This document shows positions 1 through 64,000 of a stretch of DNA of 64,000 nt, one piece after another. The position numbers and the translations under genes were made by a program. Source of the DNA: an uncultured Bacteroidales bacterium (lineage in GTDB: Bacteria; Bacteroidota; Bacteroidia; Bacteroidales; UBA932); contig CAMVKH010000001.1 of assembly GCA_947168065.1 (NCBI GenBank), forward strand, positions 1 through 64,000, given 5' to 3'. The notes under the pieces are model-generated. The model saw nothing but the letters and a program-made list of their open reading frames with translations. It did no database searches and was not told where the DNA came from. Numbering within the stretch: the first letter of the stretch is position 1; every line of letters starts with the position of its first letter.

Positions 1-45
1 TTCCTATTCTTTCAATGAACTTCCCGTTCTTTCCGAAACGGGCTG

Positions 46-76
46 CAAAGGTAAAAACCTTTTTTGAATTCGCAAA
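46..76 (-). promoter_or_regulatory. Bacteroidota-type promoter firing leftward (proximal copy)
   Basis: Read on the minus strand, TTTG (73-76) and TACCTTTG (46-53) are separated by exactly 19 bases, a full match to the Bacteroidota consensus TTTG-N19-TAnnTTTG. Transcription would start near position 40 and leave the window on the left, so the gene it serves is not visible. The start region carries the inverted repeat CCCGTT/AACGGG (23-28 and 37-42). Confidence 0.7.
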
Positions 77-159
77 AAATATTTTAAAAAATTTTTAAAA
101 TTCTTTTTTGCATCCTTCTGCAGTGCCTTGTCAAATAACTTTCTTCCCGAACGGGACCG

Positions 160-189
160 CAAAGGTAGACATTATTTTGACAAAACAAA
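160..189 (-). promoter_or_regulatory. Bacteroidota-type promoter firing leftward (distal copy)
   Basis: On the minus strand TTTG (186-189) lies 18 bases from TACCTTTG (160-167). It has the same minus-7 box as the promoter at 46-76 and, like it, an inverted repeat at the expected start site (TCCCG-AA-CGGGA, 145-156). The two therefore look like tandem, co-regulated promoters of a gene beyond the left edge. Confidence 0.65.
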
Positions 190-190
190 C

Positions 191-230
191 TTTTTTCGAC
201 TTTTTTTTCGACTTTTTTTCGACTTTTTTC
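191..230. repeat. Short T-rich direct repeats
   Basis: Three CGAC motifs (197-200, 209-212, 220-223) are each set in runs of six to eight T, forming a degenerate repeat of about 11-12 bp. The tract lies just downstream of the small gene at 242-478 and upstream of the leftward promoters. No hairpin strong enough for a normal terminator is visible. Confidence 0.5.
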
Positions 231-241
231 AGGGGCCAGGG

Positions 242-478
242 TCAGAAGAGACGAGGATAATTGTCGTCAATTTGCTCCAAGATATGGGAAATCACCACAT
301 TACGGATAAACGCCGATTTGCTGCGCACGGAGTACTTCTCGCAGTACTGATTGATCAGCGAAAGTTCCTTCTCATTGAAAAGGATTGTCTTCCGGTACCG
401 GCGTACGAGCTTGTCCTGCCGCTCACGACGGAAATCGGGCGCCAGGTTGTGTTTCTTGGATTTCTTCTTCTTTGCCAT
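242..478 (-). CDS. Small basic protein downstream of RNase G, family unknown
   Basis: This is a 78-residue protein with a very lysine/arginine-rich N-terminus (AKKKKSKKHN). A predicted helical segment follows, ending in QIDDNYPRLF. The middle (KTILFNEKELSLINQYCEKY...KSAFIRN) looks like a ribbon-helix-helix type sequence, with a short strand before two helices, but this is only a resemblance. It starts 15 bases after the RNase G stop on the same strand and is probably co-transcribed. The context (RNase G, HU, a ribosomal-type mini-protein) suggests a nucleic-acid-binding role. That role is inferred and not shown by any catalytic motif. Confidence 0.7.
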   Translation of the reverse strand: MAKKKKSKKHNLAPDFRRERQDKLVRRYRKTILFNEKELSLINQYCEKYSVRSKSAFIRNVVISHILEQIDDNYPRLF

Positions 479-493
479 ACCTATTATATAAGA

Positions 494-2041
494 TTAAACG
501 ACCGGCTCCCCTGACGCGTCACACCAGGTGGCCTGCAGCAGTGAATAGTCGGTAAGGCCTTCAACCTTGATCTTGCAGCCGTATTTGCGGCACCACTTGC
601 GACGGATACTGGCCAGGCCCTTGGTCAGGTAGGCCTCGAAGATCGGGCTGACCTTGAGCACGAACGAATCCATCTTGCGTTCTTTCGTATAATAGGCGAG
701 CTGCCTTTCGAGCGTCTCGTCGAAAAGAATCGTGGGGCCCACCTTGCCCGTACCGTTGCAGGTCGGACAAACCTCGGTGGTGTTGATCTCCGTAGCCGGG
801 CGTACCCGCTGCCGCGTGATCTGCATCAATCCGAATTTGGTGAGCGGAAGGACGGTGTGCTTGGCACGGTCGCCCTCCATGAGTTCCTGCATGTGCTTGT
901 ACAGCTGCAGGCGGTGGCTGCTGTCGTCCATATCGATGAAATCGATGATGACGATGCCGCCCATATCTCTGAGACGCAGCTGACGGGCAATTTCCTCAGC
1001 CGCGTTCTTGTTGACCTCGAACGCGTTGTTCTCCTGGTCTTTCTGCTTGGCACGGATGCCGCTGTTGACGTCTATCACGTGCAGGGCCTCCGTATGTTCG
1101 ATCACGAGATAAGCGCCCGACTTGATCGAGACGATCTTCCCGAAGGAGCCCTTGATCTGGCGGCTCACCTCGAAATGGTCGAGAATCGGCTCGTGACCCT
1201 TGTAGAGTTTGACGATCTTCTCCTGTTCCGGAGATATCATCGTCACATAGTCATCGACCTCTTTGTAAACAGCCTCGTCATTGACATAGATATTGGTAAA
1301 CGAGTCGTTGAGCAGGTCGCGCAAGATAGTCGTAGTCCGGCTGTTTTCCGTGAAAAGCAGCTGGACGCCCTTGCTGCGGGCCATCTTCGGCCAGGAGTCC
1401 TCCCATTTCTTGATGAGGCTCTTGAGCTCCGCATCGAGCACGGCGGCACGCTTACCTTCCGCGGCCGTGCGGATGATGACCCCGTAGTTCGGGGGAAGGA
1501 TACTGTAGACCAGCCGCTCCAGACGTTTCTTCTCCTCACGCGAGGAGATTTTCTGGGAGATGCTGACCTTGTCAGCGAAGGGAAGCAGCACCAGGTTGCG
1601 CCCCGCGATGGAGATCTCCGCCGTCAGGCGCGATCCTTTCGTTGAGATGGGCTCCTTGACGATCTGGACGGCGATGGGCTGGCCGGGCGAAAGGAAACGC
1701 TCGATCCGCCCCTCCTTTTCCAGGATATCGTCAATCCGGGTGTCCCGGTAGAGCTGCGTGAAATCGCTGTTTGCGTTGATGTTACGGACAAATGTGTCGA
1801 AGGCCTTGAAATTCAGACCCAAGTCGAGATAGTGGACGAAAGCGTCCTTCTCGTCTCCGATGTCCACGAATGCGGCATTGAGCGAGGGAAGGATTTTCTT
1901 GACTTTTCCAAGATAGACATCTCCCACACTGTAGCCGCGGCCTTCGGTCTTCTCCTGGTTGAGCTCGATCAGACGTTTGTTCTCAAGGAGCGCAATGGAT
2001 ACTTCGGACTGCCCTACATCAATGATCAGATCTTTGTCCAT
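494..2041 (-). CDS. rng: Ribonuclease G/E family endoribonuclease
   Basis: 515 residues, the usual RNase G size. These enzymes process rRNA precursors and start mRNA decay by single-strand cleavage. An N-terminal S1-type RNA-binding part (GDVYLGKVKKILPSLNAAFVD) leads into the catalytic core with the metal-site region GGIVIIDFIDMD. The CPTCNGTGKV segment is the Zn-link motif that ties subunits together. A start five codons upstream (2056) is possible. MDKDLIIDVGQ at 2041 was chosen because homologues begin with this sequence and the upstream ATG falls in the terminator T-tract. No Shine-Dalgarno is visible. A strong hairpin (2051-2098) separates it from the HU/mini-protein genes, so it may be expressed only by read-through or after RNA processing. 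Confidence 0.93.
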   Translation of the reverse strand: MDKDLIIDVGQSEVSIALLENKRLIELNQEKTEGRGYSVGDVYLGKVKKILPSLNAAFVDIGDEKDAFVHYLDLGLNFKAFDTFVRNINANSDFTQLYRDTRIDDILEKEGRIERFLSPGQPIAVQIVKEPISTKGSRLTAEISIAGRNLVLLPFADKVSISQKISSREEKKRLERLVYSILPPNYGVIIRTAAEGKRAAVLDAELKSLIKKWEDSWPKMARSKGVQLLFTENSRTTTILRDLLNDSFTNIYVNDEAVYKEVDDYVTMISPEQEKIVKLYKGHEPILDHFEVSRQIKGSFGKIVSIKSGAYLVIEHTEALHVIDVNSGIRAKQKDQENNAFEVNKNAAEEIARQLRLRDMGGIVIIDFIDMDDSSHRLQLYKHMQELMEGDRAKHTVLPLTKFGLMQITRQRVRPATEINTTEVCPTCNGTGKVGPTILFDETLERQLAYYTKERKMDSFVLKVSPIFEAYLTKGLASIRRKWCRKYGCKIKVEGLTDYSLLQATWCDASGEPVV

Positions 2042-2050
2042 ACTTGTGCA

Positions 2051-2098
2051 AAACAAAAAATTAATCTAAAGCAGACCGTGCCTGCCTTAGATTAATTT
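2051..2098 (-). terminator. Intrinsic terminator or attenuator upstream of rng
   Basis: On the minus strand a 12-bp AT-rich stem (2087-2098 with 2058-2069), one mismatch, and a 4-bp GCAG/CTGC top enclose a 7-base loop. It is followed by TTTTTTGTTT. It lies between the mini-protein stop and the rng start codon, only about 10 bases before rng. No promoter box is visible after it, which makes an attenuator or an RNA-processing target as likely as a simple operon end. Confidence 0.75.
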
Positions 2099-2122
2099 GT
2101 AAGTAAGAATTTTCGAGACAAA

Positions 2123-2212
2123 CTATTTCTTCTTATGTCTGTTCTTACGCAGGCGTTTCTTACGCTTGTGCGTAGCCATCTTATGTCTCTTATGCTTCTT
2201 TCCGTTAGGCAT
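2123..2212 (-). CDS. bS22/mS38-like (AURKAIP1/COX24 domain) mini-protein
   Basis: A 29-residue protein that starts MPNGKKHKRHKMATHKRKKR and ends LRKNRHKKK. It is almost entirely Lys, Arg and His. It matches the tiny Bacteroidota proteins annotated with the AURKAIP1/COX24 domain, the family of mitochondrial mS38 and mycobacterial bS22, which sit in the small ribosomal subunit near the decoding region. It starts 12 bases after the HU stop, so the two are very likely one transcript from the promoter at 2559-2589. A ribosomal role is inferred from family resemblance. The family call rests on composition and the conserved MATHKRKKRLRKNRHK core. Confidence 0.78.
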   Translation of the reverse strand: MPNGKKHKRHKMATHKRKKRLRKNRHKKK

Positions 2213-2224
2213 AATTATATAGTT

Positions 2225-2512
2225 TTAAAGGGTTTCCTCTTTGCTCACCTTTGCGATGAAAGTCTTGGCAGGCTTGAACGCGGGGACATTGTGTGCAGGA
2301 ATCACGATCGTCGTGTTCTTGGAGATGTTACGGGCGGTCTTCTTGGCGCGCGTCTTGACCGTAAAACTACCGAAGCCACGGAGATAGACATTCTCGCCAT
2401 TGGCCAGGGAGTTCTTCACGCTCTCCATGAAACCTTCAACAATACTCTGCACTTTGATTCTTTCAACGCCGGTGCTTTTCGCGATTTCATTTACGATTTC
2501 AGCCTTTGTCAT
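2225..2512 (-). CDS. HU-family DNA-binding protein
   Basis: A 95-residue histone-like protein that bends and compacts DNA as a dimer. It opens MTKAEIVNEIAKSTGVE, the standard HU N-terminal helix. It contains the RGFGSFTVKTRAKKTARN saddle and the beta-arm tip IPAHNVPAFKPAKTF, including the intercalating proline. Its own promoter lies at 2559-2589 on the same strand. The bS22-like gene follows 12 bases downstream. Length and motifs are complete and nothing is missing. It could equally be called an IHF-like subunit, since Bacteroidota carry many paralogues. Confidence 0.95.
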   Translation of the reverse strand: MTKAEIVNEIAKSTGVERIKVQSIVEGFMESVKNSLANGENVYLRGFGSFTVKTRAKKTARNISKNTTIVIPAHNVPAFKPAKTFIAKVSKEETL

Positions 2513-2558
2513 GGTATGTTTTTATTATAATAGGGTTAATGCTTTGTTTTAAGGGTTG

Positions 2559-2589
2559 CAAAAATAGGTGTATTTTTTTAATTATCAAA
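2559..2589 (-). promoter_or_regulatory. Promoter of the HU / bS22-like transcript
   Basis: On the minus strand TTTG (2586-2589), 19 bases, then TATTTTTG (2559-2566), a perfect match to the Bacteroidota consensus. The expected start is near 2552, giving a leader of about 40 bases before the HU start codon. Confidence 0.8.
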
Positions 2590-2640
2590 AAACTAGTTCG
2601 ATTTTTTTTCGTTTTTTTGTTTGGCATAACAATTGACAAT

Positions 2641-2671
2641 TATACTGTCCGCCCCCAAGCGGGCGAGTATA
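2641..2671. promoter_or_regulatory. Inverted repeat in front of lon (possible operator)
   Basis: TATACT-gtc-CGCCC (2641-2654) pairs with GGGCG-AGTATA (2661-2671) around a 6-base centre. The right end is 19 bases before the lon ATG. A TTTG lies 19 bases before TACTGTCC, which starts inside the left arm, so the repeat would overlap a degenerate minus-7 box. It could be a repressor site for heat-shock or stress control of lon. Confidence 0.45.
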
Positions 2672-2690
2672 CTGACATTTTGACACGAAT

Positions 2691-5111
2691 ATGGACAACA
2701 AAGATATATTGAAGGAGATTTTCGGCGGTTCCCAGTCGGAAGTGAACATCATTCCGGTCATGAATATGGAGACGGGTTCACACGACATCAAGGACGAGGA
2801 ACTGCCCCGGCTGCTGCCCATCCTGCCGCTGCGCAATGCCATCCTGTTTCCCAATACGGTCATCCCCGTTACGGTGGGACGGCCCAAATCGATCCAGCTG
2901 ATCAACGACGTTTTCCGCTCGGGCCGTCTGCTCGGCGCCGTCACCCAGCTGGACGCCAAGACGGAAGACCCTACGCCTTCCGACATCTACCGCACCGGCA
3001 CGCTGGGACGCATCGTCAAGACCATTGAGATGCCCGACGATACCATTACCGCTATCATTCAGGGTGTCAGGCGTTTCGATATACGCCAGATCAACATTAC
3101 GGCGCCCTACATGATGGCCGAGGTGAGCTACCGGCGCGACATCGTTCCCGATGCGGGCAACCCCGACATGGACGCCCTGACAGGCTCCATCAAGGACGCC
3201 GCCATCCAGATCGTCAAGCTGACGCCCCACATCCCGCAGGAGGCCGGCTACGCCATCAAGAACATCGAGGGCTACGAGTTCATCGTCAACTTCATCGCCT
3301 CAAGCGCCGAGATCGACCCGCCTACGGACAAGGTGCCCCTGCTGGACATCGACAACCTGCAGGAGCGTGCGCTCAAGCTGCTCGAACTGCTCAACAAGCA
3401 CATCGACCTGCTCAAGATCAAGGACGACCTCCAGAAGAAGGTCAAGTCGGAAATCGACCAGCAGCAGCGTGAATACTACCTCAACAACCAGCTCAAGACC
3501 ATCCAGGAGGAGCTGGGTATCAATGCCGAAGAAGAAGACCTGTCGGCCTTCCGCGCACGCGCAAAGGAAAAGAAATGGTCTGCCAAGGTGGCCGAGACCT
3601 TTGAAAAGGAGCTCCGCAAGCTGGAACACACCAATCCCAACTCAGCCGACTACAACGTCCAGTACGCCTACGTGGACTTCCTCCTCGAACTGCCCTGGGA
3701 CGAACTCTCAGAGGACAATCTCGACATGAAGAACGCCCAGAAAGTCCTGGACGAGGACCACTTCGGTCTGGAAAAGGTCAAGGAGCGCATCATCGAATAC
3801 CTGGCCGTGCTCAAGCTCAAGGGCGACATGAAATCGCCCATCCTCTGCCTTTACGGACCTCCGGGCGTGGGCAAAACCTCGCTCGGCAAATCGATCGCCC
3901 GGGCGCTGGGCCGTCAATATGGCAGGATTTCGCTTGGCGGTCTGCACGACGAATCGGAAATCCGCGGACACCGCAAGACCTACATCGGTGCCATGCCGGG
4001 GCGTATCATCCAGACCATCAAGCGGGCCGGGACATCAAACCCCGTGATCGTGCTCGACGAAATCGACAAGGTGACGGAGGACTTCCACGGAGATCCCGCT
4101 TCGGCCCTCCTCGAAGTGCTTGATCCGGAGCAGAATACCACGTTCCACGACAACTACCTCGACATCGACTACGACCTGTCCAAAGTGCTGTTCATCACGA
4201 CGGCCAACGACGTGAGCGGCATCCATCCCGCCCTGAAGGACAGGATGGAAATGATCAATGTGTCGGGTTACCTGGCCCAGGAAAAGGCCGCCATTGCGCA
4301 AGGCTATCTCATCCCGAAGCAGCGCAAGGCACACGGCCTGGAAGAGGCCCAGTTCCAACTCTCCGACGAGGCGGTGGACACGGTCATCGACCAGTACACC
4401 CGCGAATCGGGCGTCCGCGGCCTGGACAAGCAGATTGCCAAGCTGGCCCGCCTGACCGCCAAGAAAATCGCACTCGAAGAGCCGCTGCCCGAAATCATCG
4501 GTGCCGAAGAAGTCAAGTCCTACCTCGGCCTCCCCACCAATTTCCACGACATTCAGGAGGGCAACGAAGCCCCCGGCGTGGTGACGGGCCTGGCCTGGAC
4601 CCAGATGGGCGGCGAGATCCTCTTCGTGGAATGCAGTCCCAGCGAAGGAAAAGGCGTGCTGTCCACGACCGGCAATCTGGGCGATGTGATGAAGGAATCC
4701 GTCACCATCGCGTACCAGTACTTGAAAGCGCATCCGCAACTGGCGGGAATCACTAGCAAAGAGCTCGCTAAGAAAGATTTGCACATCCACGTTCCGGAAG
4801 GAGCCATTCCGAAGGACGGTCCTTCGGCCGGCATCACGATGGTCAGCGCCATGGCCTCGGCCCTGCGCGGGAAGGCCGTCCGCAGCCGGATTGCCATGAC
4901 CGGCGAAATCACCCTGCGCGGCAAGGTGCTGCCCGTGGGCGGCATCAAGGAAAAGATCCTGGCCGCCAAGCGCGCCGGCGTCAAGGAAATCGTGCTCTCG
5001 CGGGAAAACGAGAAGGACATCCTCGACATCAAGCCGCTCTACGTGGAGGGGCTCACGTTCCACTACGTAGACACCATCGACCAGGTGCTCGACTTCGTTT
5101 TTTCGGAATAA
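2691..5111 (+). CDS. lon: ATP-dependent protease Lon (LonA)
   Basis: 806 residues, typical of LonA. Lon is a cytoplasmic homohexamer that unfolds and degrades damaged and regulatory proteins. Order: N-terminal substrate-binding domain (about 35-235, [18 protein letters not shown]), coiled helical region, AAA+ module with Walker [10 protein letters not shown] at 389-397 (Lys395) and Walker [11 protein letters not shown], then the S16 protease domain. The catalytic dyad is visible: Ser712 in KDGPSAG and Lys755 in GGIKEK. The first 20 residues vary between species. An inverted repeat directly upstream may regulate it. ung follows 4 bases after the stop, so the two are probably co-transcribed. 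Confidence 0.97.
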
Positions 5112-5115
5112 CGCC

Positions 5116-5784
5116 ATGGACGTCAAGATCGAAGAAAGCTGGAAGCGCGCACTTGCGCCTGAATTCGAGAAACCCTATTTCCGGAACCTGGCGCAGCAGC
5201 TGCACCAGGAGAAACGCGAAGGCCGGACGATCTACCCGCCCGGCCCCCTGATTTTCAACGCCTTCAACCTCACGCCGTTCGACCGGGTAAAGGTTGTGAT
5301 CATCGGGCAGGACCCCTATCACGGTCCGGGTCAGGCAGAGGGTCTCTCCTTTTCCGTTCCGCATGGTGTCCCGCTCCCTCCTTCGCTGGTCAATATCTAC
5401 AAGGAGATTGAAACGGACCTGGGTGTAACGCTGCACAAGGACGGTTCGCTCCGCGGCTGGGCGGCCCAGGGCGTTTTCCTGCTCAATGCCGTGCTGACCG
5501 TGCGGGCCGGACAGCCCACTTCCCACAGTCGGATCGGCTGGGCGGAATTCACCGATGCGGTCATCCGCACCCTGTCGCAGCAGCGGCAGGGACTGGTGTT
5601 CCTGCTCTGGGGCAACTTCGCCAGGTCCAAGAAGGAGCTGATCGACATCAGCCGCCACACCGTCCTGGAAGCGGCCCATCCTTCCCCCCTCGCTCGCGGT
5701 GCCTTTTTCGGCTGCAAGCATTTCTCAAAGACCAACCAAATCCTTGTTTCTCAAGGAGAAACGCCCATCGACTGGACCTTGTGA
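5116..5784 (+). CDS. ung: Uracil-DNA glycosylase, family 1
   Basis: 222 residues, full length. The enzyme removes uracil from DNA to start base-excision repair. The water-activating loop GQDPYHGPGQAEGLSF carries the catalytic Asp66, and the HPSPLARG loop carries His188, both in expected places. FLLWGNFARSKK is the conserved DNA-binding stretch. Translation starts 4 bases after lon and the gene ends at a clear terminator (5790-5816), so lon-ung looks like a two-gene transcript linking protein and DNA damage responses. Confidence 0.97.
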   Translation: MDVKIEESWKRALAPEFEKPYFRNLAQQLHQEKREGRTIYPPGPLIFNAFNLTPFDRVKVVIIGQDPYHGPGQAEGLSFSVPHGVPLPPSLVNIYKEIETDLGVTLHKDGSLRGWAAQGVFLLNAVLTVRAGQPTSHSRIGWAEFTDAVIRTLSQQRQGLVFLLWGNFARSKKELIDISRHTVLEAAHPSPLARGAFFGCKHFSKTNQILVSQGETPIDWTL

Positions 5785-5789
5785 CCCAC

Positions 5790-5816
5790 AAAAAGTGCCT
5801 CCGGGCACTTTTTTTT
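5790..5816 (+). terminator. Intrinsic terminator after ung
   Basis: A 10-bp stem AAAAAGTGCC/GGCACTTTTT with a TCCG loop continues into further T residues. Its AT base pairs make it usable in both directions. Confidence 0.85.
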
Positions 5817-5895
5817 CGCCCGGACTGTCCGTTTTTTTATAACTTTGTATGTTACAAGCAGAATATTTAAGTATTAACCCATTAAATATCAAACA

Positions 5896-6585
5896 ATGAA
5901 AAAAGTACTTTCTGCACTGATCTGCACCGCACTCATCCTGTCGGGATGCGGAAACATGTCCAACCTGGCTAAAGGTTCCGCCATCGGCGGTGGCTCCGGC
6001 GCAGCCGTGGGTGCCGGCGTAGGTGCCCTGATCGGTAAAGACGGCAAGAGCGCGGCCATCGGTGCCGCCATCGGTACGGCCGTGGGTGCCGGCGTAGGCG
6101 CCCTGATCGGCAAGAAGATGGACAACAAGGCCGCCGAACTGGCAGCCGCCATGGAAGACGCCAACGTCGAAGTCGTCACCGATGCCAACGACCTGAAGGC
6201 TGTCAAAGTTACGCTTGAGAGCGGTATCCTCTTCAATACCAGCAGTTCCACGCTGAACGACGCCTCCAAGGCAGCCCTCAAGAAATTCGCCGCGAACATG
6301 GCTGACATGCCCGACACCGACCTGACCATCCTCGGCCACACCGACAATACCGGTACGCCGGAGTACAATGAGAAACTTTCCGTCCAGCGCGCCGCTTCGG
6401 TAGCCGGCTTCCTTCAGAACTGCGGCATGTCGGTCGACCGCATGACCATCGAAGGCCGTTCGTTCCACGAACCCGTAGCCGACAACAGCACCAAGGAAGG
6501 CCGTCTCCAGAACCGTCGTGTCGAGATCTACATCTCCGCCAACGAGAAGATGATCAACGACGCCCAGGCCGGCAACCTGAACTAA
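5896..6585 (+). CDS. OmpA-family lipoprotein with glycine-zipper segment
   Basis: 229 residues. The signal peptide ends in the lipobox LSGC, so Cys18 should be lipidated and the protein anchored to the outer membrane. Residues 25-75 are a glycine-zipper region with two near-identical GAGVGALIGK stretches. The C-terminal half is an OmpA peptidoglycan-binding domain with LGHTDNTGT and the NRRVEI end signature. This is the YiaD-like arrangement, tethering the envelope to the cell wall. A minus-7 box TAACTTTG lies at 5840-5847 without a clear minus-33 match. The next gene starts 33 bases downstream. Confidence 0.9.
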   Translation: MKKVLSALICTALILSGCGNMSNLAKGSAIGGGSGAAVGAGVGALIGKDGKSAAIGAAIGTAVGAGVGALIGKKMDNKAAELAAAMEDANVEVVTDANDLKAVKVTLESGILFNTSSSTLNDASKAALKKFAANMADMPDTDLTILGHTDNTGTPEYNEKLSVQRAASVAGFLQNCGMSVDRMTIEGRSFHEPVADNSTKEGRLQNRRVEIYISANEKMINDAQAGNLN

Positions 6586-6618
6586 GCTTTTCCACCCTGA
6601 ACTTAAAAGAAAACGAAT

Positions 6619-9582
6619 ATGGCATTTCAAGAAACCACACGGCAGTCCTATGGCAGCAAGGTCAAGAACTCCTTCCAGGGGATTCTGTGGGGAATCATCC
6701 TTATCATAGCCGGAACCGTCGTCCTGTGGTGGAACGAAGGACGCGCCGTCAAGGCATCCAATGCCCTGAAGGACTTCCAGAAAAACTACGTCGAACTGAC
6801 TGACATCAACACGGTCGACCCCGCATTTGAGGGGAAAGCCGTCCACGCCACCGGCGTGGCCACGACGGCCGACACGCTGCGCGACGCCGCATTCGGCATC
6901 GCTGTCAACGCGATGAAGCTCGTGCGCAGTGTCGAGTACTATCAGTGGACCCAGCAGAGCGATTCCGAAAGCAAGGACAAACTGGGCGGAAGCACCGAGA
7001 CCACCACGACCTACACTTACGAACCTGCCTGGTGCAGCGAGCCGGTGAACTCCAACGAGTTCAAGGATCCTGACTACAAAGGCAAGAACTTCGTCTGGCG
7101 CACTGTCGACGATGCAGAGCAGGTGGCCGGCAACGTAACTTTCGGCGCCTACCGGCTGACCCAGGGCATCGTGAATGCCATCTCCGGTGAAGAGCCTGCT
7201 TATCCCGCCCTTTCAGAAGCCCAGAAGAAACAGATGCTCACCAACGTGACCGATTCGACCGTCGTGGTGACGGTCTCCGGCGACCAGGTGTACATCGGAG
7301 CCGATCCCGCTTCGCCGCACATCGGCGACGTGCGCATCACTTTCACGCAGGTGACTTCGCCCAAGACGATCTCGCTGCTCCAGAAAGTGGTCAACGGTAC
7401 CTTCGAAAGCTACATCGCCAAGAACGGGAAGGCCTTCTCCAAGGTGGAGATGGGTACCGTGAGCGCCGAGAACATGATTGAGCATCAGAAGAGTGCCAAC
7501 AAGATCATTCTCTGGCTGTTCCGCATCCTGGGCATCATCCTGGTCATCGGCGGATTCCGCTCGCTGCTGAGCCTGATCAGCACCGTCTTTGCCGTGGTCC
7601 CGTTCGTACAGCGGATCATCGGCTCGGGCGTGGGACTGGTCACGACCGTCGTCGGCCTCGTTTGGAGCCTCGTCGTCATCGCACTCGCCTGGGTGGCGCA
7701 CAGGCCCGTCCTGGGCATAAGCCTCCTCGTCGTCGCGGGTGTGCTCATCTTCTGGCTCATCAGCCGTTCACGTAAAAAAAAACTCTCTGACGCAGCAGCC
7801 CTGCTGATCATCCTGCTGATGGTCGGCGCCGGCTGTACCGGAAGTCAAGCCAAGGGAGGCGACAGCATTGTCGCCTCTTCTGGCATTGACACCAAGCTCA
7901 AAGGCCCCGTGAAAACCGTCACGGAGACGACTTTCTACGGAGAAGGTGAACCCTCCACGACCATCTACGAATACGATGAGCGTGGCAAACTCATTTCCCA
8001 GAAAGAAGAAGAATGGGAAGGAGAAGATGATTCCACCCTCCTCGAATCGCTTTGCGAAAAGGACGACCAGGACCGCTACACAAAACAGGTTTACGGCTCG
8101 CCAGAAGGGGAGATTTACTCCGTCAATATCTACGAGTATGACAGCAACGGCAACGTCACCTACTCCGAGTACCGCGATGGCAGCGGCAATGTCACCTACG
8201 CGACCCGCAACCGCTATGACGCCGACGGCCACCTCACCCTGTCCTCCAGCAAAAGTACCTATGCCACCTATTCCAGCGCCAACGAGTACGACGAGAATGG
8301 ACGTTTGTCCCGTTGTACGTCGTCAACCGACGGTAAAGTGACCAACATCACCACATACCGCTATGACGACCAGGGCCGGCAGATCCTCCGCACCGAAGAC
8401 ATGGTCTCCCAGGGAAGGGTCCTCAACGACTATACTTTCTATAATGACAAGGGCGAAGCGAACGGCTCGGCCACAGTGACCACCGACAGTGAAGGAACCC
8501 GCGTCACCAGCCGCGACACGACCTTCACCGACGGCAACGGGATGATCCACCAGCGCTACTATCTCAACTACGACTCGGAAAAGACCTACGAAGGCACGTT
8601 CAACAAGGAAGGCAATGTCACGCACTACGAGTATTTCGAAGGCAACTCCACCCAACCGTCGGTCGTGGCCGATTTCACCTACGCTCCTGACGGAGAGACC
8701 CTTCGTGAAGCAACTTGGAAGCAGATGCTCCTGGGACAGGTGAAGGAAACCTTCACCAAGCAGTTCAAGGAGAAAGTCGATACCTTCGGAAACTGGACCT
8801 ACCGTACCAAGGGTATCCCCTATCTCTTCGATGCCGAGTACATGAGTTTCGAAGACGTAATCGGTCTGATCGGCTCCGTCTCCCGGAAGATCGCGTACCG
8901 GGGCGCTGACCAGGGCCAGAACTACGGCTTTACGGCCAAAACGTCCGGAGGTGCAGATATCCGCCTGACCTGCACAGAAGACGACGGTGTGCTCTGCGGC
9001 GACCTGAACATCGACGGCAACACCTACCGCACGGTAGGAACCCGCGATGAGAACGGGGAACTCTATTTCGTCGCGCTCAAGCCGAATGGCGAAATCCCCT
9101 GGGCGCTCCTGATTCCCGACGGAAACGGCAAGCGTGAAGGCACGGTATTCAAAGGCGAAGAAGAGATCAAGGTCACTTTCAACCCCACCCGTGACGGCCT
9201 GATGACCTACGGCTTCTCGACTTCGGTCGACGAAATCGTAGGCATCTACCAATTCGAGTACCCAGGCGAACTTCGCAGCGGTAAGCTCAATGTCTGGCGG
9301 AATGTGGACAATATGGAGGAATTCCATTTCGAGATCCATAATACCGGCAGCCATACGCACCAGTTCAACATGGCCGAAGACGAATTCACGGATTATCCCG
9401 GTGAGATGACGACCATCTACCGCTATATGTGGGATGACGAAGGCGAAAAGAGCTATCATTACAAGATCCGCTTCTTCGACAACTTCGCTGTCATCTGCGA
9501 AGGCAGCGGCGATCCCAATGCTTTCTTCGCCATGGGAACGAGCATCGAAGGCATCTACGCGAAACTTCCCGCAGTGGGTTAA
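6619..9582 (+). CDS. TMEM43-like membrane protein fused to a lipoprotein-like YD-repeat protein
   Basis: 987 residues in two unlike halves. Residues 1-385 resemble the TMEM43 family: one N-terminal membrane helix ending WWNEGRAV, a long soluble loop, then several membrane helices (about 295-385). Residues 386-406 (KKK, then a hydrophobic run ending VGAGC) look exactly like the signal peptide and lipobox of a separate lipoprotein, with Cys406 as the lipidated residue. The rest has RHS/YD-like repeats (IYEYDERGKL, YRYDDQGRQI) and an unrecognised acidic C-terminal domain. The joint falls on nine A residues (7774-7782). With eight A the first half would stop after ten more codons. It may therefore be a true fusion, a slippage site, or two genes joined by an indel. 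Function unknown. Confidence 0.8.
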   Translation: MAFQETTRQSYGSKVKNSFQGILWGIILIIAGTVVLWWNEGRAVKASNALKDFQKNYVELTDINTVDPAFEGKAVHATGVATTADTLRDAAFGIAVNAMKLVRSVEYYQWTQQSDSESKDKLGGSTETTTTYTYEPAWCSEPVNSNEFKDPDYKGKNFVWRTVDDAEQVAGNVTFGAYRLTQGIVNAISGEEPAYPALSEAQKKQMLTNVTDSTVVVTVSGDQVYIGADPASPHIGDVRITFTQVTSPKTISLLQKVVNGTFESYIAKNGKAFSKVEMGTVSAENMIEHQKSANKIILWLFRILGIILVIGGFRSLLSLISTVFAVVPFVQRIIGSGVGLVTTVVGLVWSLVVIALAWVAHRPVLGISLLVVAGVLIFWLISRSRKKKLSDAAALLIILLMVGAGCTGSQAKGGDSIVASSGIDTKLKGPVKTVTETTFYGEGEPSTTIYEYDERGKLISQKEEEWEGEDDSTLLESLCEKDDQDRYTKQVYGSPEGEIYSVNIYEYDSNGNVTYSEYRDGSGNVTYATRNRYDADGHLTLSSSKSTYATYSSANEYDENGRLSRCTSSTDGKVTNITTYRYDDQGRQILRTEDMVSQGRVLNDYTFYNDKGEANGSATVTTDSEGTRVTSRDTTFTDGNGMIHQRYYLNYDSEKTYEGTFNKEGNVTHYEYFEGNSTQPSVVADFTYAPDGETLREATWKQMLLGQVKETFTKQFKEKVDTFGNWTYRTKGIPYLFDAEYMSFEDVIGLIGSVSRKIAYRGADQGQNYGFTAKTSGGADIRLTCTEDDGVLCGDLNIDGNTYRTVGTRDENGELYFVALKPNGEIPWALLIPDGNGKREGTVFKGEEEIKVTFNPTRDGLMTYGFSTSVDEIVGIYQFEYPGELRSGKLNVWRNVDNMEEFHFEIHNTGSHTHQFNMAEDEFTDYPGEMTTIYRYMWDDEGEKSYHYKIRFFDNFAVICEGSGDPNAFFAMGTSIEGIYAKLPAVG

Positions 9583-9585
9583 GCC

Positions 9586-10071
9586 ATGAGCACCGCAATC
9601 TTTCCCGGATCCTTCGATCCCTTCACGCTGGGTCACATGGATATCCTGCGCTCCGCGCGCAAGATGTTCGACAGAGTGATCGTGGCCGTGGGCTACAACA
9701 GCGCCAAGAGCGGTTTCTTCCGGCCCGACCTCCGGGTCCAGATCATCAAGGATGCCATCGCCGACCTGGAGAACGTGGAGGTCTGCTCCTATCGCGGACT
9801 TACCGTGGACTTCTGCAAGGAGATGGGCGTCAGCTGCATCATCCGCGGCCTGCGAACCACCACCGATTTCGAGATGGAAAGCGTCATCGCCCAGGCGAAC
9901 CGCAAGATGGCGCCTGACATCCTGAGCATCTTCATCCCGGCCGGACATGAATACTCGTTCATCTCTTCGACCGTCGTACGCGACGTACTCAAAAACGGCG
10001 GCAGCGCCAAATGCTTCCTGCCGAAGAATGTAGACATTGACAAATATCTGAAACTCAGAGAAGAGGAATAA
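9586..10071 (+). CDS. coaD: Phosphopantetheine adenylyltransferase
   Basis: 161 residues, full length. It catalyses 4'-phosphopantetheine + ATP to dephospho-CoA + diphosphate, the fourth step of CoA synthesis. Visible motifs are the nucleotidyl-transferase signature FPGSFDPFTLGH (TxGH at 14-17), the RGLRTTTDFE substrate loop, and EYSFISSTVVRD, which matches the ISSTxxR ATP-binding signature. It starts three bases after the preceding stop and is followed five bases later by the thioredoxin-like gene, so it is in a tight rightward operon. Confidence 0.97.
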   Translation: MSTAIFPGSFDPFTLGHMDILRSARKMFDRVIVAVGYNSAKSGFFRPDLRVQIIKDAIADLENVEVCSYRGLTVDFCKEMGVSCIIRGLRTTTDFEMESVIAQANRKMAPDILSIFIPAGHEYSFISSTVVRDVLKNGGSAKCFLPKNVDIDKYLKLREEE

Positions 10072-10076
10072 GTCCT

Positions 10077-11576
10077 ATGAAACGGTTCCCGGTCCTATTC
10101 GCGCTGCTTCTGGTTTGCTGGACGGCGAACGCCCAGGAAACCGTCGTCACTCATTCCTCCGTCACTGCCTATCTGCAAACCCTGCTCGAGAAGCCGGTCG
10201 GCGCCATCAACCAGAGCGTCGACCGGCTCATCGACTCGGTCGGGGCCCAGAACCCCGATCTTCAGTCGAAGGTAGCCGGCATCGCCTTCGATTTCTTCAC
10301 CGATTCTCCGGTGATGGGACACGAATCCGTGGCTGTCCACATCGCCGACAACTGGTTCCTCAACCAGCGGCTCAAACTGGAAAACGAGCAGCTATACCCG
10401 TTGATCCAGACATACGTGACATTCAACCGGCAGTCGCTGGTCGGGGCCGACGCGCCGTCGCTTGCGATGGAAACCGTCGACAGCCTCCGGGTTGAAATCC
10501 GGGATGCCGAGACACCCTACAAGGTCCTGTTCTTCTACGACACAGACTGCAGTACCTGCCGGCGGGAAGCGCCCCTGCTGGCCGATCTTCTCCGCAACTA
10601 CCAGGGTGAGCCCCTCACGTTCTTTGCCATCTACACCCAGAGTGACCATCAGGCCTGGGAGGCATACATCCAGGAGGTCTTTTCTGCCATCGACAATCCT
10701 TCTGTCCGCGTCGTCCATCTCTGGGATCCGGAAGCTGCCACCGGCTACCATCAGAAATATGCCGTACTGTCCACGCCCATGCTCTTCCTGCTGGACAACC
10801 AGAACCGCATCTCCGGCCGCAGGCTGGACAGCCAGGCGCTTGCCCAGATGCTCGATATCGAGAATTCCCAGGCACTGCAATACAAACAACTGTTCGACAA
10901 TGTCTTCAACACATTTGAGCCTCTTACGGCCCCAGACGTGGAAGGCATCATCGACACCTTCGCCGAAAAGACCCGCCAGAACAAGAACCTCTTCACCGAG
11001 GTAATGACCCATCTGTTCAACTACCTGCGCACCAGCGACCGGCTCGCCAAACAGCAGGGCGCGATCTATCTGGCAGAGAAATATATCGCCGCGGAACCGG
11101 ATTACTGGTCCGAGGAGTTCTTCAACCGCACCGTCCACGCCCTGGCCCAGGCCCATCTCAATCCCGTGGGCAGCAAAGCCACGCAACTCGAACTCCAGAA
11201 CAAGTGCGGAAAAACCCGGAAGATGTATAATGCCAAAAAGCACTGGTACACCCTGATCCTGTTCCATCTGATCGACTGTGAGCAGTGCCAGAAAGAAATC
11301 GCCGAACTCAACCGGCTCAAGCCTGAGATGTTCGATATGGACATGCACGTGGTGATGGTCTATGTCGGAGAGGATCAGGCGAAATGGAAACAATTCGTGC
11401 GAAGCCAGCGGCCGAGCCGCTGGACTTTCCTCAACGACTTCAAACACACCAGCAACATGCGCATGCTCTATGACCTGGAGTATGTGCCCCATCTCTACCT
11501 GCTGGACGAGGAGGGCGTGATCATCGCCAAGGACATCCGCGCCTCCGAACTGAAAGAATTATTGCCCAATCTATGA
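10077..11576 (+). CDS. Exported protein with two thioredoxin-like domains
   Basis: 499 residues with a signal peptide (cleavage near Ala19), so it is periplasmic or surface-exposed. The first TlpA-like domain has the redox pair Cys158-SerThr-Cys161 (DTDCSTCRRE) and a later cis-Pro-type segment STPMLFLLD. A helical region follows, then a second domain with Cys401-GluGln-Cys404 (IDCEQCQKE) and VPHLYLLDEEG. Proteins of this type are common in Bacteroidota and are thought to act in disulfide exchange or haem/copper handling. The substrate is not visible. The last four bases overlap the start of the FAD/Fe-S gene, implying translational coupling. Confidence 0.85.
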   Translation: MKRFPVLFALLLVCWTANAQETVVTHSSVTAYLQTLLEKPVGAINQSVDRLIDSVGAQNPDLQSKVAGIAFDFFTDSPVMGHESVAVHIADNWFLNQRLKLENEQLYPLIQTYVTFNRQSLVGADAPSLAMETVDSLRVEIRDAETPYKVLFFYDTDCSTCRREAPLLADLLRNYQGEPLTFFAIYTQSDHQAWEAYIQEVFSAIDNPSVRVVHLWDPEAATGYHQKYAVLSTPMLFLLDNQNRISGRRLDSQALAQMLDIENSQALQYKQLFDNVFNTFEPLTAPDVEGIIDTFAEKTRQNKNLFTEVMTHLFNYLRTSDRLAKQQGAIYLAEKYIAAEPDYWSEEFFNRTVHALAQAHLNPVGSKATQLELQNKCGKTRKMYNAKKHWYTLILFHLIDCEQCQKEIAELNRLKPEMFDMDMHVVMVYVGEDQAKWKQFVRSQRPSRWTFLNDFKHTSNMRMLYDLEYVPHLYLLDEEGVIIAKDIRASELKELLPNL

Positions 11577-14401
11577 TAAGCGGAGAATACCAACGATTCT
11601 ACGAAGCGCTCCTTCCCGTCATCCCGAAAGAGCGGATGTTCCACGATGCACTCAGCACGCTGGCCTATGGCACCGATGCCTCCTTCTACCGGTTGATCCC
11701 CAAACTGGTCATCCGGGCCAGGAATGAGCAGGAAATCGCAGCGATCCTGCACCAGGCAGACTTGCAGGACATCCCCGTCACCTTCCGTGCAGCCGGCACT
11801 TCGCTCTCCGGCCAGGCCATCAGCGACTCCGTGCTGGTGATAGTCTCGCACGGCTGGCAGGACTGGAAAGTTCTCGATCAGGGGCGCAAGATCCGCTTGC
11901 AGCCGGGCATCCGGGGCGGCCGCGCCAATACGTTCCTGGTGAAATACGGCCGGAAAATCGGACCCGACCCCGCATCGATCGACTCGGCGATGATCGGCGG
12001 AATCGTGGCCAACAATGCCAGCGGCATGTGCTGCGGCACTTCGGAGAACTCCTACAAGACGATGGCGGACATCCGCATCATCCTTCCTGACGGAACGGTC
12101 CTGGACACGGCGGACGAGGCATCCTGCACATCCTTCCGCAGCAGCCACGCGGCCTTTCTGGAAGGAATCGCCGCCATCGCGGCCGAAATCAAAGCCGATC
12201 CCGAACTCGACGCCCGCATCCGCCGCAAATACAAAATCAAGAATACGACGGGCTACTCGCTCAACGCCTTCGTGGACTACAGCGACCCGATCGACATCGT
12301 GAAACACCTGGTCATCGGCTCCGAAGGAACGCTGGCCTTCATCTCGGACGTCACTTACAACACGGTTGTGGACCACAAACACAAGGCGCTGGCGATGATC
12401 ACCTATACGGACATCGCCCATGCCTGCGAAGCCGTGCAGATCCTCAAGCGCCAGAACAAGGTCTCTGCCGTCGAACTCATCGACAGAGCCGGTGTCCGCA
12501 GTGTCGACCAGGCCCCCGGCATCCCCGCCTTCCTCAAAACCATCGGCCCCGAAAGTTGCGTGCTGTTGGTCGAGACCCGCGCTGCCTCGGCGGAAGAACT
12601 TGAAGCGAACACAGCCGCTATCACCGAAGGCATCGCTTCCGTACCCACGGAACTCCCCTTCGCCTTCACCACCGACGCCAAGGAGCAGGCAACGCTGTGG
12701 AAACTCCGCAAGGAGATGCTCCCTACAGTGGCCGGCATGCGCCGCAGCGGCACGACAGCCATCATCGAAGATATCTGCTTCCCCATCGAAAAACTGGCTG
12801 AAGCGACCGTCAGGCTGCGCGAAGTCTTCGCCGCCGACGGCTACGCCGACGCCGTCATCTTCGGCCATGCCCTGGCCGGGAACCTCCACTTCATGTTCAA
12901 CCAGGACTTCTCGACGGCAGCCGAAGTGGAGAAATACAAGCATTTCATGGACGACGTGGTCAAACTGGTGGTGGACCGCTACGACGGCTCGCTCAAGGCC
13001 GAACACGGCACCGGCCGCAACATGGCGCCGTTCGTCGAATACGAGTGGGGCAAGCAGGCTTACGCGCTGATGCAGCGCGTCAAGGCGCTCTTCGACCCGA
13101 AGGGCATCCTCAATCCGGGCGTCATCCTCAACACCGACCCGATGGCGCACATTTCGAACCTCAAGCCGATTCCCTCCACCCGGCAGATCGTGGACAAGTG
13201 TATGGAATGCGGTTTCTGCGAGGGTTACTGCGTGGCCGAGGGGCTCACGCTTTCGCCGCGCCAGCGCGTGGCCGCCTTCCGCGAGATCGAACGCCTCAAA
13301 GCCTCAGGCGAAGAGCCGCACCGCGCTGCCGAGATGCAGAAGCTGTTCCGCTATGCCGGCGACCAGACCTGCGCCACCGACAGCCTGTGCAACCTCCACT
13401 GCCCGGTCGGTGCCGATGCGGGCAAGATGGTCAAGGAAATCCGGCACGAAAGCCATTCCCCCCGCGGCGAAAGACGGGCGGTCTGGCTGGCAGGTCATAT
13501 GGCAGGCGCCACGGCAACCCTGCGCGGCGGGCTCAAGTGCCTCAACGCGCTCCGACTGGTCTTCGGCAAACGCGTCTTCGGCGCCATGGCCCGGGGTCTG
13601 CGGGCCGCTACGGGCAAGGCACTGCCGCTCTGGAATGAATATATGCCTACCGGCGCCTCGAAGATCCATGTCATGCCGGCACCGGAACGGGAACGCAAGG
13701 TCGTTTATTTCCCGTCCTGCATTACGCGCAGCATGGGTACCACGAAAGCCTATTCCAAGGAGAAGGAAGTCACGCAGGTGACGGCCGCCCTGCTCGAAGC
13801 CGCCGGTTTCCAGGTCATCTATCCGGAAAAGATGGATTCCCTCTGCTGCGGCATGCTCTTCTCGAGCAAAGGCTACGTGGAGGCCGGCCAGAAGGCGTCT
13901 GATACGCTGAAAGCGGCGCTTGAAGCCGCCTCCGACGGCGGCCGGATTCCGATCCTCTGCGACATGAGCCCCTGCCTCTACACCATGAAATCGAATTTCG
14001 GCGACGAGCTTCCGCTCTATGAACCCACGGAATTCATCGAGAAATTCGTACTGGAGCATCTGACCCTCAAGCCGATCGACGAGAAAGTGGCTTTGTTCGC
14101 GGTCTGCTCGGCCAAGAAGATGGGCGTCGACCCGTGCCTGAAACGGGTGGCGGAGCGCTGCGCCCGCCAGGTCGTGGTGGTCGATTCGAACTGCGACGGA
14201 TTTGCCGGCGACCGGGGCTTCCTCTTCCCCGAACTCAACGAGCACGGCCTCCGCGACCTCCGGCGTCAGGTGGAGGGCTGCGACGAAGGCTTCGCCGTGA
14301 GCCGCACCTGCGAAGTGGGGCTCTCGCGGAACAGCGGCATCGTTTTCAAGTCGATCGTCTACCTTGTGGCAGCTGCCGCCGGCGTTGACATCAGAAAGTG
14401 A
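11573..14401 (+). CDS. FAD- and Fe-S-binding oxidoreductase (D-lactate/glycolate dehydrogenase type)
   Basis: 942 residues, the normal size for the combined FAD-linked oxidase/Fe-S proteins (YdiJ/Dld-like). Residues 45-270 are an FAD_binding_4 (PCMH) domain with GGIVANNASG and VIGSEGTLAF. The FAD-oxidase C-terminal cap follows. Two 4Fe-4S sites come next: Cys543, 546, 549, 553 and Cys600, 606, 610 (the last in LHCPVGAD). The C-terminal CCG-type domain has Cys758-Cys759-Gly760. It probably oxidises a 2-hydroxyacid and passes electrons to quinone or another carrier, although the substrate cannot be read from sequence. Its ATG overlaps the preceding stop (ATGA). Confidence 0.9.
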   Translation: MISGEYQRFYEALLPVIPKERMFHDALSTLAYGTDASFYRLIPKLVIRARNEQEIAAILHQADLQDIPVTFRAAGTSLSGQAISDSVLVIVSHGWQDWKVLDQGRKIRLQPGIRGGRANTFLVKYGRKIGPDPASIDSAMIGGIVANNASGMCCGTSENSYKTMADIRIILPDGTVLDTADEASCTSFRSSHAAFLEGIAAIAAEIKADPELDARIRRKYKIKNTTGYSLNAFVDYSDPIDIVKHLVIGSEGTLAFISDVTYNTVVDHKHKALAMITYTDIAHACEAVQILKRQNKVSAVELIDRAGVRSVDQAPGIPAFLKTIGPESCVLLVETRAASAEELEANTAAITEGIASVPTELPFAFTTDAKEQATLWKLRKEMLPTVAGMRRSGTTAIIEDICFPIEKLAEATVRLREVFAADGYADAVIFGHALAGNLHFMFNQDFSTAAEVEKYKHFMDDVVKLVVDRYDGSLKAEHGTGRNMAPFVEYEWGKQAYALMQRVKALFDPKGILNPGVILNTDPMAHISNLKPIPSTRQIVDKCMECGFCEGYCVAEGLTLSPRQRVAAFREIERLKASGEEPHRAAEMQKLFRYAGDQTCATDSLCNLHCPVGADAGKMVKEIRHESHSPRGERRAVWLAGHMAGATATLRGGLKCLNALRLVFGKRVFGAMARGLRAATGKALPLWNEYMPTGASKIHVMPAPERERKVVYFPSCITRSMGTTKAYSKEKEVTQVTAALLEAAGFQVIYPEKMDSLCCGMLFSSKGYVEAGQKASDTLKAALEAASDGGRIPILCDMSPCLYTMKSNFGDELPLYEPTEFIEKFVLEHLTLKPIDEKVALFAVCSAKKMGVDPCLKRVAERCARQVVVVDSNCDGFAGDRGFLFPELNEHGLRDLRRQVEGCDEGFAVSRTCEVGLSRNSGIVFKSIVYLVAAAAGVDIRK

Positions 14402-14498
14402 TCCGTTAAAAGAATTTGGCGATCTCGTCCAGATCAATCCGAACAACAAGGTACAGGACCGGAACTATATCTGATCCCGCCGGCGCGCAGGGTGCAGG

Positions 14499-14530
14499 TT
14501 TGGCAAAGTGGTTTTTTTTGTCTATATTGC
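14499..14530 (+). promoter_or_regulatory. Promoter in front of ubiD
   Basis: TTTG (14499-14502) is followed after 20 bases by TATATTGC (14523-14530), a near match to TAnnTTTG. It lies inside the longer possible reading frame and therefore supports the ubiD start at 14555 over an upstream start at 14492. Confidence 0.5.
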
Positions 14531-14554
14531 AGGGTTGAAGCAATAGGATTGAAG

Positions 14555-16159
14555 ATGTACAACGGTCTGAAAGATTATATCCGGTTCCTGGAAGAAAAGG
14601 GCGAGTTGCGGCGGATCAAGGACTTTGTCGACCCCGTGCTGGAAATCGCCTGCGCCACGGATATCGAATCGAAGAAACCCGGCGGCGGCAAGGCGCTGCT
14701 TTTCGAGAATACCGGCACGGATTTCCCCGTCCTGACCAATATGATGGGATCCGAAGCGCGCATCCGCTACGCGCTGGGCGTCCCTTCGCTCGACGACATC
14801 GGCCCCCGGATCGATGCGCTGATTGACAGTGTGCTGAGCGAGAAAAAAGGACTGCGCGACAAGCTCAGGATGCTGCCGCTTCTCAACCGGGCGGCATCCT
14901 GGATGCCCCGCGAGCACAAGGGCCATGCGCCCTGCCAGGATTCTGTGCAGTATGCCGCGAAACTCAGTGCCCTCCCCATCCTCAAGTGCTGGCCTCAGGA
15001 CGGCGGCCGGTTCATCACCCTGCCCCTTGTCCATACCGTCAGCCCGGTAACCGGCGTGCGCAATGTCGGCATGTATCGGATGCAGGTGCTCAACGATGAC
15101 ACGACGGGTATGCACTGGCACATGCACAAGACCGGTGCGAAGCACTTGTCCGAGTGCACCCACCGTCTGCCCGTGGCCGTCTGTCTGGGCGGTGATCCCG
15201 TCTATTCTTATGCAGCCACAGCCCCGCTTCCCGAGGGGATTGACGAATATCTGCTGGCCGGCTTCCTGCGGGGCAAGCCCGTAGAACTGGTCAAGTGTTT
15301 CACCCAGGACCTGATGGTACCCGCCGACTGCGACTTTGTCATCGAAGGTTACGTCCAGAAGAGCGAAGAGAAGTTCCTGGAAGGACCTTTCGGCGACCAT
15401 ACGGGTTTCTACTCGCTGGAAGACCTCTATCCGAAATTCCACGTCACCTGCATCACGCACCGCTTCGGCGCCGTCTATCCCGCCACGGTCGTGGGCATCC
15501 CGCCGATGGAGGACAAGTATATCCAGGAAGCCACAGAAAAGATCTTCCTTTCCCCCATCAAACTGGCCATCGCGCAGGAAGTTGAGGACCTGTTCCTGCC
15601 GGAAGAAGGCGTGGGGCACAATTTCGCCATCGTCAAGATCCGCAAACAGTATGAGGGTCAGGCTTTCAAGGTTGCCAATGCACTGTGGGGCGCCGGACAG
15701 ATGATGTTCAACAAATTCCTGGTGGTGACCGATGCGGATGTGGACATCCGCTCGCGGGATGCCGTCCTGGAAGCCATCTGCCACAACGTCGATGTAACCC
15801 GCGACCTGCTTTTCAGCCGCGGCCCGCTCGACGTGCTCGACCACACGGCACCGGAAACCGGCATCGGCGGAAAACTCTGCATCGACGCCACGCGGAAGGA
15901 GAAGTCTTTCCTTGACCGGAAACCCAGCCAGGTGGTGGAAGTGCTGTTCGATGCGTCTGAAAAAGATGCATCCTTCTACCGCAAGCTCTGGCTCCTGGGT
16001 GCGAATTGCGATCCCGTACGCGACAGCCGCGTGAGCGACCGTCTGACGCTGGACGCCACTTCCAAGAAAAACCTCCCGGGCTTCCAGCGCCGCTGGCCCG
16101 ACATCGTGGCGCACGATCCACAGATGGTGGCCCGTATGACAACCCTGCTGAAAGACTGA
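14555..16159 (+). CDS. ubiD: UbiD-family decarboxylase
   Basis: 534 residues. UbiD enzymes use prenylated FMN to decarboxylate aromatic or unsaturated acids, classically in quinone synthesis. The protein starts MYNGLKDYIRFLEEKGELRR, the usual N-terminus. The conserved EGPFGDHTGFYS segment (prFMN/metal region, with acidic residues of the active site) and VVGIPPMEDKYIQEA are intact. The substrate is unknown: menaquinone synthesis is the usual assignment in Bacteroidota, but no ubiX or other men/mqn gene is in the window. The start was chosen by homology and by the promoter at 14499-14530. The LOG-family gene follows 5 bases later. Confidence 0.9.
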   Translation: MYNGLKDYIRFLEEKGELRRIKDFVDPVLEIACATDIESKKPGGGKALLFENTGTDFPVLTNMMGSEARIRYALGVPSLDDIGPRIDALIDSVLSEKKGLRDKLRMLPLLNRAASWMPREHKGHAPCQDSVQYAAKLSALPILKCWPQDGGRFITLPLVHTVSPVTGVRNVGMYRMQVLNDDTTGMHWHMHKTGAKHLSECTHRLPVAVCLGGDPVYSYAATAPLPEGIDEYLLAGFLRGKPVELVKCFTQDLMVPADCDFVIEGYVQKSEEKFLEGPFGDHTGFYSLEDLYPKFHVTCITHRFGAVYPATVVGIPPMEDKYIQEATEKIFLSPIKLAIAQEVEDLFLPEEGVGHNFAIVKIRKQYEGQAFKVANALWGAGQMMFNKFLVVTDADVDIRSRDAVLEAICHNVDVTRDLLFSRGPLDVLDHTAPETGIGGKLCIDATRKEKSFLDRKPSQVVEVLFDASEKDASFYRKLWLLGANCDPVRDSRVSDRLTLDATSKKNLPGFQRRWPDIVAHDPQMVARMTTLLKD

Positions 16160-16164
16160 AAGGG

Positions 16165-16722
16165 ATGAAAGCCATCGCCGTCTATCTGGGCTCAGCGCCC
16201 GGTTGCAAGGATATCTATAAAAAACTGGCCTACGAATTGGGACATCGCATCGCGCTGGCCGGCCTGACGCTGGTCTATGGCGGCGCGGCCGTCGGTACGA
16301 TGGGCGCGCTGGCCGATGGGGCAGCGGCAGCAGGCGGCCGTGTCGTCGGCGTTTTCCCCCGCGACTTTCTCGGCACGAAAGAAGTGCGTGAAAGCGGCCT
16401 GGAAGTACGCCAGAAGGGCCTTTCTGAATTCATCGAAACGGCCGATTTCGCGGAGCGCAAGCAGGTGATGGAAGACCTGAGCGACGGCTGCATCGTGATG
16501 CCGGGCAGCTTCGGCACCCTCGACGAGCTCTTCACCTATGCCTGCAACCGCGCCATCAACAAACACACCAAACCCATCCTTGTCTTCAATTTCGAGGGCT
16601 ACTACGATCCGCTCAAGCAGTTGCTCTCCAACATGCAGGAAGCCGGCTTCCTGAAACCCGTCATGGCCGGCGCCCTGACCTTCTGCGACACGATTGAAGA
16701 GATCGTCGATTGCCTGATTTGA
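16165..16722 (+). CDS. LOG family protein (nucleoside 5'-monophosphate phosphoribohydrolase)
   Basis: 185 residues, Rossmann-like. The LOG family releases ribose 5-phosphate from cytokinin-type or ordinary nucleoside monophosphates. It starts KAIAVYLGSAPG, with LVYGGAAVGTMGALADGA and the signature PGSFGTLDELF, where the usual PGGxGTxxE has Ser for the second Gly. The catalytic-type Arg in ERKQVM and the Glu of the signature are kept. ATG at 16165 follows the ubiD stop by 5 bases. A longer frame inside ubiD is a shadow. Bacterial members probably act in nucleotide salvage or house-cleaning. Confidence 0.9.
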   Translation: MKAIAVYLGSAPGCKDIYKKLAYELGHRIALAGLTLVYGGAAVGTMGALADGAAAAGGRVVGVFPRDFLGTKEVRESGLEVRQKGLSEFIETADFAERKQVMEDLSDGCIVMPGSFGTLDELFTYACNRAINKHTKPILVFNFEGYYDPLKQLLSNMQEAGFLKPVMAGALTFCDTIEEIVDCLI

Positions 16723-16739
16723 AATAATTGCTATCTTTG
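16710..16739 (+). promoter_or_regulatory. Promoter of the TPP riboswitch transcript
   Basis: TTG (16710-16712), 19 bases, then TATCTTTG (16732-16739). The expected start is near 16746, just before the riboswitch fold. The minus-33 element lies inside the last codons of the LOG gene. Confidence 0.7.
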
Positions 16740-16760
16740 CGCCCAGTCTGCAGAATGCAG

Positions 16761-16866
16761 GCGAAGGGGTGCTGAGGCTTGGCGGGCGGGCGACCGCCGC
16801 CGATCCGAGGCTGAGATGATACCCTCACTACCTGATCGGGGTAATGCCCGCGTAGGAAAAGCTATC
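16761..16866 (+). promoter_or_regulatory. TPP riboswitch (THI element)
   Basis: The conserved thiamine-pyrophosphate aptamer blocks are present in order: AAGGGGTGCTGAGG, a variable GC-rich arm, GGCTGAGATGATACCCTC, then ACCTGATCGGGGTAATGCC and GCGTAGGAAAAGC. No terminator hairpin with T-run follows in the 45 bases before the receptor start codon, so control is probably at translation initiation. It would switch off the TonB receptor downstream when TPP is plentiful. Confidence 0.95.
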
Positions 16867-16909
16867 TTCCCATTCCCCTTATTGTATTTGTTTACATTAA
16901 GGTTTTATC

Positions 16910-19282
16910 ATGCGATTTTCTTCTTTCTTTGCTGCTGCCCTGGCCGCCGGAAGCCTGTGCTTTTCTGCACAGCCCGCTGCCGCCCAGGAGCCTGATTCCT
17001 TACAAGTTGAACAGCTGCAGGAGACGGTCGTGAGCGCCGTCCGCGCCGCGAAGGACGCGCCGTTCGCCGTAGCCAATATCCGCCGCGCCGAACTGCAGGA
17101 ATTCTCCAGCTCGGGCCGGGAACTCCCGCTGCTCTTCGCCCGAACGCCCGGTATCCTGGCCTGGAGTGAAAACGGCGTGGGCACCGGCACCTCCTACCTC
17201 CGCATCCGCGGCGCAGGCGGCAGCCGTATCAACGTAACCCTCGACGGCGTGCCCCTCAACTCCCCGGAAGACCAGAGTGTATTCTGGGCCAATATGAATT
17301 CCTACGGAAAATTGCTCAGCAGCGTGCAGATCCAGCGCGGCGTGGGCACCTCCACCAACGGCGACGGTGCCTTCGGCGGCACCATCGCCCTGGGCTCCAA
17401 AGCCCCGTCGCTGGTGCCGACCGCTGAACTGACGGCTTCTTACGGTTCGTTCAACACCCTGAATTTCGGCGGCAACCTTTCGACCGGCCTGCTCTGGAAC
17501 CGCCTCGTGCTCGACGGCGCTTACCACCAGACCACTTCCGACGGCTACCTCCCCGGAACGAAGGGACGTTCCGGCAGCTACTATGGCGGCCTGACCTTCC
17601 TGGGCAGCGGCTGGAAGGTATCCTATAAACTGGTCGGCAACTTCGAAAACACCGGCCAGGCCTGGAACGGCGTCGTGGCCGGCAACGACGACTTGTCACT
17701 GATGGACGGCACCTACGGGATGAAGACGGGCATCAAGACGTACAAGGATCTGTACAACGCTGGCCTCGGTTACTACAACCCGCTGTATGAAAGGCTGGTC
17801 ATTGAAGACGAAAAGACCTGGAAAACAGAGCGCTACCAGATGAAGGACGGCTCTTTCTGGCCGCGCACCACCGACAACTTCTGGCAGAACCACCATCTGC
17901 TGAACGTCACCGCCCGTCTTTCCGAAGCCTTGCATCTTTCAGCCACGGCCCATTATACGGGCGGCCATGGCTGGTACGACGAATTCCGTTACAACAACAA
18001 GCTGACAAAATACGGGCTCACCCCCTATTTCGCAGATTTTACCGACAGGCCCAGCGAGTATATCAAGCGTGCCGACTTCGTGCGGCAGAAAGGCCTGACG
18101 CAGCACACTTTCGGCGGCGTGGCGAATCTCTCCTACCAGAAAGGGCGTTGGGATGCCATTGCGGGCCTCTCCATCCAGCAGTTCATCGGCAATCACTATG
18201 GCTACCTGACCTATACTTCTGCACCGGCGTTGTTCCGGCCCGAGGAAATCCCGTACAAGTATTACGACTCCGACGCCGCCAAGTTCGACGGCAGCGCTTT
18301 CGTCAAAGCCTCCTTCAAACTGTCGCAAGACTGGAGCGTATTCGGCGACCTGCAGTATCGCCGGGTCCATTACCAGACCGACGGCTACAACGACAAATAC
18401 TACGTGGATGACGACGGCAACCCGCAGAAGCAATATCTTGACGTGGACGAAACCTGGGACTTCCTCAATCCCAAGGCCGGCCTCAACTTCAGCCACGGTG
18501 CGCACCGGGCCTATGCCTCGGTAGCCGTCAGCCACCGCGAGCCCGAGCGCAACAATTTCACCGACAATGGAAAGTACCCTGCCCCGCGCGCTGAGCGCGT
18601 ATATGATATAGAGGCCGGATACCAGGTGGCAGGAGCCAGGGCCCGCGCCGGCATCAACCTCTATTATATGCATTATCGCGACCAGCTGGTGCAGACCGGC
18701 GAACTGAGCGACATCGGCGAAGCGCTCACCACCAACATCCCTGACTCCTACCGCACCGGTATCGAGCTGACGGCAGGCGTCGATCCGACATCCTGGCTGA
18801 CCCTCGAGGCCAACGCCGCACTGAGCCGCAACCGCCTGCTCGACTTCGACGAATACGTGGAAGACTGGGACAATGGCACTACGGTGATCCATTACGACGA
18901 TGCGGCCCTCGCCTACTCGCCATCCGCCATCCTGAACGGTTTCATCAACCTGCATTACAAGGGTTTCCGGGCTGCGTGGCACACGGGTTTCGTGAGCCGG
19001 ATGTATCTCGACAATACGGAAAACATCGACCGGTCGCTGCCGGCTTACAGCTTGTCCAACCTGTCACTTGGCTATACCCTGCACCTGCGGGGCTTCCTGA
19101 AAGAGATCGATTTCGGGGTGGAGGGGAACAATCTGTTCAACGCCCATGTAGCCCAGAGCGGCTGGGTTTACAGTGCCATCTACGAAAGCGGTGGCCATCC
19201 GAATGACCACCGCTATTATCAGATCGGCTTTATCCCCGTGGCGGGGCTGACCGTCCTCGGGCACGTCGCCCTCCGGTTCTGA
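16910..19282 (+). CDS. TonB-dependent outer-membrane receptor, probably for thiamin or a thiamin precursor
   Basis: 790 residues. It has a signal peptide (about 1-25) and a TonB-box-like ETVVSAV. The plug domain has the typical YLRIRGAGGSRINVTLDGVPL and GDGAFGGTIAL. A long beta-barrel ends in the aromatic terminal signature ...HVALRF. The receptor imports scarce substrates across the outer membrane with TonB energy. Substrate assignment comes only from the TPP riboswitch directly upstream, as known for thiamin receptors in Bacteroidota. The inner-membrane transporter and kinase often found with it are absent here. Confidence 0.92.
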   Translation: MRFSSFFAAALAAGSLCFSAQPAAAQEPDSLQVEQLQETVVSAVRAAKDAPFAVANIRRAELQEFSSSGRELPLLFARTPGILAWSENGVGTGTSYLRIRGAGGSRINVTLDGVPLNSPEDQSVFWANMNSYGKLLSSVQIQRGVGTSTNGDGAFGGTIALGSKAPSLVPTAELTASYGSFNTLNFGGNLSTGLLWNRLVLDGAYHQTTSDGYLPGTKGRSGSYYGGLTFLGSGWKVSYKLVGNFENTGQAWNGVVAGNDDLSLMDGTYGMKTGIKTYKDLYNAGLGYYNPLYERLVIEDEKTWKTERYQMKDGSFWPRTTDNFWQNHHLLNVTARLSEALHLSATAHYTGGHGWYDEFRYNNKLTKYGLTPYFADFTDRPSEYIKRADFVRQKGLTQHTFGGVANLSYQKGRWDAIAGLSIQQFIGNHYGYLTYTSAPALFRPEEIPYKYYDSDAAKFDGSAFVKASFKLSQDWSVFGDLQYRRVHYQTDGYNDKYYVDDDGNPQKQYLDVDETWDFLNPKAGLNFSHGAHRAYASVAVSHREPERNNFTDNGKYPAPRAERVYDIEAGYQVAGARARAGINLYYMHYRDQLVQTGELSDIGEALTTNIPDSYRTGIELTAGVDPTSWLTLEANAALSRNRLLDFDEYVEDWDNGTTVIHYDDAALAYSPSAILNGFINLHYKGFRAAWHTGFVSRMYLDNTENIDRSLPAYSLSNLSLGYTLHLRGFLKEIDFGVEGNNLFNAHVAQSGWVYSAIYESGGHPNDHRYYQIGFIPVAGLTVLGHVALRF

Positions 19283-19288
19283 CGCCCG

Positions 19289-19924
19289 CTACTCCAGGCT
19301 TTCCAGTTCCACCTCAGGGAACGAAGACAGCTTTTCGATCAGCTGGTTGTACTCCTTGTTGCGGACATTCAGCACGGCAAGGACCTTGTAGATGGCATCG
19401 TGTTTTGAGAGGGAGAAGGTCTCCACACCCTTGCCCAGCGATTGGAGTGCATCTTTCAGGGCAGTCTTATCATTGGAGGTCAGCGAGATCGTAACCTGAC
19501 GCTTACCGACCTTGCGGGTCAGCAGATGCGTGATGTCGGCCCACAGCAAAACGATGAGCACGGAAGCCGCGCCCAGGATATACATACCACTGCCGACGGC
19601 CAGACCCATTGCAGCCGTAACCCAGAGGCCGGCAGCCGTAGTAAGACCGCTCACCCGGTTCTGCTGCTTGAGGATGATACCGCCACCCAGGAAACCGATA
19701 CCGGAGACGACACCGGCCGCGACACGGGCTGCGTCGAAACGCGGAGCACCATCGAAACCGTGTTGGGAAACGATCATGAAAAGGGCCGCGCCGATGGCCA
19801 CCAGGACATGGGTGCCGATACCGGCACCCTTTGCGCGATACTTCCGTTCAAAGCCGATCACAGCGCCGACGAGCGAAGCGACCAACAGCCGGATGACAAA
19901 ATCAAGCGTAGGGGAAAGATCCAT
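19289..19924 (-). CDS. MgtC/SapB-family membrane protein
   Basis: 211 residues from MDLSPTLDFVIRLLVASLVG. Four to five membrane helices carry the family hallmarks GAVIGFERKYRAKGAGIGTH, GIGFLGGGIILK and GLTTAAGLWVTAAMGLAVGSG. A soluble ACT-like C-terminal domain follows (KRQVTISLTSND to the end). Family members are linked to magnesium homeostasis and F-ATPase modulation, but the exact role here is unknown. An upstream ATG (19954) would add ten residues. It sits almost on the likely transcription start (palindromic TAAATTTA, 19963-19970), so 19924 is preferred. It converges on the TonB receptor with 6 bases between the stops. Confidence 0.88.
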   Translation of the reverse strand: MDLSPTLDFVIRLLVASLVGAVIGFERKYRAKGAGIGTHVLVAIGAALFMIVSQHGFDGAPRFDAARVAAGVVSGIGFLGGGIILKQQNRVSGLTTAAGLWVTAAMGLAVGSGMYILGAASVLIVLLWADITHLLTRKVGKRQVTISLTSNDKTALKDALQSLGKGVETFSLSKHDAIYKVLAVLNVRNKEYNQLIEKLSSFPEVELESLE

Positions 19925-20008
19925 GGTATTGTCGTAATTTTTGATTTTCAACAATTATCTTGTAAATTTAGGAAAAATTGGGGATAACCCGACAAAAATA
20001 CTTCCACC

Positions 20009-20887
20009 ATGCGCAAATTGTTCATTGTCGATGCCTTTACGAATACGTCTTTCGGGGGTAATACCGCCGGCGTGGTCTTGCTCGAACAGGGAACCGCATT
20101 CCCACAAGAGGAATGGATGCGGCAACTCGCCGCGGAACTTCGCTACTCGGAAACAGCCTTTGTGCGATGCGACGGTCCTGCCGAATTCACGGTGCGCTAT
20201 TTCACACCCGCCGGGGAGATCGACCTGTGCGGCCACGCAACCATCGCTTCTTTCGGCGTCCTTTTCCGTGAAGGCATCGTTCCGGAAGGAACACGCTGCC
20301 TCAACCACACGCGGGCCGGAGACCTGGAAGTCGTGGCAGGCGAGACCGTGATGATGCAGATGGCTTCACCGAGACTGGAAGCGCGGTTCGACGATCCCGT
20401 ACTGCTAGGCGAACTGCTTACGGCAATGGGCGGTCTGCAACCGGAGCAACTGGGGAAATGGCCGGTAGAGACTTTTTCCACCGGACTGCCCGACATCATC
20501 CTTCCGGTGCGGGATATGGCCACGCTGCAGGCCCTGTCTCCGGACATGGCCGCACTCTCGGCGCTCAGCACCCAACTCGACGTGGTGGGCGTCCACGCCT
20601 TCGCCATCGATCCTGACGACGGATATACTGCCCATGTCCGCAACTTCGCGCCGCGTTATGCCATCCCGGAAGAATCCGCCACCGGAACCGCTAACGCCGC
20701 GTTGGCAGCCTACCTCCACCACCACGGCATCATTGGCGACGACGCGCAGTGCTTTTTCCTGCAAGGCGAGGCGATGGGCCGCCCCTCCCTCATCCTTGCC
20801 ACCGTCAAGTTGCAGGCCGGCATCCCCGACATCCGGGTCGGCGGCCCCTGCGCGATAGTCGTCAAAGGAAGTTGCTCCGAATCCTGA
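20009..20887 (+). CDS. PhzF-family isomerase/epimerase
   Basis: 292 residues. The PhzF fold resembles diaminopimelate epimerase. It starts MRKLFIVDAFTNTSFGGN, with the catalytic Glu48 in YSETAFV, the motif DLCGHATIAS, and the second-domain repeat EESATGTANAALAAYL. Phenazine genes are absent, so this is a PhzF-like enzyme of unknown substrate, as in most Bacteroidota. It is divergent from mgtC with a shared AT-rich interval. The only nearby minus-7-like box is the palindrome TAAATTTA at 19963-19970. Confidence 0.88.
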   Translation: MRKLFIVDAFTNTSFGGNTAGVVLLEQGTAFPQEEWMRQLAAELRYSETAFVRCDGPAEFTVRYFTPAGEIDLCGHATIASFGVLFREGIVPEGTRCLNHTRAGDLEVVAGETVMMQMASPRLEARFDDPVLLGELLTAMGGLQPEQLGKWPVETFSTGLPDIILPVRDMATLQALSPDMAALSALSTQLDVVGVHAFAIDPDDGYTAHVRNFAPRYAIPEESATGTANAALAAYLHHHGIIGDDAQCFFLQGEAMGRPSLILATVKLQAGIPDIRVGGPCAIVVKGSCSES

Positions 20888-20896
20888 GCCGGTAGA

Positions 20897-21187
20897 CTAT
20901 TCCATCATTTTCAAGGCACGGGCGAGCTGGTCCGGGCAGCTGGTGCCGCGGCCCTTGCAATCGATCCCTTCCAGGCGGGCGATGACATCGTCTTTTTTCA
21001 TACCGGGCAAAAGAGCGCTGAGGCCCTGTGTGTTGCCATTGCAGCCGCCGGTATAGCGGACGCTGCGGATGGTATCACCTTCCAGTTCAATGTCTATCTG
21101 CAAAGAGCAGACAACGCCACAAGTTTGGAAAGAAGCCCGGCGGACGTCCCCGTCCTTCTCCTGGGCAACAGGTATCACTTCAAACAT
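20897..21187 (-). CDS. TSCPD domain protein (TIGR03905 type)
   Basis: 96 residues. It has the TSCPD pattern of conserved cysteines: QTCGVVCSLQ, YTGGCNGNTQGL and KGRGTSCPDQLARAL. The fold also occurs at the end of some class II ribonucleotide reductases. Stand-alone members have no proven role. A full promoter (21193-21222) ends only 5 bases before the ATG, so the transcript may be leaderless. The gene converges with phzF-like (9 bases apart) and diverges from the YbaK-type gene. Confidence 0.87.
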   Translation of the reverse strand: MFEVIPVAQEKDGDVRRASFQTCGVVCSLQIDIELEGDTIRSVRYTGGCNGNTQGLSALLPGMKKDDVIARLEGIDCKGRGTSCPDQLARALKMME

Positions 21188-21192
21188 AAAAC

Positions 21193-21222
21193 AAATGTAG
21201 ACATTTTCCCTTCAATCCAAAG
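21193..21222 (-). promoter_or_regulatory. Promoter of the TSCPD gene, almost touching the start codon
   Basis: Minus strand TTTG (21219-21222), 18 bases, TACATTTG (21193-21200). The ATG begins at 21187, so the predicted transcription start coincides with or lies just next to the start codon. Confidence 0.7.
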
Positions 21223-21254
21223 CAAGTGCCGGCGGAAAGTCGTAACTTTGGGCC

Positions 21255-21782
21255 ATGTTTTACGTAAGCGATCCTCTCTCCACCCCTCCCACGCAGTTCG
21301 CAACCGAGCTGCAACAGCTTGTTTATGAAACGTTTGCCAAAAAGGACATCCCTTTTGTGCGCGTAGACACCGACCCGGGCATCACGATGGAGGACTGCCA
21401 GCACATCGACGCGATAATCGGCGTGCACATCGTGAAAACCATCTTCCTCTGCAATCGTCAGCAGACGGAATTCTACCTCTATGTCACTTCCGACGACAAG
21501 CCCTTCGTCACCCGTGACTTCTGCGGCGCACTGGGCATCCCCCGCGTTTCTTTCGCCTCGGCTGAAAAACTTTGGGAACGCACCGGCGTAGCGGTCGGAG
21601 CCACCACCATCCTGAGCGCCATCCTGCCGTCGGCCGCTAACGTGCATCTGGTGATGGACGCCGCCATCGCGCAGGCCGAATGGTTCGCCTGCACCGACGG
21701 CACCGCCACCTGCTTCGTTAAGATCCGGACGCAGGACCTGCTCAACAAATATCTGGAAGAGAAAGAATTATCCCTTATCTAA
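21255..21782 (+). CDS. YbaK/ProX-type aminoacyl-tRNA editing domain protein
   Basis: 175 residues, a single INS-like trans-editing domain. Such proteins hydrolyse mischarged tRNAs, for example Ala- or Cys-tRNA-Pro. Family features seen are IGVHIVKTIFLCNRQ with the conserved Lys, FYLYVTSDDKPF, LGIPRVSFASAEKL and VGATTILSAIL, matching the VxPFGL-type substrate loop region loosely. The exact tRNA substrate is uncertain (ProXp-like). A minus-7 box TAACTTTG (21243-21250) sits 4 bases before the ATG with no clear minus-33, so translation is probably from a leaderless or very short-leader mRNA. Confidence 0.85.
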   Translation: MFYVSDPLSTPPTQFATELQQLVYETFAKKDIPFVRVDTDPGITMEDCQHIDAIIGVHIVKTIFLCNRQQTEFYLYVTSDDKPFVTRDFCGALGIPRVSFASAEKLWERTGVAVGATTILSAILPSAANVHLVMDAAIAQAEWFACTDGTATCFVKIRTQDLLNKYLEEKELSLI

Positions 21783-21835
21783 CTGCGCTGGAACAACGTT
21801 TTTGCACTGTAGACAAAATGATGTAGCATTGAGAC

Positions 21836-22495
21836 ATGAAAAAGATGATTCTTTGGGATCTTGACGGAACGTTGATTGATACGTTGGAGGATCTGGGGGC
21901 GGCAGTGGATTATACGCTGAAGGTACGGGGGTTACCGACTCACGGGAGGGAGGCTTATCGCCGGATGGTAGGGCACGGCGTAAGGAATCTGGTGAAGCAG
22001 GCGTTGGCGGCTTCCGGCGCAGCGGTAGAGGATCCTCTTGTCGATGAGGCTTTGTCTGATTTCAAGGCTTGGTATTCCGCCCATATCGACGTGCAGTCAA
22101 GACCGTATCCCGGCATTCCGGAACTGCTTGCCCGACTGCAGGCGGATGGAGTACGGATGGCCGTGGTATCCAACAAGTTCCAGGAGGGAACGGAGCATCT
22201 GATCCGGGAGTTTTTCCCGGCGATCCGGTTTGCTGCCATTCTGGGAAACCGGCCTGGCCATCCGCTGAAGCCATCCCCGGAAATAGTGGAAGAAGTGCTT
22301 GCCCTCTCGGGGGTTTCCAAGGCGGATGCCCTCCTGATTGGCGACTCCCCTACCGACATGCATACGGCGGAAAACGGCGGTATCGACTCGCTGGCCGTCG
22401 GATGGGGCTACCGCACCCACGCGGAGCTAGCCGGCTATCCCATCGTCGACAGCGTCGAAGAATTGCGGCGCTTCTTATGGAAGGACAGTGAATGA
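21836..22495 (+). CDS. HAD-superfamily phosphatase (phosphoglycolate phosphatase-like)
   Basis: 219 residues, a typical Gph-type HAD enzyme. Motif I DLDGTLIDT carries nucleophile Asp8 and acid Asp10. Motif II is VVSNK, motif III is the Lys in PLKPSPEI, and motif IV is LIGDSPTDMHTA. A helical cap lies between motifs I and II. Substrate could be phosphoglycolate or another small phosphate ester. Codon choice in the first 250 bases is less GC-biased than in neighbours, but the frame is clean. Confidence 0.9.
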   Translation: MKKMILWDLDGTLIDTLEDLGAAVDYTLKVRGLPTHGREAYRRMVGHGVRNLVKQALAASGAAVEDPLVDEALSDFKAWYSAHIDVQSRPYPGIPELLARLQADGVRMAVVSNKFQEGTEHLIREFFPAIRFAAILGNRPGHPLKPSPEIVEEVLALSGVSKADALLIGDSPTDMHTAENGGIDSLAVGWGYRTHAELAGYPIVDSVEELRRFLWKDSE

Positions 22496-22569
22496 CTTTG
22501 AGTACAAGAAAAGAGAATTCATCGTAAATTTGTCGTATTGATACAGTATCAAACCTAAGAACCGGAAAA

Positions 22570-23223
22570 ATGAAATTCTTTCTAGACACAGCGAATGTCG
22601 AAGACATCAAGAAAGCCCATGAGATGGGTGTCATCTGCGGCGTTACTACCAATCCTTCCCTGATCGCCAAGGAAGGCCGTGATTTCAAACAGGTCGTGGC
22701 AGAGATCGCCTCCATCGTCGACGGACCGATCAGCGGCGAAGTCAAGGCCACGACGACCGACGCCGAAGGGATGATCCGGGAAGGCCGGGAGATTGCGGCG
22801 ATCCACAAGAACATGGTCGTCAAGATCCCGATGACGACCGAAGGCCTCAAGGCCTGCCACGCCCTGGCCGCCGAAGGCATCAAAGTCAACATGACGCTCA
22901 TTTTCACCGCCAACCAGGCACTGCTGGCCGCCCGCTCCGGCGCCGCCTTCGTCAGTCCTTTCGTCGGACGGCTCGACGACATCAGCGTCCGCGGCACCGA
23001 TCTGATCTCCGAGGTTTCCGAGATCTTCAAGATCCACGGCATCAAGACCGAGATCATCGCAGCCAGTATCCGCCATCCCATGCACGTGACGGAATGCGCC
23101 CTGGCCGGCGCCGACATCGCCACCGTTCCCTATAAAGTCATCGACCAGATGACCCGTCATCCCCTGACCGACCAGGGTATCGAGAAATTCCGGAAAGACT
23201 ACGAAGCCGTCTTCGGAAAATAA
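22570..23223 (+). CDS. fsa: Fructose-6-phosphate aldolase / transaldolase-like
   Basis: 217 residues, the short transaldolase (TalC/MipB/FSA) group. It starts [16 protein letters not shown]. The Schiff-base lysine is Lys85 in NMVVKIPMT, and [13 protein letters not shown] and ASIRHPMHV are intact. It interconverts fructose 6-phosphate with dihydroxyacetone and glyceraldehyde 3-phosphate, or acts as a transaldolase in the pentose phosphate pathway. Sequence alone does not separate these. A minus-7 box TAAATTTG lies at 22525-22532. Confidence 0.93.
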
Positions 23224-23260
23224 CCTCCGGACGCGGTTTCTGCAAGATTTCGAAAGGGTA

Positions 23261-23291
23261 TTTGAATTTTCGCTTTGATTCGTTAACTTTG
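23261..23291 (+). promoter_or_regulatory. Promoter of the ior / CoA-transferase operon
   Basis: TTTG (23261-23264), 19 bases, TAACTTTG (23284-23291), a full consensus match. The predicted start is near 23297, giving a 28-base leader before iorA. Confidence 0.85.
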
Positions 23292-23324
23292 TTGGATAGT
23301 ATTCCGATAACTAGTTAACGAATT

Positions 23325-24920
23325 ATGGCTGATAAACAACTTTTACTGGGAGATGAAGCCGTGGCGCTGGGTGCGCTGCACGCAGGCCTGAGCGGTGTCT
23401 ATGCCTACCCGGGCACTCCCTCCACCGAAATTACCGAGTACATCCAGGGACATCCCCTGACCCGGGAGCGTCACATCCACGACCATTGGACCACCAATGA
23501 GAAGACTGCGATGGAAGGCGCGCTGGGTATGTCCTATGCCGGCAAGCGTTCCCTGGTCTGCATGAAGCACGTGGGCATGAATGTCTGCGCCGATCCGCTG
23601 ATGGGCTCTGCCATGACCGGGGCAAACGGCGGCCTTGTCGTAGCAGCCTGCGACGACCCGTCGATGCACAGTTCGCAGAACGAGCAGGATTCCCGTTTCT
23701 GGGGCACCTTCGGCATGATGCCCGTCTTCGAGCCCTCGAACCAGCAGGAGGCCTATGAGATGACCCGCGCCGCATTCGATTATTCGGAAAAGCGCACCAT
23801 TCCCGTGATCATGCGGCTGACCACCCGCATGGCCCATTCCCGCGCCGTGGTCACTCCGACCGGCGACATCCGCCCGCAGAACGAACTCCATTATCCCGAA
23901 TACCCGAAACGCTGGGTCACCCTTCCGGTGAACGCCCGCGTCCGCAACCGCGAACTGATCAAGGACTACGCGCAGTTCGAGGAAGATGCCGCCACCTCAA
24001 AGTTCAACTGGATCGCCGACGGTCCCGACCACTCGATGGGCGTGATTGCCTGCGGCATCGCCTACAACTACCTGATGGAGAACTATCCGGACGGATGCCC
24101 TTATCCCGTCCTGAAGGTCTCGCAGTATCCGTTCCCGCGGAAACTGGCACTCAAGCTTGCCGCCATGGTCCCGACCATCCTCGTGCTTGAAGAAGGCCAG
24201 CCGCTTGTAGAGAACATGCTGCGCGGCGTGTTCCCTTCCAACACGAAGATTATCGGCCGGATCGATGAAACGGTCGTCCGTGACGGCGAACTCTCGCCCG
24301 ACGATGTCCGGAAAGCCCTCGGCCTCCCTGCCCTTCCGACCTTCGCCCCGAGCCAGGTGCTGGCCCCGCGTCCGCCGGCCCTCTGCATGGGCTGCGGCCA
24401 CCGCGACTTCTACACGGCCCTGAACAACGTGCTCAAGAAAGACTACCCTACCGCCCGCGTATTCAGCGACATCGGTTGCTACACGCTGGGTTATATGGCC
24501 CCGTTCCACGCCATCAACACCTGCGTGGAGATGGGCGCCTCGTTCACCATGGCGCAGGGCGCGGCCTACAGCGGCACCTGGCCCGCTGTCGGCGTCCTCG
24601 GCGACTCGACCTTCACCCACAGCGGTATGACCGGCCTGCTCGACGCCGTCAACGGCAATGCAGACGTCGTACTCTGCATCTCCGACAACCTGACCACCGC
24701 CATGACGGGCGGACAGGATTCCGCCGGAACAGGGCGCATTGAAGCCATCTGCGCCGGCCTCGGCGTAGACCCGGCCCACATCCGTACCATCGTCCCGCTG
24801 CCGAAGAACTACCCCGACATGGAGAAAGTCATCCGGGAAGAAATCGAATACCACGGCGTCTCCGTGATCGTATGCCGCCGCGAATGCATCCAAACCGCCA
24901 GAAGACACGCTAAAAAGTAA
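23325..24920 (+). CDS. iorA: Indolepyruvate ferredoxin oxidoreductase, alpha subunit (short form)
   Basis: 531 residues. IorAB oxidises aryl-pyruvates from aromatic amino-acid transamination to aryl-acetyl-CoA, reducing ferredoxin. The N-terminal pyrimidine-binding domain (GVYAYPGTPSTEI) is followed by the TPP-binding half with MGCGHRDFYTAL, YTLGYMAPFHA and GDSTFTHSGMTGLLDAV. The chain stops at VIVCRRECIQTARRHAKK. The two-cluster ferredoxin domain that ends many archaeal IorA proteins is missing, so a separate ferredoxin must serve. iorB follows after 4 bases. Confidence 0.93.
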   Translation: MADKQLLLGDEAVALGALHAGLSGVYAYPGTPSTEITEYIQGHPLTRERHIHDHWTTNEKTAMEGALGMSYAGKRSLVCMKHVGMNVCADPLMGSAMTGANGGLVVAACDDPSMHSSQNEQDSRFWGTFGMMPVFEPSNQQEAYEMTRAAFDYSEKRTIPVIMRLTTRMAHSRAVVTPTGDIRPQNELHYPEYPKRWVTLPVNARVRNRELIKDYAQFEEDAATSKFNWIADGPDHSMGVIACGIAYNYLMENYPDGCPYPVLKVSQYPFPRKLALKLAAMVPTILVLEEGQPLVENMLRGVFPSNTKIIGRIDETVVRDGELSPDDVRKALGLPALPTFAPSQVLAPRPPALCMGCGHRDFYTALNNVLKKDYPTARVFSDIGCYTLGYMAPFHAINTCVEMGASFTMAQGAAYSGTWPAVGVLGDSTFTHSGMTGLLDAVNGNADVVLCISDNLTTAMTGGQDSAGTGRIEAICAGLGVDPAHIRTIVPLPKNYPDMEKVIREEIEYHGVSVIVCRRECIQTARRHAKK

Positions 24921-24924
24921 AGCC

Positions 24925-25506
24925 ATGAAACAAGATATCATTCTCGCCGGCGTGGGAGGACAAGGCATCCTCTCCATCGCCACGGTCATCGGTTCCGCAG
25001 CCCTCGAGCAGGGCCTGCATCTCAAACAGGCTGAAGTGCACGGCATGAGCCAGCGGGGCGGCGACGTCCAGTCGAATCTCCGCCTCTCGTCCGACCCCAT
25101 CTACAGCGACCTGATCCCCCGGGGTGCAGCCGATCTGATCGTTTCGCTCGAACCCCTTGAAGCGCTGCGCTATATACCCTATCTGGCTCCGGAAGGCTGG
25201 ATCATCACCAACACCGTTCCCTTCGAGAACATCCCCGACTATCCGCCGATGGACCAGGTGATGGGGGCGCTCAACAAACTCCCGCGCGTGATCGCCATCG
25301 ACGTGGACGCCATCGCCAAGGAAGTCGGTTCCCCGCGCAGCGCGAACATGGTGCTGCTGGGCGCCACGGCCTCCGTCCTGGGCATCCTCGACCCGGACAA
25401 GCTCCGCGACGGCATCCGCCGCATCTTCGGCCGCAAGGGTGAAGAGATCGTCGAAGCCAACATCAAAGCCTTCGATGCAGGATTCGCATCGGCTCGGAAG
25501 AAATAG
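24925..25506 (+). CDS. iorB: Indolepyruvate oxidoreductase, beta subunit
   Basis: 193 residues of the POR gamma-type family. It starts KQDIILAGVGGQGILSIATV, with EVHGMSQRGGDVQSNLR and ANMVLLGATASVLGIL. It forms the heterodimer with IorA. It sits between iorA (4-base gap) and the CoA-transferase (7-base gap), strongly suggesting one pathway. Complete and unremarkable. Confidence 0.94.
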   Translation: MKQDIILAGVGGQGILSIATVIGSAALEQGLHLKQAEVHGMSQRGGDVQSNLRLSSDPIYSDLIPRGAADLIVSLEPLEALRYIPYLAPEGWIITNTVPFENIPDYPPMDQVMGALNKLPRVIAIDVDAIAKEVGSPRSANMVLLGATASVLGILDPDKLRDGIRRIFGRKGEEIVEANIKAFDAGFASARKK

Positions 25507-25513
25507 CCTGCTT

Positions 25514-26806
25514 ATGAAATACGTATCAGCCGACGAAGCGGTCCGTCTGGTCCGCAGCGGCGACACCATCTGCTGCCAGGGCAGCACCTCCGTGCCGGTC
25601 ATCCTGCAGGAGGCGCTGGCCCGGCGCGCAGACGAACTGCGCGACGTACAGATTGTCTCCGGATTCAATATCACCGAGGGCCCTGCCCCGTTCTGCAAAC
25701 CCGAATACAAGGATTCCTTCCTGATCAACAGCATCTTCGTATGCGGCGACCAGCGCGCGCACATCGCCCAGGGCTACGGCTCCATGACGCCGAGTTTCCT
25801 GAGCGAGGTTCCGGTGCTCTTCCGCAGCGGCCTGCTGCCCATCGACGTGGCCTTCATCAACTGCTCGCTGCCCGATGAGAACGGATACTGCAGCTACGGC
25901 ATCGGCTGCGACATCTCCGTCGCCGCCGTCGAAACGGCCCGCGTGGTGATCGCACAGGTCAACGAGGCCATCCCCTACCTTTATGGCGGCTGCCTCATCC
26001 ATGAATCCAAGATCTCCGCGGCGGTCCGCTGCAACGTTCCGCCCATCGCGATGCAGTTCGGCGAACCCACCGAGATCGAAAAGGCCATCGGTGCCAATGT
26101 GGCCGCCGAGATTCCTGACGGCGCCTGTCTGCAGATCGGCGTGGGCGGTATCCCGAATGCCATCCTGAGCGGCATCCGTCACCACAAGCATCTGGGACTC
26201 CATACCGAAGCGATGACCGACGGCGTGATCCGGCTCATGAAGGAAGGCGTCATCGACAATTCCCTGAAGAAAGTGCACCCGGGCGTCAGCATCGCCGCAC
26301 TTGCCCTGGGCTCCAAGGAGATGTACGAATACATCGACCACAACAAGACGATGGAATTCTACGACGTGGCCTACACCAACGACCCGTTCCTGATTGCGCA
26401 GAACCCGAAAGCCTGCGCCATCAATTCGGCCTTGGAAGTTGACCTCACCGGCCAGGTCTGCGCCGACTCGATCGGTGAGACGATCTTCTCGGGCGTCGGC
26501 GGCCAGCACGACTTCATGTACGGCTGTTCCCTTTCGGAAGGCGGCAAGTGCTTCATCGCCCTGCCTTCCCGCACGAACAAGGGCAAGGCCAAGATCGTCC
26601 CGACCCTGACGCCGGGCGCCGGTGTCGTGACGACGCGTTTCCAAACGCAGTATGTCGCGACGGAATGGGGTATCGCCTTCCTCCGTGGCAAGAATCTTGC
26701 TCAACGGGCAAAGGCACTCATCGCGATCGCTCACCCCGACGATCGCGAAGAGCTCGAGAAAGCTGCCTGCAAACGCTTCGGTTACAGCTTTCTCCGCCTG
26801 AAGTGA
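25514..26806 (+). CDS. Acetyl-CoA hydrolase/transferase family CoA-transferase
   Basis: 430 residues, the size of 4-hydroxybutyrate/butyryl-CoA:acetate CoA-transferases. It begins MKYVSADEAVRLVRSGDTIC. The CoA-binding glycine motif is GVGGIPNAIL. HTEAMTDG contains Glu232, at the place of the catalytic glutamate that forms the CoA thioester. GGQHDFMYG and RTNKGKAKIVP mark the C-terminal domain. Its position straight after iorAB suggests it moves CoA from phenylacetyl-, hydroxyphenylacetyl- or indoleacetyl-CoA to acetate or another acid, releasing arylacetates. That substrate is inference from context. A longer frame overlapping iorB is not supported by homology. Confidence 0.9.
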   Translation: MKYVSADEAVRLVRSGDTICCQGSTSVPVILQEALARRADELRDVQIVSGFNITEGPAPFCKPEYKDSFLINSIFVCGDQRAHIAQGYGSMTPSFLSEVPVLFRSGLLPIDVAFINCSLPDENGYCSYGIGCDISVAAVETARVVIAQVNEAIPYLYGGCLIHESKISAAVRCNVPPIAMQFGEPTEIEKAIGANVAAEIPDGACLQIGVGGIPNAILSGIRHHKHLGLHTEAMTDGVIRLMKEGVIDNSLKKVHPGVSIAALALGSKEMYEYIDHNKTMEFYDVAYTNDPFLIAQNPKACAINSALEVDLTGQVCADSIGETIFSGVGGQHDFMYGCSLSEGGKCFIALPSRTNKGKAKIVPTLTPGAGVVTTRFQTQYVATEWGIAFLRGKNLAQRAKALIAIAHPDDREELEKAACKRFGYSFLRLK

Positions 26807-26832
26807 GTATAAACCCTTAAAATCGAAGAAGA

Positions 26833-27450
26833 ATGAGAAGAATGATGACCTTGCTGGCCGCTGCTATGTTCGCGGTCATGGCATTTGCGCAGACGCCCGA
26901 GGAGATTGTCGCCCGGATGGAGCAGGAGATGGAGAAACACGAGAAGGAAGGCCTGGTCATGGTTATCGACGTCAAGATTCCCATCCTGGGCACCATGTCC
27001 ACGACATCGTACAGCCTGGGCGACAAGACGCGTGTGGAAGGAGAGATGGCGGGAGTCAGATTCATCACCTGGTCCGACGGGAAGACCCAGTGGACTTACA
27101 ACAAGAAAGAGAACACGGTCGAGATTGAAAACGAAAAGTCCGGCACCGAATCCGAAAGCGATGCGGAAATGTTTTCGGGCATAACCGACGACTACGACGT
27201 ATCGATCAAGAAGGAAACGGCTGACGCCTGGCATCTCCTCTGCAAGAAGAGCAAAAACAACACCGACAAAGACGCCCCCAAGACAATCGACCTGGTGATA
27301 TCCAAGAAGAACTATTATCCCCTCAGCCTGAGTACCAAGATGTCCGGTGTATCGATGAACCTGCACGACATCTCCTTCGGCGTGACGGAGAAACAGGTCA
27401 CTTTCAACGCGGCCGACTATCCGACTGCGAAGATTGTCGACAAACGGTAG
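26833..27450 (+). CDS. Exported LolA-like protein
   Basis: 205 residues. A signal peptide ends near AFA-Q20, followed by a LolA/LppX-like half-barrel pattern: LVMVIDVKIP, TSYSLGDKTRVEG, ITWSDGKTQWTYNKKENTV. Such periplasmic proteins carry lipids or lipoproteins, but this one is not the standard LolA and its cargo is unknown. It sits 26 bases after the CoA-transferase and may ride on that operon without sharing its function. A second LolA-like protein is at 44034-44462. Confidence 0.7.
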   Translation: MRRMMTLLAAAMFAVMAFAQTPEEIVARMEQEMEKHEKEGLVMVIDVKIPILGTMSTTSYSLGDKTRVEGEMAGVRFITWSDGKTQWTYNKKENTVEIENEKSGTESESDAEMFSGITDDYDVSIKKETADAWHLLCKKSKNNTDKDAPKTIDLVISKKNYYPLSLSTKMSGVSMNLHDISFGVTEKQVTFNAADYPTAKIVDKR

Positions 27451-27463
27451 GTTTCCCTCCCGC

Positions 27464-28768
27464 TCAGCAACCCTTGCTGGTCATGATGCCCAGCACCATT
27501 TCGTCGGTGACGCACATGGCGTCGGCACCGATGGCGGTCAGATTGTGGATGGAGCGGTCGATGTCATCGTCCACGATGCCTTCCTGAGACGTCACACACT
27601 TGCCTTCCATGGCCAGCAGCGCCGAGAGGATGGCGGTGGAAACACCGGATGTAAGTTTCAGGGAACAAGAAGGTTTCGCGCCGTCGCAAATCATACCCGT
27701 GAGGTTGGCCACCATGTTTTTCACGGCAGCACAGCAGCGTGCGTAATCCCCGCCCATCAGGTAGGTGATGCCCACGCTGCTTCCCGTACTGGCCACCACG
27801 CAGCCGCACAGCGCGGAAAGCTTGCCCAGCGACTGCTTGATGTAGATGGCCGTCAGGTGACTGAGCATCAGCCCGCGGATCAATTCTTCCTCCGTATTCT
27901 CATTCTCCTCGGCATAGACACACACCGGGTTGGTGGCGCAGATGCCCTGGTTACCGCTGCCCGAGTTGCTCATCACGGGAATCATCGCCCCGCCCATACG
28001 CGCGTCGCAGGCAGCGGCCGTGCGGGCGATGATCCGGGAATAGATACTGTCGCCCAGGATACCTTTTGCCAGCGGACGGTCGATGCTCTTGCCCAGATTG
28101 TGCCCGTAATTGCCTTTGAGCGCTTCGCGGGCGGCTTTCATGTTGTAGTCGCGCGTCTCGAGGATGAAGCGGATCTCGTCGAGCGGTGCGGTTGTGGCAT
28201 AGTCGTACACCAGCTTGAGATTCAAGGCGATATCATCGCCGTCAGCGGCTTGGGAAACGTCTCCTGCAGGCAGGATGCGCTGCAGCGTGGCTTCGTCCAT
28301 CCGGCCGTCATCCACCCAGACGAAGTTCGTATGGCCTTTGGCGACAACCGCCGTAGCCTGCTTCTCCCCGGCCGTGACGATCATCTCGATATAGAGCTTT
28401 TCCGAGATGCCTTTCTTCAGCCGGATGTCGATGCGGTCCTGGTCAATGTACTGCTTTCCGGCTTCCAGCGCGTCGGGCGTCAGGTCGCGCAGCACTTCGA
28501 GCTGATAGGCGCTCTTTCCGATGAGCGCGCCCAGGGCAATGGCGATCGGAAGGCCGGTCATCCCGGTACCGGGAATCCCCACGCCCATCGCGTTCTTCAG
28601 GATATTGGCGCTCAGCAGCGCTTCGATCTTTTCGGGTTTGCAGCCCAACTGCTCGACAGCACGGGCCGTACAGAGGGCTACGGCCATGGGTTCGGTACAG
28701 CCGATGGCCGGTACCACTTCCTTGTGGATCAGCGCCAGGATGCGCTCTCGGGTCTGTTTATCGATCAT
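27464..28768 (-). CDS. L-cysteine desulfidase / serine dehydratase-like (UPF0597, CyuA type)
   Basis: 434 residues. Family enzymes use an oxygen-sensitive 4Fe-4S cluster to split cysteine into pyruvate, ammonia and sulfide. Motifs: VVPAIGCTEPMAVALC at the N-terminus, GVGIPGTGMTGLPIAIALGA, NSGSGNQGICATNPV, and cysteines in DYARCCAAVKNM and MICDGAKPSCSLK for the cluster. It lies 53 bases downstream of a C-S lyase on the same strand, so both genes degrade sulfur amino acids. It converges with the LolA-like gene. Confidence 0.9.
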   Translation of the reverse strand: MIDKQTRERILALIHKEVVPAIGCTEPMAVALCTARAVEQLGCKPEKIEALLSANILKNAMGVGIPGTGMTGLPIAIALGALIGKSAYQLEVLRDLTPDALEAGKQYIDQDRIDIRLKKGISEKLYIEMIVTAGEKQATAVVAKGHTNFVWVDDGRMDEATLQRILPAGDVSQAADGDDIALNLKLVYDYATTAPLDEIRFILETRDYNMKAAREALKGNYGHNLGKSIDRPLAKGILGDSIYSRIIARTAAACDARMGGAMIPVMSNSGSGNQGICATNPVCVYAEENENTEEELIRGLMLSHLTAIYIKQSLGKLSALCGCVVASTGSSVGITYLMGGDYARCCAAVKNMVANLTGMICDGAKPSCSLKLTSGVSTAILSALLAMEGKCVTSQEGIVDDDIDRSIHNLTAIGADAMCVTDEMVLGIMTSKGC

Positions 28769-28821
28769 AGCGAATTATCGTTGTTACTGTCAATAATACA
28801 AATTCAGCCGCGCTTCCCCGA

Positions 28822-30090
28822 TTAATTTTTCAAGGCCGCTTCGATGCGGCGGAGCGCTTCCTCCACGATGCTGCGCGGGCAGCCGACGTTCAGCCGGACG
28901 AATCCCTCCCCGCCCGTGCCGTATCCTGCCCCATTGTTGACCACGACACCGGCCTTTTCGTTGAAAAGGTCCACCAGCTCAGCCTGCGGAAGACCCAGTG
29001 CCCGGCCATCCAGCCAGATCAGGAAGGAGGCATCGGGACGAACAGGGCGTATGCCGCACTCATGCGAGGAGAAGAAGTTCTCGACACAGGCGATGTTCCC
29101 CTCAATATAGCGTTTGACGGCCTCCAGCCACACAGGTTCGTGGGTATAAGCGGCGATGGTCGCGATGAGGGTTGGGATGGAAGCTTCCCGGAGCTTGGCG
29201 TTTTCGAGGGTCTCATGGAAGCGCTGCCGTTTCACAGGATCCGGGATGATGGCATAGGCCGTCCCTGTGATACCCGGAAAATTGAAGGCTTTGGTCGGGC
29301 TGCAAAGCTGGATCCCGATACGGGCTGCCGTTTCATCGACACTGCAGAAAGGGATATGATGCCTTCCGTAGAGCGAGAGGTCTGCGTGAATCTCGTCGGA
29401 TACCACCAGCACGTCGTGCTGCGCACACCACTGCGCAAGTCGGGAGAGGGTCTCGTTCGGCCAGATGATGCCCACGGGATTGTGCGGATTGCAGAGCACC
29501 AGCACTTTTACCCGCTTGTCATAGAGCCGGTCAAGCCCCTCAAAGTCCATTTCATAGTGTCCGTCCTTCCAGCGAAGCGGGTTTTCAACCGCGACCCTTC
29601 CGAGCCGATTGGCATAGCGGAAAAACGGATCATACACGGGCGTCTGGACAACGACTTTGTCGCCGGGTTCCGTAAAGGTCAGATAAACCTGACAGAGCGA
29701 CGAGATGACGCCGGGCGCATATTCCACCCAATCGATGGGAACGTCGAAACCATGTTGCGACTTTTCCCAGCCTGCGATGGCCTCAAAAAATTCGTCGGGC
29801 CCATAGGTGTAGCCAAAAACATCTTTTTCCAACCGGTCACGCAGCGCCTGGCTCACCACCGGGTCGGTCTTGAAATCCATGTCGGCGATCCACATCGCCA
29901 GTTTGTCGCCTTCTGCGCGGCGGTACTTGATGCTCCAGGTGCCGGAGCGGTCCAGGATTTCGTCAAAGTTCCATCCTTGCGCGGATGCAGGTTTCCGTGT
30001 ACAGGCGGAAGTCAGTTCCAGAAGTCCGGAAGGCAGAAGCGTGGCCGCGCCGGCAACGGCGGCACCTTTCAAAAAAGAGCGGCGTTTCAT
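28822..30090 (-). CDS. MalY/PatB-type PLP C-S lyase with Tat signal
   Basis: 422 residues, about 30 more than cytoplasmic PatB/MalY enzymes. The extra N-terminus is a twin-arginine signal (MKRRSFLKG, a hydrophobic run, then LTSAC at Cys30, a possible lipobox). The body is a class I/II aminotransferase-fold beta-C-S lyase that cleaves cystathionine or cysteine to pyruvate or homocysteine, ammonia and sulfide. It has FGYTYGPDEFF, LCNPHNPVG and the PLP lysine Lys267 in SPTKAFNFPG. Tat export would carry the folded, PLP-loaded enzyme to the periplasm, unusual for this family. It is followed by the cysteine desulfidase gene. Confidence 0.88.
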   Translation of the reverse strand: MKRRSFLKGAAVAGAATLLPSGLLELTSACTRKPASAQGWNFDEILDRSGTWSIKYRRAEGDKLAMWIADMDFKTDPVVSQALRDRLEKDVFGYTYGPDEFFEAIAGWEKSQHGFDVPIDWVEYAPGVISSLCQVYLTFTEPGDKVVVQTPVYDPFFRYANRLGRVAVENPLRWKDGHYEMDFEGLDRLYDKRVKVLVLCNPHNPVGIIWPNETLSRLAQWCAQHDVLVVSDEIHADLSLYGRHHIPFCSVDETAARIGIQLCSPTKAFNFPGITGTAYAIIPDPVKRQRFHETLENAKLREASIPTLIATIAAYTHEPVWLEAVKRYIEGNIACVENFFSSHECGIRPVRPDASFLIWLDGRALGLPQAELVDLFNEKAGVVVNNGAGYGTGGEGFVRLNVGCPRSIVEEALRRIEAALKN

Positions 30091-30192
30091 AGTTTTTCAA
30101 CGTTCATTCCATAAAAATACTATTTTTGTAGCATAAACGCAACTAATCGCCGTAAAATCATCCGATTCGATCAACCATCAACCTTATATACT

Positions 30193-31176
30193 ATGACTAC
30201 TGGTAACGTCCGCCCCGCCACGATGGAGCGTATCACGAATGCCGAACTGGCCCAACGATTCATTGACGAACAGATTCAGGAACTGCGTACGCAGATCGGC
30301 GACAAAAAGGTGCTGCTGGCTTTATCCGGCGGCGTCGATTCCTCGGTTGTTGCAGCCTTGCTCATCAAGGCGGTAGGCAAACAGTTGGTTTCCGTCCATG
30401 TCAACCACGGACTCCTTCGCAAAGGCGAGGCCGAGCAGGTGGTACGTGTTTTCCGTGATGAACTTCACGCCAATCTGGTCTATGTGGATGCCGTTGACCG
30501 TTTCCTCGACAAGCTGGCCGGTGTGGCCGATCCCGAACAGAAGCGGAAAATCATCGGTGCGGAATTCATCCGCGTTTTCGAGGAAGAGGCCCGCAAACTG
30601 GACGGCATCAGTTTCCTGGCCCAGGGGACGATCTATCCCGATATCATCGAATCCGGCCCGGTCAAATCGCACCACAACGTAGGCGGCCTTCCGGAAGACC
30701 TTCAGTTTGAACTCGTTGAGCCCATCAAGCTGCTCTTCAAGGACGAAGTCCGCGTCGTCGGCAAGCAGTTGGGACTGCCCGACAACATGGTTTTCCGCCA
30801 GCCTTTCCCGGGACCCGGCCTGGGTGTCCGCTGCACCGGCGCCATCACCCGCGACCGGCTGGAAGCCCTTCGCGAAAGCGACGCCATCCTGCGCGAGGAA
30901 TTCGCCAGGAACGGACTGGAAGGCAAAGTCTGGCAATACTTTACCATCGTTCCCGATTACAAGTCAACGGGCATCCGCGAGGGCAAGCGCAGCTGGGACT
31001 GGCCGGTCATCATCCGTGCCGTGAACACCCGCGACGCGATGACCGCCACCATCGAGGAGATTCCCTACAAGCTGCTGCACCACATCACGCAGCGCATCAT
31101 CACGGAAGTCCCGGGCGTCAATCGCGTCTTGTACGACCTGACGCCGAAGCCGACCGGAACGATCGAGTGGGAATAA
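30193..31176 (+). CDS. guaA: GMP synthase, ATP-pyrophosphatase and dimerisation domains only
   Basis: 327 residues. The protein contains the PP-loop ALSGGVDSSVVA (45-51), HVNHGLLRKGE, the QGTIYPDIIES and VKSHHNVGGLP segments, and the C-terminal dimerisation domain ending KPTGTIEWE. It lacks the roughly 200-residue N-terminal glutamine amidotransferase domain of ordinary bacterial GuaA. It resembles the two-subunit enzyme of archaea, where a separate GuaAa supplies ammonia. No such gene is visible nearby. Start codons upstream were not found, and a minus-7 box TATTTTTG (30121-30128) lies close before it, so the truncation is not an annotation artefact. Confidence 0.92.
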   Translation: MTTGNVRPATMERITNAELAQRFIDEQIQELRTQIGDKKVLLALSGGVDSSVVAALLIKAVGKQLVSVHVNHGLLRKGEAEQVVRVFRDELHANLVYVDAVDRFLDKLAGVADPEQKRKIIGAEFIRVFEEEARKLDGISFLAQGTIYPDIIESGPVKSHHNVGGLPEDLQFELVEPIKLLFKDEVRVVGKQLGLPDNMVFRQPFPGPGLGVRCTGAITRDRLEALRESDAILREEFARNGLEGKVWQYFTIVPDYKSTGIREGKRSWDWPVIIRAVNTRDAMTATIEEIPYKLLHHITQRIITEVPGVNRVLYDLTPKPTGTIEWE

Positions 31177-31219
31177 GATTTCAGCAAAGGTTACGCAACG
31201 TTCTGCCTGTATCTGGAAG

Positions 31220-32035
31220 ATGGCGCAGAAGAAATACAAGTTGGGGGCCGCATTCAGCGGTGGAGGGGCCAGGGCGGCGGCTCACTGCGGAGCCTTGCAG
31301 GCACTGCTTGAATTCGGTCTCAAGCCCGACATCGTATCGGGCACCAGTGCCGGGGCTCTGGTGGCAATCTATTATGCTTCCGGTTTTTCACCGCGTGAAA
31401 TCGTGTCCCAGTTCCTCGGCCTGAGCTTCTTCAAGGACATCGTCTCGCCTACACTGCCCAAGGGTGGGATGTTCGACTCCAGGCCACTGATCGAACACCT
31501 GCGCAAACACCTGCCTTATACCCGGCTGGAAGACCTCCCCGTCCCCACCTGCATCATCGCCTCCGACATGGAACATGGCTGCGCCAAGGTATTCTCCCGA
31601 GGAGAGATCGCTCCGCGCGCCGTTGCTTCCTGCTCGATTCCGGTGATCTTCAATCCCATCGAGATCGGAGGCATCCACTACGTGGACGGCGGCGTTTTCC
31701 AGAATCTGCCCGTGCCGGCCATCCGCCGTCGCTGCGAAAAGCTGATTGCCTTCAACCTCAACCATATCTACGAGGAGAAATACAAGAACAACGTCGTGGC
31801 GGTAGCCTACCGCTCTTTCTCCATGATGTTCCTCTCCAACACCTTGGCCGATGCACGGCAGGCCGACATCTTCGTCGATCTGGACACGGAAGGCTGTACT
31901 GCCTACGACATGTCCAAACTCGAAGACCTTTTTTTCCGCGGGTACGACAGTACTGTCGGCGTCCTGGAAGCAAACGGATATGAACGGAAACTTCTGCGGG
32001 AAGACATCCATTTCCCCCAGAAGCACCACCGGTAA
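31220..32035 (+). CDS. Patatin-like phospholipase
   Basis: 271 residues. The oxyanion loop AFSGGGARAAAHCG comes first. The nucleophile elbow is GTSAG with Ser43, and the catalytic aspartate is Asp156 in YVDGGVF, giving the Ser-Asp dyad of patatins (RssA-like). It hydrolyses acyl ester bonds in lipids, probably at the cytoplasmic face since no signal peptide is seen. It lies 43 bases after guaA and just before tmRNA. Confidence 0.92.
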   Translation: MAQKKYKLGAAFSGGGARAAAHCGALQALLEFGLKPDIVSGTSAGALVAIYYASGFSPREIVSQFLGLSFFKDIVSPTLPKGGMFDSRPLIEHLRKHLPYTRLEDLPVPTCIIASDMEHGCAKVFSRGEIAPRAVASCSIPVIFNPIEIGGIHYVDGGVFQNLPVPAIRRRCEKLIAFNLNHIYEEKYKNNVVAVAYRSFSMMFLSNTLADARQADIFVDLDTEGCTAYDMSKLEDLFFRGYDSTVGVLEANGYERKLLREDIHFPQKHHR

Positions 32036-32113
32036 GCGTTTTTTTGCGGGAGAGACGCAACATTTCGCCCATTTTTTGCATCTTTGCAGTGTCGTTCGAC
32101 AGACGGCACAACT

Positions 32114-32505
32114 GGGGATGTACTGGTTTTGACGGTAAATGATGTCGGGCGGTAAGCATGCCGAGCGTCGTAGCCCCGCTCGTAAATCTCAGACTACAAG
32201 CCATAACTGGCAACTACAACTATGCACTCGCTGCCTAATTTGCCAAGCAGATTAGCTTAATCGCGCGGACCAGGTCCGTAGCGACGAGTATCCCGCCGGA
32301 GTTTCCGCCTTCTCTCGCCGGCATACGGGGTATCATTCAAGAAGGATGCGGGCGCCGACGCTTCTACCGCGCCTTAAGATTCAGAAGCTAAGAGGCCGAT
32401 GGCCCGCCTACCGGCAGCCGGCCCCCGACAACCAAAGGCAGGATAAGCATGTAGAAAGCCCCTTGGCGCTTTATTCGGACGGCGGTTCGACTCCGCCCAT
32501 CTCCA
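32114..32505 (+). ncRNA. ssrA: tmRNA
   Basis: The 5' end GGGGATGTACTGGTTTTGAC and the 3' end with the T-arm GGCGGTTCGACTCCGCC and CATCTCC close the tRNA-like domain (7-bp acceptor with one G-U, discriminator A at 32505, CCA not encoded). The internal reading frame at 32209-32238 would add GNYNYALAA and a stop. This is the same length and has the same YALAA end as the known Bacteroides GETNYALAA tag. An upstream in-frame alternative (AITGNYNYALAA) cannot be excluded. tmRNA rescues stalled ribosomes with SmpB. The 3' end is a classical integration site, and an AT-rich insertion follows. Confidence 0.95.
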
Positions 32506-32695
32506 CAGTATAGACTGGATATCAGTCTATTAGAATAAATACGCACGACAATACGCACACTATAAGCTATTTTCGTGCTTTTTTATACCCAATGCTAGAC
32601 GAGCCCGGAATATTGCTTTATTCCCGAGAGGGTACGGGGGTACACGTGTCTACACTCGCACGAAGATGGGGTGCGATCCTGTAATTTTTTTTTTG

Positions 32696-33280
32696 TCAAA
32701 AAGCAACCCCGAAATGAAGATTCAAAGTTGGAGCAAATCCCCTGATAGTCCTTTCGCTTGATTTAATAACATCAGAAATGTGGAAGTGCTCATAATGGTG
32801 TTGCTGGACATTGGCACCGATTCCAACAAACCATGTAGTACTTTTAGATTTGAAATCTACCCCTATGATGGGTTCAACAAATAATGCCTCAAGATTTTTA
32901 TTTTGGTTTCTCCCGAGGTCGAAAGTATAACCAACATCTCCAACAATGAAAGGAGCAATTGAACCATTCGTTAAGTTATATTTAACTTGAAGAAAAACAG
33001 GAACAAGGTACTTGTTGTCCCTACTCTCATAGTCACCGAGAGTATTGTCATCTGAATAGTAGTAGAGAGTCTCCGCGTACTTGAAGCCAACACCTAAACT
33101 CACAGCGAATTTCTCGCTAATTCGATATCCATTAATGATGGAAACGCCAGCACTATATTTAGAGAGATTGGTAACCCCAAGACCTGCCGCGGCATCAATA
33201 GATAATTCGTAGCCTCTGGATTGGGCAAACAAAAAGTTCGAGTAGATAACAAGAAAAAGAAGGAACAATAATCTTTTCAT
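32696..33280 (-). CDS. Outer-membrane beta-barrel protein, function unknown
   Basis: 194 residues with a clear signal peptide (MKRLLFLLFLVIYSNFLFA-Q20). Alternating hydrophobic strands (YELSIDAAAGLGVTNLS, FAVSLGVGFKY, YLVPVFLQVKYNL, APFIVGDVGYTF) and a terminal Phe (LHFGVAF) are the signs of a small eight-stranded outer-membrane barrel. The sequence is not recognisable as a named family. Codon use is AT-rich, unlike the genome around it. It starts 4 bases after the lipoprotein gene and is clearly its operon partner. Confidence 0.75.
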   Translation of the reverse strand: MKRLLFLLFLVIYSNFLFAQSRGYELSIDAAAGLGVTNLSKYSAGVSIINGYRISEKFAVSLGVGFKYAETLYYYSDDNTLGDYESRDNKYLVPVFLQVKYNLTNGSIAPFIVGDVGYTFDLGRNQNKNLEALFVEPIIGVDFKSKSTTWFVGIGANVQQHHYEHFHISDVIKSSERTIRGFAPTLNLHFGVAF

Positions 33281-33284
33281 AATA

Positions 33285-34112
33285 CTATATTATCTTGGTC
33301 AATTCTTTTGCCATTTGCTCCATAACCATGTCAATATTTGATCCCTTCGTTATGGTTGGTGGCATAAGAGCGAGCAACAGCCCTCCTAACTGCGGGAAAT
33401 ACTGCAGTCCACCAATATAATCAATTGACCCTTCCTCAAAATGCTTATGCTCAAAGTAGGCTGAATAATTGATAGTATCCACACTAATGACATCATATCT
33501 CTCTTTTAAAAAGAAGGGCAGAGCCGATAAATCTGAGAGGCTAATAATCGTACCTGCCTGGGTCAACGCCCCATTATCGAAAAAATAGCAGACATATGGA
33601 GATTTTATATTACCAGTCTTGTAAACAACCAGCGAATTAGTAGAGCGTCGATCTTTCTCTCTTGTATTTTCGTATGCAGCTATTGTCGCTGGGCCTTTGT
33701 TCCAGAGAGATTGTCCCGGACTTGGCCAATAGTAATTGAGAGCTGTCTGCCCAGACGGTTCACAAACAAAAGGTAAGTCATAATCATTATATTTAGGACT
33801 AACAAGAACCCATAATGCAAAGCGATCTGCGCCTGTAGTGTAAATATTTGCAAATCCTACATGATTTGAATGGATTTTACCACCGTCAGCTGTAGCACAA
33901 AAGGGATCACTCGAAGTCCAAACTAACTTATCCAGGTTTTTACCTTGTAAAGAAATAGTTTTTCCTGCTTCGATCCCATGAAAAATAAAGTTGTCGAGTA
34001 CCGGTGTGGTATCTTCCTCAACTACTTCATTCATTTCCTTTCCTACACAAGCAGAGAAAAGGAATAGGCCCATCAACAGAATGAGGTTCAAATAAATAGA
34101 GAATGTTTTCAT
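33285..34112 (-). CDS. Lipoprotein of unknown function
   Basis: 275 residues from MKTFSIYLNLILLMGLFLFS with the lipobox FSAC, then an acidic linker (KEMNEVVEEDT). The segment NFIFHGIEAGKTISLQGKNL and a following Ig-like stretch suggest a beta-sandwich, but no family is recognised. A start 24 codons upstream is possible. It would run through the terminator hairpin at 34116-34141, so 34112 is preferred. The promoter at 34266-34296 is about 150 bases away, leaving a long folded leader. It pairs with the beta-barrel gene downstream, suggesting a surface complex. Confidence 0.75.
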   Translation of the reverse strand: MKTFSIYLNLILLMGLFLFSACVGKEMNEVVEEDTTPVLDNFIFHGIEAGKTISLQGKNLDKLVWTSSDPFCATADGGKIHSNHVGFANIYTTGADRFALWVLVSPKYNDYDLPFVCEPSGQTALNYYWPSPGQSLWNKGPATIAAYENTREKDRRSTNSLVVYKTGNIKSPYVCYFFDNGALTQAGTIISLSDLSALPFFLKERYDVISVDTINYSAYFEHKHFEEGSIDYIGGLQYFPQLGGLLLALMPPTITKGSNIDMVMEQMAKELTKII

Positions 34113-34115
34113 AAT

Positions 34116-34248
34116 AAAAAAGCGTGCACCGCCTTGCACGCCATCGGGGCTGCGACACCCCACCGTTAATGCGAAGCAGTACACGCCGTGTACGCCTGCA
34201 CCTTATAACGGTATTAGCCTTAAAAATCAAGTGTCGCAGTTCGATGGC
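34116..34248 (-). promoter_or_regulatory. Highly folded leader RNA ending in a terminator next to a start codon
   Basis: Nested pairings on the minus strand: 34242-34248 with 34140-34146 (7 bp); 34231-34239 with 34150-34158 (9 bp); 34206-34212 with 34162-34168 (7 bp); and an apical GTACAC/GTGTAC hairpin (34179-34184 with 34188-34193). A separate 7-bp GCGTGCA/TGCACGC hairpin (34122-34128 with 34135-34141) follows, then six T, ending 3 bases before the lipoprotein ATG. The base of the large fold shares two bases with the terminator stem. It could be an attenuator, a riboswitch-like element, or a small RNA with its own terminator. No known aptamer class is recognised. Confidence 0.6.
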
Positions 34249-34265
34249 TAAGGCAATATGTTTAA

Positions 34266-34296
34266 CAAAGATAAACAAAAACAATAGAAGTTCAAA
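34266..34296 (-). promoter_or_regulatory. Promoter of the folded leader and lipoprotein operon
   Basis: Minus strand TTTG (34293-34296), 19 bases, TATCTTTG (34266-34273), a full consensus match. Start predicted near 34259. Confidence 0.8.
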
Positions 34297-34340
34297 AAAT
34301 TGATAATGCCAGCTATGTCTACTGATGAAAACGTCAGGTA

Positions 34341-34616
34341 TTACTGATGTTTAAGTGCTTTTTCATTGACCATAAATGAATAGTGCAACCAATCAAGCGT
34401 GCTGATATACCTCTGGATTCTGGGCTCTTGTATTAGTCTGCAACCGAGTGAAGAAGCCGATGAAACAGAAACACCTGGACTCATTATAAGGCGGTAAGCT
34501 TTTGTCGCTGAATACCCAAGAACATAAACGGCTTGGCAAAACAGTTTCTCTTTTTCGTTGAGGCAAGTCCCGACCTGGGCAGGGAACATACCGCTTTCTT
34601 CGTACTTTTTCTTCAT
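34341..34616 (-). CDS. Phage terminase small-subunit-like protein
   Basis: 91 residues from MKKKYEESGMFPAQVG. The segment LNEKEKLFCQAVYVLGYSAT and what follows (KAYRLI...SASSLGCRLIQEPRIQRYI) fits the helix-turn-helix pattern of terminase small subunits: a search for a hungry-type 'TxKQxxFVxxY', a 'G-x-x-A-T-x-A' turn, and 'G-x-R-L-x-x-x-P-x-V-x-x-Y-I'. These proteins recognise phage DNA ends for packaging. No large subunit is present, so this would be a solitary remnant. The start is uncertain: a GTG at 34661 would add 15 residues. Confidence 0.55.
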   Translation of the reverse strand: MKKKYEESGMFPAQVGTCLNEKEKLFCQAVYVLGYSATKAYRLIMSPGVSVSSASSLGCRLIQEPRIQRYISTLDWLHYSFMVNEKALKHQ

Positions 34617-34661
34617 AGCCGAGAGCGTTATGTCAGATTTCGTATTTGTTGCTGATAACAC

Positions 34662-35190
34662 AGTAGGGCATCATTTATGCGTTCTATCGGGAAATGCCCG
34701 ACAGTTTGGTATATGCCGCCCTTAAGAAACTTCCCGACTGGATGGTTTCAGTGAACGAAAGATTTGATAAACGGATCAACGAACAATAATATGCAGGAGA
34801 CGCCATAGGTTCTACTATGACTTCTTCCTTTTTTTCCTTTTTCAAGATGGGCGGAGAAACCCGCCAAACAGCCGCAAAACAATCGGCCAGAGAATGCCAT
34901 GAGAGGCCGATGAGTTTGCGCCAGAGGCCGAAATCAGGGCTTGGCGCAAACATGTATGCCAGGGAAGTCTCTCCGGATGGGTATGGCTTGCGCCTGTTTG
35001 GCGAAAAGGATCGGGCAACCAGCGGCCGGTGCTTTTGAAGGTACGATTCAGCCTACAGTTCCTCAAGGAGTGTCCCCATTGCCCTGCGCCCTGGATGGGA
35101 CGGGACAGCATCGCTTAAATGCTTTGCGCAAATTTCTTAATTGTTTTCAGATATTTTCTTAATTTTATTAGGAGATATTGTTTTTTTGTC
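34662..35190. other. Region without a convincing gene
   Basis: Several overlapping frames run here but none shows a recognisable domain or signal peptide. A 31-residue rightward frame at 34694-34789 (MPDSLVYAALKKLPDWMVSV and a basic tail) reads like the end of a real protein and may be a gene fragment left by the insertion. 34840-35110 is GC-richer, closer to the flanking chromosome. A minus-7 box TATCTTTG for blaI ends the region at 35191-35198. Confidence 0.5.
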
Positions 35191-35223
35191 TATCTTTGCG
35201 GTAGAAACCATCCAGAACGACCC

Positions 35224-35586
35224 ATGAAACAGCAACTGACAGCCAAAGAAGAGGCCCTGATGAACATCTTTTGGGAGAAGGGCGACCTTTGTATCCGCGA
35301 TCTTGTCGAAAGCCTTCCCGAACCCCGGCCCAATTATAAGACGGTGGCCACGCAGGTCGGATTCCTCGAAAACAAAGGCTTCCTGCGGCGTCGGCCCGTC
35401 GCCAATACCTTCATCTATGAAGTGGCCACCACCGAACGCCAGTACCGCGGCTCCACGGTTGGCGAAGTCGTGTCGCGCTACTACGGCAACTCCTACGCAA
35501 GCCTGGTATCGCAGTTTGTCGAAGAAAAGAAGCTCGACGTCGATGAACTCAAGGCTCTGATCGAGCAGATAGAAAACCAGAAATAA
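35224..35586 (+). CDS. BlaI/MecI-family transcriptional repressor
   Basis: 120 residues. It has a winged helix with LTAKEEALMNIFWEKGDLCI and PRPNYKTVATQVGFLENKGF (recognition helix and wing), and a C-terminal dimerisation helix pair. BlaI-type repressors block a target operon until cleaved after a membrane sensor signal. The adjacent M56 gene, 10 bases downstream, is that sensor. The start at 35224 fits the family N-terminus and the minus-7 box at 35191-35198. A 35-residue longer frame is not supported. Confidence 0.93.
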   Translation: MKQQLTAKEEALMNIFWEKGDLCIRDLVESLPEPRPNYKTVATQVGFLENKGFLRRRPVANTFIYEVATTERQYRGSTVGEVVSRYYGNSYASLVSQFVEEKKLDVDELKALIEQIENQK

Positions 35587-35596
35587 TCAGGAAACG

Positions 35597-37330
35597 ATGA
35601 CGGCACTTCTTATCTATATCGGGAAAGTCGCGCTGCTGCTGGTAGCGTTCTATCTGTTCTATAAGCTGCTGCTCAGCCGTGAAACATTCCATCGCCTCGG
35701 CCGGTATGTCCTGATGGGCGCGCTGGTTCTCTCGGCGCTGCTCCCTTTCTGCATCATCACGGTACACCGGACGGAGTTGATTCCCGCCGGAGAGCCAGCC
35801 TCTGTTGCGCATGTTTCGGAATCCGAAATGCTGGCCGATGGCATGCAGAATCCGGATATGGCGGCAACTGGTTCAGAAGCCTCTGACATGACGGCACAAG
35901 CCGCACCCCCCCAAACTCCCTGGTGGCAATGGGCCTTGCTGGGCCTGTACGTCGCCGGTGTGATCGTCACGCTTTCCCGTACGGCTTACTCGGCCCTGCA
36001 GGTATCCCGCCTGATCCGCAGCGGCGAACAGCATTACGATGCCGACGGTACGTCCATCATCGTCGTCGATCACGACCTGGCCCCCTTCAGCTGGATGCAG
36101 TGGATTGTCCTCTCAAGAAACGATTTCAAAGAGGCCAGCCCCTTCATCCTCGCGCACGAAAAGGCGCATCTGGCCTTCGATCATTCGAAGGAAGTGCTGC
36201 TGGCCGAGATCTTTTGCGACCTGCAGTGGTTCAATCCTGCTGCCTGGCTGCTGAAGCGCGAGCTGCGGGCTATCCACGAGTACGAGGCCGACGATGCCGT
36301 GCTCAGCCACGGTGCCGACGTGAAGGCCTATCAATATTCCCTTGTAAAAAAAGCTGTTGGTGCGAGCGGCTACTCCATCACCAACAGCTTCCATCACAGT
36401 ATCCTTAAAAATCGTATTACCATGATGTCAAAATCCAGATCTCCGAAGGTCAGGGCGCTCAGAGGCCTCTACCTTCTGCCGTTGGCGCTGGTCTTCCTGG
36501 CAGCCAACGCCCGCACGGTCACTGACTACAAAGTTAGTGATAATTCCGTAACGACCGACAAGCAAGTCAGCCTTGTCGTACCGAAATCCTCCGCCCCCGT
36601 CGAGAAACGGACCGAGCATGCCTACTTCAAGATCATCAAGGGCGACGCCGTTGCCGACACGCTGTTCCTTTATCTGCGAACCTTCGCCCCGGAAGAGATT
36701 GACGGCCTCTACAACTACAGTCCTATCTGGGAAAAAGACCTGCCCAACGTCCTCAGCGGAAAGTATCACACCGTCGTCCTCGATGCCGAACCCGAATGCA
36801 AGATGGGCCTGATTGAAGATGTCCGCGAACAGCTGCGCGGCAAAGAACTCCTGAAGGTCAGATACAACTGTGACTTCGGCAATGGACAGGAGAAAGAAGC
36901 GCCCCGCCTGCTTCCGCCCACCCGTGAAAACGCCGAAAAGAAAGGCTTGACGGTCCAGGAAGATTTCAAACTGAGCAAAGAGACCACCCACCGGCTGTTG
37001 ATCAACGCCCGCGGCCAATTCCGCCTGGACGACAAAAACATCGAAACGGAGGCATTGCAGCCCACATTGGTCAATATCATCAAAGCTCAGCCGCAGACCT
37101 ACCTGATCCTTCTCCAGAACGATCGCGCAACGCCATACGGCGCATTCGTGAACGCGCAGTCAACCATCCGGGCCGCCGTTAACGAGGTCCGCGATGCCTA
37201 CACGATGCAGCACTACGGCAAACCCTATAGCAGCTACGAACTGGAAGAAGAAGGCATTGAAATCCGCAATGCCGTCCCGCTGAAAATTATGGAAAGTGAT
37301 ATCCAAGGTATCAAAGTTCAGGTTAAGTAG
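35597..37330 (+). CDS. BlaR1/MecR1-type M56 membrane metallopeptidase
   Basis: 577 residues. Membrane helices lie near 5-22, 36-55 and 113-133, with a fourth after the protease loop (LPLALVFLAA). The cytoplasmic gluzincin motif is His187-Glu188-x-x-His191 (LAHEKAHLAFDHS), with the family EYEADDAVL further on. It would cleave or inactivate the BlaI-like repressor when its C-terminal part senses a signal. The roughly 270-residue C-terminal extension is not a penicillin-binding domain, so the signal is unknown. It ends at a strong terminator (37356-37409). Confidence 0.9.
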   Translation: MTALLIYIGKVALLLVAFYLFYKLLLSRETFHRLGRYVLMGALVLSALLPFCIITVHRTELIPAGEPASVAHVSESEMLADGMQNPDMAATGSEASDMTAQAAPPQTPWWQWALLGLYVAGVIVTLSRTAYSALQVSRLIRSGEQHYDADGTSIIVVDHDLAPFSWMQWIVLSRNDFKEASPFILAHEKAHLAFDHSKEVLLAEIFCDLQWFNPAAWLLKRELRAIHEYEADDAVLSHGADVKAYQYSLVKKAVGASGYSITNSFHHSILKNRITMMSKSRSPKVRALRGLYLLPLALVFLAANARTVTDYKVSDNSVTTDKQVSLVVPKSSAPVEKRTEHAYFKIIKGDAVADTLFLYLRTFAPEEIDGLYNYSPIWEKDLPNVLSGKYHTVVLDAEPECKMGLIEDVREQLRGKELLKVRYNCDFGNGQEKEAPRLLPPTRENAEKKGLTVQEDFKLSKETTHRLLINARGQFRLDDKNIETEALQPTLVNIIKAQPQTYLILLQNDRATPYGAFVNAQSTIRAAVNEVRDAYTMQHYGKPYSSYELEEEGIEIRNAVPLKIMESDIQGIKVQVK

Positions 37331-37355
37331 TCCCACTATCATTACTTCGCTCGGT

Positions 37356-37409
37356 GTGGAAGCGTTCAGGGCTGGTCCAAGGCCCACCCTGAACCCTTCC
37401 ACATCTTTT
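37356..37409 (+). terminator. Long stem terminator after the M56 gene
   Basis: GTGGAAG and GTTCAGGG (37356-37371) pair with CCCTGAAC and CTTCCAC (37387-37402), 15 bp interrupted by one C-C mismatch, followed by ATCTTTTT. The rest of the gap to 37575 holds only GC-rich small inverted repeats and a leftward open frame (LLQVLGPVAGFGIEQYETG) without a start codon. Confidence 0.85.
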
Positions 37410-37575
37410 TGTTCCCCGTGAGCCCCTGAGGGGCACTGCCCTTCGGGCGGCCTTTGGCCGGGCAGCTCCGTGCCGGTCGGAGTACCAGGTACACGCCCGT
37501 TTCGTACTGTTCGATACCGAAACCGGCTACCGGTCCCAGTACCTGCAGCAATTGTTCTTGATTCAGTTATAAAAC

Positions 37576-38739
37576 TCAGATAATCTCGCCTGCCCAAAGG
37601 GCTTTGAAGAAGTCGGTCACGTAATACAGGTCAATGTCTCCTGACCGTCTGGTCAAGAAATCTCTGGAGACAATGATCTGCTTGGCATCCGGGTGCTCTT
37701 CCACGAATTTCTTCAAGCCTTTCTTGTGTTCGGTTTCCACGTGGTCCGTCGATTTGATCTCAATGGCAACGCGGGCATCGCCGATCACGGCGTCAACTTC
37801 ATCGTTGGTGTAGGTGTGCCAGTAGGTCAGTTCCTCCTCACTGCCGGAGTATCCCAAGTAAGCACGGATTTCCTGCATCACGATGCTTTCAAAGGCGTGC
37901 CCATATTCAGGTGTTCCTGGCATCAGGTGAAAACGGTGCAGCAAGTAGTTGGGAATGCCGACATCGAAGAAATAGAACTTGGACGTCTGGTACAGTTTGC
38001 GTTTGATCACCTTCCGGTATGGTTTGACCTCGAATCCCAGAAGGGTATCGTAGAGAATCTTGAAATAGGCCTTGGCCGTATTGACAGACACGCCGCAATC
38101 GGAGGCAACATTGTCGTAATTCAGGATCTCCGTGTTGGTGACAGCTGCCACTTCGAGGAAGCGCTCAAAGGTATCGATATTCTGGACCAGGGCTTCCTCT
38201 TCGATTTCCTCCTTAAGGTACAGGTTCACATAGTTCTTGAGACGCGCCCTTGCATCCTTCACATCATAATGGCGCGGAATCATGCCGTTCTGGATGGCCC
38301 GCCCAAAGTCGTAATCAGGAATCTCTGCATAGACCAGCGGGTACAGATTTTCCTCGTTTGCCCGCCCACCCAGCTGGTTGACACCGGCCTTCTTGATCTT
38401 CCTGGCACTGGAGCCGCTGAGGATGAAATGAAGGTCATTCTCGACCATCAACTTGTGAACGACATCCAGAAGCTCCGGGAGTTTCTGGATCTCATCTACA
38501 ATGACCAGGGTCTTGGGCGGATATTTCACCAGCATCTCGTAGAACTCCATGGTACGACGCTTGAATCGTTTTCTCGTATCAGGATCAAGAAGGTCAACGT
38601 ATATGGCCTGGGGGAAACGTTCCCTCAGAAGTGTTGATTTCCCTACCTGACGGCCGCCAAACAGGAACATGCCCTCATCCAAGCGGTTCTCTATGTCGAA
38701 TACTCTATGATACATAAAAATCGTGAAATTTTGCAACAC
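37576..38739 (-). CDS. AAA ATPase with DUF4143 domain
   Basis: 387 residues. The Walker A motif GGRQVGKST is at 28-36 and Walker B is TLVIVDEIQKL. FILSGSSARKIKK is the sensor region. A winged-helix/linker follows, then the DUF4143 nuclease-like C-terminal domain (DEVDAVIGDARVAIEIKS, the PD-(D/E)XK-like pattern). These ATPases are abundant and variable in Bacteroidota, often in accessory DNA. Their role is unproven, with toxin-antitoxin or defence links suggested. MYHRVF at 38715 is an alternative start. Confidence 0.88.
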   Translation of the reverse strand: MLQNFTIFMYHRVFDIENRLDEGMFLFGGRQVGKSTLLRERFPQAIYVDLLDPDTRKRFKRRTMEFYEMLVKYPPKTLVIVDEIQKLPELLDVVHKLMVENDLHFILSGSSARKIKKAGVNQLGGRANEENLYPLVYAEIPDYDFGRAIQNGMIPRHYDVKDARARLKNYVNLYLKEEIEEEALVQNIDTFERFLEVAAVTNTEILNYDNVASDCGVSVNTAKAYFKILYDTLLGFEVKPYRKVIKRKLYQTSKFYFFDVGIPNYLLHRFHLMPGTPEYGHAFESIVMQEIRAYLGYSGSEEELTYWHTYTNDEVDAVIGDARVAIEIKSTDHVETEHKKGLKKFVEEHPDAKQIIVSRDFLTRRSGDIDLYYVTDFFKALWAGEII

Positions 38740-38844
38740 ATCTGACGATATTTGCGAAAAATCGTCAACGGCAATGCAAATATAATGAAGTTTATCTGAA
38801 TACCAAAACCCTCCTTTATTTTATCTCAGTTTACTCAAAAACCG

Positions 38845-39024
38845 CTACAAGGCAACGGTCGCCAGTACATCAATTATCTTCTTGGCATCAAAGACCAGGA
38901 GCCCGCGGTCGCGCCAGTTATAGACTGTCTGGCGGCTGACTTTGTTCCAGTTCGCCAGCTCTGTAGAGGTGCAGCGGTCGTGACTTTCGGCCGTGCGTTC
39001 CAGGCGGGCCAGATGCTCGGCCAG
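38845..39024 (-). pseudogene. Helix-turn-helix protein fragment with in-frame TGA
   Basis: 59 codons without a start codon read LAEHLARLERTAESHDRCTS, then TELANWNKVSRQTVYNWRDR and GLLVFDAKKIIDVLATVAL. The pattern ELANWNKVSRQTVYNWRDRG is a clear MerR/excisionase-like helix-turn-helix. Directly before it in frame is ALDY followed by TGA (39025-39027), where TGG would keep the frame open. The same frame upstream runs into the end of the GNAT gene. Either a nonsense mutation broke it, or a non-ATG start is used. The rest of 38740-39061 holds nothing else. Confidence 0.6.
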
Positions 39025-39061
39025 TCAGTAATCCAAGGCCGGGCGAAAGTCAGCGGTATTA

Positions 39062-40114
39062 TCAGAGTTTGCGGCCGACTTTTTTGAGGATGCGTTTGAC
39101 TTTGCGGTTGCGTTTGACCAGCCAGCTTTCGACCAGCTGGTTTTCCAGTTCGGTGATATCCATGTCTTCGGGCTCGCGCTTCTTGTTGTGGAAAAAGCGG
39201 AGGTAGGCACCGATGTGACGGCGTTTCTTCTCGTGGTAGATGGCATCGAACGGGAGGAGGACGCCGGTGTCCTCGATGTTATGCATCAGGCGGTTGACGG
39301 CCGTGCCGAACATCAGCATCTGGGAGGTGATGGAGAGGTAGGCGGTCATGTTCGGCGGGATGTTGACATTCCGCATCCGGGCGGCCCCCCGCAACAGTTT
39401 GTAGTCTTCAACAGGGTCTTCATTATGTAAGACCAGATCCATCAGGGCGGGATCGGAGCCGGGCATGACCGCCTGGTCGTCCCAAGGACGGACGAGTTCT
39501 TCCTTGTCGCCGAAGTGCTTCCAGAGGAAATGGTAGATCAGGTCTCTGGCGATATAGTCATAGGAGGGATAGATGGTGACTTTCCCGAAGAAATAGAGCA
39601 GGTTGGGATGCTTCATGATGATGGCCACCAGTCCGTCCCACAGGTTGTCCAGGGCAAAGATGGACCTTTGTCCATTCATGGAAGGGACCACGAAATTCCG
39701 CCCCAGTTCGATGACGTACGGCAGGTACTCTTCGATGAACTTCTGGGAGAATCGGAACTGATGGGAACTGGCCAGGATGGGTTGACCTTTCTCGTCAAAC
39801 ACCGCATCGGAGCCGAAGAGGAAGCGATAGCCGCCGATGATGGCCTCTTCGTCCGGGTCCCAGACGATCAGCTGCTTATAGGGCTTCTCCATCTTGTCGT
39901 ACTCATCGAGGTCTATCTCGTTGCCCGTAGAACCGCCGGCTTCGCGGAAAGCGACCTCGCGCAGCCGGCCGATCTCCGTGACGACATTCGGAGAATCCTG
40001 CCAGGTAACGATGTAGAGTTCGTTGTGTCCCTTGTTGGTGTCTTCCAGTTTCTTGGATGGGGTAAGCTCGGCTTTGAGCAGCTCGACGGGGACGGGATCG
40101 ATAATTGTCTTCAT
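39062..40114 (-). CDS. glsB: GNAT-type N-acyltransferase, GlsB-like (glycine lipid synthesis)
   Basis: 350 residues, an OlsB/hemolysin-type acyltransferase domain. Features seen are ITEIG-type core VVTEIGRLREVAFREAGGST, a later acidic strand LIVWDPDEEAIIGGYRFLFG, ELGRNFVVPSMNGQRSIFAL and a basic C-terminus. In Bacteroides the homologue GlsB attaches a 3-hydroxy fatty acid to glycine, and GlsA adds the second acyl chain. The partner acyltransferase lies 13 bases upstream on the same strand, here first in the operon. The start MKTIIDPVPVELL at 40114 was chosen because a longer frame overlaps the upstream gene. Assignment to glycine versus ornithine or serine lipids is inference. Confidence 0.8.
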   Translation of the reverse strand: MKTIIDPVPVELLKAELTPSKKLEDTNKGHNELYIVTWQDSPNVVTEIGRLREVAFREAGGSTGNEIDLDEYDKMEKPYKQLIVWDPDEEAIIGGYRFLFGSDAVFDEKGQPILASSHQFRFSQKFIEEYLPYVIELGRNFVVPSMNGQRSIFALDNLWDGLVAIIMKHPNLLYFFGKVTIYPSYDYIARDLIYHFLWKHFGDKEELVRPWDDQAVMPGSDPALMDLVLHNEDPVEDYKLLRGAARMRNVNIPPNMTAYLSITSQMLMFGTAVNRLMHNIEDTGVLLPFDAIYHEKKRRHIGAYLRFFHNKKREPEDMDITELENQLVESWLVKRNRKVKRILKKVGRKL

Positions 40115-40127
40115 AGGATGGGGAATG

Positions 40128-40985
40128 TCAGTCAATACGGGAGGGCCAGGGATTGGAAACGATGCCTGCCATGTCAAGCATGGCCTTGTGGGCAAGATCA
40201 CGCATACGGGCCGCCTCATCCCTTCGGGGCACGCTGAGGTCCGGAACGATCGGATCGCCTACGTGAATGGTGAGCAAAGGTTCGCCCTTGCCAAAGAGCT
40301 TGCGCCAGCCGGTCCGGGGCCGGAAGGACAGGATCATGGGGACGACGGGAAGGGAATAGCGATAGGCCATATTGAAAGCGCCGGTCTTGAAAGGCCTCAG
40401 CGGCGCATAGAACTTCCAACTGCAGCTTTCGGGGAAAATGTGGATCCATTTCTTGCGCGCATGCAGTTCGTTCATCGCTGCATCAAACTTGCCGAGGCCG
40501 CTGTATTCTTCGGGGATGGGGATGCCGCCGACATATTTCATCTTGAAGCCGTCGCTGCCGTTGAAAGGCTGGGCGTACATGGGAATCCATGCCTGGCGGA
40601 AGCGCATCGCCTGCAATACGCAGACCATATCCCAGCGGTGAACGTGGTTGCAAACGGTCATCACGCCGCCGGCGAAAAGCTTCCGGTTCCGGCGGATTTT
40701 CTCGCGGCCTTCGATCTTAAGGCCGAAACGGATCCGGTTCAAGGGGAAGCCGACAATCCAGACAATCAGATAGACAAGCGTATGCAAGAACTTGAACTTC
40801 AGCGATTTGTCGAGATAATCATACGTTCCGTCAAACTTGATGTCCTTCTTCTTTCCCCGGATGGGAGCCATCCTCGTAAACGGATTGTCTCCGGAGAACT
40901 CCTCTATCGGCTCAGGGACATAGACGTCCTCCCGGACTTTGAAATTCCGATATGCGGGTCCATAGGATGAATAGTCTTTTACCAT
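40128..40985 (-). CDS. glsA: PlsC-type O-acyltransferase, GlsA-like
   Basis: 285 residues. The acyltransferase signature NHVHRWD gives the HX4D pair His114/Asp119. FPESCSWKF is the second block and LPVVPMIL the third. A hydrophobic helix (LHTLVYLIVWIVGF) precedes the catalytic domain, so the enzyme is probably membrane-associated. Next to the GNAT gene it fits GlsA, which esterifies the 3-hydroxyl of N-acyl-glycine. It begins 6 bases after the exonuclease stop, so exonuclease-glsA-glsB form one transcript. Confidence 0.8.
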   Translation of the reverse strand: MVKDYSSYGPAYRNFKVREDVYVPEPIEEFSGDNPFTRMAPIRGKKKDIKFDGTYDYLDKSLKFKFLHTLVYLIVWIVGFPLNRIRFGLKIEGREKIRRNRKLFAGGVMTVCNHVHRWDMVCVLQAMRFRQAWIPMYAQPFNGSDGFKMKYVGGIPIPEEYSGLGKFDAAMNELHARKKWIHIFPESCSWKFYAPLRPFKTGAFNMAYRYSLPVVPMILSFRPRTGWRKLFGKGEPLLTIHVGDPIVPDLSVPRRDEAARMRDLAHKAMLDMAGIVSNPWPSRID

Positions 40986-40991
40986 GGGATT

Positions 40992-41486
40992 CTACAGGAT
41001 TTTGAGCGCGATGCGGGCGCAGGCTTCGGCGTCGGCGAGGGCGTGGTGGTGAAGCTTCAGATCGTAGCCGCAGGCGGCGGCGACGGTCTGCAGCTGATGG
41101 TTTTCCAGGGTGTGACCGAAGCAGCGGCGCGAGGCAGTCAGGGTATCGTGGAAGCAGTAGTCCGGATAGTCCATCTGATAGACCCGGAAGACAGCCTTCA
41201 GGCAGCCTTCGTCAAAGCGGGCGTTGTGGGCCACGAGGGGAAGGCCTTCGATCCGCGGGGCGATCTGCCGCCAGACCTGCGGAAAGACCGGCGCCTGGTC
41301 GGTATCCGCCGGGCCCAGGCCGTGGACCCGCTGGCAGAACCAGCGATAGTACTCAGGCTCCGGATGGATGAGGCTGTAGAAAGTATCGACGACCTCGCCG
41401 CCGCGTACGACGACAACGCCTACGCTGCATACGCTGCAAGGCTGTTCGTTCGCCGTTTCGAAGTCTATCGCCGCAAAGTTGTTCAC
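40992..41486 (-). CDS. DEDDh 3'-5' exonuclease (DNA polymerase III epsilon-like)
   Basis: 164 residues, a stand-alone proofreading-type domain. Exo I is AAIDFETAN with Asp8 and Glu10. Exo II is LVAHNARFDEG, and exo III HHHALADAEACARI carries the His and Asp. It could trim DNA or RNA ends, and small proteins of this kind include RNase T-like and DnaQ-like enzymes. It is the first gene of a leftward operon with the two lipid acyltransferases, with no obvious functional link. Confidence 0.9.
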   Translation of the reverse strand: MNNFAAIDFETANEQPCSVCSVGVVVVRGGEVVDTFYSLIHPEPEYYRWFCQRVHGLGPADTDQAPVFPQVWRQIAPRIEGLPLVAHNARFDEGCLKAVFRVYQMDYPDYCFHDTLTASRRCFGHTLENHQLQTVAAACGYDLKLHHHALADAEACARIALKIL

Positions 41487-41559
41487 CAGCTAGGAGGCTA
41501 AGTATCCATCAAATACAAATATAATCATAATCGGCCGAATTTGGTTAACTTTGCCTGCG

Positions 41560-60561: not shown

Positions 60562-62181
60562 ATGAAACGAATCTGTCAGACCCTCCTGCTCCTGTCCGTT
60601 CTTCTACTCCCGTCTGTCAGCACGGCACAGGTCCGCTTTGACGGCAACTTCGAAGGCGGGGCCTTCGGAAGCGCCCAGCTGCTCGACTCAGCCAGCGTCA
60701 TTGTGTCCCCGGGAGACACGGTCGTCCATCTTTCCTTCCTGGTCAACGGGAAATACGATCCCGAAAACCCCATCGACACCACCCTGGAACCCAGCGCGAA
60801 CTGGTACTATTTCCGGATGACGGGCGTGAAAGGGAAACAGATCTACCTCACTTTGAAAGACAATGGCGTGGCGCGGAGTTCCTTCTCATACGACGGGGAG
60901 GTATGGGAGCATCTCCCGCTGGCTGAATCCCAACCGCGCCGTCTCGACAAGCGGTTCACACGCGATACGGTTTTCATCGCTCTGTATAACCCTTACACCT
61001 ACAGCTATCTTCAGGAACGGATCGAGGCCTGGACCAAGCACCCCAACGTACTGCTTGACACCATCGGCTTCAGCCACGAAGGCCGCCCGTTGCAGCTGAT
61101 GCATATCACGGACCTGTCGGTTCCCGCCGAAAGGAAAGCCCGCCTGTGGATCCACGCGCGACAGCACCCCTCGGAATCACCGTCCTCCTATCTGGTGGAC
61201 GGACTGGTGGACTACCTTCTCGATGATACGCCCCAGGCCCGGTCTCTCCGCCAGCAACTCGATACCTATGTGCTTCCTTTCGCCAACCCCGACGGGGTAG
61301 CGAACGGTCTCTCCCGCTGCAACGCCATCGGCGTGAATCAAGAGATCAACTTTGGACGAAGCGAAGACAGCACTGTCGTGGAAGTGCGCGCCATCAAACG
61401 CAAGCTCGAGGAACTGACCCGCGAGCGTCCTTTCGACTTCGTGATCAACAGCCACTCCCAGCTCTCCGAATCCGCCACGTTCTGGATGCATAAGGGCAGT
61501 ACCACCACCCCGTCCTTCTTCCGCAAGCTCTGGGCGTACACAGGCCTGGTCAGCAGCCTCAACCCCTGCATCCGGCCCCTGGACATGAATTTCTCGGATA
61601 TGGCGCCCCGCTACGTCGAGGGATGGATCTGGGACCGTTTCGGCGAAAACACCATCGCCCTGACGATTGAGACTACCTATAACTGCTACTCTTTTGACCG
61701 CGACGGTCTCTGGGCCGACAACGACAACATCCGCGCCTTCGGAAAAAGGACGCTCCAGGCTATCGCCGAATATCTCGAACTCTCTCTTCCCGGACGCTAC
61801 CTGATCGAGACACCCACCCGCATGAAAGCCGGCTGGGAGCCTTATCGCGGAAATGACCGCTCCTTCCTCGGAACAGAGGCTTGGACGGCTGTCCGCGACG
61901 GAGCCCGGGTCACCTATCAGCTTGACAATCTGCCCGCCGGCCGCTACGCACTCTACCGCTTCGTTGCCGGCGACTGCATCGAGCCGGAAGGATACGACCT
62001 TCGTGACAAGAAGACGGGCGAATGGATGGATCCGGGCATCCACGGCTGGGTCTATCAAGAAACCGTCGTGCAGGAACGCGACGGCCGCTTCCGCTACACC
62101 TTGAAAGCCGCGGAAGGGGAAATGGCCGACGCCCTGCTGCTAATCAGCTGCGATACGGAAGACAAGTCCCCGCTGAAATAA
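60562..62181 (+). CDS. M14-family zinc carboxypeptidase, secreted
   Basis: 539 residues with a signal peptide (cut near STA-Q23). An N-terminal beta-sandwich of about 130 residues (WYYFRMTGVKGKQIYL) precedes the M14 catalytic domain, the order seen in cytosolic-carboxypeptidase-like bacterial enzymes. Zinc ligands are His202 and Glu205 in RQHPSESP, and His298 in VINSHSQ. The catalytic Glu370 is in LTIETTYNC. It trims C-terminal residues from peptides, possibly peptidoglycan-derived. It begins 3 bases after the PlsC-like gene. Confidence 0.88.
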   Translation: MKRICQTLLLLSVLLLPSVSTAQVRFDGNFEGGAFGSAQLLDSASVIVSPGDTVVHLSFLVNGKYDPENPIDTTLEPSANWYYFRMTGVKGKQIYLTLKDNGVARSSFSYDGEVWEHLPLAESQPRRLDKRFTRDTVFIALYNPYTYSYLQERIEAWTKHPNVLLDTIGFSHEGRPLQLMHITDLSVPAERKARLWIHARQHPSESPSSYLVDGLVDYLLDDTPQARSLRQQLDTYVLPFANPDGVANGLSRCNAIGVNQEINFGRSEDSTVVEVRAIKRKLEELTRERPFDFVINSHSQLSESATFWMHKGSTTTPSFFRKLWAYTGLVSSLNPCIRPLDMNFSDMAPRYVEGWIWDRFGENTIALTIETTYNCYSFDRDGLWADNDNIRAFGKRTLQAIAEYLELSLPGRYLIETPTRMKAGWEPYRGNDRSFLGTEAWTAVRDGARVTYQLDNLPAGRYALYRFVAGDCIEPEGYDLRDKKTGEWMDPGIHGWVYQETVVQERDGRFRYTLKAAEGEMADALLLISCDTEDKSPLK

Positions 62182-62189
62182 AGAACGAC

Positions 62190-62972
62190 ATGGATAAACT
62201 GACTGGTAAGAAAGTACTGATCACTGGAGCCAGTTCCGGCATAGGGGCCGCCCTCGCCCGCGAATTCGCCCGCAGGGGCGCAGACCTGATCCTGCTGGCC
62301 CGCAACCCGCAGCGGCTGGAAGCCGTCCGTCAGGAATGTCTGGGGCTCGGCGCCGGCGAAACCCGCCTGGTGCAGGCCGATACGACCGACTATCCCGCAA
62401 TCGACGCCTTTGCCTCTTCCCTGGAAGGGCGCATCGATTTCCTGATTCTAAACGCCGGCATCTCCCAGCGTTCCCTGGCGATGGAAACGGCCGAAGAGGT
62501 AGACCGCCGGGTCATGGAAGTAGATTTCTTCGCGCCTGTCCACCTGACCAAGGTCCTGCACGCCACCGGAAAGTGGGACGCTGACACGCACATCGCCGCC
62601 ACCTCGTCGATCTCCGGCCTCTTCGGTTTTCCCCAACGTTCCGCCTACTGCGCAGCCAAACACGCCATCAAGGGCTTCTTCGAAGCGCTGAAACTGGAGA
62701 CCGGCATGAACGTCACCCTCCTCTTTCCCGGCCGCATCAATACCCCCATCAGCCTGAGCGCCCTCGAAGGCGACGGCAGCGCACACGGCAAGATGGACCC
62801 CGGCCAGGCCGGCGGCATGGACGCTGACACCTGCGCCCGCAAATGCGTCGACGGCATCGTCCGCGGCAAGCGTCAAGTCCGCGTCGGCGGCAAGGAAATG
62901 ATCGCCTGCTTCGCCTACAAATGGTTCCCGGGACTGTTCTTCCGCCTTGCCGGAAAGGTCTCCGCCGTCTGA
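62190..62972 (+). CDS. Short-chain dehydrogenase/reductase
   Basis: 260 residues, classical SDR. The NAD(P)-binding motif is ITGASSGIGAALA, with LILNAGIS, catalytic Ser in ATSSISG and Tyr-x3-Lys in SAYCAAKHAIKG. Specificity is unknown: the family member DltE/YqjQ-like enzymes act on many ketones, and the operon with lipid enzymes suggests a lipid or fatty-acyl substrate. The ATG at 62190 follows the M14 gene by 8 bases. Confidence 0.92.
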   Translation: MDKLTGKKVLITGASSGIGAALAREFARRGADLILLARNPQRLEAVRQECLGLGAGETRLVQADTTDYPAIDAFASSLEGRIDFLILNAGISQRSLAMETAEEVDRRVMEVDFFAPVHLTKVLHATGKWDADTHIAATSSISGLFGFPQRSAYCAAKHAIKGFFEALKLETGMNVTLLFPGRINTPISLSALEGDGSAHGKMDPGQAGGMDADTCARKCVDGIVRGKRQVRVGGKEMIACFAYKWFPGLFFRLAGKVSAV

Positions 62973-63005
62973 TCCCACCCTCAAGCAAGGATTCCGTTGA
63001 TTTTT

Positions 63006-63037
63006 TTTGGACACAAAAAGAAAAATATCTACATTTG
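63006..63037 (+). promoter_or_regulatory. Promoter of tRNA-Pro
   Basis: TTTG (63006-63009), 20 bases, TACATTTG (63030-63037). The start would be about 63043, five bases before the mature tRNA. Confidence 0.7.
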
Positions 63038-63047
63038 CGGTCCACTT

Positions 63048-63123
63048 CTGGATGTGGCGCAGTTGGTAGCGCACCTGGTTAGGGACCAGGAGGTCGCTGG
63101 TTCAAGTCCAGTCATCCAGACCA
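63048..63123 (+). tRNA. tRNA-Pro (anticodon AGG)
   Basis: Full cloverleaf: acceptor CTGGATG/CATCCAG, D-stem GCGC/GCGC, anticodon stem CCTGG/CCAGG with loop TTAGGGA, and T-arm GCTGG-TTCAAGT-CCAGT. Discriminator A is followed by an encoded CCA. Anticodon AGG with G37 fits proline codon CCU. A34 is unusual for bacterial proline tRNAs, which usually have TGG, GGG or CGG. Confidence 0.88.
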
Positions 63124-63124
63124 G

Positions 63125-63158
63125 AAGCATGGCCGCCGGAGGCTCGCCATGCTTTTTT
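63125..63158 (+). terminator. Terminator between the two tRNA genes
   Basis: AGCATGGC/GCCATGCT stem followed by TTTTTT. It ends only 8 bases before tRNA-Ser, leaving no room for an ordinary promoter between them except the poor box CAACTTTG (63160-63167). Confidence 0.75.
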
Positions 63159-63165
63159 CAACTTT

Positions 63166-63252
63166 GGTGAGTTGTCCGAGTGGTTGAAGGAGCCTGCCTC
63201 GAAAACAGGTGTGCGGGTGACCGTACCGGGGGTTCGAATCCCTCACTCACCG
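63166..63252 (+). tRNA. tRNA-Ser (anticodon CGA)
   Basis: Acceptor GGTGAGT/ACTCACC, long variable arm (TGCGGGTGACCGTA), anticodon loop CTCGAAA giving CGA (codon UCG), T-loop TTCGAAT, discriminator G. There is one C-A mismatch at the top of the anticodon stem. CCA is not encoded. Confidence 0.93.
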
Positions 63253-63385
63253 CAACCTAGAATGGCATCGCAGCGCAGCTGCGGTGCTTTTTTGTTGAAA
63301 GGGGCGTCGAGAGCTTGCTCTCGTAAGACCCTTTCGGCAAAAAAGCACCAGCGGGCCGCAGGCCCGGGATGCCATTCCAGGTTGC
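63252..63385. repeat. Cruciform palindrome made of two converging terminators
   Basis: The outer arms 63252-63269 and 63368-63385 pair at 17 of 18 bases. Inner arms GGTGCTTTTTTG (63283-63294) and CAAAAAAGCACC (63338-63349) pair fully. Side hairpins GCAGC-gca-GCTGC and CGGGCC-gca-GGCCCG and a central CGAGAGC-tt-GCTCTCG complete a cross shape. Read rightward, a 10-bp stem ending at GGTGC and six T gives a terminator for tRNA-Ser. Read leftward, the mirror copy gives a terminator for the TM2 gene side. Confidence 0.75.
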
Positions 63386-63406
63386 AAGGGCCCCGCGGCG
63401 AGCGTC

Positions 63407-63644
63407 CAGGGAATGCGCAGCCCCCAGGGCGAGCACAATCCCGCCAGGGAATGCACAAGGCCCCCGGCCCGAGCACAATCCCGTCAGGGAATGCACAGGG
63501 CCCCCGGCCCGAGCACAATCCCGTCAGGGAATGCACAGGGCCCCCGGCCCGAGCACAATCCCGCCAGGGAATGCACAGGGCCCCCGGCCCGAGCACAATC
63601 CCGCCAGGGAATGCACAGGGCCCCCGGCCCGAGCACAATCCCCT
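63407..63644. repeat. Tandem repeat, five 40-bp units plus one diverged 38-bp unit
   Basis: Units start with CAGGGAATGCAC at 63445, 63485, 63525, 63565 and 63605, after a diverged unit at 63407. Each contains the GC palindrome GGGCCCCCGGCCC and ends GAGCACAATCCC. The period is not a multiple of three, so open frames across it are by-products. There are no spacers, so it is not CRISPR. Confidence 0.92.
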
Positions 63645-63676
63645 AAAAAATGCGCAGGAAGTCTATTTGTGTTTAA

Positions 63677-63979
63677 TCACCCTTCCGTCCTTATCCTTGA
63701 AGGCACCGCACAGATGGCGATCCAATCAATGAAGTTCCAAATTCCCAAACCTCCCAGCGTCAGAATCATAGCGATAGCGGACCCTGTTTTCCCAACGTAG
63801 AACCTGTGAGCGCCGAAAACGCCAAGGAACCAGCAAAGCAAAAAGGTGGCCAGCCAGTCCTTGTCACTTACAGCGACATTGTTTTCAACCAGTGGATCGG
63901 CGGCCAAGGAACCTCCGCATTTCGGGCAGAAGGTAGCCTCTTCAGACACTTCTGCGCCACAATGATTACAATACTTCAT
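63677..63979 (-). CDS. Zinc-ribbon TM2 domain protein with frameshifted C-terminus
   Basis: 100 residues as it reads. An N-terminal zinc ribbon (CNHCGAEVSEEATFCPKCGG, four Cys) precedes a TM2 domain: two membrane helices with the FLGVFGAHRFYVGK turn and LGGLGIWNFIDWIAI. The normal ending GAFKDKDGRVIKHK is present but in another frame. One added base around 63720 would restore it and move the stop to 63663-63665. As read, the protein ends CAVPSRIRTEG. TM2 proteins are small membrane proteins of unknown role. Confidence 0.82.
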   Translation of the reverse strand: MKYCNHCGAEVSEEATFCPKCGGSLAADPLVENNVAVSDKDWLATFLLCWFLGVFGAHRFYVGKTGSAIAMILTLGGLGIWNFIDWIAICAVPSRIRTEG

Positions 63980-64000
63980 AATGAAAACAATGATAATTAG

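Follow-up and report, generated by a model that had tools for sequence, protein, structure and literature searches.

A candidate family of mobile, structured 5' leader RNAs with two exclusive pairings before the U tract in Bacteroidota

A folded leader between a promoter and a lipoprotein gene

The window, by which we mean the whole 64,000-nucleotide stretch of uncultured Bacteroidales DNA that was analysed, carries a two-gene unit on its minus strand. The first gene (33285..34112, minus strand) encodes a lipoprotein of 275 amino acids with a signal peptide and, by eye, the lipobox LFSAC, and no Pfam, PADLOC or PHROGs family was found for this protein. The second gene (32696..33280, minus strand) encodes an outer-membrane beta-barrel protein of 194 amino acids that matches OMP_b-brl with an E-value of 3.6e-6 and, at 27.7 bits, falls slightly below the Pfam cut-off of 28.7. 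A paralogue of the barrel, 32% identical, is located elsewhere in the same genome (G000:C10:38445-38999, L020). Upstream of the unit is an open reading frame (ORF) resembling a terminase small subunit (34341..34661, minus strand; Terminase_2 6.1e-6, phrog_51 8.1e-8), which is a mark of a mobile element, and beside the other end of the unit lies a tmRNA gene (32114..32508, plus strand; RF00023, 155 bits) that could be an attachment site.

The lipoprotein gene is separated from its promoter by a structured leader RNA of about 145 bases (34116..34261, minus strand), which begins close to where the transcript should start, runs through a U tract and is supported by its fold z-score and by the covariance models R1 to R3 described below. 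The promoter (34266..34296, minus strand), as read in the sequence, consists of TTTG at -33 (34296-34293), a 19-nt spacer and the -7 element TATCTTTG (34273-34266), and it is of the Bacteroidota -33/-7 type. A scan for sigma-70 promoters, which are of another type, returned two sites, both on the plus strand. The predicted fold of the leader has an energy of -60.0 kcal/mol (z -3.6), a value equalled by none of 200 shuffles. The earlier note on this DNA, made from the sequence alone, had described a promoter followed by nested helices of 7, 9, 7 and 6 bp, a terminator and the lipoprotein ATG, and all of these were confirmed on the minus strand. The helices correspond to P1 (34248-34242 with 34146-34140, 7 bp), P2 (34239-34231 with 34158-34150, 9 bp), P3 (34212-34206 with 34168-34162, 7 bp) and the P4 hairpin (34193-34188 with 34184-34179, 6 bp), all on the minus strand, with P3 and P4 taken from the minimum free energy fold.

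The T run at 34121-34116 (minus strand) is likewise as described, consisting of six T and ending three bases (ATT) before the lipoprotein ATG at 34112. A terminator scan of 1 kb gave 3 sites, compared with 0.9 (sd 0.9) in shuffles, and two of the 3 are overlapping versions of one local hairpin, GGCGTGCA/TGCACGCT (34121..34142, minus strand), with 8 pairs. Beyond what had been noted before, the 3' arm of this terminator has a longer second partner. In the arrangement that we call helix T (minus strand), positions 34187-34169, which include the 3' strand of P4, form 18 pairs, interrupted once, with the tail at 34139-34121, so that the helix directly abuts the U tract. A possible 5' pseudoknot, Pk1, is also new; here GCCTTA (34254-34249) would pair with TAAGGC (34222-34217, minus strand) to form a pseudoknot with P1/P2, a pairing assessed by a shuffle test. 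With its ATG only three bases past the U tract and no -7 box of the form TAnnTTTG inside the leader RNA, the window lipoprotein seems to need read-through.

No Rfam 15 family reached its gathering score in the leader, and the Rfam scan of the window gave just the tmRNA and two tRNAs. Relaxing the leader search to E up to 10 brought up five chance matches to miRNA or snoRNA families, all far below their cut-offs, and 13 related loci compared with Rfam at E up to 1 gave one tRNA and a chance match to a miRNA, both lying away from the RNA. The earlier statement that the leader belongs to no recognised riboswitch class is therefore borne out by the Rfam check, and 6S-like and other Rfam RNAs were rejected because no Rfam match was found.

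Relatives of the leader and their conserved structure

Using blastn against 61 genomes, one long match was found outside the window's genome, in genome G036 (73% identity over 176 nt), where the RNA precedes a different lipoprotein but a barrel 75% identical to that of the window. A 20-base pattern drawn from the window and G036 gave seven stretches over genome contigs, five of which are Bacteroidota records with full leaders. The other two (L022, L026) lacked an R1 match and were set aside as chance, as were both stretches that a pattern gave in viral contigs (L039, L040), which lacked an R1 match and lie inside ORFs. Model R1, built from six sequences, matched 2 of 40 genomes of the genus and at least 3 of 393 of the order, whereas R3 matched 4 of 40 genomes of the genus, at least 3 of 395 of the class and 3 of 40 in another family of the class; the order and class counts include the window's own genome and are lower bounds, because just seven candidates per genome were scored in searches of more than 40 genomes. 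Model R2 matched every one of eight genomes in a different family (f28), giving 16 matches in all; a single genome has as many as four, and two lie in tandem. In the window's own genome, which is 77% complete, the R1 and R3 searches found no second copy of the RNA. Elsewhere, a second copy (L048) lies a few hundred bases after the first in contig C35 of genome G438 (L041/L048), and L068 has, by eye, an apparent partial copy within a few hundred bases of the first.

The RNA also occurs in viral contigs. Two pattern scans yielded six such contigs, all of them R2 matches at 29 to 35 bits and representing three different RNAs; three further patterns gave zero matches over viral contigs. By blastn, the L044 RNA matched one phage record, a GenBank "Bacteriophage sp." entry that is unverified and unannotated. 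The same type of search gave no match in phages or plasmids for the window RNA, none in phages for the L058 and L061 RNAs, and none in plasmids for the L037 RNA. Matches on the opposite strand to the L028 RNA and to the window RNA are palindrome mirror images and were not counted. The analysed set consists of 29 members, falling into 22 clusters at 80% identity and 14 at 70%, and omits the near-duplicates L023, L041, L050, L055, L009/L030, L057, L059 and L060. Because the models that retrieved the members cover P1, P2 and the local terminator, counts for these three elements are biased in their favour, whereas T, P3, P4 and Pk1 stood outside the models.

Compensatory change, which the earlier note had named as support for the fold, was found in P1, in the inner part of P2 and in T. 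Across 22 distinct sequences, 96.8% of P1 cells are paired and all seven pairs change on both sides, and two-sided changes affect 6 of the 11 modelled pairs of P2. The inner seven pairs of P2 hold in all 22 sequences, whereas the outer four fail in 11 or 12 of them; P2 was placed by strings given by hand in L064, L065, L066 and L068. The covariation score of the whole structure is 0.516, which none of 500 shuffles reached, and slid versions did not exceed 0.110, in an alignment that was fitted to P1 and P2 and is hence biased towards them. Although the structure is conserved, few residues of P1 and P2 are invariant, and in L065 and L066 both CUACCAC and P2 are replaced. Individual folds of relatives place P3 and P4 helices of other sequence in the same position. 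Taken together, the RNA family and its structure are well supported. Since the relatives differ in sequence and share one fold in Bacteroidota genomes and viral contigs, they look like an undescribed family of leaders. A conserved leader peptide was considered and rejected; a short ATG frame crosses the tail, but loop lengths shift the frame between relatives, as judged by eye.

Pk1 would join bases before P1 to the loop after P2, as in CTATTGTC/GACAATAG of L045 and TTTACTC/GAGTAAA of L053. Compared with mononucleotide-shuffled strands, 13 of 18 members are at or below 0.05, and the window is at 0.09. However, a member's own partner ranks first in 2 of 18, and Pk1 is the weakest of the structural claims because the strands of other members often pair equally well. 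By eye, the region separating the -7 box from Pk1 often contains a short hairpin, placed where the transcript should begin (L037, L042, L044, L056, L061, L063); the window's group has no space for it.

Helix T was found although the models left the apical strand unpaired. Tested against 300 dinucleotide shuffles, it scores 0.01 or lower in 28 of the 29 members; only L038, at 0.73, does not. It has 18 pairs in the window, 17 in L046 and 19 in L051, with up to six pair types at single tail positions, and G-U pairs are tolerated here as they are in P1. When a tail was compared with T partners taken from other 70% clusters, its own partner came out ahead in 21 of 29 cases and was outranked in 8, and it fell within the top three in 24; without the cluster filter it is first in 10 of 18. 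The U tract was placed by a text pattern, with L056 needing a pattern of its own, and is weak in L038. For the local terminator hairpin, in comparison, pairing surpasses mononucleotide shuffles at the 0.05 level in 13 of 29 members; in the window's group this hairpin is strong. The proposal that the base of the large fold shares bases with the terminator stem thus holds in the window, where GGC (34142-34140) belongs both to the local terminator and to the 3' strand of P1, but local pairing exceeds shuffles in just those 13 members. T, and not the local terminator, is the general feature of the family.

The residues that T uses on the P4 side are mostly already paired in the local apical fold (84% on average), and this holds in the 28 members with a significant T. 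P4 and T exclude each other, because T mostly uses bases that form P4, and two mutually exclusive pairings that are both kept are the mark of a switch. Simple geometry suggests, moreover, that T and a complete P1-P3 rod cannot coexist. The apical fold of P3 and P4 is predicted to be more stable than T in all 29 members, and T may therefore form rarely or need help. The T-rich stretch that follows strong pairing in members could also belong to a constitutive terminator or insulator, which would shield mobile cargo from outside transcription and hold it at a low, fixed level with no switching. A terminator that serves as an insulator has been reported close to one end of the integrative element Tn916 (PMC11658703). 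A plain terminator, though, needs no 145-nt fold, no P1/P2 covariation, no 5' pseudoknot and no second strand partner, and we consider this account quite improbable.

Promoters, downstream genes and their exchange

The -7 box TAnnTTTG is present within 90 nt upstream in 23 of 26 members (L066, L067 and L068 being omitted from this test), compared with 10.6% of first-order Markov shuffles. No exact match to it occurs in L046, L051 and L064, and 15 of the 23 members with a -7 box have TTG in the -33 stretch. Downstream, an ATG ORF of at least 60 amino acids starts within 100 nt in 24 of 29 members, and 16 of these ORFs have a hydrophobic N-terminal segment, as called by a hydrophobicity rule only, which misses L027. 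The remaining five members have no ORF within 100 nt (L044, L046 at a contig end, L048, L052, L068), and the downstream ORF of L051 appears to be accidental. The genes themselves are diverse. They include several lipoproteins, two of them in viral contigs (L058, L061), leucine-rich repeat proteins of the BspA type (L056, LRR_5 2e-76; L045, by eye), and, 64 bases behind the RNA at L066:3-1444, an EcoRI-type adenine methylase followed by a GmrSD-type endonuclease that is cut by the contig end. Other genes behind the RNA encode a small protein in the L037 group, near a guaA-like gene, and proteins without a Pfam family in L064 and L067; the names guaA, pgk, lgt, HAD, ligA and TonB receptor were assigned by eye. 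Judged in the same way, the RNA cassette lies beside or a few kb from a guaA-like gene in several families (L027, L037, L043 and the window, where that gene is at 30193-31176), which may reflect a preferred slot or chance.

Two loci, L023 and L025, share one chromosomal slot. As far as the cassette they show 92% DNA identity, and from the RNA 3' end upstream, which covers the RNA and its promoter, 95.5%; no DNA match is found between the flank and the RNA 3' end, the first proteins being unmatched. These loci keep the RNA but carry different genes at one slot. A second pair in one slot, L049 and L053, differs in both RNA and gene DNA, with the promoter side and 43 bases before the ATG being kept. 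The earlier note suggested that the leader could control the lipoprotein and beta-barrel pair or be a small RNA in its own right. A folded leader with a terminator does stand at the lipoprotein start, but it is not specific to these genes, and regulation special to the pair was rejected given the varied genes behind relatives and the exchange between L023 and L025.

Retention of the RNA when the gene is exchanged would also be expected of a stand-alone small RNA, stable and pseudoknotted, that has its own promoter and terminator and whose 3' end is sealed by T; it would act in trans or on the mobile element, and the gene would be expressed by leaky read-through. Consistent with this, the promoter and U tract frame the RNA closely, some members are without a nearby ORF, and each matched genome outside f28 has a single plus-model match. 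What such an RNA leaves unexplained is the regular position of an ORF start close behind it, three bases after the U tract in the case of the window, and the tail and P4 sequences vary so greatly between members that a shared target in trans is hard to imagine. We regard the small RNA as the main rival to a leader switch and a serious one, if on balance unlikely.

The surroundings of the RNA also suggest mobility. The nearest island to that of the window, L024, contains HTH_17, a D5-type primase, a toprim protein and a terminase small subunit-like protein, followed by the RNA and a lipoprotein, with a tRNA at the far end; an ORF in L024 resembles, by eye, the end of an integrase and matches no Pfam family. 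The content of this island resembles that of phage-inducible islands. The terminase-like ORF of the window is 70% identical over 93 amino acids to the L024 copy, the window lipoprotein is 42% identical to the lipoprotein in the same place, and the tRNA of L024 is in a place comparable to that of the window tmRNA, with an 83-bp common stretch of 69% identity. No same-strand repeat of the tmRNA of at least 12 bases, such as might mark the other end of the element, was found in 32509-40000. From this arrangement, 32114-34661 of the window is likely the remnant of an integrated element beside the tmRNA, of which L024 would be a fuller relative.

DNA homology between the window and L024 ends at the RNA 3' end, just as it does between L023 and L025. 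Together with the varied cargo, this boundary could be read as a DNA-level recombination site, at which a folded single strand would insert gene cassettes in the manner of integron attC sites, whose core boxes are RYYYAAC/GTTRRRY and which go with an integron integrase, with the RNA being incidental. Nevertheless, homologous exchange between near-identical RNAs leaves the same junction, the promoter box is kept closely upstream, G-U pairs are tolerated in P1 and T, and an unsystematic look noticed no tandem gene cassettes. We find a recombination site very hard to credit as the explanation.

Known systems and a proposed read-through switch

Type III toxin-antitoxin systems (ToxIN) likewise consist of a promoter, a pseudoknotted RNA, a terminator and an ORF, the RNA being a repeat array and ToxN an endoribonuclease. 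The RNA described here is not a repeat array, and no ToxN-like protein came up when the proteins directly behind the RNA in L023 and in 14 of the 29 members, 15 in all, were searched with Pfam. Transcription attenuators and terminator riboswitches, of which crcB and pfl are described and Bacteroid-trp is listed in PMC2864571, share with our leader a promoter, a structured leader, mutually exclusive pairings, a U tract and an ORF; in the window and most members, promoter, U tract and ORF follow in order on one strand, and of the two conserved exclusive pairings one, T, is flush with the U tract (28 of 29). In contrast to these systems, the leader has no Rfam match, no fixed aptamer sequence and a long-range alternative helix, and its downstream genes share no pathway. 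Another phage-borne nascent RNA said to act on termination is HK022 put, which is described as a suppressor of termination in itself (PMC9378689), whereas in our RNA the fold shares strands with the terminator. A further candidate is HMP_4078, a palindromic motif of 109 bp (PMC8040213) that occurs chiefly in Bacteroidetes, in the neighbourhood of D5 N-terminal and phage integrase domains. Taxon and neighbourhood resemble L024, and the motif might be related to the leader family; the two were compared by description only, and no intrinsic terminator is predicted for HMP_4078 in that description. We found no description of the family in the literature, including parts of the RNA-motif papers PMC8040213 and PMC2864571, whose supplementary motif tables were outside this scope. 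Attenuator leaders work by a known logic; what seems to be new is the family itself, along with its long-range terminator and its mobile cargo.

Given the observed promoter box, structure, covariation, exclusive pairings, gene placement and gene exchange, the reading that we prefer, at a probability of a little over one half, is that these RNAs are an undescribed Bacteroidota family of mobile structured 5' leaders that control read-through by switching between P4 and T. The leader would travel with mobile cargo genes, as in viral contigs, the satellite-like island and chromosomal slots with exchangeable content. It would have its own promoter and, once transcribed, would fold into P1-P2-P3-P4 with a 5' pseudoknot, and the 3' strand of P4 could pair either with the 5' strand of P4 or with the tail before the U tract, forming T. 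Pairing of the tail, whether with the P4 3' strand or, as in some members, with the end of P1, would stop transcription before the gene; when P3 and P4 hold and P1 keeps its 3' strand, polymerase would read through into it. The choice of state may be made by a signal acting on the P1/P2/pseudoknot domain, such as a small molecule, a protein, or a change in the polymerase or its speed. We infer that termination and read-through both take place, which of the two states is on, and that a signal exists.

It is possible, and we put this forward tentatively, that the family represents a new class of RNA switch, a general leader for horizontally moved Bacteroidota cargo in which a long-range terminator stem arises from the unfolding of an upstream hairpin. 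The global fold, read by a signal such as phage infection, would then decide expression, and the RNA would also be the homology anchor for cargo exchange. Mobile lipoprotein and defence genes are many in Bacteroidota, and their control is largely unknown; a shared leader before unrelated cargo would let one reporter design test that control, and the variable but complementary P4/T pair gives precise tests by compensatory mutation. The leader is, in addition, a handle for finding cargo genes. If the proposal is true, surface lipoproteins, BspA-repeat proteins and restriction-modification would be cargo under one leader class.
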